NCBI GenBank assembly: GCA_024449915.1
Contig: JAMZAV010001291.1
Coordinates: 1-64,000, forward strand
Length of the DNA: 64,000 nt
Direction of reading: 5' to 3'
Source of the DNA: Sweltsa coloradensis
Lineage: Eukaryota > Arthropoda > Insecta > Plecoptera > Chloroperlidae
Under the pieces are notes generated by a model. The model was given only the letters and a program-made list of their open reading frames with translations. It made no database searches and had not been told where the DNA came from. Each line of letters begins with the position of its first letter. Positions within the stretch are counted from its first letter, which is position 1. Both the position numbers and the translations under genes were made by a program. This document shows, piece by piece, positions 1 through 64,000 of the stretch.

Positions 1-945
1 CATGGTTCTCAAAACTTATATATTGTTCAAGTTGTCTTGGGGTTATGTCAGATATATTGTCAAGTGTTTATCTTTTTTTATGCGGACGACGCTGATACAT
101 AAGAACGTCAAACTAGCAGTAGAATATTTGCAGGCAGATTTTCTTAATCTCTTGAAATGGAACCATGACATGAGACTCATTATCAACGCGGAAAAAAACT
201 AGAATAATGTGCATATCTGCCCACCTTTAAACGCCGATCGGAATGCCAGTATAGAGGTAATTGCTCACGATTTTAATTGTTTGCACAGAAACGCTGGCAA
301 AGATTTGTTTATATGTTCATGCCAGACAAAAATTACTTCATGTTACAGCCATCCCTATTTAGGTCTTGAAATAGATCGAAGATATTGCTGGGATATTCAA
401 ATAGGGAAACTATGCAATAGACTAAGATCTTGTGCTTATCAGCTTTACGCCGTAAAAGATATCTTATCATTTAAATACCGTAAAATGGTATATATTGCTC
501 TAGCTGAGTCAGTTTTATCGTACGGTATATCGGCTTGGGGTAATGCGTCTTACTCACAACTTAAAATCTAATATCATTACAAAATAAAATTATAAAAATG
601 ACGAATGAAAGAGAAATCGTTGATGGGAGATGTGTCTCGGATTTGTATTTACTATTAGATGTTTTGCCAGTTAGGAAAATCTTTGTTTATAAGCTGTTAT
701 TAAAGCATTACTTTGACAAAAAATATAAAATTCTTATTGACCTCAAGCCTTCAACTCGAGCCAAAAGAGCAGGAATTTACCAGTTACCACCCTTAACAAT
801 AAATATGGGAAGAGATCGTTTAGCTACTCTGTACCTTTATATTTTAATAAGATTCTTCCAGAAATTAAAGAATTAGATTCATTTAGAGATATAAAAATTA
901 AATTAAAGACATATTTGCTTCAAAACAATATTATAGTTGAGTGAG
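1..945 (+). pseudogene. Degenerate LINE, 3' half of reverse transcriptase ORF
   Basis: This is the C-terminal part of a non-LTR retrotransposon reverse transcriptase, cut by the window edge. The catalytic box FYADD is readable at 76-90, but a stop follows at once and the surrounding reading (2-202) is in another frame. Further downstream are the typical thumb and C-terminal segments: a WGNAS-type box near 536-556, then an LQNKIIK stretch at about 575-600, and a final LKTYLLQN-like end stopping near 945. At least two frame changes and several stops separate these blocks, so it cannot make protein. The layout resembles CR1/Jockey-group LINEs, but the clade is not certain. An AATAAA-containing tail follows near 1133. 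Confidence 0.7.
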
Positions 946-1249
946 GAAATTGTGGTTATGTGATTTTTATATTTTATGTTTTTCAGGTATTTATCAATTT
1001 TCTTCTATTCTGTTCATTCATAAATTTACTCATAATGTCAAACTTTATATAATTATCACATTGTTTAGACTCACATGTCGGTAATTTCAATTAATCAAAT
1101 TTCAATTATATTAGGTTAAGTGTTCAGAAGTGAATAAATCCTTATCTTTAATAAACATAGTTCCACAGATAAGCTGCATGCGCAGTTTGTGGAAGGTCGA
1201 ATGTATGAAATATGTAAGGTTATGAAAGAAAGAAATGTATCTACAATAA

Positions 1250-1302
1250 TAAAAAAAAAAAAAAAAAAAATTATTATTATTATTATTATTATTATTATTT
1301 TA
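1250..1302. repeat. A-rich and ATT microsatellite
   Basis: A run of about 20 A is followed by about ten ATT units. It sits just past the tail of the preceding LINE and may be its decayed poly(A)/microsatellite end. It is not coding. Confidence 0.8.
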
Positions 1303-1369
1303 TTTTATTGGATGTATTTCATACAAACTCGGTTAAAACCGGAGCTAACATGTGTAGTAGTGTGTAGAG

Positions 1370-2230
1370 TATATCTTTATTAGCATTTTTGCTATTTTAC
1401 ATGTCATACAACACATTATCATCACATACATCATACATTCTGTATATAATTATAAAACAATCAAATTTCCATCATAAAGAAACATAGGCTACAAATATGG
1501 CTAGTACAATTGATACATTATTAAGCCCTAACTCTTGCAATAATCTCCATCCATTAATTTACATGTTATGTAAACATACTTGTCAGTCACTTACAAGATA
1601 CATCAAGGACAAAATTATAGATTTTTTGAGACTTGTAACAAAATACAATAATAATGAAAAACAATACAATATATGGTTACAAGGACGATCATAAAGTCTT
1701 ACATCTTTCAGACATTAGTCTGGTTGAGTCCAGAAATCTTCCGTTCCAGTAACCATAAGTAAGCCAGTAAACATCAAGAAACATAGGCCTACAAATATAG
1801 GCTAGCACAATTTATCACATTATTGAGTTCTAATAACTCATGCAATAATCTCCATCCATTTTTTTACATGAGATATAACATACTTGTCAGTCACTTACAA
1901 GATACATAATTGTAGATTATTTGAGACTAGTAAGTAGTAACAAAATACAATAATAATGAGAAACAATACAATACAAAATATGTTTACAAGGTGAGCATAA
2001 AGTCTTACATCTTTCATATACATTAGTCTGGTTGAGTCCAGAAATCCTCCGTTCCAGTAACCTCCCTCTTCCATCCGCATTCCTTAACTATCTTACAGCA
2101 CTTGGCTCTAAATTTATACACATCCTGTACATTTCTAACTTCTAATGGTAACCGATTTTAAAAATTTTCATTCCTTTTGAAAAAATTGAATTGTTTCCAA
2201 ATTTTGTGTTGTTTCTTTGAACTATTAGGT
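1370..2230 (-). pseudogene. Antisense LINE 3' end with tandemly duplicated tail
   Basis: On the minus strand, about 2160 down to 2024 reads as the end of a LINE ORF2: a NRLPLEVRN box, then a cysteine-rich tail ending in TEDFWTQPD and a stop. The remaining bases down to about 1370 are 3' untranslated sequence. A segment of about 280 bp, including the last codons, is present twice in tandem (about 1480-1752 and 1779-2064), with scattered substitutions between copies. The 5' part of the element is missing. The family is unknown; the C-terminal box is shared by several LINE clades. Confidence 0.6.
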
Positions 2231-2557
2231 TTTTTTCCCGTTTCTTGTATTATAATAGTTACGGACTTACGTCAAGTACTTCCATGTGTATCTATATTAC
2301 ATACCTACATTATTACTTTGTCTTAACTCTAACTAAAATAAGTCATTTATAATAAGTTTGTAGATGATGTTTTCTTTCTGCTGTTACGGTCGTGGCCGAT
2401 TTCTCGTCGCCATCCTAGCATTTGCTCTTCGACTATGGAAAACCACGAAAACCATGTCAGGATGGAAGCTGTCTTGGAATCTCGAAGTATGTATTATTAT
2501 TATTATTATTATTATATGATTATTATTAGTTCACAAGTTATGCTTTCGCGACCCGAT

Positions 2558-2676
2558 ATAATTGAAGAGAAATTATAACATTGACGGGATGTTTCGTTTC
2601 GGAAATCAAGAATAATGTAAGTTATTCACCACCACGACGCGACGAAACATCCCGTCAATGTTATAATTTCTTTTCA

Positions 2677-2681
<5 letters not shown>
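2558..2681. repeat. Foldback: 36-bp inverted repeat
   Basis: The arms at 2562-2597 and 2642-2677 are inverted copies that differ at one of 36 positions and enclose a 44-bp loop. The right arm runs straight into the ATT microsatellite. This may be a tiny MITE or a folded-back duplication next to the unstable repeat. Confidence 0.8.
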
Positions 2682-2748
<67 letters not shown>

Positions 2749-2830
2749 GTTATTATTATTTTTATTATTGTTATTATTTTTATTATTTTATTATTATTAT
2801 TATTATTATTTTATTATTATCATCATTATT
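2679..2830. repeat. Long (ATT)n microsatellite
   Basis: About 150 bp of ATT trinucleotides with a few interruptions (GTT, TTT) towards the 3' side. Open frames across it read as poly-isoleucine and are not genes. Confidence 0.95.
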
Positions 2831-3716
2831 AGTGATAGTAGGGCCTCAAGCATTGTACTTGTCATCTGATTGTATTGTATTATGTATTTGGCTATGCTTT
2901 ATTTTACCCTTAATTAATCATCATCATGCATTATCTGTTGCCACGTCCAACTCTGCGTTGGTCGGCATTGAAAACAGGCCTCTCCATCTTTTTCTGTCCT
3001 GGCCACCACTCCTCTCCTTCCGCCACATTCCAGTCTCCTCCTCGCTGTTCTACCCTCCTTTCTCACACTATTCTGCCATTGTTGTCGTGGTCTGCCCCTT
3101 GGTCTCCCACCTGGAATTTCCAATTCCATCATCCTTCTTGGTAATCTCACTCCTTCCATCCTTTTGACATGTCCGAACGACTTTAATCTTCCCCTCTCCA
3201 ATTCGCTCCATTAAATTCCTCACGCCTACTTGATCTCGGATATCCTCATTTCGTATTCGGTCCCATCTAGTATTACCTGCAATGGCAAAACTTCATATCT
3301 ACAGCCTGCACAAGGCTCTCATCCACTGTTGTCATATTCCAAGTCTCTGCTGCATATGTCAGTATTGGAACAAAGTAGGTCTGGTAGATGGTAACCTTGC
3401 ACTTCTATAATTGGTACTTCTCTGTTCCAAATGAGATCTTGGATAGATTGGAATAACCCAACAGCTTGCTACCTCCTTCTTCCTTCTCTGGTTGAATCCT
3501 TCCATCGCATGCTACTATATTCCCCACGTACTTAAAATTCTCCACTTGCTTTAAAATCTGTCCTAGTATAATCCTGACATTCTTCGCTTCATCTCGTGTC
3601 ATCAGCATTGTATCACTCTTGCCACTTCCAAACACCAGGACCATATTCTCCTGCCACCACACTCCACACATCAACTTGAGATTGCACCTCCTCTGATCGT
3701 CTGCAAATAACATTAT

Positions 3717-4462
3717 TTTTGGATGAGCGTAGCGAGCTTAGCGAGCGAAGTGAAGACTTCAATTTTATTGACACCCCAAAAAATTTAGCTCGGGTGTTTT
3801 TTTTTTTTTTTTTGTCTGTTTGTTCGCACGATTCCGGGCAAACGGCATAAGCGATCTTGCTGAAAATTGAAGGGGATCTTCGAAATCTCTGAACTTAGAC
3901 GTGCCACGTTTTTTGGTACAATCGAAGAAATATTTCTCATGAATATCGTACTTTTACGATTTTTTTCGATTTTTAGTGCGATATTTACGTGACATTTGGT
4001 TCGATTCTGACCAAACGGGTAGGACTACAACGTTCATATTTCACATGGACATTAAGATTATGCTGATGTAGTACCTTTTGAAAGAAAAAGTTGAAAAAGT
4101 TAGCCAGAAACTATAGAAATAAAGGTTTTAATATGTGTTTTTCGATTTTAAGTGCGATATTTTCGTCACATTTGGGTCGATTCTGACCAAACAGGTGGGG
4201 CTACAACGTTCATATTTCACATGGACATTAAGGTTATGGTGATATAGAACCTTTTTAATGAAAAAGTTGAAAAAGTTTGCCAGAATCCATAGAAAGAAAT
4301 GTTTTAATACGATTGTTTTGAGGTTTATAATAACAATTAACAAGTAATGACAACAATTACCTACAATTCATTCACAAAGCACTTGCAAAGGAAAAGTGGT
4401 CCCACGCAAACTAAAAACTTACGCTCATCCATCAACGCGGCGGGACTTTAGCGTTTTCCTAG
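3717..4462 (+). mobile_element. Non-autonomous Helitron/Helentron-like element, copy 1
   Basis: This copy interrupts the minus-strand RTE-like LINE just before its FADD box. It starts at TTTTGGATGAGC and ends in CTAG. The subterminal inverted repeat GGATGAGC (3721) pairs with GCTCATCC (4423-4430). A 3' stem AACGC (4434-4438) and GCGTT (4451-4455) lies 7 nt before the CTAG end, the usual Helitron terminal hairpin. It has no coding capacity. Related copies lie at 19,277, 20,750, 36,459 (antisense), 39,947 and 55,320. Confidence 0.7.
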
Positions 4463-4676
4463 TTTTCATACATTCTTCTCCGATTCTCTCTACAACTTTC
4501 CTAGTGATATCGTCCATGACAATAATGAACAATAGTGGTGACAGTACACTTCCTTGATTTAACCCACTCCTAATGTCGAACTACTGTAATTCTACCTCTC
4601 GTCTTTACAGCACTTCTAGATATCGAGTACAAACACAACAACAAACACAACAACAACACACAACAAACACACACAC

Positions 4677-4735
4677 AACAAAGGAATAATAACAAGAGTG
4701 AAAGAGATTTTCACTCTTGTTATTATTCCTTTGTT
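4677..4735. repeat. Perfect 27-bp hairpin with 5-nt loop
   Basis: The arms at 4677-4703 and 4709-4735 are exact inverted copies around the loop GAGAT. They follow a run of ACA/CA repeats (4630-4680). The structure replaces part of the RT palm of the LINE it lies in, so it arose after that element died. Confidence 0.85.
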
Positions 4736-5985
4736 AACTCCTTCCTAATTTTGCATTGCAACCCAAACTTTCCCCTCTTGGGGCTATCGTATGCCTTTTC
4801 GATATCTAGAAAAGCCATACAGGTCCTTTTTTCGGTCATTGCACTTTTCCACTTTTCCAGAAAATCAGGTCTACCGTCGATCTTCCTCTTCTAAATCCAT
4901 GCTGTTCTTCTCTTAAATCTTCTTCTACCGAGTTTCTAATTCTACAATCTATTACTCTTTCGTAGATCTTGGCGCAGTGGCATGTCAATGTTATCCCTCT
5001 ATAGTTGGCACAGTTTCTCTTGTCTCCCTTTTTAAATATAGGTACAATGAGACCCTTCTTCCAGTCTAAAGGAACTTTCTTGTGTTTCCATACAACAGAT
5101 AAGACTCTGTATAGCCATTGCATTCCCACAGGCCCTGCAGCTTTGATCATTTCCACGGCCAGCTCATCTACTCCCGCAGCTTTACCATTTTTCATTTTCT
5201 TCATTGCCAGTTCCACTTCTCTCCATGTGATGTTACCGTCTTCCTCTTCATCCTCATCTCCAGACTCTTCTCTATGAACTACCTCAGGTGTTCTTATCTG
5301 CTGTTGGTTGATAACAGGATTTAGAAGGGTTTCAAAGTACGTCTTCCCACATTTTTTTCTTCATTTCATCATCTGACACAACTTCACCATTTTCTTTAAC
5401 CAGGTTGTGGCTATCAACCTTTTCTTTTCTCCTTTTCTCGCATTATGCCATACAGCATCTTCTTGATTGATACCATACACATCCTCTCTCATTTCTTCTG
5501 TCCAGCCAAGAAACCATTTTCGACGTTCTTCTCTGACCACTGCCCGTGCATCTCTTTTATATTTGTTGTACTCGTCCCTTTGCAGTAGCTTCGTTTGTCA
5601 TATTATTACACCATGGTGTTTCTTTATACCTTCTCTTTCCATTTGTCCTACCACATACCAGTTCTGCTGCTTGAACAAGACCCTTTATTTCAGTTTTGGG
5701 AATTTCTCTAGTGACCAACACTTTATAATCTCTAGCTACATCCTTATCTTTTAGTTTCCACACCCGTATCTTCTTTTCTTGAATTGTGCACTTCTTTACT
5801 TCCTTTAGTTCTTTAAATTCGGCCACTACTAGTCTGTGGTCGCTATCCAGGGAAACCCCTGGTATAACTTTCACTTCCCTTAGATCCGGTTTTAGTTCCC
5901 CATCTACTAACTTTTTAACTTTTTGAACGATTTTGCCACAAAAACTAATGGCATTCAATCGAGAACAAAGCTTGCGGATGGTCAA

Positions 5986-6620
5986 AATTTCAACTCGATC
6001 CGAGCCTCCGTTCGAACGTTATCGCGAGACATACAAACAAACAAAAAAAAACAAACAAACAAAAAAAAAAAAAAACAGTGACTAATTTTTCCGGCAGAGT
6101 CAAATAGACTAGTTTCAGTTTAAATGGTGCATTTTTTGGTAATATCATTTAAATGATTGAATTGTTGTTTCATTGAGTTTTTATACATGAATTTAGTGTT
6201 AAAAGATAGCTAGGAAGCATTGAAACCTCAGGTACCGTTATCTCGTGAGTACCCACAGTATTTAATACGCATTTTAAGTTTTAAATATTGCATTTTTCAC
6301 GGAGATTTTATGTTGACATTTCGTATCTAACGAAAACAAATGATATTGTTTATTTTCAATTACTATAACCAACAACATGACAGCTACAAAACACGAGGCA
6401 TTTTTTTGAACTATTGCTTAAGAAAATGTCAATAAGTAACATTGAATTTGAGTTTACGAAATATGACATTTCCCCAAAGGGTATATACAGCAACAGAGGA
6501 ATGCTTGAGAAATTATTTCATACACTAATTAATTAAACGTAAAGCTGACGTTCATCAGGCGCTTGATACTTATGTTGCTACGGGTCAAGCTGAAGCATTT
6601 CTAGTTAGGCCTAAATCAAA
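5986..6620. other. A-rich repeat junction and 5' region of LINE B
   Basis: 5986-6080 has a run of A-rich CAAA units of a kind seen at the ends of dispersed repeats. 6080-6525 is AT-rich with no supported gene. From about 6529 a frame opens that runs into ORF1 of the next element, so the real start of ORF1 may be upstream of 6625. The exact 5' end of the LINE was not resolved. Confidence 0.4.
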
Positions 6621-7560
6621 TAAATTGGACCTACATAAGTCGACTGAAACTTTGCCGAAAATTCTTTCACAAAACTATACTACAAACAAAGATTTGCAAC
6701 ACAGCCACAGTAGGCCTATTGATGAAAAAATGTTAGAACTTAAGAAGAAATTACTAGATTCAATGGATAACCAAGAAAAATTATATACTATTGTTGACAA
6801 TCAAGAGGGTATTATAGATAATTTGAAAACAAGATGCAATAACTATAAAGAGCTTTTTGAAATTTACAAAGTAAAACTAAACATCGTCGAAAAAAAACTG
6901 GAACTTTCTACTCAATCTAAATGTTATAACCAACTACAGCCTTGTGTGCTGTCAGAAATCGGCACAAATAGCGCCGGTAGTAGTGAGATTTCAATTGAAT
7001 CAGATCCACTATGTAATGGCAGTAAACCCTCTGCCTCGTTTCAGTGTCGCAAACACTCTATTGAATCATCCAATCTCCCTTTAATATCAAGTGAAGGTAG
7101 ACCTCGTGGATCAATCCATGTGCAACATCAGAAGCTTAGACCTACTCTTGGTCCGCGCAAGTCAACGTATACACAAGAGCCACCTAAAGTGCGTATGTTT
7201 AGTGACAGCCATGGACGTGAGCTAAGCCACAGAATCACATCTCAGCTATCTGGAAACTATGAAGTCTATAACATTTGCAAACCTAATGCAATGCTGAAAA
7301 ATGTAGTTGAAGACGTCCCTTCTTCCATGCCTACCTTAAACTGCCGAGACTGGACTATTATAATTGCTGGCACAAATAACATGCCAAATGACTGTGAAGC
7401 GATTGTGGATGATATGAAAAAACTTATTAAAACCCACGGTCGTGTCCTCTGATCATAGTTGGTATACCATTTAGATATGACACGTTAAATTTCAACAAAG
7501 AATCCTAGACATCAATCAGACTATTTATAAATTCATCACTGCACAAAAAATTGCTATTTT
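6529..7560 (+). pseudogene. LINE B ORF1, N-terminal half: coiled coil plus SGNH/GDSL-type esterase
   Basis: About 6730-6930 encodes a charged heptad-rich segment (LELKKKLLDSMDNQEK, then a KVKLNIVEKKLEL stretch) that should form a coiled coil, as in many LINE ORF1 proteins. A short Ser/Pro linker leads to an SGNH hydrolase: block I FSDSHGREL near 7198, a GTNN block near 7370, and a GLHLNAGG block with the likely catalytic His near 7605. A stop at 7450-7452 and a frame change divide the esterase; the missing piece (IIVGIPFRYD) is read in another frame at about 7452-7486, and the original frame resumes by 7561. CR1-group ORF1 proteins are known to carry an esterase. The true start codon is unclear because the frame stays open back to 6529. 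Confidence 0.7.
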
Positions 7561-8586
7561 GTGGACATGTCTGTAATGAAACGATCAGAGTTTACTGTGC
7601 ACGGTTTGCACCTGAATGCTGGTGGTAGATCCAAACTAACATCCCAACTGGCAGAGATTATTAATGCACGAAATTCGCGCAGCATCACTTCACTGCACCA
7701 TGAAATACATGAAACCAATAGCAACTCTACGTTCAACAAGACTACTTCAACCCCGAGCTGCAACTTCATGTTATGTGAACACCAAAGTGATATTTTCTCA
7801 TGCCCACTCGACACACCTCTTGTACATTGTGTGGCGGAAGACTTGAAGCTTAACCGTGGAATTGCAACTAAATTTAAATCTACATTTGGCAGTATTGATT
7901 ACCTTCGGTCTAGAGAGCCCAGAGTTGGAGACTCAGTTTTTATCCGAAGCAAGGGTAGACTTATCTGCAACTTGGTGATCAAACAGCAGTCGCATCACAA
8001 GCCTACGTACCATAATGTTGCCAAATCGCTAAATAGCTTAAAAAAGTTCTGTTTATTTTATAATATACAAGAACTAGCAATGCCTAAAATTGGATGTGGC
8101 CTAGATGGTCTTCATTGGCCTACCATAAAAAATATGTTATCCAAAACTTTCATAAATTCCAATATTAAAATCAACGTTTATTACATACAGTCAAAAAGAA
8201 AGCAGCCACCAAAAACAAGGCAAACTACAAGTAAATCAGAGCACAAAATGTTCAACTCCAAAAAACAACCATCAAATAAGCCCCAAGTTCCAAGAATGCA
8301 AGAAGGTTTACGCAGCTGTCCAGTGAGTTTGGAGTTCCGACTCCAATCAGAACTTAATGAGGAATGTGCAAAGCAACTACCATTCATGATGCACTCATCT
8401 GTTGACCCCGGCGTGAACTCTACGTCGACCCCTGCTAGCACACATCACTCATCATCTATATTTTTACGAATAGAAGAGTCGACTCAACAAACTGTAAAGC
8501 CTAAACCTTCATCTTCAGAACAACTTCACCAGTCAATCCATGTAAAGCAAAAACTAAAAGCTAGTACAAAAAACCCCAAGGGGTAA
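7561..8586 (+). CDS. LINE B ORF1, C-terminal half: TARG1/OARD1-like macrodomain
   Basis: Residues 1-30 of this open segment finish the SGNH esterase (GLHLNAGG). Residues about 73-210 match the TARG1/OARD1 macrodomain layout: a DIFSCP start, LVHCVAEDL, RGIATKFKSTFG, then NLVIKQQSHHKPTY, MPKIGCGLDGLHW and a final strand INVYYI. TARG1 removes ADP-ribose from acidic side chains through a Lys (K84 in human) and an Asp (D125). The matching Lys (residue 141, in VIK) and Asp (residue 182, in CGLD) are both present. A basic, Ser/Pro-rich tail follows to a stop at 8586, and the frame shifted by one stays open to about 8750. The position between esterase and endonuclease makes this part of the retrotransposon protein rather than a host gene. 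I know of no LINE family described with this domain pair, but I could not search. Confidence 0.75.
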   Translation: MDMSVMKRSEFTVHGLHLNAGGRSKLTSQLAEIINARNSRSITSLHHEIHETNSNSTFNKTTSTPSCNFMLCEHQSDIFSCPLDTPLVHCVAEDLKLNRGIATKFKSTFGSIDYLRSREPRVGDSVFIRSKGRLICNLVIKQQSHHKPTYHNVAKSLNSLKKFCLFYNIQELAMPKIGCGLDGLHWPTIKNMLSKTFINSNIKINVYYIQSKRKQPPKTRQTTSKSEHKMFNSKKQPSNKPQVPRMQEGLRSCPVSLEFRLQSELNEECAKQLPFMMHSSVDPGVNSTSTPASTHHSSSIFLRIEESTQQTVKPKPSSSEQLHQSIHVKQKLKASTKNPKG

Positions 8587-8789
8587 GCCTAGCCTTAGCT
8601 TCCAGCGTGACCCCATTCTCACACGGTCATCAGCAAGGCCAAACATGGAAGCCCCTATTTTAGCAAACAAAACAAAAACTAAAGTCAAAAAAGCTATCAC
8701 CTCGTCTTCTCAGGATTTTCCCCGCACCACCCCCAGAAAAAACAAAACATAGCCTCGTCACAGGTCCCTCTCAGAACACATTCTAAATT

Positions 8790-11660
8790 AGTTTTTTCTA
8801 AATATACAATCAATAAGGAATAAAATAGAAGAGCTTGAGCTATTCCTCAGCGCTTCTTCTCCAGATATTCTCTGTATAGCAGAGCACTGGCTTACAATTT
8901 CTGAAATTGACTCCTTTTGTATCCCAAACTATGTTAATGTTGATATCTTTTGCCGCTCCTCATTTATTCATGGAGGTGTGGCTATATTTGCTAACCTCAT
9001 CTTAGCATTTCTCCTATAGCTGAAATTAAAAACTTTAACATTGAAAAGTCTTTTGAATGCTCTGGGGCTTCATGGCACATCTCTAATTCTCATTTTATAA
9101 TCATATCTTTGTATCGATCTCCACTTAGTGACCCTAAAGTTTTTTTCTCCTCCTTAGAGAAAATGCTAGTGTTTATAACAAAGAAATTCCCCAAGGCCTC
9201 TTACATAATAACTGAGTGGGTAGACTCTAAATAAAATTTATTTATTTTATTATTTAATTTGTGGAGACCACAATATTGACCTCTTAACACAATCTACCAC
9301 CAGCACTGAACTAATTGATTTACTAAATTCCTTTCAAATGTATGCTACCATCACATCTCCTACAAGAGTCACACTTTCCAGTAAATCCTTGATTGATAAT
9401 ATTTTTACCTCCATCGACGAATCTCTTATCACTGCCACAGTGCGTGATCCAGGGCTTTCCGACCATCATGCTCTTTTTCTTAACCTATCCCTCTCCCATC
9501 ATCACTCAAAGATTCTGACTCAAAAACGTTTTTTCAATGATAAAAATATTGCTCACTTTATCTCACAGCTAGGTAGTGAACAATGGTCATCTTTATCATT
9601 TACAGCAGATGCTTATGTTTTATACTCATTTTTTGTGTCCACTTTCTTGGTTCACTTCAATGAAGCTTTTCCTCTGAAAACAATTCAAATTCGGAAACCA
9701 GTAGGTAACCCATGGATTACTCAGGCACTTCGCTGTGAGGGAAAAAACACTAAGAAATCTTCACTCATCATTGAAACACTCCCAAAATAGATCAGTTAGT
9801 AAAGAGCAATACTTGGCCCTCAAAAAGTCTCATGCCAAAACATTAGACAATCAAAACTTCAATTTTATAGCCGCAAAATAGCCGACTCCTCTAACATCTC
9901 TAAAATGGCCTGGTCTGTAATCAAATCTCAGACTTCTTCGCCCATATCCAAAGAAAGTATCACCATAATGCATGAAGGAAAACTAGTATCTAACCCAACT
10001 TCATTAGGCAATATTTTAAATACCTTTTTCACCACCATTAATGTGCCACCAGCAATTGCAACAGGGAATTCTAAACCCTCCTCACAATATCACCCAAAAA
10101 GGTTCCCTAGCCCAGTTCAAACCATTTTTCTAAAGCCAACCACTCCCAGTGAAGTGGCAACTATATTGAAAAAACTTAGCACCAGACACTCAGCTGGGCT
10201 GGATGAAATTCCAGGATCACTCTTGGCAAAATGCTCCCACTTTTTATCTCTTCCCCTATCTTACATTATTAATGAGTCTATTTCATCAGGTATCTTTCCC
10301 TCTGATCTTAAAATAGCAAAGGTAATACCAATCTATAAGAAAAAAGGGAAAAAATCTGACAAAAACAACTACCGCCCCATCTCAATCTTATCGTCTTTTT
10401 CTAAAGTTTATGAATACATCATGCATGACCGCCTTATGGCACATCTCAATCATCACAACGTTCTTTCACCAAGTCAACATGGTTTCCTTAAACATAGATC
10501 AACAACTTCCGCTCTTTTCAGTTTCCTCTCACATGTTTATTCCGCCCTTGATAAAGGAGAACAGGCAGTTAGCATATTTTATGATCTTAGCAAGGCCTTT
10601 GATTCAATTGATCACAGGACGTTTCTGTCAAAAATGGAGTACTATGGGATCAGAGGTATTGCTCAAAGTTGGCTTTCATCATACCTATCTGGACGCTCAC
10701 AAGTAGTCGCTATCCGCACTGTTGACAATAATTTAACAAAAACAGTTCTCTCAGATCCTCAAAAATTTGTTAAAGGAGTCCCTCAAGGCTCGATATTAGG
10801 TCCCTTAGCTTTCCTCCTTCATGTTAATGACCTGCAGCTACACCTAACCGGTGGACTTCTTCTACAGTATGCAGATGACTTCAGTCATCTGCTAACTGCC
10901 CCCAAACACAATATATCTAGCTTTCCAATGATATTAAATCAAAAAGGCTGTGCAAATGTCTCAGTACTGCCAGCAAAAAAATTCTTTCATTATCTCTTCC
11001 CAAAACAGTATACATGAATTTTCATACTCCCAAAATATACCCCTGTCAAGCCCTCTAATCCAAATTGGGAGTAACCACATTATTCGCTCTGCTTCATTTA
11101 AACTTTTAGGATTAATCCTAACAGAGACTTTGGATTAATCGAGCCAAGCAAATCTTGTTTCAATCTAAAATTCTTAGTGTGTGTTGGATACTCAGGAAAC
11201 TTAAAACTGTAGTCAAACCCCATATTTTGTTTATAACATATTTTGCATTAATCCACTCCCACCTTTTGAATGGTACCCTTATCTGGGGTGCATCACCTCA
11301 GGCAAAAAGGGTCTTCATCCTCCAGGAAAGAGCAATCAGGATAATAGCGGCGGCTTCTAGAAAGCGATCTTGTCGAGAACTCTAGCGCCAGCTACAGTTC
11401 CCAATACAAGCATTGTGTCCTGATTCAGTCATCATCTCATTTTGTTCGCCTTAATGCCCACATCTTTCAACAAAACACAACTGTTCATGATCATTTTACA
11501 CGTTCCAGTTACTTAGCATCAATTATTTATAATAACCTTCCGAATAAAATTCGCTTATGCCCATCTGACAATTCTTTCAAATCTAATCTTAAGTCCTTTC
11601 TGCTTAAAAACAGTTATTACTCACTTCATGAGTTTCTATCTGACGGCTCTCCCAAATAAA
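8790..11660 (+). pseudogene. LINE B ORF2: AP endonuclease and reverse transcriptase
   Basis: The endonuclease begins near 8800 with an NIQSIRNKIEEL segment, a PDILCIAEHWL box and GGVAIFA. It continues in a second frame with LYRSPLSD (about 9113) and is interrupted at 9214. After the interruption it resumes with GDHNIDLL at 9263 and ends with DNIFTS and the SDHHALF catalytic box near 9460. The RT follows: KNNYRPISIL near 10,365, SQHGF, YDLSKAFDSIDH near 10,580, GVPQGSILGPL near 10,780 and YADD near 10,870. The remaining C-terminal blocks (WGASPQA, ERAIRIIAAASR, NNLPNKIR) lie in shifted frames up to a stop near 11,658. At least four lesions mean this copy makes no intact ORF2. The clade looks like CR1/L2/Jockey. 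Confidence 0.75.
9214..9262 (+). mobile_element. 49-bp insertion resembling a SINE-A 3' tail
   Basis: The endonuclease frame of LINE B stops at ...ATA ACT and resumes at GGA GAC CAC AAT. The intervening 49 bp begin with GAGTGGGTAGACTCTAAATA, which is also the tail of the SINE at 45,717-46,251 (there at 46,210-46,230), followed by the same TTTATTTATTT-type run. It looks like a heavily 5'-truncated SINE copy landing in the endonuclease exactly before its metal-binding GD-N motif. Confidence 0.6.
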
Positions 11661-11933
11661 TTACCTTGTTGATTGTCATTAATATCAATATTTACAATGT
11701 AGTAATTATTATTGTGTGCATCATTGTAAATGTAATTGCATTTTTTTATGTTTCATATTGTATTATTACATTTATCTATGTATTAACAAAAACATTTGTT
11801 AACCTTAATTTTATTATAACCTTATTCATTTCACTCCACCTATCTCTCTCTCTCTAGAGAATAGGTGATAGTGTTATACTTTACTCTGTATCAGTCAAAT
11901 GAATAAAATTTACTTACATACTTACTATAATCT

Positions 11934-12570
11934 ATGACTGTTTTTTGTTCACTATCAGCTATATCTTGTGATCCTCTGACTTTCTCTCTTCTCATACCAG
12001 CTATTTCCTACCTTCAAACCATGTCTCCGACATACTTCCAGGAGTTTCTTTCTTTCTCTGTTTTGCCTTCCATAACCATGTGGGCTCATTAGATCTTCGT
12101 ATCCCTTTCGATCGCTTCCAATGTGCGCATTAAAATCTCCCATTGATATGATATTATTTTCAATGCGACTTTCCAAATCTAGTTCAAATTCGTCTTTCTC
12201 TACTTTACTGCATTCCCACTTGTGATGTATAGACTTGTATAAGTGTTAGGTCTTTACTTTTAAATCGAAACTTGATACCTACTCATGATCCTGTCATTGA
12301 CATATGCCACTCCTCACACGTTGTCTCGTAGTCCTGGGCTCACCATTATTCCAGACCCATGTTTGGCTTCATCCTCATTTCCTGACCAATACAGTTTATA
12401 CCCATCTCTCAGTTCAGCTTCTACATTCTCTTTCCATTTTGTTTTACTTAGTCCGAACATATTCAATCTTCTTTCCTTGGCGACATTTACGATTTCTTCC
12501 CTTTTTCCTTTCAGTGTTCCGATATTCAGTGTTCCAAATCGTAAGCATGTCGTTTTTCAGTGTTTTCCGT
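11934..12570 (-). pseudogene. RTE-like LINE, endonuclease N-terminal part
   Basis: Read on the minus strand, an APE-type endonuclease starts near 12,555 with GTLNIGTLKGKREEI, then a TKWKENVE box and GSGIMVSPG (near 12,340). It continues past a stop to LIQVYTSQVG (12,210) and the metal-binding MGDFNAHIG box near 12,130. The reading ends in TVIDY at about 11,930, where LINE B was inserted. The remainder of the same ORF is at 2.9-5.98 kb. Stops within YSW-- and after LRDNV show it is dead. Confidence 0.7.
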
Positions 12571-13024
12571 CCGTTTTCTGAGCCTATCTTCTGTTTAGCA
12601 AGCGTTTGTTATGTAGGTACTTGGCTGCCGACTTGCTAAGCCTGTCACAGCTGCGTAGGCAGGTTTCTTAGTGATTCTGGTCAGCTTCCACCCCACTATA
12701 TCACCGAGCCCTCTGTGTAACACCAAGGTACTGTGCAGCTGCGTTCCAGGCTGTTTTCAGCCGACCCTCTGGGAAACAGACACTGATAACCACATGGGAT
12801 TTATGCTCGAGGTTTACTCCTCTAGATCCGCTATGTTCTGCGTAACCAGTATCACCTTGTGGAGGATGTGATTCTTCATCACGCATAACGACGGTCCTGG
12901 GTGATGGAGAGGCTATAGGACGCCATGCCTTTAGTAACGCATCACATACCCCTGTTGTGTGCTTAATTTCACCACTTGATACTTAATAAATAATAAATAA
13001 AAAAAAATATATACATATATATTA
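12571..13024. other. 5' flank of the RTE-like LINE and AT-rich insertion site
   Basis: 12,571-12,960 probably belongs to the 5' untranslated part of the minus-strand LINE; no protein domain was recognised. 12,980-13,024 is an A-rich, TA-rich stretch in which the Gypsy element sits. The TA-rich flanks prevent a clean target-site duplication from being read. Confidence 0.35.
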
Positions 13025-13197
13025 TGTAGTGTGGATTGGAATACACTAGGCAGTTCATATGTACAAGTTATCTAGTAGGCAGTGTTTAGAGATGTTGTTG
13101 ATAAAAGAAATGAATGTTGTTATTGTGTAAAATGGTATCTTCTCGAATGTTGTAAATATAATTGAAATAAAAGATTAAATAGTTAATATGCATTACA
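13025..13197 (+). repeat. 5' LTR of the Gypsy element
   Basis: It begins TGTAGTGTGGATTGG and ends GCATTACA. A candidate polyadenylation hexamer AATAAA lies near its end (about 13,165). It is matched by the 3' LTR at 17,734-17,908. Confidence 0.92.
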
Positions 13198-13198
13198 A

Positions 13199-13216
13199 TG
13201 GTGACAGCGGTGGGAT
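13199..13216 (+). promoter_or_regulatory. Primer binding site (tRNA-Leu-like)
   Basis: TGGTGACAGCGGTGGGAT lies one base after the 5' LTR. TGG plus the general pattern fits the complement of a tRNA-Leu 3' end; the exact primer tRNA is an inference. Confidence 0.6.
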
Positions 13217-13252
13217 GACTAAAAGCAAATGGATTTCTTTTTGTAAAACGTA

Positions 13253-14182
13253 ATGCCAAGAAGACAACCAGAAACAATCGCGGAACCAGGAGTTGTTTTA
13301 GTGACCAAACGTCCTATTAAAATGCCTCGAGAATTTACAGGTGAGTCTGAAAGTTGGTGCGAGTGGTTGCAACATTTTGTAAAAATTTCCGTTATTAATA
13401 AGTGGTCAGATGTTGAAAAATGTGAGTTCTTGGCAGTGAGTTTAGACAGAAGAGCCGCCGACAAGTTTGAGGATATTTCTCCAGAAGTAAAAATTGATTA
13501 TGGAAGTTTGTGCAGGGCGTTACACTTAAAACTAGAACCACCAGAGGAAATTGAGCTACATAAAACTGCTTTTCGCATGAGGCGACGACAACCATTGGAG
13601 ACTGTAGACACTTTATGTCGCGAGATGAAGAAATTAGCTGCTAGAGCCTACCCTAACATGGACCATGGTACTCGTGATGAGCTTACCCGTGATCAGTTTG
13701 TTGAAGCTTTAGGTGAAGGCAATTTGCTTCAGCTAGTACGTCAGTCTTGTTCACGAACATAAGAAGCTGCTACGAAAGTTGCTTTGGAACAAGAAGTAAA
13801 TTTGCAATGTGAAAAGAGAGACCTTTGGACAGTAAGTCCTGGACCGTCAAATAGTGTTCATGCACTGGAGGAGTTGCTTAAAAGTAACACAATAGCCATG
13901 CAAGCAATGACAGATACCATGAAGCACATGATGAATATGCCTGTGACGGCAAGGCAGCAAGAGAACATTCAGTCAAGGCCTCATTATAGGCCTAGATCTC
14001 AGATGAAATGCTGGAGTTGTGGACAGCCAGGACATCGACATGTAAATTGCCGTAGCCTAATGCAAGACAAGCAACACATTCAAGCCCTATGTTTCAACCA
14101 GATTTTCGGGCTGAGTATCAGCCAGGATATTTACATGGGAGTCGGCTACATCAGGAAAACTAGTGGAGGCTGGCACACATGA
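13253..14182 (+). pseudogene. Gypsy gag with CCHC zinc knuckle
   Basis: The capsid/nucleocapsid precursor starts at ATG 13,253 after a short leader. The matrix/capsid-like part contains the PREFTGES and WLQHF segments expected of Gypsy gag. A zinc knuckle CWSCGQPGHRHVNC is encoded near 14,009-14,050 and would bind RNA during packaging. An in-frame TAA at 13,760-13,762 splits the protein; the frame then continues with no shift. The protease lies in the +1 frame and its open reading overlaps the gag end from about 14,115, so expression of pol in an intact copy probably used frameshifting. Confidence 0.85.
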
Positions 14183-14543
14183 CCAATGTGGGGAGCCAGC
14201 CAAGAAAAATATACTTGTACTAATTATAGGAAATGTGGCAAGTGGAGGTGCTGTGTTAACAAAGGGAAAGGTACAAAATCTTGACATGGATATTTTAATC
14301 GATACAGGTGCTGCTATTTCATTACTACGATACAAAGAGTGGAAAGATTCAAAAGGGAATAAAAACCAGTTACGAGACTCTAGTTGGAATGTTGTCAACG
14401 CAAGTGGTGAATTTATGGCTACAAAAGGAGTTGTTGATGTAAATCTACGGATTGGGAAGAAGACTTGGGTCCACCCAATGTTTATTATGGAAGGAATTAC
14501 ACAGCAGTGCATTCTGGGGACTGACTTCTTAGAAAAGCACTAA
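14115..14543 (+). pseudogene. Gypsy pol: aspartic protease
   Basis: The retropepsin active-site box LIDTGAAISLL is encoded near 14,294-14,326, and the ILGTDFLEKH segment near the C-terminus corresponds to the conserved G-D-F-L end of Gypsy proteases. It would cleave the gag-pol polyprotein. A TAA at 14,541-14,543 and a one-base frameshift near 14,582 separate it from RT. Confidence 0.85.
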
Positions 14544-14583
14544 GGTGATGTTTTAATATCTCAACATATGTTACGATTAGAGG

Positions 14584-16685
14584 TCAAATTACGCCAATAA
14601 CAATAGGTAGGCCTAACAGTAATGCAACTCATCAAGTGTGTCATGTATCCATAGCGGAGACGGTGGTAGTACCTACCGGACAAGAGTATTTAATTAGAGG
14701 TAAATTTCGTGGAATAGCTCCAAAAGAAGGATTCCTAGAACCGACCCAATCTTTTGTTGGAAAGACTGGGGTGCTAGTGGCTAGAGTTCTGGTTAAAGGA
14801 GATGTTCCACACATGCCGATACGTGTTTTAAATTCAACCAGTAAACCGATAACATTATACAAAGGGACAACCGTTGGAGAATTTTGCTCTTGGACGCCGC
14901 CAGTTGAAGTGTGCCAAGTGGATACATCTGCAAACAGGTGTCCTGCTTCTCAATTGTTTAATTTTAACCTAGATCATTTATCAACTAAACAAGCCAACGA
15001 TATTGTGAGATTAATAGAAGAATTTGAAGATGTTTGCTCGTACGGAGCTCATGATCTTGGTAGGACTAAGCTTACTTATCACCGCATTGTTACTGGGAAT
15101 GCTATGCCGGTGCGTCAACCTCCACGGAGAATACCTCTTCACCACCGGGAACAAACTAAGAAGATTGTTGATGATATGCTTAATCAAGGAGTGATTCAGC
15201 CATCTGTGTCTCCTTGGAGTGCTCCTGTCGTCCTAGTTAAGAAGAAAGATGGATCAATGAGATTTTGCATTGATTGCCGCTTGGATGACGTCACTACCAA
15301 GGATGCATATCCTCTTCCTCGTATGGGTGACATGATGGATTCATTTAGTTTGACACGGTTATTTTCCAAGCTACACCTGGCGAGTGCTTACTATCAATGT
15401 GAGGTTGCTCCAGAAGATCGAGAAAAAACTGCTTTTGCTACATCATGGGGTGGTTTGTACGAATTTAAAGTTTTACCATTTGGGTTGTGCAATGGGCCTA
15501 GCACATTTCAGCGTCTAATGGACTTGGTTCTAGCCGGATTGAACTGGTCTACTACTATGGTATACCTGGATGATGTTATTGTTTTTGCCCAAAACTTTGA
15601 TGAACACATGATTCGTCTTATTTCAGCGTTTGAGAGAAGCAGGGTTGAAAGTTAAACCATCCAAGTGCGAACTTTTTCAAGAAAAGGTACAGTTTCTAGG
15701 TCATGTTATTTCGGCACAAGGCATCTCAACTGATTTGGAGAAAGTATCTGCAATAGCTAAATGGTCTATTCCATCTACAGTTGAGGAACTACATTCATTT
15801 TTAGGGACTGCTTCATATTATCAAAGATTTGTAAAATCCTTTGCTGACATTGCTTCTCCACTTTATCGGCTTACTCAAAAAGGTACTAAATATGTTTGGA
15901 ACGAAGAGTGTGATAGTGCCTTCCTGCAATTAAAAAATTGTTTGGTGTCAAGTTCCGTATTAACACATCCTCAGCCGGAGTTACAGTTCATACTGGATAC
16001 TGATGCAAGTGGAACAGGCATTGGTGGTGTGCTGAGCCAGATACAAGATGGAGTGGAACGTGTTGTTGCATATTTCAGTCGCACTCTTACCAAAACTGAG
16101 AGAAACTACAGTGTTACAAGAAGGGAGATGCTTGCACTACTCAAGTCAGCGCAACACTTTCGACACTATCTCTATGGTAAGCGGTTTCTCGCAAGAACAG
16201 ATCATAGCGCACTTCGGTGGCTTCGTTCGTTTAAAGACCCAGAAGGACAAGTGGCTAGGTGGTTGGAACAACTCGAAGAGTTTGACTTCGAGATTCAACA
16301 TCGCCCTGGAAAGAACCATGGGAATGCAGATGGACTGTCTCGTCAACCCATAATCAAGTCAGGTCCAGAGATTGTGTTGAATATTGATACTTCATGGGTA
16401 CCAAAATGGTCAAATGAAGAACTTCAATCTTTGCAAGCTGAGGACAGTGCATTATTTCACGTTGTACATTGGATAAGAAATGGCGCAAAACTATCTTATT
16501 TTGAAGTAGCTCCAATGGGGAAAACGGTTTTGAGTTTATGGGCTCAATGGAGTCGTCTTTTGGAAAGGAATGGACTAGTATATAGGTTGTGGGAAGAAGA
16601 TAATCATCCAGACAGCTTACAGCTTCTACTACCGAGAAGTTTGATCTCGGAGGTATTAAACGAACTCCATAGTTCACCAACGTAG
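14584..16685 (+). pseudogene. Gypsy pol: reverse transcriptase and RNase H
   Basis: The RT frame reads from about 14,584 (the piece before 14,636 lacks a start). Boxes seen: SPWSAPVVLVKKKDGS, FCIDCR, DAYPLPR, LPFGLCNGPSTFQ and the catalytic YLDD near 15,567. Motif A reads FSKLHLASAYYQ; Gypsy enzymes have Asp where this copy has His, so a metal-binding residue is lost. A one-base frameshift near 15,620 moves the rest of RT and RNase H to another frame (from 15,630). RNase H shows its acidic residues in DTDASGTGIGG, TRREMLAL and ARTDHSALRWL. A connection domain runs to the stop at 16,685, close to the start of integrase. Confidence 0.9.
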
Positions 16686-17716
16686 GAGGTCACTTAGGGA
16701 TATCTAAAACTTTGGAAAAGGTTCCAGGAAGGTTTTATTGGCCAGGGATGCGTGAGGACATAGAGTTATGGTGTAAGAGGTGCACAGCTTGTTGCAGCCG
16801 CAGAGCCCCTATACCAGGGTTGAGAGCACCACTAGTAAGCTATGGATCAGGTTTTCCACTTCAAAGAGTATCGCTTGATATACTGGGACCCTTGCCTTTG
16901 TCAACAAGAAAGAATAAGTACATCATAGTAGTGGCCGATCATTTCACAAAATGGGTCGAAGCGTATGCAGTTCCGAATAAAGAAGCTGAAACTGTTGCTG
17001 AAAGGTTAGTTACCGAGTTCATATGTCGATTTGGAGCTCCAATGGAAATCCACAGCGATCAAGGTCGACAGTTTGAATCACGGCTGTTTCAGGAGATGTG
17101 TCGGATGTTAGGCATGACAAAAACAAGAACCTCACCGTACCATCCTCAAGGTGATGGCTTGGTTGAACGTTTTAACCAAACGCTTCTTGAAATGCTTAGC
17201 AAATGGGTAAATGAAAATCAGACCACCTGGGACGACAGATTACCACATGTAATGATGGCATATCGTTCAAGTCCTCAAGCATCTACTCAATTCAGTCCAC
17301 ATTTTCTTATGTTTGGAAGAGAAGTTCAACTACCACTGGTTGTAGTGTTTGGCCAACCTCAACAACAAGTGGCAAGAGAGAGTGATTATGTGTTCAAACT
17401 AAGGAATGATCTTGAAGCAGCTCACCAAGCAACACGGGAAAAATTAAATGTTTTACAGAAGATTCAAAAATCCTATTACGACCGAAGATGTGCAGGAAAT
17501 CAATATCGGGAAGGGGATCGTGTTTGGCTGTTAAATACTGTTGTGAAGCCTGGACGTACACAAAAATTGCCTTGTCCTTGGGAGGGTCCATATGCAATTC
17601 AAAAACGTCTTTCCGACGTCACCTACCGAATTAAAGCAGATGGAAATGGACCCAATGGAAGACGTCTTCGACAGCGTATAGTTGTTCATTTCAACCGATT
17701 GAAACCCTTCTTTTAA
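16686..17716 (+). pseudogene. Gypsy pol: integrase
   Basis: The N-terminal HHCC zinc site is split: its first His (ELH) lies before the 16,685 stop, while GGHLG and WCKRCTACC lie after it in another frame. The catalytic core keeps all three acids: D in LDILGPL, D in HSDQG and E in GLVERFNQT. A GPY/F-type C-terminal module (PWEGPYAIQKR) ends before the stop at 17,714-17,716. No chromodomain follows. The integrase part is otherwise intact. Confidence 0.88.
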
Positions 17717-17730
17717 GGGGGGGGGGGGGA
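17714..17730 (+). promoter_or_regulatory. Polypurine tract
   Basis: A run of A and 13 G lies immediately before the 3' LTR, the usual plus-strand primer site of LTR elements. Its right end is within three bases of the LTR start. Confidence 0.8.
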
Positions 17731-17733
17731 TAA

Positions 17734-17908
17734 TGTAGTGTGGATTGGAATACACTAGGCAGTTCATATATGTACAAGTTATCTAGTAGGCAGTGTTTAG
17801 AGATGTTGTTGATAAAAGAAATGAATGTTGTTATTGTGTAAAATGGTGTTATCTCGAATGTTGGAAATATAATTGAAATAAAAGATTAAATAGTTAATAC
17901 GCATTACA
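17734..17908 (+). repeat. 3' LTR of the Gypsy element
   Basis: It matches the 5' LTR except for an extra AT, a TATCTT/GTTATC change and a few single-base changes. The right flank is TA-rich, as is the left. Confidence 0.92.
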
Positions 17909-17990
17909 TATATATAGATTCGACCTTGAAATTGGCGTCTTAATCGAAACGAAACACTGTTACGATAACGATGCGATCATACTTAGACAG

Positions 17991-18087
17991 AATCCTGTCA
18001 AATAAGTCCTTCTACATGGCGTTTAGAGGGGGGAAAATGCGAAGAGGCTGCAACTTTTTCCTCCAATAATACTTATTTGACAGGATT
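17991..18087. mobile_element. 97-bp MITE with 17-bp terminal inverted repeats
   Basis: It starts AATCCTGTCAAATAAGT and ends with the exact inverse. The inner TTTTTCCTCC piece also matches the start of the large foldback at 56,367-57,722, so this is probably an internally deleted relative. Confidence 0.8.
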
Positions 18088-18844
18088 AGGAACGAAGAAG
18101 AAAACGACCAGTACGCCGAAAAAATGTAGCCAACCGCTAACCAGCCAACTACCTATAAACGCCGCTCGCGTTGCGATCCTCTACAACGACTATCAACATC
18201 AGCACCCTCTGACGTCAATAGCACCATGCAGAGCCCGCACTCGCCTAACTATCTACCGTCCGAACATACAGAAGCGTTCACCCGTCGACCTAGTTAAGCA
18301 GTCTCCGTTTCGACACCCAGTTTCCGGACCGAACGAGAAACACAATTTCAACGCCGTCACTATACACATCTGACACTCTAGCTCTCTGCTTAAACTAACT
18401 CTGCTACAACCCAGTTTATTCGCCATTGTTGGTTTCGAAATCGGCTTTGCATCATCACGGAACGCAATCACGATACTGATCTTACTAAGGATGAAACTGA
18501 TGAATGAAACGACGGTTCCCCGCCCCTTTAACTGAAAGCGAAAGCGACTTCGCCATTGGCGAGAGGCCGCCCCCACAATACAACCAAGTAAGTCGGTTAA
18601 CACACCGAACATTCGCCAATGTCTAGCCGAAAACAATACTAGCCAATATTCATAACAGGAGTTCCAGACAAGTACACCCACACAATATCGCCACCAAACC
18701 CGACGAACCCTCCGCTCTGCTACTTCTCACTATCATTCAAGGCAGTTATTAGTCTTCTAGCCCTACTAATATTCCAATATCTTTACTTTGATTCACTTTA
18801 ACTATTGCTACTGTTATTGTTTAATTTAGTTTGATTTTACTATT
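18088..18844. other. CpG-containing unique-looking sequence, no gene recognised
   Basis: Base composition is more GC-rich than the surroundings. Open frames exist on both strands (98 aa plus, 142 aa minus) but overlap each other, have no recognisable domain and lack supporting splice sites. I see no gene here. Confidence 0.4.
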
Positions 18845-19950
18845 ATGCCTTCCTGCTTAGTCTAATAGTGAGAAAGTAAATAACGAAATAAATAAATAAA
18901 TAAATAAATACACTGCCCTATATTATGGAAGTCAGTGAGAAACTCACCTTGCCTCGTAGAGAACAGCTCCCCTTTTTAACAATAAATATTAAACAAATTT
19001 AAAAATAATCATTTACGATAATGTAATACCTAGTATGCAAGCGTTTTGACAAAAGTGCAAAATATGAAAATGGTTCGTGTGCGTACATACCTGTAAGTTA
19101 TGCCTTCCTGCTTAGCCTAATAGTGAGAAAATAAATAACGAAATAAATAAATAAATACACTGCCCTATAATATTATGGAAGTCAGTGAGAAACTCACCTT
19201 GCCTCGTAGAGAACAGCTCCCCTACTTTACAATAATTATTAAACAAATTTAAAAATAATCAGTTACGATACTGTAATTGGATAAGCGTAGCGAGTGAAGC
19301 GAGTGAAGCGAAGACTTCAATTTCACTGACCCCCCAAAAAATTTAGCTCGGCTGTTTTTTTTTTGTTTTGTTTTTTTGTTTTTTTTTGTATTTTCGTCAG
19401 TTTGTTCGCTCTCTACCGGGCAAACGGCATATGCGATCTTGATGAAAATTTGACAGGACCTTCGAAATCTCTGAACTTAGACTTGGCACGTTTTTGGGTA
19501 CAATCGAAGAAATATTTCTCATGAATATCGTACTTTTACGATTTTTTTCGATTTATTGTGCGATAATTTCGTGCCATTTGGGCCAATTCTGACCAAACGG
19601 GTGGGGCTACAACGTTCATATTATACATGGACATTAAGGTTGCGGTGATGTAGTACATTTTGAAAGAAAAAGTTGAAAAAAATAGCCAGAATCCATAGAA
19701 ATAATGCTTTTAATATAAGTTTTTTACGGTAAATAAAACCAATTGACAAGAAACAATAGAAACTTGACAACAATCACCTACAATGCGTAGGCAACAATAC
19801 AAAGCACTTGCAAAAATAAAGATATCCTACGCAAACTAAAAACTTTAAAAAGCTCATCCATCAACGCGGCGGAACTTTAACGTTTTCCTAGTACCTAGTA
19901 TGCAAGCGTTTTGTAAAAAGTCCAAAATATGAAAATGGTCCCTGTAAGTA
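18845..19950. repeat. Tandem duplication of about 255 bp, second copy split by a transposon
   Basis: Unit 1 is 18,845-19,099. Unit 2 starts at 19,100, stops at 19,276 and resumes at 19,892 after a Helitron-like insertion. Each contains an AAATAAATAAATA run and a GAGAAACTCACCTTGCC segment. Unit 1 shows the sequence of the empty insertion site. Confidence 0.85.
19277..19891 (+). mobile_element. Helitron/Helentron-like element, copy 2, with known empty site
   Basis: It begins TTGGATAAGCGTAGCG and ends TTTTCCTAG. Comparison with the neighbouring tandem unit shows insertion between A and T of GTAA/TACC with no target-site duplication. That target, the CTAG end and the hairpin AACG...CGTT just before it are the usual marks of a Helitron. 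A GCTCATCC subterminal repeat lies near 19,852. Confidence 0.8.
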
Positions 19951-20749
19951 TAGGTCGACTCTAGATGTTCTGTCAAAAACGATGATACATAATAATATGA
20001 TGCTGTTATTATATTAAAATGAAGTTCCCTTACACCTTGTATCACCTTTGAATAGTCTGGCACTTGCTATGCACTGGGGATTGAACCCAGGTCTCCCACT
20101 TGCCATTCGTCTTATACTCAACAACGAAGTTGAATCAAAGTCGAAAGAACACGAGCCACGAGCTCAAGTACCTTTGAATGTCTTATCGGTATACAAGGGT
20201 AATTATAGTCTTTCAACAATTAAAAATTATCCCGTCAGGAAGCGACGTAGCTAGGATAGTGATTGTTGAGACACATTATTATAGTTTCAATGTAATTAAC
20301 CCACTGCCTTTTAAATACAGCTAGTCTGATCGTGATATCCACTAGCTCGCCGGAGGTAAATAAATAAATATATAATTAAATAAATCAATAAATAAATAAA
20401 TAAAATAAATAAAAAAATAAATAAAGTAAGATTGTTGAATGTCATCCAAATCCTTTTTATCTAGGTGCCCGTTAGGGCGCCGCAGCCAAGCCGCGGTGCG
20501 CTAGGGACTCCAGCAAGCAGAGTTGGGGTGATTTCGAGGTGTTACCCAGCCGTCGTGGAACGTGATGTGGACTTGAAAACTATCAAAGTTGAGAGGATTT
20601 AGGTACCTGACTACACATGCCAAATTTTATTGGGGTACGACCATTCCTTCTTGATGAAAAAATGGCTTGAAACATGCTCAAAATCACTTTAAGGATGTTA
20701 GCTATACTACTGTTACTGCTACTGCTACTATCTAATACGCCAGTTTCAA
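19892..20749. other. Spacer with remnant of tandem unit and AAAT microsatellite
   Basis: 19,892-19,950 finishes the tandem unit above. A (TAAA)n-type run lies at 20,358-20,425. 20,460-20,750 is moderately GC-rich (GGCGCCGCAGCC-like) without a supported gene. Confidence 0.35.
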
Positions 20750-21660
20750 TTGGCCCGCGATTCTGACCAAACGGGTGGGGCTACAACAGCTTTGTTTGTT
20801 TGTCCTGTTTCAATTACACCAGGTACAAGTTTGTCACGAAAACCCGTTTTTCTGTCCTGGTGTAAATGTACCTGTCACAACCCAGAAACGTTTTTTTGTC
20901 CTGTTGTAAGTTACCACTACTGCGACTGGAGTAAGAATTTTACACCTGCTATTTTAGCAGGAGTGGGTGTAAAGCGACAAAATATTGCGCCATTTTTAAA
21001 GTTTGTAGTGGCTTGGTTGGTGTAGTGAGAAGCTAAGAAAGAAGCTAGAAGTTAAAATGGAAAAAGCCGGGCCGAGCAATATCTTTCCCAATGATTATAT
21101 GAATCTTCACGGCCTTTCTTACAAGGGACAATGCCAATTAATCAACCGTCAAGCAAAAACCTTAGCCCAGGGCCGACATAACCTAAAACTAGGATAGGTC
21201 TGCTTCAAAGACGTTTAGCAATATTATGCACAACAATGTACTAGGAACCTATTATCTAGGCCAAAATATTAAAAAATATAGTTAGGCCCAAAGCCTATTA
21301 GCCTATCATCGTGTGGTATATAGGCTCTAGGCCTTCGTTGCCTTGTCAAATGTCAAAACTGGGTGCAAATATGTTTGTTTGTCCTAGTGGGCGTAACGTG
21401 TACTTATTACTCCTATTTCCGGTTTTATGACGTACATCCGGACGATTCCAGGAGTAAATATGTGAACCTGGTACAGGACAAACAAACAAAGCTAACGTTG
21501 ATATTTTACATGGACATTAAGGTTATAGTGATCTTTTGAAAGAAAAAGTTGAAAAAGTTTGCTGGAAGGCTTCCAAATAAAGGTTTTAAAATAAGCCTTA
21601 TACAGGCATACAATCAACAAGTAACTATAGTTACTTGACACTTGTTGATTGTATAAGCAG
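20750..21660 (+). mobile_element. Helitron-like element remnant, interrupted by a TIR element
   Basis: The left part (20,750-20,787) and right part (21,494-21,660) are collinear with the middle of the Helitron-like family (GACCAAACGGGTGGGGCTAC, then ACATGGACATTAAGGTTAT). The ends of the family are missing. A 13-bp inverted repeat (CAATCAACAAGT type, 21,609-21,653) follows the right part. Confidence 0.7.
20788..21493. mobile_element. 706-bp TIR DNA transposon (non-autonomous)
   Basis: It starts AGCTTTGTTTGTTTGTCCTG and ends with the exact inverse, flanked by AAC on both sides (20,785-20,787 and 21,494-21,496), a possible 3-bp target duplication. Its interior has further copies of TTGTCCTG. 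No transposase is encoded. Confidence 0.8.
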
Positions 21661-22134
21661 AGTTAGGCGGTAAAGTGCGGTTCCGCCTTCGGGGATAAGA
21701 AAATATTTAAACAAATGGCGGACATTTTAAATTTTGCTTCTATGTGTGAAACGAGAAAACTTGTCATTACTCTCATAAAACAAATCAGAAACCGTCCCTG
21801 GCCTAGGCCCAGATGTAGAAAATTATTTATAATACAACAGTGTAGGTCTAAAGTTCCATTAGGCTATATAGGACTAGATAAAGTTAATACTAACATTACA
21901 TGTTTGACAAGCCCTAGGCTTTTCCTAGCCAACCCTAGGCCTGCACAACCTTGTTCTGACACACTTCCCGCACAAATAACTAGTTTTGATTACTAAAAGC
22001 CTAATGCAGATAAACAATAGTATGATTGTACACCTAGGCTATAGAAAAATGTACGGAAATAATACGCCTTTTTTTCTTTTAATGATCTCACGCAAAACTC
22101 CTGTCCAAGGATACTATTCTTCTCCTGTTCTAAA
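21661..22134. other. Unassigned segment with a small open frame
   Basis: An ATG frame at 21,715-21,996 (93 aa, basic in the middle) has no domain I recognise. A CGGTTCCGCC/GGCGG palindromic piece lies at 21,668-21,690. Treated as non-genic. Confidence 0.25.
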
Positions 22135-22415
22135 CTAGGGAAACGCCAAAGTCGTTGTTAAACGAGTGAGTGAGCCATGTGTTGAGTACCCGGTTACATT
22201 ACTTTTCTTCCCCCTACCTGCCTACCTAGCCTATCATAGGCTAGAGAGGCGCATTATGACCTTACAGTTGACGCGCCCGTCCCCGTATACCAGCTAAACT
22301 TTAAAAAAAAATATTATTTATACGAATATAATTATCAAACTTAAATGCAAATGTTCCCGGGTACTCACCATATGACTGGCTCACTCGTCTAACTACGACT
22401 TTGGCGTTTCCCTAG
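22135..22415. mobile_element. 281-bp MITE with ~40-bp TIRs, copy 1
   Basis: CTAGGGAAACGCCAAAGTCG at the left is inverted at the right end (CGACTTTGGCGTTTCCCTAG). TA flanks the GGG/CCC core on both sides. A second copy lies at 31,474-31,763. In both cases a tRNA-derived SINE of one family starts directly at the same end. Confidence 0.85.
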
Positions 22416-22730
22416 TCTAGTTGGCTAAGGCGCCCTTGTAGCCGAAGTGTGAAAGGAGTGGGTTCAATCCCCTGGTCGGGAAAGATTTTGTAATTTCTAG
22501 ATTGTATTTCAAAAAAAATTAAACATGTTTTGAAATGCATATAACGCAGTGTAGTCCATCATCTGTGGCAATGGGGCCTACTATGGTTTACATAGCCAGT
22601 ACGAAATACGTGAAAATTTTGCAAGGTTTACTCAATCTACGATCGGAATTTGGGGGTACCTTGACGTGCAACATTCGACAGACCTTGCATGGGCACGGCA
22701 TTTCACGGCCAGGCGAATAACAAACAAAAA
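22416..22730 (+). mobile_element. tRNA-derived SINE-B, copy 1
   Basis: The head resembles a tRNA: an A-box-like TTGGCTAAGGCG (22,420) and a B-box GGTTCAATCCC (22,463). The body (ACCTTGACGTGCAACATTCG region near 22,660) is shared with an antisense copy at 31,195-31,470. It abuts the MITE on the left. Confidence 0.75.
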
Positions 22731-23125
22731 ATATATTTTCAAAATCTAAAACATTGTCGTTAAAATAATTTCTAAACATTGGAAGTCTATTTTTCAGTTT
22801 ATTATTTCTTGTAGGTTTAAATCGCAATGAATCTTGCTGATTTTGTTAGCAGTTCTCAATAAACTCGTACCGGATGTCTGTTTAAAATTTCAGAGCAATC
22901 TGTTCAGCGATTCGGCTTATTTTCAACGTACACACACACACTCACATACACACGCACGCAGAAAAACAATAAGGGCCGTTTAAGTCGAATGCAGATCACT
23001 CCGTTCGCTGCGCTCACTCGTTTAATAAAAATGTATAACAAAAGACGGTGCAAATTTTCAGTGTTCTTTTGATAATCTGCTGATTTACATGGCTGTGAAA
23101 TGCAGTGGAAAAGGTGGTAAATCAT
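22731..23125. other. Spacer with CA-rich repeat
   Basis: A short run of ACACAC lies near 22,931-22,960. The preceding TTCAGAGCAATCTGTTCAGC piece resembles borders of Helitron-like repeats. No gene recognised. Confidence 0.3.
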
Positions 23126-23826
23126 TGATATTAAACACCTATTGTAGGCTAGATACGCAGTCTCCAATACCTCCGCACAGGCGCGAGCGTAGCAAATTGA
23201 AGAGTCAATCTGTCATAAACAAAATGGCGATTTGGCGTTTTAATTTATGCTTTTTTAATGCATTTAAGTATTTTACTGGATTGTTTGATATGGTTTTAGC
23301 TTGTGCAGCATGGTAATGAACAAACAGAAACAATAAGAAGTTATTGCATAACCATTTGGTGTTAAAGTCTAGTATGCTTACCTATCAACCTGGCGGCAAT
23401 CTTGAGAACTATTTGGGCAACAAATCGCTCCCATTTGATTAACATGCAGACTTCCATATTCAAGATGGCTTCAAACTGTCACGGAAGTGGACCAATGACT
23501 GCTGATCTAGCCAATTATAGTTCAATATCTATGTGGAAAATACATAGATATTAAACCCCTATTGTAGGCTAGATTAGCAGTGTCCAATACTTCCGCACAG
23601 GCGCGAGCGTAGCAAATTGAAGCGTCGAAAATCCAGTTCAAGATGGCGATTTAATTTATGTCTTTTCAAAGCATTAAAGTATTTTACTGGATTGTTTGAT
23701 ATGGTTTTAGCTTGTGCTGCATGGGAATGCACAAACAGAAACAACAAGACGTTATTGTATAAGGGAATTTGGTAATCATTTAATGTTAAAGGCTAGTATG
23801 CTCAGCTGTCAAACTGGCGGCCATCT
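23126..23826 (+). pseudogene. Duplicated THAP-like first-exon fragment
   Basis: A segment of about 277 bp occurs twice (23,126-23,402 and 23,548-23,826). The second copy has an ATG at 23,701 followed by MVLACAAWECTNRNNK, which looks like the start of a THAP DNA-binding domain (Met-Val, C-x4-C, then N-R). The first copy has the same start at 23,290 but a stop right after MVLACAAW. Neither continues into the rest of a THAP domain (the second Cys-His pair is absent); the second ends in a stop after KGIW. It could be the first exon of a host gene or of a P-element-like transposase. Confidence 0.45.
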
Positions 23827-23845
23827 TTAAAAATATTCGGCCATC

Positions 23846-24148
23846 ATCCAAACCATCAGTGGACACAATATCAGTGATCTTCTTGTGAGTTTTCTGCTTC
23901 ACCCACTCGTTGATGGTTCTAGCAGCGTTCATAGGATCTCCGTAGTTGACATTCTCGACATCCAACAAGAAGAACTCTTGGGCGGTGTCGTTGAAGCTTT
24001 TCAGAATGTGAAATTGAAGGGTAGAGAAGATTTTATTCGCAATTTCCAGGCTGACTTTTTTCGAACTAGGAAGCGACTCGAGGAGTTGTTGTACGTCCGT
24101 GTTACCAGGAATTTTGAGAATTTCGTTAAGGTGTCTTGGATTGACGAT
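23846..24148 (-). pseudogene. Serpin fragment
   Basis: On the minus strand the frame reads NEILKIPGNTDVQQLLESL, then SLEIANKIFSTLQFHILKSF, then a DVENVNYGDPMNAARTINEW segment and VKQKTHKKITDIV. This is the serpin core from about helix C to helix F: the L-x-IANKIF box, the D-V-E-x-V-N/D-Y box, the A-A-R-x-I-N-x-W-V box and the K-I-x-D-I box are all characteristic. Serpins inhibit proteases through a reactive loop near the C-terminus, which is not present. The fragment ends in sequence belonging to the THAP-like repeat (about 23,826), and a stop precedes it (about 24,150). It is about 100 of the usual roughly 380 residues, so it is either a single exon of a gene whose other exons I cannot find or a relic. 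Confidence 0.65.
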
Positions 24149-24151
24149 TTA

Positions 24152-24780
24152 ATATCCTGCTTGATCCACAAACTTGAAAGTTCTGCTACTGACGAGATTT
24201 GGCATTAGTTCCTTCAGATCAGTGTCCCATTGGATCCACATTAGTCTATCCCCCGCTAACGTAAGTAGGCCTACCGTGAGTGCCGGTAGATACTCCGGTA
24301 TCGTCATGATGGTCGGCACAATGGAAAGCTCCCCTCCACATTGAACCTCAAGTCTTGTCAGCTTGCTGCATCCCCTTATGATGGCCTTAAATCCTCTTAG
24401 AGCAACAAAACTCTCGGAGTTCTTCCACGGCGATAGCGAGAGTTGGGTGAGGTTCCTCAAATAACATCCTAGGCTATGGAGACAGCCACCTTGTCATCAA
24501 AAATACAACGATCTCCATGCAGTTTGGTTAGGTTTCTTAAAGCCACATTGGCAAACATTGGAAAATTACCCTTTGCGGCGATAAGAGACGAAAATTTAAA
24601 CGTAAGAATTCTCAGGGATGAGATTCTGGCGATCTCATCCAGGCATTCAGACGGAGGCTGATCTTGGCCTTGTGCGGGGTGTACCGATATGGTAAGGTTC
24701 GTGCACTTGCGCATGGCTTTTACACCTTACAGTCCAATTTCGATAATGTCACTAACGGAAAGGAGAGTGCATCAGCCGTC
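24152..24780 (-). pseudogene. Leucine-rich-repeat gene fragment with frameshifts
   Basis: Minus-strand frames show repeated LRR units: LSFPLVTLSKLDCKV, then KCTNLTISVHP, ISSLRILTFKFSS, LRNLTKLHGDRC, LRNLTQLSLSP and CSKLTRLEVQCGGEL. The spacing suits an RI-like or NLR-type LRR. The frame changes near 24,732 and again near 24,470, which is why no single long frame covers it. Because neighbouring units keep their pattern across both breaks, this is a recently inactivated gene, a pseudogene or a sequencing error. It ends in a TAA directly before the serpin fragment. The wider protein family is not known. Confidence 0.5.
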
Positions 24781-24988
24781 AGCGTATTTATAATAGGCCT
24801 ACTCCCAATTTCCTGGTGTTTTAGTTATTTTATTTCATTGTCACATCGTCTGATCATTATAGCTCCATGGTCTGATTACACTTGGCAGCGCGTAGAATTT
24901 TTTCAATGTTTTAAAAAGATTGCTTATAATGTTATTATAATCGTATAACATTGTCCTCTCCATCGTTTTCTACACTACCCATCTTCGG

Positions 24989-25133
24989 TGTTCTTAGACC
25001 GGCACCCATCATTGTGAGACCCCGCTACACACACCACACACACACAGCTGAGAAATAGACGATCTTATTAGACCGGCACCCATCATTGTGAGACCCCGCT
25101 ACACACCACACACACACAGCTGAGAAATAGACA
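24989..25133. repeat. Tandem duplication, about 75 bp, two copies
   Basis: Each copy reads TTAGACCGGCACCCATCATT, then a CGCTACACAC/CACACA run, then AGCTGAGAAATAGAC. The copies are nearly identical. Confidence 0.9.
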
Positions 25134-25219
25134 CCCATAGGGTGGTTATTTTTAAATATGGGGTTCATGGGTACCCAAAGGGTAAATTGTGCTGGTTTCG
25201 TTTTTTTCTCTTCAGAATG

Positions 25220-25780
25220 CCAAATCATTGAACTAAATCTATTATAGATTTTTTATTCGTGTAAGAAATGAAAAATTAATTTAATGCAAAATTGAATTAA
25301 TTATTCTGGTATGTCCCAGAATTTAAATATTTGACTTAATGCCCGTTTTGGGTCAAACTCATATACTATTATGACCGGGTGATTATTTTGAATTAGAAAT
25401 CCACTTGTTTTCCAGTTGGCCAGTGGTAGATGAGGCTTGTAGGGGTGTTCAAAGTGTAAATTTTGCGGAAGTGTCTCAACAGTTTTTTATTATTATACGG
25501 GCAAATCGTTGAATGGAAATATTTCAGACTTTTGATTCGTGTAAAGAATGTAAAATAGAATATTATGCCAATTATTCTCTTGCATTTCCCGAAAATAACA
25601 CTAAACTTTTACAAAATTAAGTCAAAGTGGTCCCAAAATGCTTATTTGGTAAAACTTTAAAATGTTTGATAAGTTTTGGAGCAGAAATATACTTGTTTGC
25701 AAGTTTACTAGCGGTGGATGCGGCATAAAGGGATGACCAAAGATTTTTTTTTTTGGGGGGGGGGTTAATTATTTTGTATT
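25220..25780. repeat. Old tandem duplication, period about 285 bp
   Basis: The halves 25,220-25,500 and 25,505-25,780 share landmarks in the same order (TTCGTGTAA-GAATG, AATTATTCT, ACTTGTTT-CAAGTT, GTGGATG-GGC). They have diverged considerably. No gene recognised. Confidence 0.5.
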
Positions 25781-26056
25781 TTTATCTGGGAGCTGACCAT
25801 CGTCTGCACGCCACTGCCCACAACAACCCGAATTAGTTCTTGTCATTATCGCAACCAGAGTGAGCTAGTTCTCTGCTTGTAGTTCCCTACTCTGGCACCG
25901 CGCCACCGTCCGGTGCGCCTGCAGTCAGGCAGCTCACAAGCCCGCAATACACAAGGCGCGCCGTTTTCAAGCGGTGTAGATTGTTCACGGCCTTTCCACT
26001 GGGCGCGAGTTCCACGTACGTCTAACTTTGAGGAACAAACTACCTTTGTTTGTTTA

Positions 26057-26275
26057 TTCCACAACAAGAAGGTTGGCAAGGGACTAAAATTTCATCCCAT
26101 GTCCCGGGTTCAAATCCCGTCGAGAACGGCTATCCTGACTGAAAGTTATTTCCGAGGTTTTACTCAGTCGTTAAAATGCAAAATGCAGGGGCACAACTCC
26201 GATATACCTATAATGTTATTGACACCTGAAGAGGGGCACGTATTGCACCCTGGACAGGTTTCCCACGAGAAATAA
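26057..26275 (+). mobile_element. tRNA-derived SINE-C, copy 1
   Basis: B-box GGGTTCAAATCCCGT at 26,106, then a conserved body (CTATCCTGACTGAAAG, TTTCCGAGGTTTTACTCAGT) and a tail CACCCTGGACAGGTTTCCCA. The same body is at 36,065-36,245; the tail alone is at about 37,595-37,640. Confidence 0.7.
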
Positions 26276-26789
26276 GAAAATTAGAGACATAAATCAACAC
26301 TGCCATCAACGGTCTCAACCGTGCAACTATAATAAAAACTTTGCTTGTTGTCAGTATTGTTACTAACAAATAACGATATTTCGAACGTGTGCTCTGATCC
26401 CGACTAACAGTTATTCTTACGCGCGAGATATTAGTGCAAATCGTAGCTCCAGCACAATTTGCTCCTGCTCGGACAATCGATATAGCTTCCAAGTGATCCA
26501 GAATTAACATTAATTAACCTCCACATTCACCATCAAAACAAAACCTATCCGAATTCATCCAATAATCTTCAATTTTAATAATATAAATATTGTAATATTA
26601 TTCAAGCGCTTCTCGCTGTACCTCCTCAAAGCAGTATAACCATGTTCATTTCCAATTGGGTAGTGCATGCCACACTCTTTCTTTATAAGTCTAAACTAGG
26701 CATTGTGGAATGTAGACAATCTGAAGGGAAAGTCCGAAGGCTGTTTGAGAGATCTCAAAAACCTCAGAAAAACTTTGTCAGAATTGATG

Positions 26790-27010
26790 GTGGTTGGTTT
26801 CGAACCCGGGACCCCGAATCAGACTCTCATACGCGAGCTACATCTGACGGTAACAGTCTTAACTTACGGATGTATAGCCAAGAATAAATGCGTTGTGTAT
26901 AATACAAGATAGTAGATACTCTTTATTGTGGAGTCGCCTGTTCGATACCCGCCACTGGCAATCCTGACTGATAGTTTCCCTAAGTGGTAATGCTTTTTAT
27001 TTCATAAAAA
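26790..27010. mobile_element. Two SINE-like fragments
   Basis: An antisense tRNA-like B-box (CGAACCCGGGACC) lies at 26,800-26,812. A plus-strand fragment at 26,926-27,010 has GTTCGATACCCGCC and the SINE-C body word CAATCCTGACTGATAG. Both are degraded. Confidence 0.45.
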
Positions 27011-27219
27011 ATATCCCCGTAGTACATTCCCTCACAACTTCTTCATACCACATAGGTACCTAGTTTCGAACTTGGAGAGAGGCAAGATAAACCCTTGATA
27101 GGCTTCATAGAAAAATGTGTTTCGTGTTGTTAACATTAGGCTGAATACCACGCTCAAAGATCATTCAAAAGTTAATTGTTTAATTCCATGTCCAACATGC
27201 GTACTGCTCACAGCGCAGA

Positions 27220-27411
27220 CGTCCCGCGCGTATTTGAAACTGACACCGCCCCGACGTCCACCTTGTCGAGAGCTGTTGTTATCGAGACTCACGCTAGGGT
27301 AGTTCGAGTGATTTGCTGTGACTGTGTTGTGTGTCGAGCTACCGAAGAAGGCTGACCGCTGGCCGCTGTCTTCTGTGCCATATTCTGTGGGGTGTAGAGT
27401 CTGTGTAAATC
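27220..27411 (+). promoter_or_regulatory. Putative promoter and 5' UTR of the Nanos-family gene
   Basis: The sequence before the first exon is CpG-containing and lacks an obvious TATA box. It shows no upstream ATG in the last 100 bases before the proposed start. Assignment depends on exon 1 being real; no transcription start can be read from sequence. Confidence 0.3.
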
Positions 27412-27463
27412 ATGTCGGGCAAGCGGTTGTACGAGCGCAGAGTGGGGGATTACACTTGTGAAG
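27412..27463 (+). CDS. Nanos model exon 1 (start codon)
   Basis: ATG followed by 16 codons (MSGKRLYERRVGDYTCE) and a donor G/GTATGA, phase 1. It follows a CpG-containing leader. The link to exon 2, nearly 12 kb away, rests only on matching phase: the single G completes a GAA codon with the first two bases of exon 2. It could instead belong to a different gene. Confidence 0.4.
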
Positions 27464-30400
27464 GTATGAACTTTACGCATTACTGTAATTAGATGCAACA
27501 GGTAGGCTAGACCTACCTCGCGTAAGACATTAGTAGGGTACGTACCGGTGGACCAAGGCCTCCGCCTAGGCCTAGCCTAGCAGGCCTACCCGGCCAGCAC
27601 TCTGCACACAACTGACCTAGGTCCTAATAGTGTATGTGTTTTGTAGCTTTGATTAGCCTAGTGTAGGCCATGTTGGTCAACCAAGTCATGTTGCACGTTC
27701 GCGGGCTTTATTTTCCCGTGGAGTTTCGGAGATATAGGAGCGTCAAAACTCCTAGCTACGCAACTAGGGGCTAGGCCCTTATTCATGGAACAAATTAATT
27801 GAAAAACAGGCCAAGTCGCGTAGGTTGTTGTCTAGGGCCAACACAAAGTTCCACGGAATTTGTATTTTAGGTAAATATTCAAAATGGCGCGTGTGACGCC
27901 TGACGGGCAAGTTGAGAAGACTATTCGGAGCTACTTGTGACGCCACGGGTGAAACTGGGTAAATGACGTAGTTCGTGACGTATTATGACGTAAATCGAGA
28001 CCAAGACCTAAAGGTTTTCCACTATTCGGAAACGTTTCCGTTTCCTACGTAACCACGTCATCAATCACCCAGTTTCCCTCGTGACGTCACAAGTAGCTAG
28101 TATTAGTATTAGTAGTTTTAGGGCGCTTTAACAGCGAAGATTATTCGCGCCTCCAAGATAAAACAATTTCTATAAGTGTGAGTTACCATCATGTATACTT
28201 CTTTCCAAGGGGTGGAACGTAAGGGGGGCAAGGGGTGGACAGGCCTGTGCTGGTCAGAACCAGCCACAAGCGTATGGGGAGGGCAGGGGTTCCCCCATGT
28301 CGTGGTCGTCTTCGTCTGTGTCATCATCACTCATCCGTCCGTATTGTCATTGTCGTCGCCGTCGGGGAGGTAGTCAAAGGGAAGGGGAATGTTCCCCGAC
28401 GACGACCCAGAGCTCGCCATTAGTTTCTGATTAAAATCAAGTAATGAATAAGAATCGAAATTGCACACTAGATTCAGGTCTTGATCATGGCGGTTTGGCG
28501 GACGTTATTGACGTACGTTACATACCGTGTCCATACCAAATTTGATTTATGTACAATTTATTATAATATTATTAATTACGTACATTTAATAACTTATTTG
28601 GTTACTCAACGTGATTTGGAAGTGTTTTATTTCGATCATCTCCCGAGGCCGCCATGTTTTAGTACACGGGTAATAAGAATGAGAACGAGAGCGGTATTTT
28701 CTATTTTCAACGAGACCAAGATCAAGTAGTAAGACCAAGTAATAAGTAATAACATTGAGTATAGAACCATACTCAGTGGTAATAAGACCAAGTAATGAGA
28801 CCAAGAAGGCAAGAACAGTATTCAGAAACGTCCTTAGAATGGACGACCCTCATCTCGATAAAAGTACACTGTAAGAAAAATCTTTAAATAACCCGTGCAT
28901 CGGAGACTTACTTTCCAACAACAGTATACGTAAATATGGGTTTACACCTAAAGTATACCTTTACTCTAATAATTGCTGCAGTGGACAGAGAATATAAATT
29001 GAAATGTTCAAGTTAATTTATGCAAAATCATAATAAATTGACCGCTTCCTTGTAGGATTTAAAATTCTGTCCCTGAAGGTGTATGTTTTCACCGACGTTC
29101 ACATTTAATCTGCCCTACACTGTCGGCCTTATAATACCCTACATGTATTGTGATATTTAGTAGAGCGTTAAACTAAAGTGTACCCTACATAGTAGACTTT
29201 TAACCCCTCAACATGTAGGGTAAAATTCACACGTCTATTCAACTTTAGAATTATTGTATGATTCACGGGTAAAAACACATATGCATGTAGTGACATAATT
29301 AGCACTACGTTCATTGAAAGTTAAGCCTACATGTAGGCTTAAATTTACGTGTTTGATTATGGTCATTTTTACCTCCTCGCTTACCTTACTTTGATGCTAC
29401 GTTGCAGGCTTAAAGGCTACTATTCATATATATGGTTATTTGCATATGAAGTTCATGTTAATTTTGCTGTACATATTGTAGTGGAAAAACACATATGCAT
29501 GTAGATGCGTAATTGTCATAACGTTCATGAAAAATTGAGTCGATATATAGGCATCAAATTATGTGTTAACGTAAAAGTATATTTCAAATTAACTCAAAAC
29601 CTTATTTTTTACCACATGATCTATAGCACAATACTACATTAAAATGACAGCTTGAAAAATCATAACTTGTAACTGTGATTTAACACATATTTTTTAATTT
29701 TTTTGATCCAGAATTTTTTTTTATAAGCTTTTTCTTAACCCGGCTCCGCCACCAAAATGATCGACGCAAGGTGATTTTTTAATTTTTGCATTCTTTTGAC
29801 GCAGTGGTGTAACTATCGCTTGATTTCTGGAGGAGTGAACTATCAACATTGCCCATGAAACAATCGCTTCGGGAAAGTATGTATCCTGTTACAATGGGGG
29901 GTCTGGAAAGTTGTCCCCCCCCCCCCCCAGCTACTGCGAGTCTAGGGCCCCATCGGCATAGCCCAAGATTTTTTATGTTTAACATTGCAAATGGTGGTAT
30001 TTTACTACATTTTTTTTGGTTTGGTTCAGTCAAGTATTTATAAAATTGTGAAGTTTGACAGTGTTTTTGTCAGTTGACAAAAACTTGCTTCGCGACCCCC
30101 CCCCCCCCTCCCCCCCCAAGTAGTTTCGTCCATGCTTCGACGTCAAGTATAGCTTCGCACTGTCTTTTGGGTACTCAAGTTCCCGTGTTTTTAATAATAT
30201 ATAGCAAAGCATCAAAATGCTTTTGAGTGAATGTTATGTTGTAACATGTATACGTTGTAATCTTACATAAATAATCTGATCATAGCTGTGTGTGTGTGTA
30301 ATGCACAAGACGAAACCCGGAAAACCAAGCAAGAGTCGTAGAATGCAAAATTATAGAAATGCCTGGCAAAGAATGCAAGAAAATTATAGAAATGCCTGGC

Positions 30401-33400
30401 TCCAGGCTCTGTCTGACCACTCAATACAACGTCTATATATAGAATGTAGATCAAGATAAGATTTGAAAGGATGCTGCCGAGAACTTACGGCCGGTGTTCT
30501 GAGTACAGTCATAAAGGGATATTAAATACACAAAGGTACAGTGTTGATTGGTTTAATACAGCTTCGTTTGCCTGCCTTCGATACTTCCCCTGACATAGTC
30601 TACCCACATATAATTGGGAAATCGCGCTAGGTCAACGCGTCAAGTTCAAATTGGAAAACGGTGTTTGGTACAAGTAATAAGAATTATATTGTAAATATGA
30701 ATTTTATTACACCTTTTATCTACAGAACAACCCTCCTCCCACCCTAAATTTAAGTAACATCTAAGAACTTGGATGTGGGTTATTCTTATTATAGACCTAT
30801 TTTTAAACGAGGGAGCGCAGCGACTGACTCTGAGTCTTACCACAGATAACAGAGTACACTTGGTCTTACCATTCAACTCAAAGAAAACTTTCTCTGTTCC
30901 TGTATGAATGATGAGTGAGTGAGTGAGTGAGTGAGTTCAGAAACGGCTGAACCGCTGACTAGATTGCACTGAAATTTTAAAGAAACATTTTTATAGTGGT
31001 GATTGGTTAATTGATTGATGATTAATTCGGCACGTAGATGCGTGACACTACAAGTGTTGTGGGTGTTGTAAACATTTTCAGCAAAATCTGTTACGATTTA
31101 AACTTACACGACAAGAAACAATAAATTGAAAATAGGCTGAGAATGTCACATTTAATTGAACGACAATTGCTTTTGTTCATGAACCAATCATGTTTTGATC
31201 GAATGTCAGGTGGTGAGTGCATGCATGTGACCAAGGTATAACGAATCTCCACGCTCAAGGTTTCCCAAAATTCCGCTGTGAGATTGAGTAAACCTTGCAA
31301 TCTTTACTCGTATTTCCTACAGCCTTTGTTTTCCATAGAATTGTATATGAAATCCAAAACATGTTCTATACTTTTTTTTAATACAATCCAGAAATTACAA
31401 AACCTATCCCGACCGGGATTTGAACCCTGGACTCGCACATTTCGGGTACACAGACATCCAGCTTAAAAGAATAGGAAAACGCCAAAATAGTTAAACGAGT
31501 AAGCGAGCCATGTGTTGAGTACTCGAGAACCTTTGCTTTTAAGTTTGTTGATATATAAACTTTAAAGTATAAATGATAGGGTTTTGAGTTTAGTTGGTAT
31601 AAGGGCACGTTAATTGCTGTAAGGCCATAATGCGCCACTCTAGTAGGCTATAGAGGAGAGACTTTGGCTAGATCTAGCCCTTTGGAGGGGGTGGAAAGGG
31701 AATGTTCCCGGGTACACAACACATGGCTCGCTCACTCGTCTAACGACGACTTTGGCGTTTCCCTGGTATAATACTAATACATGACAAACATACACAAATA
31801 ATGTATAATTGGAAGGGCCGAATTCACGCCCTATACGCAACTCTATACTGTCAGGAAACAAAACGACTGTCATGACAATCATCAATTGAAATTAAATTGT
31901 TCTAATTCCATAATTTTTTTTGCACTGAATCGTCGTCAAAAGTAAAGGTTATCTGAGAACATGGTAAAGGATTATAGGTCTACGTTTCAAAACTCCCGAG
32001 ATTTCGAAGGTTACTCAGTCATATGCCCATCTTGTCTTCATCAATATTTCTAACAGCATATATTAATTTTTAAATAATTTGTGAATTCATTCTTACTAAT
32101 TGATTTAGTAAATTCTGTTACGGGAGGACAAACCTTACGACTGAATCAAAATAATACAATGTGTGTGTGTGTGGGGGGGGGGGGGGGGGGGGCTCTTCAG
32201 ACAGGCGAATTTCCTAATAATGTATAATATTCAACCAATATCAACCAAGAACTACATGACCTCTAACAAGACAAAATTCTCCTCGTGGAGGTATATTTAT
32301 CGACCTCTAAGTGGAGATATTCGACCAAGAATCGGATAAATACACACCCTCGAAAGCCTAAATAATAGACGCATAAAAAGTTAAAAAGAAAACTGCCAGT
32401 AGAGTTCGAAATTTGTCAAAGGTAATTTAATGCATGCAAATAAAGATAATATTAAACCAGTGGAGGAATAAAATTAATCTACTAGTAGAAGAAAATAATT
32501 ATTTTAGTAGAAGACAAATATAAATTGCAGGTTCAAATAAAATGCGGGCCGAACCAATTATTCCTTAAACAGTGAATCATCAATCGATCGGTATGGTTCT
32601 AATATTCAACTTTTAAGGTCTTTAAATGTACTTCTATTGGAGTAATATTCACTTAAAAATGGACAGTTAGCAGACTTTAAAAGGACAAGAATTCGACCCT
32701 GACGGGTAGATAAATGTCACTTGGCAGACCGAAACAATTATCCCTATAAAATTTTACAATCGCCCAATATGGTTCCAGGTCGTCAAAGTAATAATGTAAT
32801 CATATTTTCATAATATTCCCTTACTATTAGTGACCGTAGATTACTATTTTATATCACCATGCGTGGCGGATTTCCGAAAGGACGAAATGTGGACCCCGAG
32901 GAGTACATTAATAAATAATATAAATTATATTATATTGTTATATAATATGGCCAGGAATCCGAAAATCATTTTTTTTGTATTGAATTTCTCATTTCAAACA
33001 TTTATTTTCACATCTCCCCAAAATGATTCACTACAGACGCGCTTTAGGTATACGGTGTCTTGGTGTATTGGGTTTATCGACTAGGACAGTGTATACTCTT
33101 TCTCCAGGTGTACCAGGTTCGAGCCTCGCTGCGTCCCGAGATTTTAACACCATGAAATTTATATGTAATGTTAATCTTTCTACTGGCTATTAAATGATGT
33201 GTGTCTTACTTACAGGAACGTTCGTCATCATAGTTAAATTGATAAATTAAATAATTGTAATGTCCCATTAATCCCACTACAGGAAGAGAAATATCAGCCT
33301 GACAATACTAAAATAATATTCGTACGGGTCGATATTTTTGCTGACCGTTACAACGTATTCAAAACTTTTAAACAAACAAGGGCAAAAAATTTTTCCATAC

Positions 33401-36400
33401 ATTGAGGTTTATTTTAAAATTTACAATGTAATAACAAATTAATTTATACGTAGTGCCAAATATTACCCGACTCAAGAGATTATTGTAGGTCTACAACGTA
33501 TCCAAAACTTTAATTAAACATAAGGCCAAATTTTGCCATACATGGATGTTATTTTTAAGCCTACAGTGTATGATTAAATAAAATTACACATTATGCCAAA
33601 TATTACACTACACAAGGGGTAATTTTAAGTGAACAATGTATTTGAAAAGTGAGGCAAATATATGGCTGAATTTTACCCTACATTGGAAGTAATTTTAAGT
33701 CAGCAATGTACGGGGAAATTAAGATAGACGCACTACTAAATATTGACGTACATGACATAGTATGTTTAATTGTGCAATGTAGGTTTTATTTAAGGTGAAC
33801 ACAATCAGTAATTTTACCCTATATGTCGATGGGGTTAAAAGTCTGCAATGTATGGGCATTTTTTCCCAGACGTAGGGTTTATTATATGCCTTCAAGGATA
33901 CATTTGCTTAACCTTGCTATGTTTGCATAAATTAATGATTACTTTTGTGGGAACTGTGGCTGCCATATACATTACCCTTAAAAAAACGGGTCGTTTTTTT
34001 TACAGTGTAGCGTTCAGAAGAAAGCCATGTATGTTATGAAGAAAAAAACAACAATCAAAAAAACCACTTTTATGGAAAACATGTTTTTCGCGTCAGATTA
34101 TAAATGTGCCGCAGTTGCCAGTAGTTACTCGTTATAGCCGATAGCGAGCAATTCAAGTGAGCTTTGCTAAAGCATAGTTAACCGATGCACGGGTAAAAAT
34201 AAGCATCTTCATTTAATTCGTTCCCCTCCCCGACAAACTAGGAAAACCAGACATACATAAGCAGTTGTTGAATCGAGTATCACATTTCATGTGCACGCGC
34301 GTGTGCTCCGAACATTTTCTTGAGAACGATTTTTATATCGGTGTAAAACTGAAGAAAGTACGGCTAACCTCAAAGCGGGAGGTGTCACATTCACATCACC
34401 AAACGAAACACGACACGCGTAAAGTGCCATTCTCGTATCTTGTGCGATTGGCGGTATGTATATTTCTGTCCCCTGCGCGAACACACACACGCACACACAC
34501 TGCCTTACTTTTCGACCGAATATGCGATCTTCCAACATTTGTATTGTTACTGTTTATAATTGTCAGAATATCACTAATTATTATTAGTTAGTTTAGTATT
34601 GATAGGGCACTTTTAACAGCGAAGCTAATTCGCGAATATCACTAATGTTTTCAATCTGCTAGAATAAGTCAAAAGTTCAAAAACCACTTAATATAAAGCG
34701 TTCAATACAGACCTTATCAAGGTGATAATACCTTAGAGAATAGAGAGTGGTGCAGATTATTTATCTTGCTAAGAAGCTATAATCTTATCTCTCCCTTCCC
34801 CCCCCCCCCCCCAGTAAACCCACTCATCGTGACCTTGACAAGAAGTGAGGTGACTTGAAGAATTTGAGAAAAAAAATTAACCTTTTACACACCATTTTAA
34901 AAACTTTATCACACAAGATTGACGAAATTCTATCATGAGTCGTATGCCAATTTATGAAAAATTGTGGTTTGAAATGAAATCCCTGAACTGCGGGAAGATT
35001 GCAGCTCGCCGATATTATATGGACTCTTAGTCACCTCGCCTTAGTTTAGGGTGACCAGACGTCCCGGTTTTCCCAGAACAGTCCTGGTTTTCAAGTACCT
35101 GTCCCGGTGTCCCGAGAGACACCACCCGGGACGGGTAATTGTCCCGGTTTTCCCATATAGGACGGTTTTAATAATTTTATCTTAATTTTTCGAATTTCGG
35201 AGTTAAAATTTTATTTTGTAATACTAAATATGAATGTAGTAATACGACGCGTCACTTTGAAGTTTTAAACATCATTGCGAGAACTTTTGTTTCCTGGAAC
35301 ACGACGACTCACTTGCCCAAGTGTGGCTCAGGTTTCGCTCGCGCCGAAGCCTCAAGGCCATGCATGCACGTGCCCTCCTAACCACTCCTCATCGCTGCCA
35401 GTGGGTGACCGACCACCACATGAAAATATGTTGTGAAAACTGGTCCAAAACTGCACCAAATAAACATTTTTTGTCATCGTCAATTCAATTGGAGTATGTG
35501 TTTAAAAATCTGAATTAGAAGAATTTAAATTAATTAAAATAAACCATCAATCGTTGAGAAAAATACATTATGCCAAAAACAACCATTTCAGTTTTCAGTA
35601 ATACAGTCTTTAAAAAAACGTTTAGGTAATACGTTTCCTTGTCAATTATTACAATGCCTTCCTTGCTCAGATCGCTCTAAAAGCTATCTGGAGGACAGAA
35701 ATACCCCCAAAAAATTTCGTTTGTCACCCTACCTCACCATACAATTACATTCAAGCCGACTTGGAAACTGGAATCGTCCATTTAAACCAAAGGGTGATAG
35801 TCAACCCGACTGTCAAACCTATGAGCTTAGTAACTGCGAAGGTTCCTCAAAGGTTTCATCAATATCGGAGTAGCCGTTTATCTGATAAAGACAGCAAACA
35901 GAAAATACGGAATGTCAAGTGCGATTTTCGTTCATTATAAAAATAATTTTTTTGATTGTACCGATATCGAAATCATGGTACTAAGTTAAAGATTTCAAAA
36001 GTTCCATATTTAGTTATTTTTTTAAAAGATCGGAGTAGGCCCTAGCTATTTATTTCACCATAACCGACAGCGTTGGCTCGAGCGTTAAGCGCGCGACTCT
36101 GATTCGGGAGGTCCCGAGTTCAAATCCCATCGAGACAGGCAATCCTGACTGAAGGTTTTTCCGAGGTTTTACTCAGTCGTTAATGTGAATGCAAGAGATT
36201 TAGTCCTCTTGCAAGGGATTTAGTCCTCTTAAACAGACCCCGGACCTCCCTTATTATTATTATTATTATTTATTTTCATCATGTTAAGACGGAATACATA
36301 GATACATAAAATGTGATACAATATATCAGTCAGAACACAATGATGGTAGTGAGCGTCAGAGCAAGCCCCATATACACATGTTCACAATAGGGGTGGCTTC

Positions 36401-39400
36401 ATGATTTCAGTGATTTTAAACGTTCCTATACAGTTTCATCAATATTGGAGTAGCCGTTTGCCAAATATCACGAAAATATCGCACTAAAAATCGAAAAAAA
36501 ATCGTAAAAGTATGATATTTATGAGAAATATTTCTTCGAGTGTTCCCAAAAACAATGCAGCTCTAAGTTCAGAGATTTCGAAGGTCCCCTCTAATTTTCA
36601 TCAATATCGCATATGCCGTTTGCCCGGTAGAGAGCGAACAAACAGACAAAAAAACTAACAAAAACAAAACACCCGAGCTATTTTTCTTGGGGTAACATAA
36701 GTAAAAAACAAACAAGAAAACACAAAGTCAAATTGAAGTCTTCGCTTCGCTCATCCAAATATATTGGTGTGAAATTTGAGCGCTTTTGAAAAATAATTTC
36801 TCGTGCAAATAGCAATTTTACGCTTATTTCGTTTAAAAAGATAACGCTCATCCAAGAATTTGCATGAACTATTACATTTTAATTAATTGGGAAAAATAGA
36901 ATTTGGATTAACCATAACGTTTAAATTAATAGTTGCAAATTCTATTTTGACAAGCTTTTCAAGGATGTTGTTACGGGACACCGTACGTTTATGAATTAAG
37001 AATCCACATTATGTGGAAGGGTAGGCCTAGATGATCTTGGCCCTTTTTTAGACCTCATTTCTTTTGAGTGTGTAAGGTTTGGCTGTATTTTTACAAGTTT
37101 TTGTTATGTGTGGGTAAATGTACACAAATTTGCAAACGTTGTATCTTGATGTACAAATGATTGTTTATTAGCATTTTTTAATCATACTAGAAACAAATTT
37201 CATACCAAAAGACTTTTCTTCTATAAGTAAGATAATCAGCAAAAATGCTTTTTTTTCAATGACTACACGGTGATTGGTTGTTGGGTTATGACGTATTGCC
37301 CTGTTTTCCCGACATTATTACGTGTAAAACTTTAAGCTCACTTTTATTATTATTGGTATTTCTTTACTCATAATCAAAATCAAAATTTACATTTCCATTC
37401 CAATTATAAAAAGGTTGTAGAAAGCAAACCTTACGCTCATTCACACTATTGCGTTCTGCAATCAATGACTGAAAATATTTTATAAATAAAAAACATTTGA
37501 TATTTATGTAATCAGAAACTGGCCCTGAATACAGTAAAATAATAAAATAGGAGTTGTGTCTTCCCTATTCTCCTATCCACAACATACCTAGTTAAGACAC
37601 CAGAAAAGGGGCATGAATTGCACCCTGGGCAGGCTTTCCACAAAAATTATTTATTTACTTATTATTATATTGCACGATAGACAACCAGCTATCAGTTTAC
37701 AAAAACTCCACTTCAATAGCATTGAAAAGAGAACAATAAGGAAATGTTTTTTTTTAATATTTGACTGTGTAAGACCTTTATGCAGTGAATACCTATAGGA
37801 AAAATGGATTTATTTCTTCAAATTTCATTTTGCGAGCTTAATTACGGTGGAGGAGCTGGGTGGTTAAAGGCGAGTTTTAGAATGTAAAAATCGTTATGAA
37901 TTTTTGGCAATACCGACACAGCCAAACATTTTTAATAGCAGGCCTACACCCAGGCGTCACATTTTTATTTAGATTTATTTGGCGAAAATAATAAAATTTT
38001 GATATGTCGATATCGAAATATTCGTGCGATATCGATAATTGAATGATATGTCATATCGTTGAGTGACTAGTCACTCAACGGTCATATTAGTCCAGCTCCA
38101 ATTGTTTTACCAGATATTTATTTGTTATCAGGGCTTCCACCTCACTGATACCTAATTCATTATTATATTAGGTAAGGTATCGGTAGTCGGTACCTACCTA
38201 ATTATATAGGTAAGGACAGGCAAATTTAAAAATATCAAACAATGATTACATACTCTTTTAAATTTGAGTGGTTGAAATTGTGGTGCAGCCATTGCTTATA
38301 CAGTAACTAAGCTGGTGTCCGGGCTTTTGTAAAGAGGTTAAGTGCAGACAAATGAAAGACAAATTGAAAAAATATGTATTTCACAATGTTTTAAACCTTT
38401 TTGCTAACTATGTTTTTGGAGTGTTTATTACCCTGTGCTGAGTTATTTTCAACAAAAAGCACTTATCGGGAAAAAATCCGAAAGGGCACGGAATAGTTCC
38501 CAAAATTATGTGACATGTTTGAAAAACCATGATTTTATCTCATACGATATTAGACCAACCCCAAAATAACCTCCACCCAAAAACAACCCCCCCAAAAAAA
38601 CACCGATAAAGGGGTATAGCCCTAGTTCCCAAAACCAAACCCCAATTCAAAAACTTTTTTTTCTCTCCCATGATTGTGAAACAACTGCCAAAAAAATCCC
38701 CCCTCTGAAAAAAAAACACAGATAGAGGTGGGATAGTTCCCAAAATTATGTAACATATTTGAAAAACCATAATTCCTTCTCATGCGATTTACGACCAACC
38801 CCAAAACCACCCCCCCCCCCGCTTAAACAACCCTCTCACCAAAAAACAACACTTTCTATGTAGGTAATTTTTTTATTTTTTATTTTTATGTTATTAAATG
38901 TTGTGGGCTTTTGACATGGTCGGGTACACGTGGAATGTGCTCGGGCGTGGCATAGAAAAGGTTAATGCTGGGTTCACAAGCCGACGTTGCGACGTCAACG
39001 TCACGTCGCGATCGCCGATGTTGGCCGCTAGGTGTTCACATGCGATGAGCTACGTTCGGATTTTAAAACTACGATTATTTCGTATTCAGACGTTTTCAAG
39101 TGTACACAAGTGCACAGAACAATAAAAGACTCGCTAAAATGCCAACAAGTAGCTCCTTTCTTCGTTTTCGTAGATATTTACATCATTTTAGGCTTGTATG
39201 CTGAACTTCCGGCGTGGAAAATAGGAATCGTTTCTATTTTTGACGACGTCGGAAGGGGAGGGGCACGTCGCGTCGTCCCGTCACCTGATTGGTCGATAGC
39301 TCACTTCCCTCGTCGCAACGTCGGCTTGTGAACCCACCATAACCCACTTAGTTACATGGTGTTCCAGAACCAGGAGCAACACGAGCACCAGTAAATCCTG

Positions 39401-42400
39401 AGCTGGCCCCAAACAACAACGCCGGAGAAAATATTATTTTCTTGGAAAGCAAAATAGACATAATTGCAGAAGACAACAGGGTAAGTAGCCTACAGCATTA
39501 TCTTACTTCTAGAAAGAAAATCTATTATGGCAATGGGCCTACCTAGTTGCAGAGATCACAATACGGTGTAATTTAGATTGTTCGATGCATGGTTTAACTA
39601 ATGGTACCGTACTTGGTAATAATGTGCAACCCAACTTTCAAGGTTTACATTGCACGTCCCTGTCTCGTAGAAAATTTAACTGGCACTACTTTTTGGAAGA
39701 GTTAGCCCTGCCTTGAATGACCAACTGGTTCTCGCGATGACCTTGGTCCAAAACGCAACCTACCGGTATCTAGAAATATGTTTTTTTAGCAATTTAGAAT
39801 ATTTAGCAAATGTAAATACTATAGCATTTTGTAGCAACTTTTTTTTCCTTTCCACCAAAACTCTAAATGTTGGGTGTTTCTTGCACCTAATGATACATGA
39901 AGAATTAAAGGAATATTTAATTTCAATAAAGTTACATAGGCCTATATTTTTGGATGAGCAAAGCAAAGACTTCAATTTCACTTACCCTGAGAAAAATAGA
40001 TTGAGTGTTTTTTTCCTTTTTCCCCCCGTTTGTTTGCTCTCTACTGGGCAAACGGCCTAAGGGATCTAGATGAAAATTGTAGGGGACCTTTGAAATCTCT
40101 GAACTTAGACCTGCCACGTTTTTGGGTACAACCGAAGAAATGTTTTTCATGAATATCATAGCCTATTTTTACGACCTTTTCGATTTCGAATGCGATATTT
40201 TCGTGATATTTGTGCCAATTCTGACCAAACGGGTGGGTTTAAAACGTTCTTATTTTATATGGACATTAATTAAGGTAATGGTAGTGTAGTAGGGCTACTT
40301 ACCATTTGAAAGAAAAAGTTAAAAATTTAAATTTGAGACAGAAACCAGAAAATTAATAAAGGTTTTAAAATAAGTTTTTTAAGGTGTATAATAACTAAGA
40401 AGTAATTATGGAAACTTGACAACAATCAGTCACCTACAATGCATACAAAAAACAAGTCCTTGGGCCTCCAGATATTTTACATTTTATTAACTGGTAGGCC
40501 CTGTTACTAGCCTATACTAATTAATACTACTTTATAAAAATTATCCTAATTTAACAAAAATGATTTTGCAATGGGACTTGAAAAAGTAAAGAGATCCCAT
40601 GCATACCAAAAACTTACAAAAAAGCTCATCCATCAACGCGACTAGAAAAAGCGTTAGCGAAGCGGCCTTGTATTTTACATTGCTAAACTACCTGCTTCTC
40701 AATAGGTAAGCCTACTTATTAATAAACATTTTTAGAAAAGTAAGCATTTTATTTTTATTTTATTTATTTAATGTTTTAACACATTGATGTGGAAAAGGTA
40801 GCTAAAAAAGGGCATAGCTCCATTCACATTTAGTGTCTAGCAACCTACTAAATACTAAACCTAATAAATTGCAATTAAATTAATTAAAAATACTTTACAT
40901 AATAATTAGAGGTAATACGTGAAAATAGCGTTTTGTGAATAGATGCTACAAAGCGCTATTTTTTCACTTAGAAACTATGGTTTTCCAGTCCTATTTTATT
41001 TCATTTTACATAGTATCAGTAATTTGTTTGTAGGGCCTAATCATTTTTGTTCAGTTAATATTAATTCAACCTTAATGACATAATTTCAAAATAAAAATTT
41101 GAAAAAACTTCATACACAAAGTTTTGAAAGGGTCCAAAAAATAGGTACTACAAAACGCTATAAAATGACACTTGAAAATGCTATATATACGTACCTCTAA
41201 TAATAACAATGTGTGTCTGTGTAGACATGTAAAAAGTGAGAGAGATGAAATTATGACAAACATGAATGGTATTGTGCATTTTTGTTGAGCATTTTGTAGC
41301 ATTTTACAAGATATATTATGTTCACCAATTTAGCATCAAAAACTAAAAACGCTAAAAAAAGTGTCTGTACATCCAATGTATATCATTTATCCATTAACGA
41401 AAACCTTTTATGTTAAATTTCTTTCTTATAAATTTTTTTGGAGTAGGGCCTACTCACCCAACGCTGGATAGATCACCGTACATGAGATCTTCAGCATTTG
41501 ACAGGAACAGTGATCTATACCTATTCAATGGTGATACCAACCACCCATTAACTAATCTTAGGCCTGTCGTAGTTATATGAAAATCAAACTCTTTGGTTGC
41601 AGTCGAAGCATTCGAGCATTGCGCCCGACTTGATCTGCAGCAGATTCGCGGCAGTGATCGAAGCAATATTTACCAAACACATTCCTGAGTTTCACAAACA
41701 ATTAGTTATCTGTAAAACAGGGTGTGAGGACCCAAACAAATTCAAGCGTTTAGTGATGCTTGGACAGATCCTATATGTGATCATTGAGAAATTCTTGGAG
41801 GCACAAGTGAATTGCTACGTAAGTGAAGAACATTTTTGTATTTGTATTTTATTTAGTCCAATGCCAAAGAAGCATTAATTTTATTTAATACCATACCGGT
41901 ACATAATTATTATTAATGATAATAAGTATTATTAACTCAAGGCTTTGAAGCATAAGCCCGCTTTCAGGACATCATTAGTGAATGATATCAATTGCCGTAA
42001 AGGTTCTGGGTTCGATTCTCAGTAGGGTCAAACTTTTACGACAATTGCAATCATTCAATAAGTAGGCCTATTATTAAATTTTTATAAAATTATTAAATTT
42101 ACCAACAATTAAAATTAAAATGTCTTGTTCATTTTAAAGCTGTGTCAAATAAAATTGTTTCCATTTAACAATAATTAAATTAGGTAGGTACATTTTAAGG
42201 GAGAGATCTTGGCCAGTCCAACCACTTTACACATTGTCTTTTCAGTTTTCACAGCCCGAATGCTTGTCCGAAAAACACGTTTATGTTCTCAAGTACTCTG
42301 TGGGAGTGATGAAAGTAGTACGTCCGTTTACCCATATGGCCTATAAATCGGAAAAGCAATGCTATTATTACTATTTAACCGCTAAGGTGGACACACCTAT

Positions 42401-45400
42401 ATACAGCGTGTACTACGAAAACTACAAGAGTGATCCATTTTATCCAAAGTTCCAGGTAAGCCCAATTATATTTTAATAATAATTTTCTTCGTGGGAAGCC
42501 TGCCCAGTCTGCCCCAGAGTAGAGGTCTGCACGGGCCTACTTCTAGGAGCCCGGCCCAGCCCGGGCCCGTATTAAGGTAGCTCATCAAAACCCAGGCCCG
42601 CATGATATGTTAAATTATTACTATTTTATTACCATCGTCTAGGGTTACCATACGTCCGGCTAAAGCCGGACATGTCCTCTTTTTTGATGTCTGTCCGGGC
42701 GGTTTTTTCAAAATAATGCAAATGTCTGGTTATTTTACCCAATTCCATGCAGAGGCAGGCGCATGCGCACTTACAATCCACTTACAATCCACCGACCGTA
42801 AATCGCCGAATACGAGCAGCCGATCATGTCCGAGCCGGTCCGAGCGTGTCACACAACACGCCAGGCTGTGCAGCAAGCAGTGTACTATCACGTTATTTAG
42901 TTACCATTTCCGTACGTTTCGTGCTTTGTGTCCACGTCGTACGGCGTACGTAAGGAAGTGTTGAAGGCCTAGGCCTTTGTCATAAAATGAAGTGTTCATT
43001 TAAAAAATAACCCCTCAATTTAAAAGGCGTCGGCACCACTGTCCTTCCTTGACCCTTGTTCAGATCGCTCTAAACGCTATCCTGACGGTAAAAATGTCCA
43101 AAAAAAGTTTCGCCCCCGGCGGCTGGGGCTCCGCCCTAGACTCCTTATAGTCCGCGAATGTCTGTGCATGAAATGTCCTCTTTTTTGCTGAGACACTTAT
43201 GGTAACCCTACCATCGTCGAGCCGCAGTTCAGCGACTGTGACAAGAAAAGTAAATTGACACTGTGTTTAACTTTAAAATATGACAGTTACCATACAATCA
43301 GTGATCCAAACTGCCCCAATCGTCCATCGTCCATCCATTCATAAAGGTGGCGATGTTTGCCAAGACATCACACATCACGATTTTACATTATATTTAGAAT
43401 AAAAATTGTTTGACCCTTTTAAAATTTTTCTTTGCCCAAATAAATTTCCAGGTGATTTGATAATTGAATGATGTCATAGACTCCTTAGCCCAACGCAAGT
43501 ATTTTCTCTTTGACCTATTTCAAGGGTGCATTAGAAAATTGTAACCGTCTGCCTTTACCTGCTTGTCCTGGGATTCTGTTCTCCTCCATTCTTCTCATGT
43601 GTCCGTGCCATCGCAGTCGATCCTTCCCCGTCTTGTTTATTTAAACTCTTGACTCCCACTTTCTTCGTTGTCACACTACTTCTTATCTTGTCCAACTTGG
43701 TCACACATAGGTAGTATAGCTTATAAAATGCAGGAGCATTTTGACTTTTTTTTTCTTTTTGGTTATTAATATTCTAATATATTTTTATCGACTCCCTGAT
43801 TAGATGGAGTGTAGTTCACACGTTTTTTCTGAAAACAAAAAGGAAACTTATATAGTTATGGGCAAAGAAAAATATGATAAAGAGGAAATAAGTGGGGAAA
43901 AAATCTTAAGCAACTCTGCAGAGAATCAATTAAATTTATTTCCATTTGATACAGAAATAGTTAACTGTAGACAGCATAAGATCCAGTACTGGGTGTTTGA
44001 AAGAAGGTTAGGCAGAAAAACAATCTTTGATGATTGAACCGTGTTATTATTTTTTTTGTCAATATTCTCTAGGCCATCTACACCAAAATGTATTATGTGA
44101 CAACAAAATAAAGCTAGGGTACCTGATTTGAATGTGTCAAATGTTAGAAACCAGGGCAAAAAACCATTTAGGAAGGAAGTAAGAACATAATTGTTGAGAA
44201 CCAGAACCTATTGAATGTTTTAATTACAGGAGGGGTTTGTGGAAAATATGTTCAAAGAAATAAAGATCTTCGAAGATGAGCACACCAGGTAAGTTTATTG
44301 GACGTGAAGTAGGCCTATCTATCTACTAAGCACACATAGCTTGTAATGTAACATTCAGCATTGTGTAAGTGGTGAAGCAAAGAAACGTTGGTACAATCCC
44401 TGCAGTTGTTGAGCTGTGCTGGGGCCCAGAGTACCTAGTGGATATAGACCTTGCACCTCATGCACATTTATTAGTTGGGATACAGGAAATTTGCATTGAG
44501 CAATAAAATACAATCTAGAATTTTGCATAAAAATACTTTTTTGAAGCAAATCTTTATGTTTCATATCATATAACTCACAACAAATTGCACAATAGAACGA
44601 ATCTTTGGGATTTCAACTATGACAAAGCAACATAACAGGAATTTTGTACTCTTTCACACAAGTTGCCAAAATCATCCAAACAATTGGGCAGTATTAAAAA
44701 ATCTATAAATTCTAATGATGCAAGAAGAGGTGCTCGTCTGCTGAAGTAATCCCAGAAATGTGGTAATTCTGAGCATGTTAGTGTCAGTTACAATCTATTT
44801 CCTGTAGCCTGGAGCGTGATGCCCCCCGCCCCACTTTGAGCACTGCTGCCTTCGGCGGTATGAACTTATTTCGGGACCAATCTGATCCTAAACCTGGGAC
44901 ATCCATTTTGTCTAAATGAATTTAGCTATTCAAAGTACAAGACCGAAAAAGCTCATTTCCACAAGGAATATACGCTAGTTAAATAATAACATTGATTCCT
45001 CTTATAGATCTTAAGTCAGGCTTGCCATCCAGGGTGGTTCATACGGTTGGGCTGAAAGTTTGATTGGGCTGCAAGTTCGAAGCAAATTACACCAAGGAAG
45101 CGGGTTCGAATCCCACATAACACATACATAGTATTTTTACTTTTGTCCTGCCCCTCATTTGTCACCATTCATCGCCTCAAATAGCAATATTGGAATTATA
45201 AAGACGTTGAACAACAAAAATCATTATCGAATTGAGTTACATCTACATAAATTTAAATATGCATTCAAAGTTGAAAATTATTCAGATTACGGTCACAAGA
45301 CAAATCTGATTTTTCCACAATCTCAATCTCAAACAAACTAGGTCTACCAATACCATACTAAAAGTCTCAAATATGCAACTCTTTATTGATCTGTACAATT

Positions 45401-45471
45401 TAGAATACTCAGTGTGAATAACAAGAACAATAATAAACAGTAATACAGCATTCCGTTTCACATACACGGCT

Positions 45472-45508
<37 letters not shown>

Positions 45509-48500
45509 AATATTAGGTATATTGGTATCATACATAGAAATTTAAAAATTGCCTCCACCGGGGATTAAACCCGGAACCTTGGCTGTCCTTGTGTTGGTAA
45601 GAGCAGGGCCCGGACAGTCAAGGTCCCGGGTACAATCCCCGGTGGAGGCACTTTTTTAATTTCTGTCTATAAAACCATCAAAACAGCATCATAGTTGCCT
45701 ACTATAAAACCAAGGTTAGTGTGGCTCGTTGGTCTAGTTTGTGTGGCTCGTTGGTCTTGTGTGTGGCTCGTTGGTCTTGTGTGTGGCTCGTTGGTCTTGT
45801 TGTGTGGCTCGTTGGTCTTGTTGTGTGGCTCGTTGGTCTTGTGGTTAGCATATCTGCTTCCAATGCAGAAGGTCCAGGGTTCGATTTCCGCAAAAGTCAG
45901 AAGTTTTTTAACTTCTGATTTGGACTTAAGTCCATCAGTTCTTGTCGTAGGAGTTTGTAAACGGTGACTTTGGAGCCGTCTTAGCAACGAAGCACATAAT
46001 AAATTCAGAGTTGTGCTGAATCGGCCTTGTTGATTCTGGCGTTGATCTGCGGGTGTTCGCACTGTCCATACCACTGATTGCTATATTTCCTATTAAAAAT
46101 ATTGATCTTTGGTTGGTTATCGCTCACTCGTCGATTGCGTCGGGGCCTACAGGGTTGGCTTGGTCGATTTGATTTAAAGTCCCCCGCTGAAAATCAGTTA
46201 TATAGGCCTAACTGAGTGGGTAGACTCTAAATACAATTTATTTATTTATTTACACATATATGTAAAGTATACTCATTAAAGGTACAATTTAACCAGTTAT
46301 TTTCTAAATACCTACCTGTACTAATATTATGGTTTTTGTAGGTTTGAAACAACGTTTGCTTTGTCAAATCTTTGTGTCAAATGTAACCCAACAAAGCTGG
46401 AACCAGAAGAGTTTTCGAAGCTCAGCATTTCCCAGATACATTGCCAAGGAAACTCAAAGCCCTCCACAATCAATACCACTCAGACCGGTCCTAACCCCTT
46501 CTCACCAATGAATACTGCAAAAAAAGAGAACCCATCAGAGCATGAAAAGGAATCTGGGATTAAAACACGGAAGGTAACAAATAATTTTTATCCCAACTTT
46601 TCTTCTGACCGCGACGGACATTTCCCGGAAAACAAACAAACTTATCGTTCAGCTTCGTCTCAACCTAAGCAAACATTTTACTTATGTGCTAACGTTAGAA
46701 ATGCTGACCATTTGAAACAAGAATGCGTTTATGAAGAGGGTTTTGGTTATGTATACAAAATATGCGAAACCAACAGCCAGTCGGCAAATGCAGAAAGTCA
46801 AAAACAAGTCGATGAGCAATCTCAAAATGGCTTTAACACGCCCAACAGCAAGGGGGAAAGTTATAAAGATGGCAAAGCACAAATTTACACACAACAGAAA
46901 TGGCCCGCACTTGATTCTTACATAAAGAATATGAACGGCGAACACCCAACTGTAAACAAGGATTGTGAAGAGCAAAAACCAAGCAAAGTGAATGCACCGA
47001 GTGCACTAGACACACCTGAGAGCGCGGCTCACAAACAGATCCAGTGCAAGCAGAAATCTGACTATTATTGGTTGGCCGTTTCCTATGCTAAAAAAATGCA
47101 CATTGAAGAATCAAGTGAAGATGTTGGTCAACAAGGAATAAAAGAAGACCCTGTTATGAAACGCTTTGACGCAACCACTGGTGCAATCAGGAACACTTGC
47201 ACGGTTCCGCCGAAAAATACCACATACGGTAGAGCTCGCGCCAGTGTTTCCCACGAGATGCCATCTCAAAACATCATTGACCCACAGTTTGACCAGAAGC
47301 AAATGAATGCCACCAACAAGATAAGCGAGGCGTTCACGCAAGCAGCAAGCACTTCAAGTGATTGCGATTGGGCGCAATGGATTCCACCCGGCCCTGTGAA
47401 ACACATTGAAACCTCTCACCGTGGCAAGACGCAACGCTCCTCTTCAGAGCATGATTGTGAGTAAAACTAAAGTAAAAACACTTGAAATATTTAAGAAAGT
47501 GCATTGAATCCAGTTATAATTCATGTCTTACAGTATGCTTATGAACTGAAACCTACAGTCAGTGTGTTTAGCAAAAAAAGATTTTGCACCTTTCTATATA
47601 ATTAGGGCCCCATAAAAATGTACACATTCAAGTTTTGTAGCACTTTTAAAAAAAATAGCATTAGTTAAGTATATAATAATAATTATTTGTCAATGGTGTT
47701 AACTGCTAAATACACATTTCATCTTGCAATGTTTTGTTGCAATGAAAGAACTAAAATAGTTGAACAAATGCATTGGACATTCAATTTTGTATTTACTTTA
47801 TTTAACATCCAGCTAATATTAATAGTGAAAATTAGCAATTGTTCCATTTTGCCATAAATTTACAAAAACTGGCTTTTTGACATAATGAGTACAAACTCTA
47901 ATTAGCAAAAATTAAAATGATTATGATACATCTATAAACTATCAGAAGTTGGTCAAATATGCTTTAAAATAAATTTCTACATTTATCTAGCATTTATAAT
48001 TTAAAACAAAATTTATGGGACCCTATAACATATTTGTCGCACTCTTCTTTAACAACAATGAAACAAATAAATAAAATAATAAATAAATAAATAAAATAAA
48101 TCAAGAGACAGGTTGTTCAGGATGTAAACAAACTAAAACAATGCACAATGTTTTAAAATTCAAAGAAATGAAACATTTTTAGACTCACAAATTTGAACTG
48201 GTTGGTAGATTTCATAGCCACCACTTTTCATTTCTATAAATGTGCATTTCTTTAGTTTGTTAACGTCGTCGGACCTCAACAACCTGTGGCTTGTCCTTTG
48301 TTTTGATTAATTTGTTTCATTGTGGTAGTCGACTGTTACTCTAGTAATGGTTGGGTAAACTCGAGCCAACTTTTCTTACAATGTTGAATGTCCATTTAAA
48401 AATCCCTTGAATCCAGCTGAGTCGGGTTGTTTCACATACATTCTGGGCCATTCTTTTACCTCTAAATTTCACCCAAAAATTTAAAGAGGGAGGTTCTTTA

Positions 48501-51500
48501 GAAAGATGCGCATATGACACGATCAGAAAACATTTCCACATTTCATCAATATCCACTACATAAGCTTAGAAAATTACTACAGTTGTCTCTTTTATGGCAC
48601 AATTTCACATTTTTTTGAGGGGGGAAAGCATCCAGAATAAGTCCATGAATCCAGCATTAGGACCTGGTTTGCCTGACCTCATTCAACATTCTTGAATTCA
48701 ATACTTATATTTACTAATAAAAACATTATTTGCAGTGGAGAAAGAAGTTAACCGTCCCAGTACTAGCATGAGCACTGACACTAACATTCAGGTGAACCAC
48801 AACAAACTGAAACAACCAGCAGTTGGTACCCCTCACCAACAATACGAGTCCATCTCTGGTGCTAAGGTAATCCGACATAAAACATATTTTACGGTAAGTC
48901 AAACCCACTTTTAAATCAACCGTACAAGTAGGCAAACTGGTTCTCATGAGAAAAAAAATTTCTAAGCAAGTAATTAGTTCAAAATAGTAAAAAAAATAGT
49001 TAAAATAGTCTTGATGTTATATTACATTACATGGTTTTACAGCATAAGCCCACTTTATTGGTTGATAGTAATTGAGGGGCAGCGAACATAAATCGTCTAA
49101 GGTGCTTTACCTGGTTTATGGCACGGCCAGCCGTGAGTCACAACACACTTCGAGTTCACCAATTTGCACACAGATAGCGCCACACTGAACAAATTTGTAT
49201 TACCATGCAGTTGTCTACGCGTGACTTCTAGCTTTACCGGCCGATGTTGCCGCCGCCGCAACTGATCGTATCTAAGATCGATTTTTTGTCACTTTGGTTT
49301 ATGGTCGCGCCCCTCAATTTTCGAAAAATTTACCCCGACTGGCGCTCGGAACCCTGAACCTATATCCCCATATATATATTTCTATGTATGGTGTGGGATT
49401 TATAATGATGTATAGAAATAATCGATAATATCAAACAATAATATCTGCATAAATTATGCCAATTTTTCAACAGGAGGGAGTGATCATGACTGGATGTCCG
49501 ATTATCGACTCCAAATTTTATCGGGCAGAAATATTCTGAAATTTTTGAGCCTCTATGATCACAAAAACATTAATTTATAATCATTCACACAAGATTCAAA
49601 TATAATAGAGGTGGTTTGACAATGCGTACCTGCTGGAAATTTGTTACTATACTATATTATGATCCATTTTGTACCAAAGTGTCATAAAACCATCCAATTT
49701 GCTAATATTTTCATCATCGATGATAGAAATGTTATTGAACAAAAAGATTATCAAATGATAATATCAGTTATCGTGTTCATTCCCTTCAATCAAATGCGGT
49801 GGCAGTGGCGGTTTTTGATCTCAATTATCAGGTGTGCAATTCCTAAAAACGAGGTGGCACCAAATAGCTGGGGCCTGGGGCGAAGCCCCAGCCAACGGAG
49901 GCATATTTGGCGTAGGCGTTTTTTTTTTTTGTGGACTGTTAATTTTAATGGCCTAAAACGAGTTTTAAGGCAACTTTGTATTCTAAACTACAGTGAAATA
50001 TGCAGCTAAAACAGCCTAATTTTATTACTGCACAAGGTCTCACTTTACTTTAACCAGATGTGGTTTTGGGACAATTTCTAGAGCAAAATAAAAATGATTT
50101 ATTTTTGTACTTTTGTACGATTGTACGTAATTAACCCCTTAACTGTGGAATTTATTTTCAGAAGTTGTTCTTCCCCTGTGTATTAATTTTAAGGTTAAAT
50201 GCCATTATTTATACTTGAGTTGAAACTATCATTACTTTGCCATTTTTGCAAGTATCTCAATAATTTTTTTTGTATTATCACTGTAATTAATTAAATCATT
50301 CAGTTCACCCTCCAAACTATAGCTGAATCTAAAATAACCGACATGATCTGAATATATAAACAACCCTTACGCGATGCCACTATGCACAGATGAAGCAGTA
50401 GGCTCCTCCTCGTATACAGGTTGCCATTTCAGCCAATGTAGACAGTCGAGTAATGTAATGTGAAGGTAGGCCTATAATCCAGGAGAATACCGGCAACTGG
50501 TTTTCGTTAGAAAATCAGAAATTGTTACACTTCAAATTTGAAAAGCATTGTGTGTACGCCGTGTTGACACTCAAATACAACGTTAAAACTTTCTGCAGGC
50601 TTAACCACAACTTGCGGAAAGATTCACAAATCACAACGCATTCTACTGCTTAGAATACTCGAGATAGCTACACAATGACATTGCAACCGGCTGGCTACCA
50701 TCCAAACGGCATGCTATGCGCACTGCACCAATAAACAGTAGTTTCAACTTTCAAGCTTGAGCTTGTAACAATGCGCCACTCAGCGCTCCACTGACCGCTG
50801 ACACTTGACACTGACTCACGTCGGCTAAGTGACCTACGACTACGAGGGCGCGAGTCTCCACCACACAGGCTCGCCAGCCAAACTCGGCTATTTCCCGCCT
50901 ACTGCCTAATTTTGGTTTGTAAGGCTTTTTTTCAATTTTTTTCCCAATTGATCAAGTGTGCAATCATCACACCTTGCACACCGTAAAAACCGCCACTGGG
51001 TTACTCTACTAACAACATGTGTAAAGTTCCGAGGGGGAAACATTCGGCCTGAGCCTACGTTTGGGTTGACCGGACCCTTAGACCCGCCTTTTCTTGGCAG
51101 GGTTTGGTGGGGGAGATTTGGAGTCATCGTGAGTGCTGCCAAGAAAAGGCGGGTCTAAGGGTCCGGTCAACCCAAACGTAGGCTCAGGCCGAATGTTTCG
51201 CCCTCGGAACGACCAGCTCCCCACGGTCATGTCTCTTGGAAAAGCACACTCGCGAGTGAACAATTTCTTGCAATGAAACAGCCACCATCCCCTTCCCTTT
51301 CCCCCTCCTTCCCCTTCCTCCCCCCTCCCCGCCCCCACAACTCAATCTCTAAGTGAAAAAGAGTTTCCTCCCCAAAGACAAAATATCATTCTTTCAATAA
51401 GAGCCCATAGGCTCGGTGTGAAACTACAAGCATGCACAAAAGTAGCAAAGTGTAATGCATTCGACATAAGATCATAAGACATGTGTTAAGTTTAAAATAA

Positions 51501-54500
51501 TAGACGGAGTTTGGTCAAATAAATTATATTTCTTAAGTGAATAAGTAGTTTTATTAAAAGGCAAAAGCAAATATTCATTAACCTATAAAAATATGTAGTG
51601 ATTATCGTTACTTTTTCAACGTAACCAAAATGCGTAGATAATTCATTTAATTAAATAAATTAGGCATTTCAATAATTATTTCAAAGTAATTTACTAATTC
51701 TTTGGGTTCAATGCTTCTAAAAGAGAGCCACTAAATTCATTACATAGATTTTAATTCGTATTCAATAGAATGTATTGGTTCAACAATTATTCTGGATAAG
51801 AAATTTGAGTAGCGATGGGATCTAAATTCTAGTTTACGTTTGTTCAAGAAATCGTTGTGTATAGTCTATAGCCTAACAATATGACATAGGTGCAATATTA
51901 TTCTGCAACAAAAATGTGGTGTCATGTGATTGAATGGGCCAAGTCAATAAGTGCCCAAGTTACAAAAGATGCGCAAATGAGTTAGGACTCCTACTTAGGA
52001 CCGCCATTCTGTTCTCCAGGCATAGGGGCATCATATTAATGCAAGAAACACCCAAGTTCGAGCAGTTATAAGCCATTTACCAGGCGATGAAAACTAGGCT
52101 CAAGGCAATAACTGACCAAGTACGTGTTACTTGGTCATTTCTTGCCATGAGGTTGGCGATCATGGGACTGCTTATGTAGATCTAGGGCGACGGTCGTTCA
52201 CCCGCAGCCAAGCGCAAGCGACTGCTAGTAGGCGATGATAACTCAACCTTGTTTACTCCTACCCGAGTTGGGGGGTTTTCAGCTATATGCACACGCCGTC
52301 CCGAAAGATTTACAATCTTGAAACTCGGTATATGACCTGATATGTGGTCCATGACATACCATAAAAAAATCAGACCGATCCGATAACCCGATCTGTGTTA
52401 AAAAAGTGCGTAAAAATCGACGAAAATCTTCGGAATAAGAGCCTACAGAGAAAACGGTACATCTTAGAACTATGAAACTTGGACCACACTTAGATGTACC
52501 TCAGACTCACATACTTCCGCCGAGAGACAAGCAATATTCCACCCCGAACTACCCCTAAATCATCCCCTAAAATTAAAATAATTCATAGCTCTAACCCAAA
52601 ATTGAATTTTTAATCAAGTTAGTTATTAAAATTATGTTCTAATGTGTGAAAACCCAATCGGCCTATTCTCATAATATAAACCACATTTTGTCAACCCCCA
52701 TCCCTAATAGTTTAAATATTATTTTTACCTTGATTTCCAGCATTCACCACGAAGGCACCTAATGAGTTATCATCATGAAATTTGACATGATGGTACATAA
52801 TAATATGAAAAATAATCCGCCGAGAGGCAAGCGATATTCCACCCTCAACACCCCCAAATTGGAATAATTCAAAGCTCTAATCTAAAATTGATGTTTTATT
52901 CAAATAAGTATATTATTGGATATTGCTTAACGTCTCATATTTATGCAACTTGGCTAATCGAGACGAAGGGAGGGACGTAACGGGTGACGCGGGGGGACAA
53001 GGGGTGGACAGGCCTGTGCTGGTCAGAACCAGCCACAAGCATATGGGGAGGGCAGGGGTTCCCCCACGTCGTGGTCGTCTCCGTCTGTGTCATCATCCGT
53101 CCTTTTTGTCATTGTCGTCGCCGTCGGGGAGGTAGTCAAAGGGAAGGGGAAAGTTCCCCGACGACGACCCAGAGTTATTAAAATTATGTTTTAATGTGTT
53201 TTAATCCAATCGGTCTATTCTCATTTCCTAAACCACATTTTTTCAACCCCCATCCCTTATATTTTATATTATTTTTACCTTGATTTCCAGCATTCACCAT
53301 GAAGGCACCTAATGAGTTATCAGCATGAAATTTGGAATGATGGTACTTACATACTAATATGAAAAATAATTTGCTGAGAGGCAAGCAATATTCCACCCCC
53401 AACACCCCCTAAATCATCCCCTAAAATTGGAATAATTCATAGCTCTAACCCAAAATTGAATTTTTATTCAAATAAGTAAATTATGTTTTAATGTTTTTAA
53501 CCCAATCGGCCTATTCTCATTCCTAAACCACATTTTTTCAACCCCCATCCTTAATAGTTTTATTATTTTTACCTTGATTTCCAGCGTTCACCATAAAGGC
53601 ACCGAATGAGTTATCAGCACAAAATTTGGCATGATGGTACATAATAATATGAAACATAATAATCCGCCAGGAGGCAAGCGATATTTCACCCCCACTGTTC
53701 CCTACCACCCTTAACTTTGGGAAAAACGTTAGGTTGTATTTAATACAATTTTAATATTTTAATTGCTGATTAAAATTGCGCGTCAATGTGTTATAGTCCG
53801 GTCAACAAATCACTCACACAAAAACCCAAGACGACATTAACCATAGGAAATTTAATAAAAACATTGTATATTGCCAACTACAGATTGAATAAACAAAAAC
53901 AAAAGATGGTAGCTTTTGTTTCTAGACAATCTGTTTTAAAGGCACTGTATCCACCTTTACACGTATTTCAAATATTTCACGCCTTAATATGGAACAAACA
54001 ACAAAAAGATGTGAAATCCCCCCCAAACACAAAAATTTGTACAAAACGGCAGCCAAGCTCTCCTTCCAAAGTCTTCGGCTGTGAATGCTGTGAGATATAG
54101 AAGTTGAGCCTAGCATTTCATTCTTTCTCCCTAGTTTCGCATTGAAAAGAAGTAAGATCATTTCGCCTGTTGACAAGCGCCAAGCCAACCATTTTCATGG
54201 TAAAAAAGGTAAAAATTAACTCAAAATCACAAAAAAAATTACTTGGCCATTGAATTTGGTACGAGACTCTAAAAAGTCAATGGCCAGGTAATTTTTTTTA
54301 TGATTTTGAGTTTAAAGTTTTTACTTTTTTTACCACGAAAATTGTTGGCTTGGCGCTTGTCAACAGGCGAAATGATCTTACTACAATGCGAAACTAGGGA
54401 GACAGAATGAAATGCTAGGCTCAACTTCTATATCTCACAGCATTCACAGCCGAAGACTTTGGAAGGAGAGCTTGGCTGCTGTTTTTTTTTTTACAAATTT

Positions 54501-57500
54501 TTGTATTTGGGGGATATTAACTACAATAATGAAATCCTTCTCCTCTCCTAGTCTTATTTTATATTTTTAAACTAATAATTTAAGATAAAATAATATATTT
54601 TGTGTAAAATTTTAAAATATATTTAAAAAATATAAATGTACATATATATATTTTTATTTTTACATTTATTTTTCAAGTGATGTGATAGGTTTTTGATATG
54701 TGGCTGCAAAGGGGTTAATGGAAAAGGCTTACATTTTTCTTTTTTTTTTCCTTAAAATGAAAAAAAAAGTTAATGCAAGAAAATTAATGCCCAAGTGACA
54801 AACTCAAGTCAATAACTGACCAATTAAAAAAAATTCCTGATTTTTTTCCAGGAAAAGTAAAGTCAAAAAAATATCCTAAAATTATATTGTTAGGTACCTA
54901 TCTTAAGGTTAAGTAGTGTGCAATTTTGTATGCTTTTAAATTAAAAATTTGCTGCATTATGTAGTTTTACCTGTTTATCTCAAAATGTGGTCCTTGAAAC
55001 TTGGTCAGTTATTGACTTGGCCCATTCAATTTTGAAAGGGGTAATAATTCTGTTTATTGGTAGTATTCTTTGTAACAATTATAAAAAGACGGATTAAACT
55101 TATTTCAGGATGAACAGAGAAAGGATCTGAAAGAAGTAGAACCCATCATGGCTGATAAGGAACCACCAGCAAAGCTGAGTATGAATTACTGTGACGCACG
55201 CAAACCCATCGTGGCTGATATGAAACCTCTGTACAGGAGCCGTGACGCAGGTAAACAATGAAAATAGTGTTGAAAAATAAACATGTGGTAATTTGCAAAA
55301 ATTACAACCTACAATCAATTTTTGGATGAGCAAAGCAAAGACTTCAATTTCACTGACCGCCCAAAAAAATTAGCTCGGGTGTTTTTTTATTGTTTTTTTC
55401 TGTCTGTTCGCACTCTACCAAGCAAACGGCACATGCGATCTTGATGAAAATTGGATGGGACCTTCGAAATCTCTGAACTTAGACCTGCCGTGTTTTTTTA
55501 GTATAATCGAAGAAATATTTCTTATGAATATTGTACTTTTACAAATTATTTTTATTTTTAATGCGATATTTTCATGATATTTGGGCCGATTCTGACCAAA
55601 CGGGTGGGGCATATGGGGGGTTCATATTTCACATGGACATTAAGGTATGGTGATGTATTGCCTTTTGAAAGAAAAAGTTGAAAAAGTTAGCCAGAATCCA
55701 TAGAAATAAAGGTTTTAATATGAGTTTTTGAAATGTATAATAATTAACAAGGAACTACAAATAGGAACTTGACAACAATCGCCTACAATGCGTTCAAAAT
55801 GCAAATCTTCGGGCTTCCAGATATTTTACATTCTATTAATTGGTATTACCATAGCAATTATTATTACTTTGAAACAAATATCCTAATTTAACAAAAATAA
55901 TTTTGCAATGGGACTTGAAAAAGTAAAGAGATCCCACGCATACTAAAAACTTATAAAAAAGGTCATCCATCAACGCAACTAGAAAAAGCATTCACGAAGC
56001 AGCCTAGTTAAAAATAATTATGAATACATGGAACTGGCATATAATCATTGCTGGATGCATTTACACTAGGCTGATTAATAATCTTCATGTCCTATGTGAT
56101 GTAGGGGCTAGTTATAAAATTCTCTCCTTTTCAAATTCCTGCATTTCTGGCTTATTATTCTAACAGGCTTTTTCTATATTTAGAATGGAGCCAGGTGAAT
56201 CATCCATATTATGTACAGTATAAACACAATATATAGGCAGCTCTTATTAATTTTGAGTAATCTTAAGGCTTTTGCACTTTACCCCCCTAAAATTAGGTAA
56301 ATTATATCCAACTTTTCATTACTTATGCCTGGCGGTAATTTTCAACAACTTTAGTGTAGACAGTTTAATCCTGTCAAATAAGAATTTTTGGAGGAAAAAA
56401 TTGCGATGTCGCTGAATTTTTGCAGAGACCTTCCTTAAATGATACTTATCAACATACTAAAACTCCCCTACAATTGGACTGGAGCTTCGGCCGCCATATT
56501 GGAAAATGGCGGCCAAAAAGTGTTTGTTATCGAATATCTCCAAATTTGTTTGAGATAGACAAAATATCTCAATGGCAGAAATATTCCCCATTTATTTCCC
56601 TACAAAACAGGGGTCTTCTATAATTTTGGTAGGGGCAACGGTTACGTCACAAAATCGTGGTTTATATGTTGCTTATTGGAGTACCAGCTTATTTCCAAAT
56701 TTTCACGCCCAGCATCAAATAATGCCCGGTAAATCCGTAAGAAATCGATTTAAATACAAAAGGACTTTTGTACGGGGTTCATGAAAGCTTCCATTAGTAT
56801 TTTAAAAAATCAGTTCTGCGAAATCGGATTTTGCATTTACCCGGAATTTGGGTTTTTCCATTGTTGGCATTTCCTAAAAAATGCCATATTTTACTGTCCA
56901 TTATTAAGCATTAAATAGCATTGGAGGAAAAATTATTTCTACGCACATTGAAATGACTTAAATAATGATCCGATTACAACCAAAGTTTAAATCCAATATG
57001 GCTGCTAATTCCTAATATTCACAATATGAATACTGTTTTCGTGCTGTTTTTACACTCTTTTTGTTACATAATTCACTTTGATGTTGTGGATATTAGGAAT
57101 TAGCAGCCATATTGGATTTAAACTTTGGTTGTAATCGGATCATTATTTGAGTCATTTCAATGTGCGTAGAAAGAATTTTTCCTCCAATGCTATTTAGTGC
57201 TTAATAATGGACAGTCAAAAAGGGCATTTTTTAGGAAATTCCAACAATGGAAAAACCCAAATTCCGGGTAAATGCAAAATTCTATTTTGCAGACCTGATT
57301 TTTTAAAATACTAATGGAAGCTTTCATGAACCCCGTACAAAAGTCCATTTGTATTTAAATCGATTTCTTACGGATTTACTGGGCATTGTTGATGCTGGCG
57401 TGAAAATTTGTAAATAAGCTGGTACTCATGAGCAACTTCTTAACACGAATTTGTGACGTAACGTTGCCTACAAAACTATAGAAGACATCTGTTTTGTAGG

Positions 57501-58595
57501 AATTAATGGGTTATTTTTACCATTGAAATTTTGTCTATCTGAAACCAATTTGGAATATCGATAACAAACACTTTTGCCGCCATTTTCCAAATGCGCCCGA
57601 AGTCTCCAGTCCGATGGTAGGGATTTTATATGTTGTTAGTATTATATAGGAAGGTCTCTGCAAAAATGTCAGCGACATCGCATTTTTCTCCAAGCGTCAT
57701 ATACGACTTATTTGACCAGATTATTGTATGATGGGCAATTTAACTTAGGAGTAACTAAGTACTTCATAGTAAAAATCATACCCTAATTGATTGTGAATGG
57801 GCCTCAATTATAGCAAGTGTAATTAGTTATCTGAAATATCAAAAATAAAAATATCGATAGGTATGTATCAAAATTCCAATTTCCCTCGCATGGCAAAAAA
57901 TAAAGATCTGAGTAATTATTCATTAACCCGAGAGTATGCGACCCTTTTTTGAAACGTATAGTCGCGCACGTCCTTAGACCCATTATTATTAGGCTAAAAC
58001 GTAGATGACGTTTGATACCAATATAGATAATATCATGTATGTGACGCATACAGTAATAATCAATTATCATCAATAATCAATAAATAATCAATCATAAAAT
58101 CAATAATCAATAAACACAGAATGTTTGCAACCTTTCAAAAGATCGCGCAACGGTCGAAAAGACCAAGCAACCGAACAGGACCTCTTATCTTAGATGAAGT
58201 TCTGCAGAACACTGAATCGCGTATTGCACACTGGCTTCACAAATCTATTTTGCGAAGGTAGGCGGAACTAGACAAGCCATGCATGCGTGCTGTACAAATA
58301 CCAACTGTTGAAAAAAAAAGTCAGTCTAAAAGACCACACGGGACTACTCTCGGGTTAAGTTGCAACCCAACAGCTTGTACTTTTAACTCCATTACTTTGT
58401 TTTACAGCCTCAAAAAAGGACATGTACTGCAGTTTCTGTCGTCGGTCAGGCCGTGCCATAAACATTTACTGCGGGCACCATCAACAACATCCCGTCACCC
58501 AGAAAACCGAATGTCCGTATCTACAGCACCACATCTGCCGGTTCTGTGGCAAGACAGGGGACGAGGCTCACGTCCTAGAGGACTGCCCCATGTAA
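27412..58595 (+). CDS. nanos: Nanos-family zinc-finger protein, nine-exon gene model
   Basis: Nanos proteins bind RNA with Pumilio and recruit the CCR4-NOT deadenylase to repress mRNAs in germ cells. Proposed coding exons: 27412-27463, 39368-39480, 41603-41818, 42246-42455, 44230-44288, 46342-47456, 48736-48866, 55109-55250 and 58408-58595. All borders are AG/GT and the phases are compatible. The total is 2226 nt, 741 residues plus stop. The last exon holds both CCHC zinc fingers. The rest is unusual: Nanos N-termini are variable but mostly short, and here about 680 residues precede the finger, including a likely folded part in exons 3-6 and a polar, disordered region in exon 6. I recognise no domain before the finger and no clear NOT1-binding motif. 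The five 3'-most exons are better supported than exons 1-4, which rest on open frame, splice sites and phase. A fusion of two predicted genes cannot be excluded. Confidence 0.65.
27929..28098. mobile_element. 170-bp MITE with ~40-bp inverted ends
   Basis: AGCTACTTGTGACG at the left and CGTCACAAGTAGCT at the right; the repeat extends inward with GGGTGAAACTGGGT inverted as ACCCAGTTTCCCTC. GC-rich compared with the intron. It lies in proposed intron 1. Confidence 0.8.
28213..28412. repeat. GC-rich dispersed repeat, copy 1
   Basis: This is nearly identical to 52,972-53,174 over about 200 bp. It contains two inverted pairs: GCTGGTCAGAACCAGC, and GTCGTCGCCGTCGGGGA with TCCCCGACGACGAC. The open frames through it are short and not conserved between copies, so it is more likely a structural or mobile repeat than a gene. 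Confidence 0.75.
29540..31190. other. Intronic sequence with C/G tracts, no gene
   Basis: Poly-C runs lie at about 29,916-29,930 and 30,098-30,117. A GTCAACTGAC-type inverted pair lies near 30,055-30,085, and a GAGT microsatellite at 30,910-30,940. No coding exon recognised. Confidence 0.4.
31195..31470 (-). mobile_element. tRNA-derived SINE-B, copy 2 (antisense)
   Basis: On the minus strand it shows a B-box GGGTTCAAATCCCGGTCGGG near 31,418 and the body word CTCAATC-x-GGAATTTTGGGAAACC at 31,255-31,290, collinear with copy 1. Its tRNA-like end abuts the MITE at 31,474. Confidence 0.7.
31474..31763. mobile_element. MITE, copy 2
   Basis: GGAAAACGCC at the left pairs with GGCGTTTCCC at the right, with GAGTAAGCGAGCCATG and CATGGCTCGCTCACTC further in. 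Same family as 22,135-22,415. The internal parts differ. Confidence 0.8.
31764..33390. other. AT-rich sequence, no gene
   Basis: It contains a GT run followed by about 20 G at 32,162-32,192, a strong candidate for quadruplex folding. A B-box-like GGTTCGAGCCT is at 33,117 without a good A-box. No gene recognised. Confidence 0.35.
34010..35040. other. AT-rich intronic sequence with CA and C tracts
   Basis: The GCACGGGT word at 34,186 is inverted relative to 28,892, suggesting a second outer repeat of the candidate large element. A C tract is at 34,799-34,812. A TTTAACAGCGAAG word near 34,610 also occurs near 28,129. No coding exon recognised. Confidence 0.3.
35041..35730. mobile_element. hAT-like non-autonomous element
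   Basis: The left end TAGGGTGACCAGACGTCCCG is echoed by the right end GTCACCCTA. ACCTCGCC before and ACCTCACC after are a 7/8 match, fitting an 8-bp hAT target duplication. It shares an internal word (GATCGCTCTAAA-GCTATC) with the element at 42,640. The small open frame inside has no recognised domain. Confidence 0.55.
36065..36245 (+). mobile_element. tRNA-derived SINE-C, copy 2
   Basis: A-box-like TTGGCTCGAGCG at 36,071, B-box GAGTTCAAATCCC at 36,116, then CAATCCTGACTGAAGG and TTCCGAGGTTTTACTCAGTC as in copy 1. An ATT run follows. Confidence 0.75.
36459..36769 (-). mobile_element. Helitron-like element, truncated antisense copy
   Basis: Antisense match to the 5' half of the family, ending CGCTTCGCTCATCCAAA at 36,769. 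The half with the CTAG end is missing. Confidence 0.7.
36770..38493. other. Intronic AT-rich sequence
   Basis: It contains a 3' fragment of SINE-C near 37,595-37,640 (GGGCATGAATTGCACCCTGG) and short palindromes near 38,000-38,090 (TGAGTGACTAGTCACTCA). No exon recognised. Confidence 0.4.
38494..38850. repeat. Tandem duplication, about 240 bp, second copy partial
   Basis: Both copies start with AGTTCCCAAAATTATGT and continue with GAAAAACCAT-AT and CGACCAACCCCAAAA-like words. C-rich and A-rich tracts alternate. Confidence 0.75.
38966..39339. mobile_element. 374-bp PIF/Harbinger-like MITE
   Basis: The TIRs read TGCTGGGTTCACAAGCCGAC at the left and GTCGGCTTGTGAACCCACCA at the right. TAA flanks both ends (38,963-38,965 and 39,340-39,342), the Harbinger-type target. 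CpG-rich interior. It ends 28 bp before proposed Nanos exon 2. Confidence 0.8.
39368..39480 (+). CDS. Nanos model exon 2
   Basis: Acceptor TTCCAG, then 37 codons (an APVNPELAPNNNAGEN stretch, then IIFLESKIDIIAEDNR) and donor AGG/GTAAGT, phase 0. The polypyrimidine tract is weak. The acceptor lies only 28 bp after a Harbinger-like MITE. Confidence 0.5.
39947..40670 (+). mobile_element. Helitron-like element, copy 3
   Basis: It starts TTTTTGGATGAGCAAAGC, with the family middle (GACCAAACGGGTGGG at about 40,222) and the GCTCATCCATCAACGCG end near 40,623. It shares with copy 4 an extra block of about 110 bp (CCAGATATTTTACATT region) and a different last 30 bp, so these two form a subfamily. Confidence 0.7.
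40671..41602. other. Intronic AT-rich sequence
   Basis: No repeat or exon was recognised. The TTGGTTGCAG acceptor of exon 3 ends this stretch. Confidence 0.4.
41603..41818 (+). CDS. Nanos model exon 3
   Basis: Acceptor TTGCAG, 72 codons, donor TAC/GTAAGT; phase 0 at both ends. The peptide looks helical and amphipathic (FAAVIEAIFTKHIPEF, then KRLVMLGQILYVIIEKFLEA) and could be part of a folded helical domain. No family recognised. Confidence 0.65.
41930..42040 (+). mobile_element. Possible tRNA-like SINE head
   Basis: A B-box GGGTTCGATTCTCAG at 42,007 follows a weak A-box region. No body shared with the other SINE families was recognised. Confidence 0.3.
42246..42455 (+). CDS. Nanos model exon 4
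   Basis: Acceptor TTTCAG (or CACAG nine bases later, also in frame), about 70 codons, donor CAG/GTAAGC; phase 0. The peptide is rich in Tyr and Val (HVYVLKYSVGVMKVVRPF, then QCYYYYLTAKVDTPIYSVYY), suggesting strands. No family recognised. Confidence 0.65.
42640..43210. mobile_element. 571-bp hAT MITE with perfect 8-bp target duplication
   Basis: The ends are TAGGGTTACCATACGTCC and TATGGTAACCCTA. CCATCGTC occurs directly before (42,632-42,639) and after (43,211-43,218). No transposase. Inserted in the intron after exon 4. Confidence 0.88.
43500..43690 (-). pseudogene. LINE C-terminal fragment
   Basis: Minus-strand reading GKDRLRWHGHMRRMEENRI is the C-terminal box of RTE/CFDP2-like LINEs. Only about 60 codons remain. 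Confidence 0.6.
43804..44037 (+). CDS. Possible alternative terminal exon of the Nanos gene
   Basis: Directly after an acceptor-like CTGATTAG, 77 codons are open in phase 0 and end in TGA. The peptide (MECSSHVFSENKKETYIVMG, then KYDKEEISGEKILS) is charged and unlike transposon proteins. An AATAAA at 44,107 follows. Joined to exon 4 (phase 0) it would give a short protein without zinc finger. It starts with ATG, so it could instead be a small separate ORF. No similarity recognised. Confidence 0.35.
   Translation: MECSSHVFSENKKETYIVMGKEKYDKEEISGEKILSNSAENQLNLFPFDTEIVNCRQHKIQYWVFERRLGRKTIFDD
44107..44112 (+). terminator. Polyadenylation hexamer after the alternative exon
   Basis: AATAAA lies 70 bases after the TGA. 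It is meaningful only if the alternative exon is used. Confidence 0.3.
44230..44288 (+). CDS. Nanos model exon 5
   Basis: Acceptor ATTACAG, 19 codons (EGFVENMFKEIKIFEDEHT) plus two bases, donor AG/GTAAGT, phase 2. The two bases join the first base of exon 6 to give Arg. A short exon with strong splice sites at both ends. Confidence 0.6.
44289..45550. other. Intron with a tRNA-like fragment and TA repeat
   Basis: A B-box GGGTTCGAATCCCACA at 45,101 follows a stretched A-box region (about 45,040-45,110), possibly a decayed SINE. A TA dinucleotide run lies at 45,472-45,506. No coding exon recognised. Confidence 0.4.
45551..45651. repeat. Inverted pair of tRNA-like half genes
   Basis: Left arm GCCTCCACCGGGGATTAAAC onward; right arm ending ACAATCCCCGGTGGAGGC. 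The arms are about 38 bp with few mismatches, and both contain the T-arm/acceptor part of a tRNA-like sequence; the loop holds a D-arm-like TTGGTAAGAGCAGGG. Read on the plus strand, the loop plus right arm (about 45,592-45,651) looks like one tRNA-like unit with A- and B-boxes. Confidence 0.7.
45717..46251 (+). mobile_element. tRNA-derived SINE-A with multiplied A-box monomers
   Basis: Six copies of a 20-22 bp unit containing TGGCTCGTTGGTC run from 45,722 to about 45,842. The last continues into a tRNA-like head: D-arm GTGGTTAGCAT, anticodon stem-loop CTGCTTCCAATGCAG, and B-box GGGTTCGATTT. The body includes a hairpin (AGAAGTTTTTTAACTTCT) and a TTGGTTGGTTATCG word, and the tail is GAGTGGGTAGACTCTAAATA plus TTTA repeats. 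The single-headed copy at 62,833 shows the original form. Confidence 0.85.
46342..47456 (+). CDS. Nanos model exon 6 (large, disordered)
   Basis: Acceptor TTTTTGTAG, about 371 codons, donor T/GTGAGT, phase 1. It opens with FETTFALSNLCVKCNPTKLE, which carries a C-x2-C pair. The remainder is rich in Lys, Asn, Gln, Ser and Thr, with little hydrophobic content, so probably disordered. The frame stays open for more than 1.1 kb in AT-rich DNA. No repeat or transposon similarity was seen in it, which argues for selection to keep it open. Confidence 0.75.
47457..48735. other. Intron 6, no feature
   Basis: AT-rich, with an AAAT run at 48,062-48,100. Nothing else recognised. Confidence 0.5.
48736..48866 (+). 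CDS. Nanos model exon 7
   Basis: Acceptor TTTGCAG, 43 codons, donor AAG/GTAATC, phase 0. Polar peptide (EKEVNRPSTSMSTDTN, then HNKLKQPAVGTPHQQYES). Consistent with the disordered linker before the zinc finger. Confidence 0.65.
49071..49318. mobile_element. 248-bp MITE
   Basis: ATTGAGGGGCAGCGAACATA at the left and TATGGTCGCGCCCCTCAAT at the right are imperfect inverted repeats. The interior is GC-rich. No clear target duplication. Confidence 0.7.
49319..49802. other. Intronic sequence, no feature
   Basis: AT-rich; one open frame crosses into the next element but has no domain. Nothing recognised. Confidence 0.4.
49803..50998. mobile_element. 1.2-kb hAT-like non-autonomous element
   Basis: CAGTGGCGGTTTTT at the left and AAAAACCGCCACTG at the right are perfect TIRs of the common hAT CAGTGG type. 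AGGTGTGCAAT near the left end pairs with AAGTGTGCAAT-like words near the right. No transposase frame. A matching 8-bp target duplication was not found. Confidence 0.7.
51026..51210. repeat. Near-perfect palindrome, 74-bp arms
   Basis: The arms at 51,026-51,099 and 51,137-51,210 differ at one of 74 positions around a 37-bp loop. The sequence is GC-rich (CCTGAGCCTACGTTTGGG, CCGGACCCTTAGACCCGCC) and would extrude as a strong cruciform or make a long RNA hairpin in the intron. It lies 28 bp after the hAT-like element. Confidence 0.9.
51211..51929. other. Intronic sequence
   Basis: A pyrimidine-rich stretch lies at 51,285-51,335 (CCCCCTCC-type). The remainder is AT-rich without recognised features. 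Confidence 0.4.
52539..53685. repeat. Three tandem ~300-bp units, the middle one interrupted
   Basis: The units are 52,539-52,837, 52,838-53,392 (with about 250 bp inserted from about 52,921) and 53,393-53,685. Landmarks in each: CCTAAATCATCCCCTAAAAT (weaker in unit 2), GCTCTAA, AATCGGCCTATTCTCAT, ACCTTGATTTCCAGC and GGCAAGCGATATT. A partial unit precedes at about 52,518. Confidence 0.85.
52972..53174. repeat. GC-rich dispersed repeat, copy 2
   Basis: Collinear with 28,213-28,412, with short indels and scattered substitutions. It sits in the insertion that splits tandem unit 2, so it moved (or was copied) after the array formed. Confidence 0.8.
54016..54515. repeat. 500-bp palindrome (foldback)
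   Basis: Arms of about 235 bp face each other around a loop near 54,251-54,276. Paired landmarks: CAGCCAAGCTCTCCTTCC with its inverse at about 54,464-54,481, and CCTGTTGACAAGCGCCAAGC with its inverse at about 54,350-54,369. Small differences exist between arms. Confidence 0.88.
55109..55250 (+). CDS. Nanos model exon 8
   Basis: Acceptor TATTTCAG, 47 codons, donor G/GTAAAC, phase 1. It contains two short related pieces, VEPIMAD and KPIVADM, either side of a NYCDAR segment. The last G forms Ala with the first two bases of exon 9. Confidence 0.65.
55320..56007 (+). mobile_element. Helitron-like element, copy 4
   Basis: It starts TTTTGGATGAGCAAAGC and ends CCTAG at 56,007 followed by TT. It has the family middle (CTGACCAAACGGGTGGGGC) and the extra block shared with copy 3. 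The subterminal TCATCC and hairpin AACGC...GCATT are present. Confidence 0.75.
56008..56366. other. Intronic sequence, no feature
   Basis: AT-rich, nothing recognised. Confidence 0.4.
56367..57722. mobile_element. 1.36-kb foldback element
   Basis: Two inverted arms of about 650 bp surround a 60-bp loop (about 57,024-57,083). Paired ends: AATCCTGTCAAATAAG and CTTATTTGACCAGATT. Paired inner landmarks: GCGATGTCGCTGA, CGGGGTTCATGAAAGCTT and CCAATATGGCTGCTAATTCC. The arms differ by scattered substitutions and small indels, so the palindrome is not brand new. The short element at 17,991-18,087 shares the ends. No coding capacity. Confidence 0.9.
57723..58407. other. End of intron 8
   Basis: ATCAATAATCAATAA-type simple repeat at 58,058-58,108. 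A pyrimidine-rich tract and TTTTACAG acceptor end the intron. Confidence 0.5.
58408..58595 (+). CDS. nanos: Nanos terminal exon with CCHC-CCHC zinc finger
   Basis: After the acceptor TTTTACAG the frame encodes the full Nanos RNA-binding finger. First finger: YCSFCRRSG, then His in CGHH, then Cys in KTECPYL. Second finger: ICRFCGKTGDEAHVLEDCPM. Spacings are C-x2-C-x12-H-x11-C, then x7, then C-x2-C-x7-H-x4-C, matching the family except one extra residue before the fourth ligand (or x13/x10 if the second His is the ligand). The stop TAA follows the CPM end, as usual for Nanos proteins that stop soon after the finger. This finger binds RNA next to Pumilio. Confidence is high for the family, since the second finger is almost canonical. 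Confidence 0.9.
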
Positions 58596-58832
58596 ACAGA
58601 TTAGGACGACAAAGTTATTTTATAAGTTTACTTTCCAAAGTCAGGCCAAAGTCTGGGTAGATTTAGTTTGTTTGATTGAGAATGATTGCTTTAGACAAAC
58701 ATGTTGAAAAATATAAGCTGTTAAATTTAAATGCATATGCAACATTGCACTGATGTTATTGTAGGGACTATAATAGGGGTCCAGGGAATCAGCATATTGG
58801 TAAAAATTTTTTTTACAAAGAATGTGAATAAA
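58596..58832 (+). terminator. Nanos 3' UTR to polyadenylation hexamer
   Basis: Canonical AATAAA at 58,827-58,832, 232 bases after the stop. Further downstream hexamers exist, so a longer 3' UTR is possible. Confidence 0.5.
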
Positions 58833-60627
58833 CATGCTATTTAATTTAGTATTTTGGATATAATTTCATCACAATTTTATCTAATACGGAAGTAACACTG
58901 TTTTAATGTTTTTCCGACATAAATCGATTTCACAATTTGAGCTAATTTTATTCTATTTTTGATAATTTGCAAGAAAAAAAGGTTATTTCCACCATTTGTT
59001 ATGTGTGCTTTGAACAAAGTGAGGAAATATAAAGCTAAATGCATACATACATACATACATAATTAGTAATTACATACGTTAATAACATATAGTAGTAGAA
59101 AATGCTATTTTGGCATTTAAAATACAACTACAGTAATTTGCAATTTTTGTTTCGCTATTTCCTGGACCTTTACCTATACAATGCAGACAATTTTGGTTAA
59201 ACCAACATAGTAGTAAATGACAGTTTATAGAAAATAAACTATATTGGCGTAGTGATGGTGTACATAGTAAGTAGAAAATTTTCATTACATTCCATGGGAA
59301 ACAAAAATCACAAACAAAAGCAAGAAATTAGTATGGGGCTACTTGTAGATTGTTTGTACTAAAATTTGTTATAATAATTTGTGTAAGTGAGATACCTGAA
59401 GTTGTGAGTTGCGATGCCTCTCGCTGATGATGATGTCGGAACCGTTTTGTTTGCGTAATACAATACATGTCGAGCTACGCAGATGATTATATTCATTCAG
59501 CAGCAGAACTGAAAGAGAAATCAGACGTTGGATTTCTCAAGTCATACACACCTACCATTGTATTGGCAAATCAAATTAAGATTTCACAATTGTTAACGTT
59601 AATTTTACTTGATAGCTGTATCCAATGTAGTATTTTTTGTTTTTTGTCATTTAATTTAATGTTATTCATGAATCTAACAAGAACAACAATAACTATCTCG
59701 CTCAACAGTATTTACTTAGATATGTTTAACACTACGGTACTACATTATTTTTATTTTTGTTCTACAATAGATACTAATACTTAGTGTTAGTTGTTGGTTA
59801 ATGTTTGAACTTTGAACCACATTCCGTAATGTTACATGTATTTGTCGGTATAAATCTAAAACTTCCATCTTGTTTAGTGTATATAGTCGAGCCAACTCCC
59901 TAAAACTGAGAAGATTTTCAATAACTATTCCACAAGCTAAAACATACTAATACAGTACGTAAGTGACTAGGAATCTCTTTAAAGAGTTGCCCATGTTGGA
60001 TCTGAGTTGACTGTTCGTTATATACTTAGATTAATAATAAATACCACAATGTTTGTCCTAATTAAGTCTATGAGATGACTGTTAGAATTCAATTTACTAT
60101 TAGAATAAGGCTAGAAAATAGAAATACCTATGATTAATATTGAGATTACAATCACCTGCCAGGGAAGTGGACAATTAAAATTGTGTACACATAACAACTA
60201 GGTGATATACAAATTACAAAAGTCCCTTGTGAGCACTTGTAGCTGTGTTACTTTGATAAAATGAAAAGAATTTACAATAATGTACTAAATTTTTCTTTTT
60301 GTTTGCGGTGGTATTTTTAAAAATGTACATATGCCTAAGCTATTTTTTTAGGCAAAATGTATAAAATTAGGGTTTTATATTGTTTTTTAAATAGTTATTC
60401 AAGGTTAAATTAAAACATGATATAATACTTATATATTATCACTTTTGGGGGTCAATTTTGATTTATTGTGATTGTGTGATGTTTTTTCATTCCGTTTTGC
60501 TGTGTAATAATAGAGTTATTTTTAGAGTAATTTTGCCACTGTCCAAGAGATTAGTTTCTTGGAAACAATTGTTTTTCATTCCCAAAACAATGGATAATTG
60601 ACTAATTGTTGGTCATCTCTTCAGAAG
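58833..60627. other. Intergenic AT-rich sequence
   Basis: A CATA tetranucleotide run is at 59,043-59,060. An open frame at 59,467-59,784 begins with a plausible polar peptide but soon turns into low-complexity hydrophobic sequence, and I do not accept it as a gene. Confidence 0.4.
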
Positions 60628-60790
60628 CAGTACCTCACATAATGGTTAAGGCATGGGCTCTAGAATTGTATGACTCCAAAAGGTGTGGGTTCAAATACGG
60701 GATAGGGCATCCGCATAGTTCTTTATAAGTGTTGCAACATTTGCTTTCATCAAACACCACCATTGTCTGCCTGGGTGACCAAAATAGGAA
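60628..60790 (+). mobile_element. tRNA-derived SINE-D (single copy seen)
   Basis: A-box TAATGGTTAAGGCATGGG at about 60,640 and B-box GTGGGTTCAAATACGGG at 60,684, correctly spaced. A short body follows. The anticodon region is too degraded to be a working tRNA. Confidence 0.6.
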
Positions 60791-62297
60791 GCGGCGTCAA
60801 CAAATTGTAGAAAAAAGATCAAAATTCAAAATTTTGTCCAGCATTCAAACATCTTTGGTGTAGGTGCCAGGTTAGATTTGACCCCTATGGATGGTGATAG
60901 TTCCACCACAATGACCTGAAAGGTTCCTAAACTTGTTCTGCATCATATTGGTTAATGTCAATAAAAAGTGCATGTAAATCCGAGATCATGTCCGGTTTGT
61001 ATCGAAAAACGTGACCCACACCGATCAACCAACAGAAAAGTCAATCTTATAATGTTTTTAGATATTTCATTTCAAAACATTTATTTCTCATTATTATTAT
61101 GTGGGTACGGTGTATTGAAGCAACGCCTTGATTTCCCACAATAAATGTATAAAACGTCTGACCAACTTTAAAATAATTATTGATTGTTTTGAGAAAGTTC
61201 CACCTCAGCTACATTGCATACAGTACTAGAAAACTAAGTCTACTTCTTTCTTCCAACACTAAAGTTGTATCTTTTAAAATGAATCCGCAACATACAATGT
61301 TTTGTAAGAACTTCAATCACTTTGAGTTTTACTTTGCATAACAATATGTACTATGCATTTTATTTTGTGATTTGTTATAATATTTGGATGCTCATAATAC
61401 ATGTTTATTGTTTACATGATGTATTACATTTTTAAAATTACTATTTATGCAGGTATTGGATTGTATGAGATTACCCTTCAAATTGTCTAATAAAAATAGA
61501 TTTTCTATGTTCAAAAAAATCTTAAAATTTTAATTGAACTACTGTAGGCCTATATTCTTTGCATTCCTGTCCTCAAAATAGGTGAACACAAACTGTGAAT
61601 CGTTGAATTTTAGCCACGTTATGAAAACCTACCATTTCATAAACAGATTGGAGAATGTCAATCAAAATGATATTCTTGAGTACATGAAATTTTGCATGTT
61701 ACAGTATAAGTATTTTTTGGAGGAAAGATGTTGTAACATTTTACTAAGGCATCGTAGTTTTATCTAGCGAGTTTCAAGATGTAAAATTCAGTGTTAACAC
61801 CTAATTAAATCGTAAATTGTTTACACACTTAAAAATTACGTTTCATTTGATTTTGATATATTTACCATTTTCAAATAAATGTTGTTTCATACTCCCAAAT
61901 TTTTAGTAAACAAAAAAATATATTTTATAATCATAATCAAACATTAATTTTGAAACCAGCCATTAAAATAAACCAAAAGCAAGACATGATTTCCACATGA
62001 AATTTAATGACTTGAACAATACTAATCTGAAAGTGAACAAATTAGTTCCAAGAGATAATAATTATCCAGCTATTGAGAGCCAAGCTTAACCTACAATGAT
62101 GGATTTAAAATCAAGCATTTCTTATCTCATAACCTTATCACATGTTATATGGATAGGCTACATCCCTTCTAACTGACGACATAGAATGTGGTGATAAGAT
62201 AATACTAGGCTTATCTGTGAGAATGCAATCAGTGAAGATAGGAAAAGTGACATTAGGCTGTTAGTAATCAGACCTGACTTGTGCGTGGCATTAAAAC
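60791..62297. other. Intergenic sequence with a possible small exon
   Basis: At 61,582-61,767 a 61-codon frame follows an acceptor-like CTCAAAATAG after a pyrimidine tract and ends in TAG (LNFSHVMKTYHFINRLENVN, then DILEYMKFCM). It could be a terminal exon, but no partner exon was found. Otherwise nothing recognised. Confidence 0.3.
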
Positions 62298-62393
62298 ATG
62301 TCTCGGTTGGGACTGTATTTATGTTTTGTGTTGTGTTTGACCACAAGAAGTGTCCAGAGTAACGCTGAGGAAAAGCTTTCAGTTGATGTCAAG
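62298..62393 (+). CDS. First coding exon of a secreted or ER protein
   Basis: ATG at 62,298 opens 32 codons ending at the donor AAG/GTAAAC, phase 0. The peptide starts MSRLGLYLCFVLCLTTRSVQ, a signal peptide with a one-Arg n-region, a hydrophobic core and a likely cleavage after VQS. The mature part then begins NAEEKLSVDVK. ER-type FKBP proteins have a similar charged start after the signal, but this is too short to name. Remaining exons would lie at least partly outside the window. Confidence 0.55.
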
Positions 62394-62832
62394 GTAAACA
62401 GGTGTATATGCCTATAGCTGGATGAGTGTCTACAAGTTTGTTTTTATAAATATTTTAGGCCCCTACATTTTGGTCTTTAAATTTTGTTTCAAACCATTAA
62501 TATTCACAGAATCATTAGAGCTAGTAGATATTTAGAAAAATACATCTCAATCTCATTCAAAGCACCTATTGCTTGGCACTTATGGGTTTGAAATCTGTCG
62601 GCGGTAAAAACAGGCGAGTTAATCTAAACGTCATGAGGTTGAGTGTTGTAGGCAAAGCAGCCATGCTCGAGCCTGAGTTGCGATCAACGGGTCTGCGTAA
62701 CGGACTTGAAGTGTGGACCAGGCGAAGTATTGGAAGACAATGTTTCCGTCTGTGGGTGCTGCCCAGGGTGCGTCGTTAAGTTGGGTGAGTCAAGATAGAC
62801 ACATTGTAAGGTAACGTGAAAGTTGTGTGTGT
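62394..62832. other. Intron start of the secreted-protein gene
   Basis: A 68-codon frame at 62,573-62,779 is Arg-rich and has no domain; no splice acceptor clearly precedes it. Treated as intronic. Confidence 0.3.
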
Positions 62833-63225
62833 TATGTGTGGCTCGTTGGTCTTGTGGTTAGCCTACCTGCTTCCAATGCAGAAGGTCCAGGGTTCAATTC
62901 CACCTAAAGTCAGAAGTTTTTTAACTTCTGATTTGGACTGAAGTCCATCACTTCTTGTCTTAGGAATTTGTATACAGTGACTTTTGAGCCGTCCTTACAA
63001 CAAGGCAACAAATTAATTTAAAGTTGTTCTGAATCCGCGGGTGTTTGCATTGTCCATACCACTGATTGCCATATTCCCTATTAATAATAAATATTGATCT
63101 TTGGTTGGTTATCGGCTATCGCTCACTCGACGATAGCGCCGGGGGGTACAGTACAGGGTTGGCTTGGTCGCTTTGGTTTACTGTCCCCCACTGAAAATCA
63201 GTTATATGACTGTGTAGATTTTAAG
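62833..63225 (+). mobile_element. tRNA-derived SINE-A, copy 2
   Basis: A single head with TGGCTCGTTGGTCTTGTGG, anticodon stem-loop CTGCTTCCAATGCAG and B-box GGGTTCAATTCC, then the hairpin AGAAGTTTTTTAACTTCT and the body to GAAAATCAGTTATATGACT. The GAGTGGGTAG tail of copy 1 is altered or lost. The anticodon loop reads CCA, as in tRNA-Trp. Confidence 0.85.
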
Positions 63226-63567
63226 GAATCAATCTACAATTCAAATTCAAAGGGACCCTAAAAACTCTAGTTGGAATTTAAAAAATGTGAATTAAAATAA
63301 ATAATAAGCCCTATACTATGTCTATACCCATGTAATATGTAGGGACTTTATCACTACTTTCAATTAAACATAAAAGTGAATCAACAGAGTTTAAATTAAC
63401 AATGGTTTATACACTTTGGCTTCTATTTTTGTAGACCAAAAGAGTTCAATTGATAGAAAACATGATTGATATAGTCATCACACATACAGATTTCAATGTA
63501 TCCTACATTACTTGTTGGGCTGTGCCTTCTTGACATTAAGACCCCATTTAATAATATAATTCAATTC

Positions 63568-64000
63568 TCATCTGTTGCCACTCGACTCTGCGTTGGGTCT
63601 CTTGAGAGACAACTCGGCCTCATCACTTCTTACTGTCCTGCCAACACTTCTCTTCCTCTCCACGTCCATCTTCTCCTACTCCTCACTTTACTACGAACTT
63701 TCTCACCTTATTCTGTCCAGTGCTGTCTGTCTGGGTCTGCTTTGGACTCCTCTTGGAATTTTCCATTCCTCATCCTCTGGTAATCTTGATCTTTCCATTC
63801 TTGACATGTCCGAACCACTTGTACATCCTTCTCTCTCATTCGCTCCATTAATTCTCACGGTCCTGACTGGTCTCGGATATCCTCATCCGTACGACTCCTC
63901 CTCCTGTGACCAACATGCTTCTCAAAAACTTATATCTACAGCCTGCACAAGACTCTCCTCCACTGCTGTCATATTCCAAGCTCAGCTGCATGTCATGTTT
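63568..64000 (-). pseudogene. RTE-like LINE, 3' end (cut by window edge)
   Basis: Antisense and collinear with 2,925-3,375: both contain CTGTTGCCAC, GACATGTCCGAAC, TCTCGGATATCCTCAT and ATCTACAGCCTGCACAAG in the same order. It is the C-terminal part of the same LINE family as the element at 2.9-6.0 kb. Confidence 0.75.

Follow-up and report, generated by a model that had tools for sequence, protein, structure and literature searches.

The ORF1 proteins of CR1/L2-lineage LINEs are described as a patchwork of domains (PMC4120745), and packaging of the element RNA is the presumed task of ORF1 proteins (PMC3905857). For the ORF1 esterase of zebrafish ZfL2-1, a catalytic triad of S143, D279 and H282 and an oxyanion hole with N195 and G165 have been reported (PMC3905857). 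TARG1 acts on proteins that carry mono-ADP-ribose, on O-acyl-ADP-ribose esters, and on ADP-ribose attached through phosphate to the ends of nucleic acids, and its catalytic pair is Lys84 and an acidic residue at position 125, printed as Glu125 (PMC7050489); the human residue aligned at this position in our comparison was Asp. TARG1-like homologues are present in numerous viral genomes, few of them with all essential residues (PMC4245714). By title or start of abstract, none of the matches listed from the open PMC literature described a macrodomain in a LINE, in agreement with a preliminary description of the present locus, which knew of no account of the combination analysed below. Neither macro nor ADP-ribose appears in the main text of a survey of ORF1 from 448 Jockey-superfamily elements (PMC4120745), and the string transpos has no occurrence in a macrodomain survey (PMC4245714).

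The window, the whole 64,000-nucleotide stretch of Sweltsa coloradensis contig JAMZAV010001291.1 analysed here, carries on its plus strand a nested non-LTR retrotransposon at 6020..11935, extending from a 5' untranslated region to an A/T-rich 3' end. These borders are approximate, because no exact repeats of at least 9 bases shared by the two border regions were found. The element is flanked by minus-strand frames (4836-6018 and 11955-12556) resembling pieces of another LINE, of which the reverse transcriptase piece scored 25.3 bits with Pfam RVT_1, below the 29.6 cut-off. ORF2 of the nested element includes an AP-type endonuclease in broken pieces (8792..9790, plus strand), for which the Pfam scores were below cut-off (Exo_endo_phos, 16.4 against 24.5 bits; Exo_endo_phos_2, 22.9 against 27.4 bits), and a reverse transcriptase (9803..11017, plus strand) with an RVT_1 score of 91.5 bits. 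Eight PDB sequences were matched by the latter, namely four LINE-1 ORF2, three R2 and one RNA-directed DNA polymerase, and by sequence the enzyme is of the LINE/R2 type. We take the look of the element to be CR1/L2-like. Within the window its reverse transcriptase matched that of the outer element at 27.8% identity, and no further copies of the nested LINE were detected there except for a single 39-base DNA match. This stretch, in the broken endonuclease region at 9209-9247, recurs at 46209-46247 with 97% identity and may belong to a small insertion by which ORF2 was disrupted. By our tally roughly ten frame breaks are spread over 5 kb, and the single copy examined is decayed and dead.

Several other features were recorded in the same window. 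At 13247-17716 there is an LTR retroelement of the Ty3/gypsy type whose open frames are long; its protease, reverse transcriptase and integrase were matched by Pfam, and its gag-like frame had no match. A 176-base unit is repeated in two tandem copies at 3962-4309 with 89% matches, a near-palindrome at 4677-4735 aligns over 59 bases with its reverse complement at 91.5%, and a 379-codon open frame without Pfam match is located at 46325-47464. The Rfam search of the whole window gave no matches at the gathering threshold and no tRNA.

The preliminary description had assigned 6529-8752 to ORF1 and read it as coiled coil, SGNH esterase and then a macrodomain, ahead of the AP endonuclease. The domain order was supported, with the endonuclease pieces below threshold and the reverse transcriptase clear downstream; the region itself is not one open frame, being interrupted by breaks or stops near 6530, at 7450-7560 and near 8570. 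All ORF1 pieces lie on the plus strand. The three-frame translation points to an ATG near 6426, out of frame with the rest, as the probable start, and 6426..6531 is the probable N-terminus. The first open piece (6529..7452, 307 aa) includes a putative coiled coil, a linker and the N-terminal part of the esterase. The putative coiled coil is located at about 6718-6864, and its heptad pattern (residues 64-112 of the 6529 frame) was reached by 47 of 2000 shuffled sequences, a further 510 being unscorable for want of a proline-free stretch. In the second open piece (7531..8586), which is 351 codons long without internal stop, the C-terminal end of the esterase is separated by a linker of about 35 residues from the macrodomain, and a basic tail comes last. 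For comparison, in 200 Markov sequences as long as the element, each read in three frames, open frames reached at most 233 codons. The basic C-terminal end of ORF1 follows in a shifted open frame at 8558..8752. With a putative coiled coil at its start, this architecture of the copy is well supported.

The esterase extends over 7195..7674 on the plus strand, where it is broken by the frame changes at 7450-7560. When its three-frame read, with X at the joints, was compared with PDB, the zebrafish LINE ORF1 esterase 4c1b was the best of six matches (E 6.8e-5; next 0.37); with the unbroken N-terminal piece 4c1b was the third of three (E 1.5). The Pfam Lipase_GDSL_2 score was 14.6 bits, below the cut-off of 32.9, and the predicted structure of the esterase alone had a pLDDT of 38.2. 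The SGNH esterase is thus confirmed less strongly than the macrodomain, with 4c1b as its closest solved relative. The set of conserved residues is not complete. Asn (7375) and His (7609) are kept in alignment with 4c1b, and Ser (7207), whose block precedes the aligned part, was assigned by motif and is taken by us to be the catalytic one. The Asp of DGLH in 4c1b is replaced by His at 7600, and the Gly of PGA by Asn at 7285; numbered as in the aligned chain, the two positions are D279 and G165. The esterase of this copy therefore has a disrupted frame as well as a changed active site, and the active-site changes may be mutations that arose after insertion.

The macrodomain was located at 7774..8184 on the plus strand by PDB search, structure prediction and alignment. 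Only five matches were obtained among 177635 PDB sequences at an E-value threshold of 0.001, and all were human TARG1 chains (best E 1.3e-33). Identity to human TARG1 was 53 of 134 positions without gaps, or 39.6%, a level that is a weak guide to activity. An AlphaFold model built from an alignment of eight sequences had a pLDDT of 87.9, and in a fold search with this model TARG1 structures took ranks 1-8 (TM to target 0.86-0.95), followed by DarG macrodomains. The affinity to TARG1 proposed in the preliminary description was thereby borne out in sequence and in model. The residues that it had pointed out are also in place, with Lys in VIK as residue 141 and Asp in GCGLD as residue 182 of the 7561 frame, together with the HKPTY segment. 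In TARG1 numbering, Lys84 (codon 7981-7983, plus strand), Asp125 (codon 8104-8106, plus strand), Asp20, His32 and the IGCGLD loop are retained, and Ser at residue 35 is changed to Ala. A profile search had been suggested as a check on the macrodomain; here the Pfam Macro score, 18.1 bits, fell short of the cut-off of 22, while the comparison with PDB sequences was clear. We considered whether this Pfam score counts against a macrodomain and rejected that reading, since the relatives P0003, P0004 and P0005 described below are likewise under the cut-off and the PDB comparison is clear. These observations altogether confirm, on the level of sequence and predicted fold, that the domain is of the TARG1 type within the ALC1-like class.

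Three protein searches were made for relatives. With the window's own sequence as query, 5 of 90 candidates among proteins of 377-1199 aa were significant, none above 43% identity, and none of 23 candidates was significant among proteins of 138-437 aa. With a hand-made consensus query against proteins of 267-849 aa, significant matches numbered 15 of 115. P0004, recovered in the first and third searches and not in the second, is a JGI metagenome protein of 475 aa, in which an N-terminal part without Pfam match precedes a similar macrodomain, and the tail is basic (16% Lys+Arg, compared with 18% in the ORF1 tail of the window element). The similarity of its last 35 residues to the end of ORF1, a stretch picked after inspection, was reached by 26 of 2000 shuffles; the corresponding numbers were 98 for the esterase end plus linker, 457 and 1699 for longer pieces of the tail, and 1493 for the N-terminal part. 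In the tree P0004 is the neighbour of the window macrodomain with weak support (80/59), and it may be a second macrodomain LINE. The other protein matches were gene models from aphids, a protein from a sawfly in which the TARG1 domain occurs twice, and fusions of TARG1 with a BRCT or a uracil-DNA glycosylase domain. Among the 15 matches of the third search, 11 (P0006-P0013 and P0015-P0017) have the TARG1-type macrodomain joined to PF16759, which we take to be a DNA ligase III BRCT, and P0014 has it joined to PF03167, presumably uracil-DNA glycosylase; these fusions hint at repair roles of TARG1 elsewhere.

In the best tree, rooted at midpoint, the window macrodomain was placed among most of the eukaryotic rows (89/91); the aphid rows fell on the opposite side. 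By AU tests, the alternative groupings with 12 prokaryotic or viral rows (p 0.258), with the aphid rows (0.319) and with the aphid rows plus P0004 (0.269) were not rejected. Among viral contigs, none of 24 pattern matches was confirmed for the window macrodomain as query, none of one for P0004 and none of 35 for the reverse transcriptase. With alignment A1 as query 4 of 34 were confirmed, and of these four two were translated, the reading frame being bounded by stops in L001 and open upstream in L003 over the stretch read. TARG1-like relatives were found in 20 of 50,697 phage records. Genomes of bacteria and archaea gave 69 matches, of which 34 were confirmed at 29-38% identity, from bacteria and one Heimdallarchaeota; the DNA search of plasmids gave no match. 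Two proteins of the aphid Uroleucon formosanum, P0003 and P0005, combine a TARG1-type piece (39-42% identical) with LTR-retroelement domains. They were considered as a second class of transposon with a macrodomain, and this candidate was rejected: both macrodomain pieces end at the same residue, after LDW, in the manner of a splice join, and P0003 and P0005 are therefore probably chimeric gene models. The pieces perhaps represent a multi-copy macrodomain exon in aphids.

The evidence altogether is best accommodated by a dead LINE copy whose ORF1 consisted of coiled coil, SGNH esterase, TARG1-type macrodomain and basic tail, and acted as a mono-ADP-ribosyl hydrolase on the particle and RNA of the element or on silencing proteins, a reading that we hold with moderate confidence. 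That an unrelated host gene was merely placed beside a LINE fragment by assembly or annotation is very improbable, for the end of the esterase, the macrodomain and the tail are read in a single frame free of stops over 351 codons, and further along that strand come the endonuclease and reverse transcriptase, arranged as in a LINE. Past the end point of TARG1 about 130 Lys/Arg-rich codons stay open, followed by about 55 in the shifted frame before the endonuclease; ORF1 therefore continues through the macrodomain. The same continuity bears on a capture restricted to this copy or a small subfamily, in which TARG1 sequence from the host or elsewhere would have joined ORF1 by template switch or insertion without any lasting role. 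Such a capture would fit the single copy examined, the ceiling of 43% identity in searches with the window's own sequence, and the finding that TARG1 is only occasional among invertebrates and fungi, having been lost many times (PMC4245714), but the macrodomain is in frame with the esterase and runs into the long open tail, its two border regions share no direct repeats of at least 8 bases, and its GC content (0.372) is near that of the other ORF1 pieces (0.378-0.453) and of the reverse transcriptase (0.389). We regard this capture as unlikely. The fusion of esterase and macrodomain in the parent of this copy is well supported, and the macrodomain was most likely built into the ORF1 of the parent element rather than inserted later; it may have been present across the whole LINE family. 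Intactness of the macrodomain is unremarkable because, with roughly ten frame breaks over 5 kb, the chance that its 410 bases stay intact is two in five by our estimate.

An active enzyme was likely encoded by the living element. ORF1 protein bound to the element RNA would then serve as a tethered mono-ADP-ribosyl hydrolase, in which Lys would attack the distal ribose and Asp would activate and resolve, and ADP-ribose would be released from its ester linkage to Glu/Asp or from phosphate at nucleic acid ends. The targets would be the particle and RNA of the element itself, or silencing proteins at element loci; target, benefit and role of the macrodomain are proposed here by analogy. The preliminary description had suggested that the enzyme counters PARP-dependent responses at nicked target DNA or ADP-ribose-based silencing by the host. 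Human L1 retrotransposition is reported to fall by about half when either PARP1 or PARP2 is lost and by 80% when both are (PMC8535693). A role at the nick is weakened by this dependence, because an enzyme that simply opposed PARP would be harmful to a LINE, and since L1 integration needs PARP1/PARP2, an eraser at nicks would have to serve turnover instead of opposition. The same requirement of PARP1/2 for full L1 retrotransposition (PMC8535693) would favour a macrodomain that reads ADP-ribose (mono, or on nucleic acid ends), bringing the ORF1 particle to PARP-marked nicked DNA for integration. A pure reader has no need of the hydrolysis dyad, both residues of which are kept, and we consider binding without erasure improbable. 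For the silencing version a mammalian precedent may be seen in the mono-ADP-ribosylation of KAP1 by SIRT6, by which L1 is silenced (PMC8535693, PMC8548377, PMC4695847), and ADP-ribosylation of RNA has been suggested as a mark of transposon-derived or viral RNAs (PMC7050489).

Beyond the single copy, we tentatively put forward, as possible, that a LINE lineage encodes an active ORF1 mono-ADP-ribosyl hydrolase against ADP-ribose-based silencing or restriction, in the manner of macrodomain viruses, with P0004 as a second, diverged member. The domain combination itself, seen in one dead copy, is real and surprising. The purposes of the CR1/L2 ORF1 domains are partly unclear, and an eraser of ADP-ribose among them would tie retrotransposons to a mark linked with both silencing and integration of L1. 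If a living family kept the macrodomain, the element was equipped with an eraser for a signalling mark of its host, and the use of ADP-ribosylation by hosts against retrotransposons would become directly testable with the ORF1 eraser.

Compared with known systems, the nested LINE is like ZfL2-1 (type IV, with an esterase ORF1; CR1/L2 lineage) in that an SGNH esterase, here preceded by a putative coiled coil, lies upstream of the AP endonuclease and reverse transcriptase, and unlike it in what follows the esterase: the ORF1 protein of ZfL2-1 has the esterase as its C-terminal domain (PMC3905857), whereas here the macrodomain and basic tail come after it. With TARG1/OARD1 (C6orf130) it shares the fold, the Lys84/Asp125 pair and the IGCGLD loop; human TARG1 chains are single domains of 146-160 residues, whereas the present one is a domain within a transposon protein. 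It also differs from the Uroleucon proteins P0003 and P0005, in which the context is that of an LTR retroelement. Alphavirus and coronavirus macrodomains belong to a different macrodomain class; in the fold search they appeared from rank 35 and rank 50, respectively, and the replication cycle of these viruses is different. Common to them, to the TARG1-like macrodomains of dsDNA viruses and phages, and to the element described here is a selfish element with an ADP-ribose eraser, predicted in the present case, and if this is true LINEs stand beside macrodomain viruses as mark-erasing elements.
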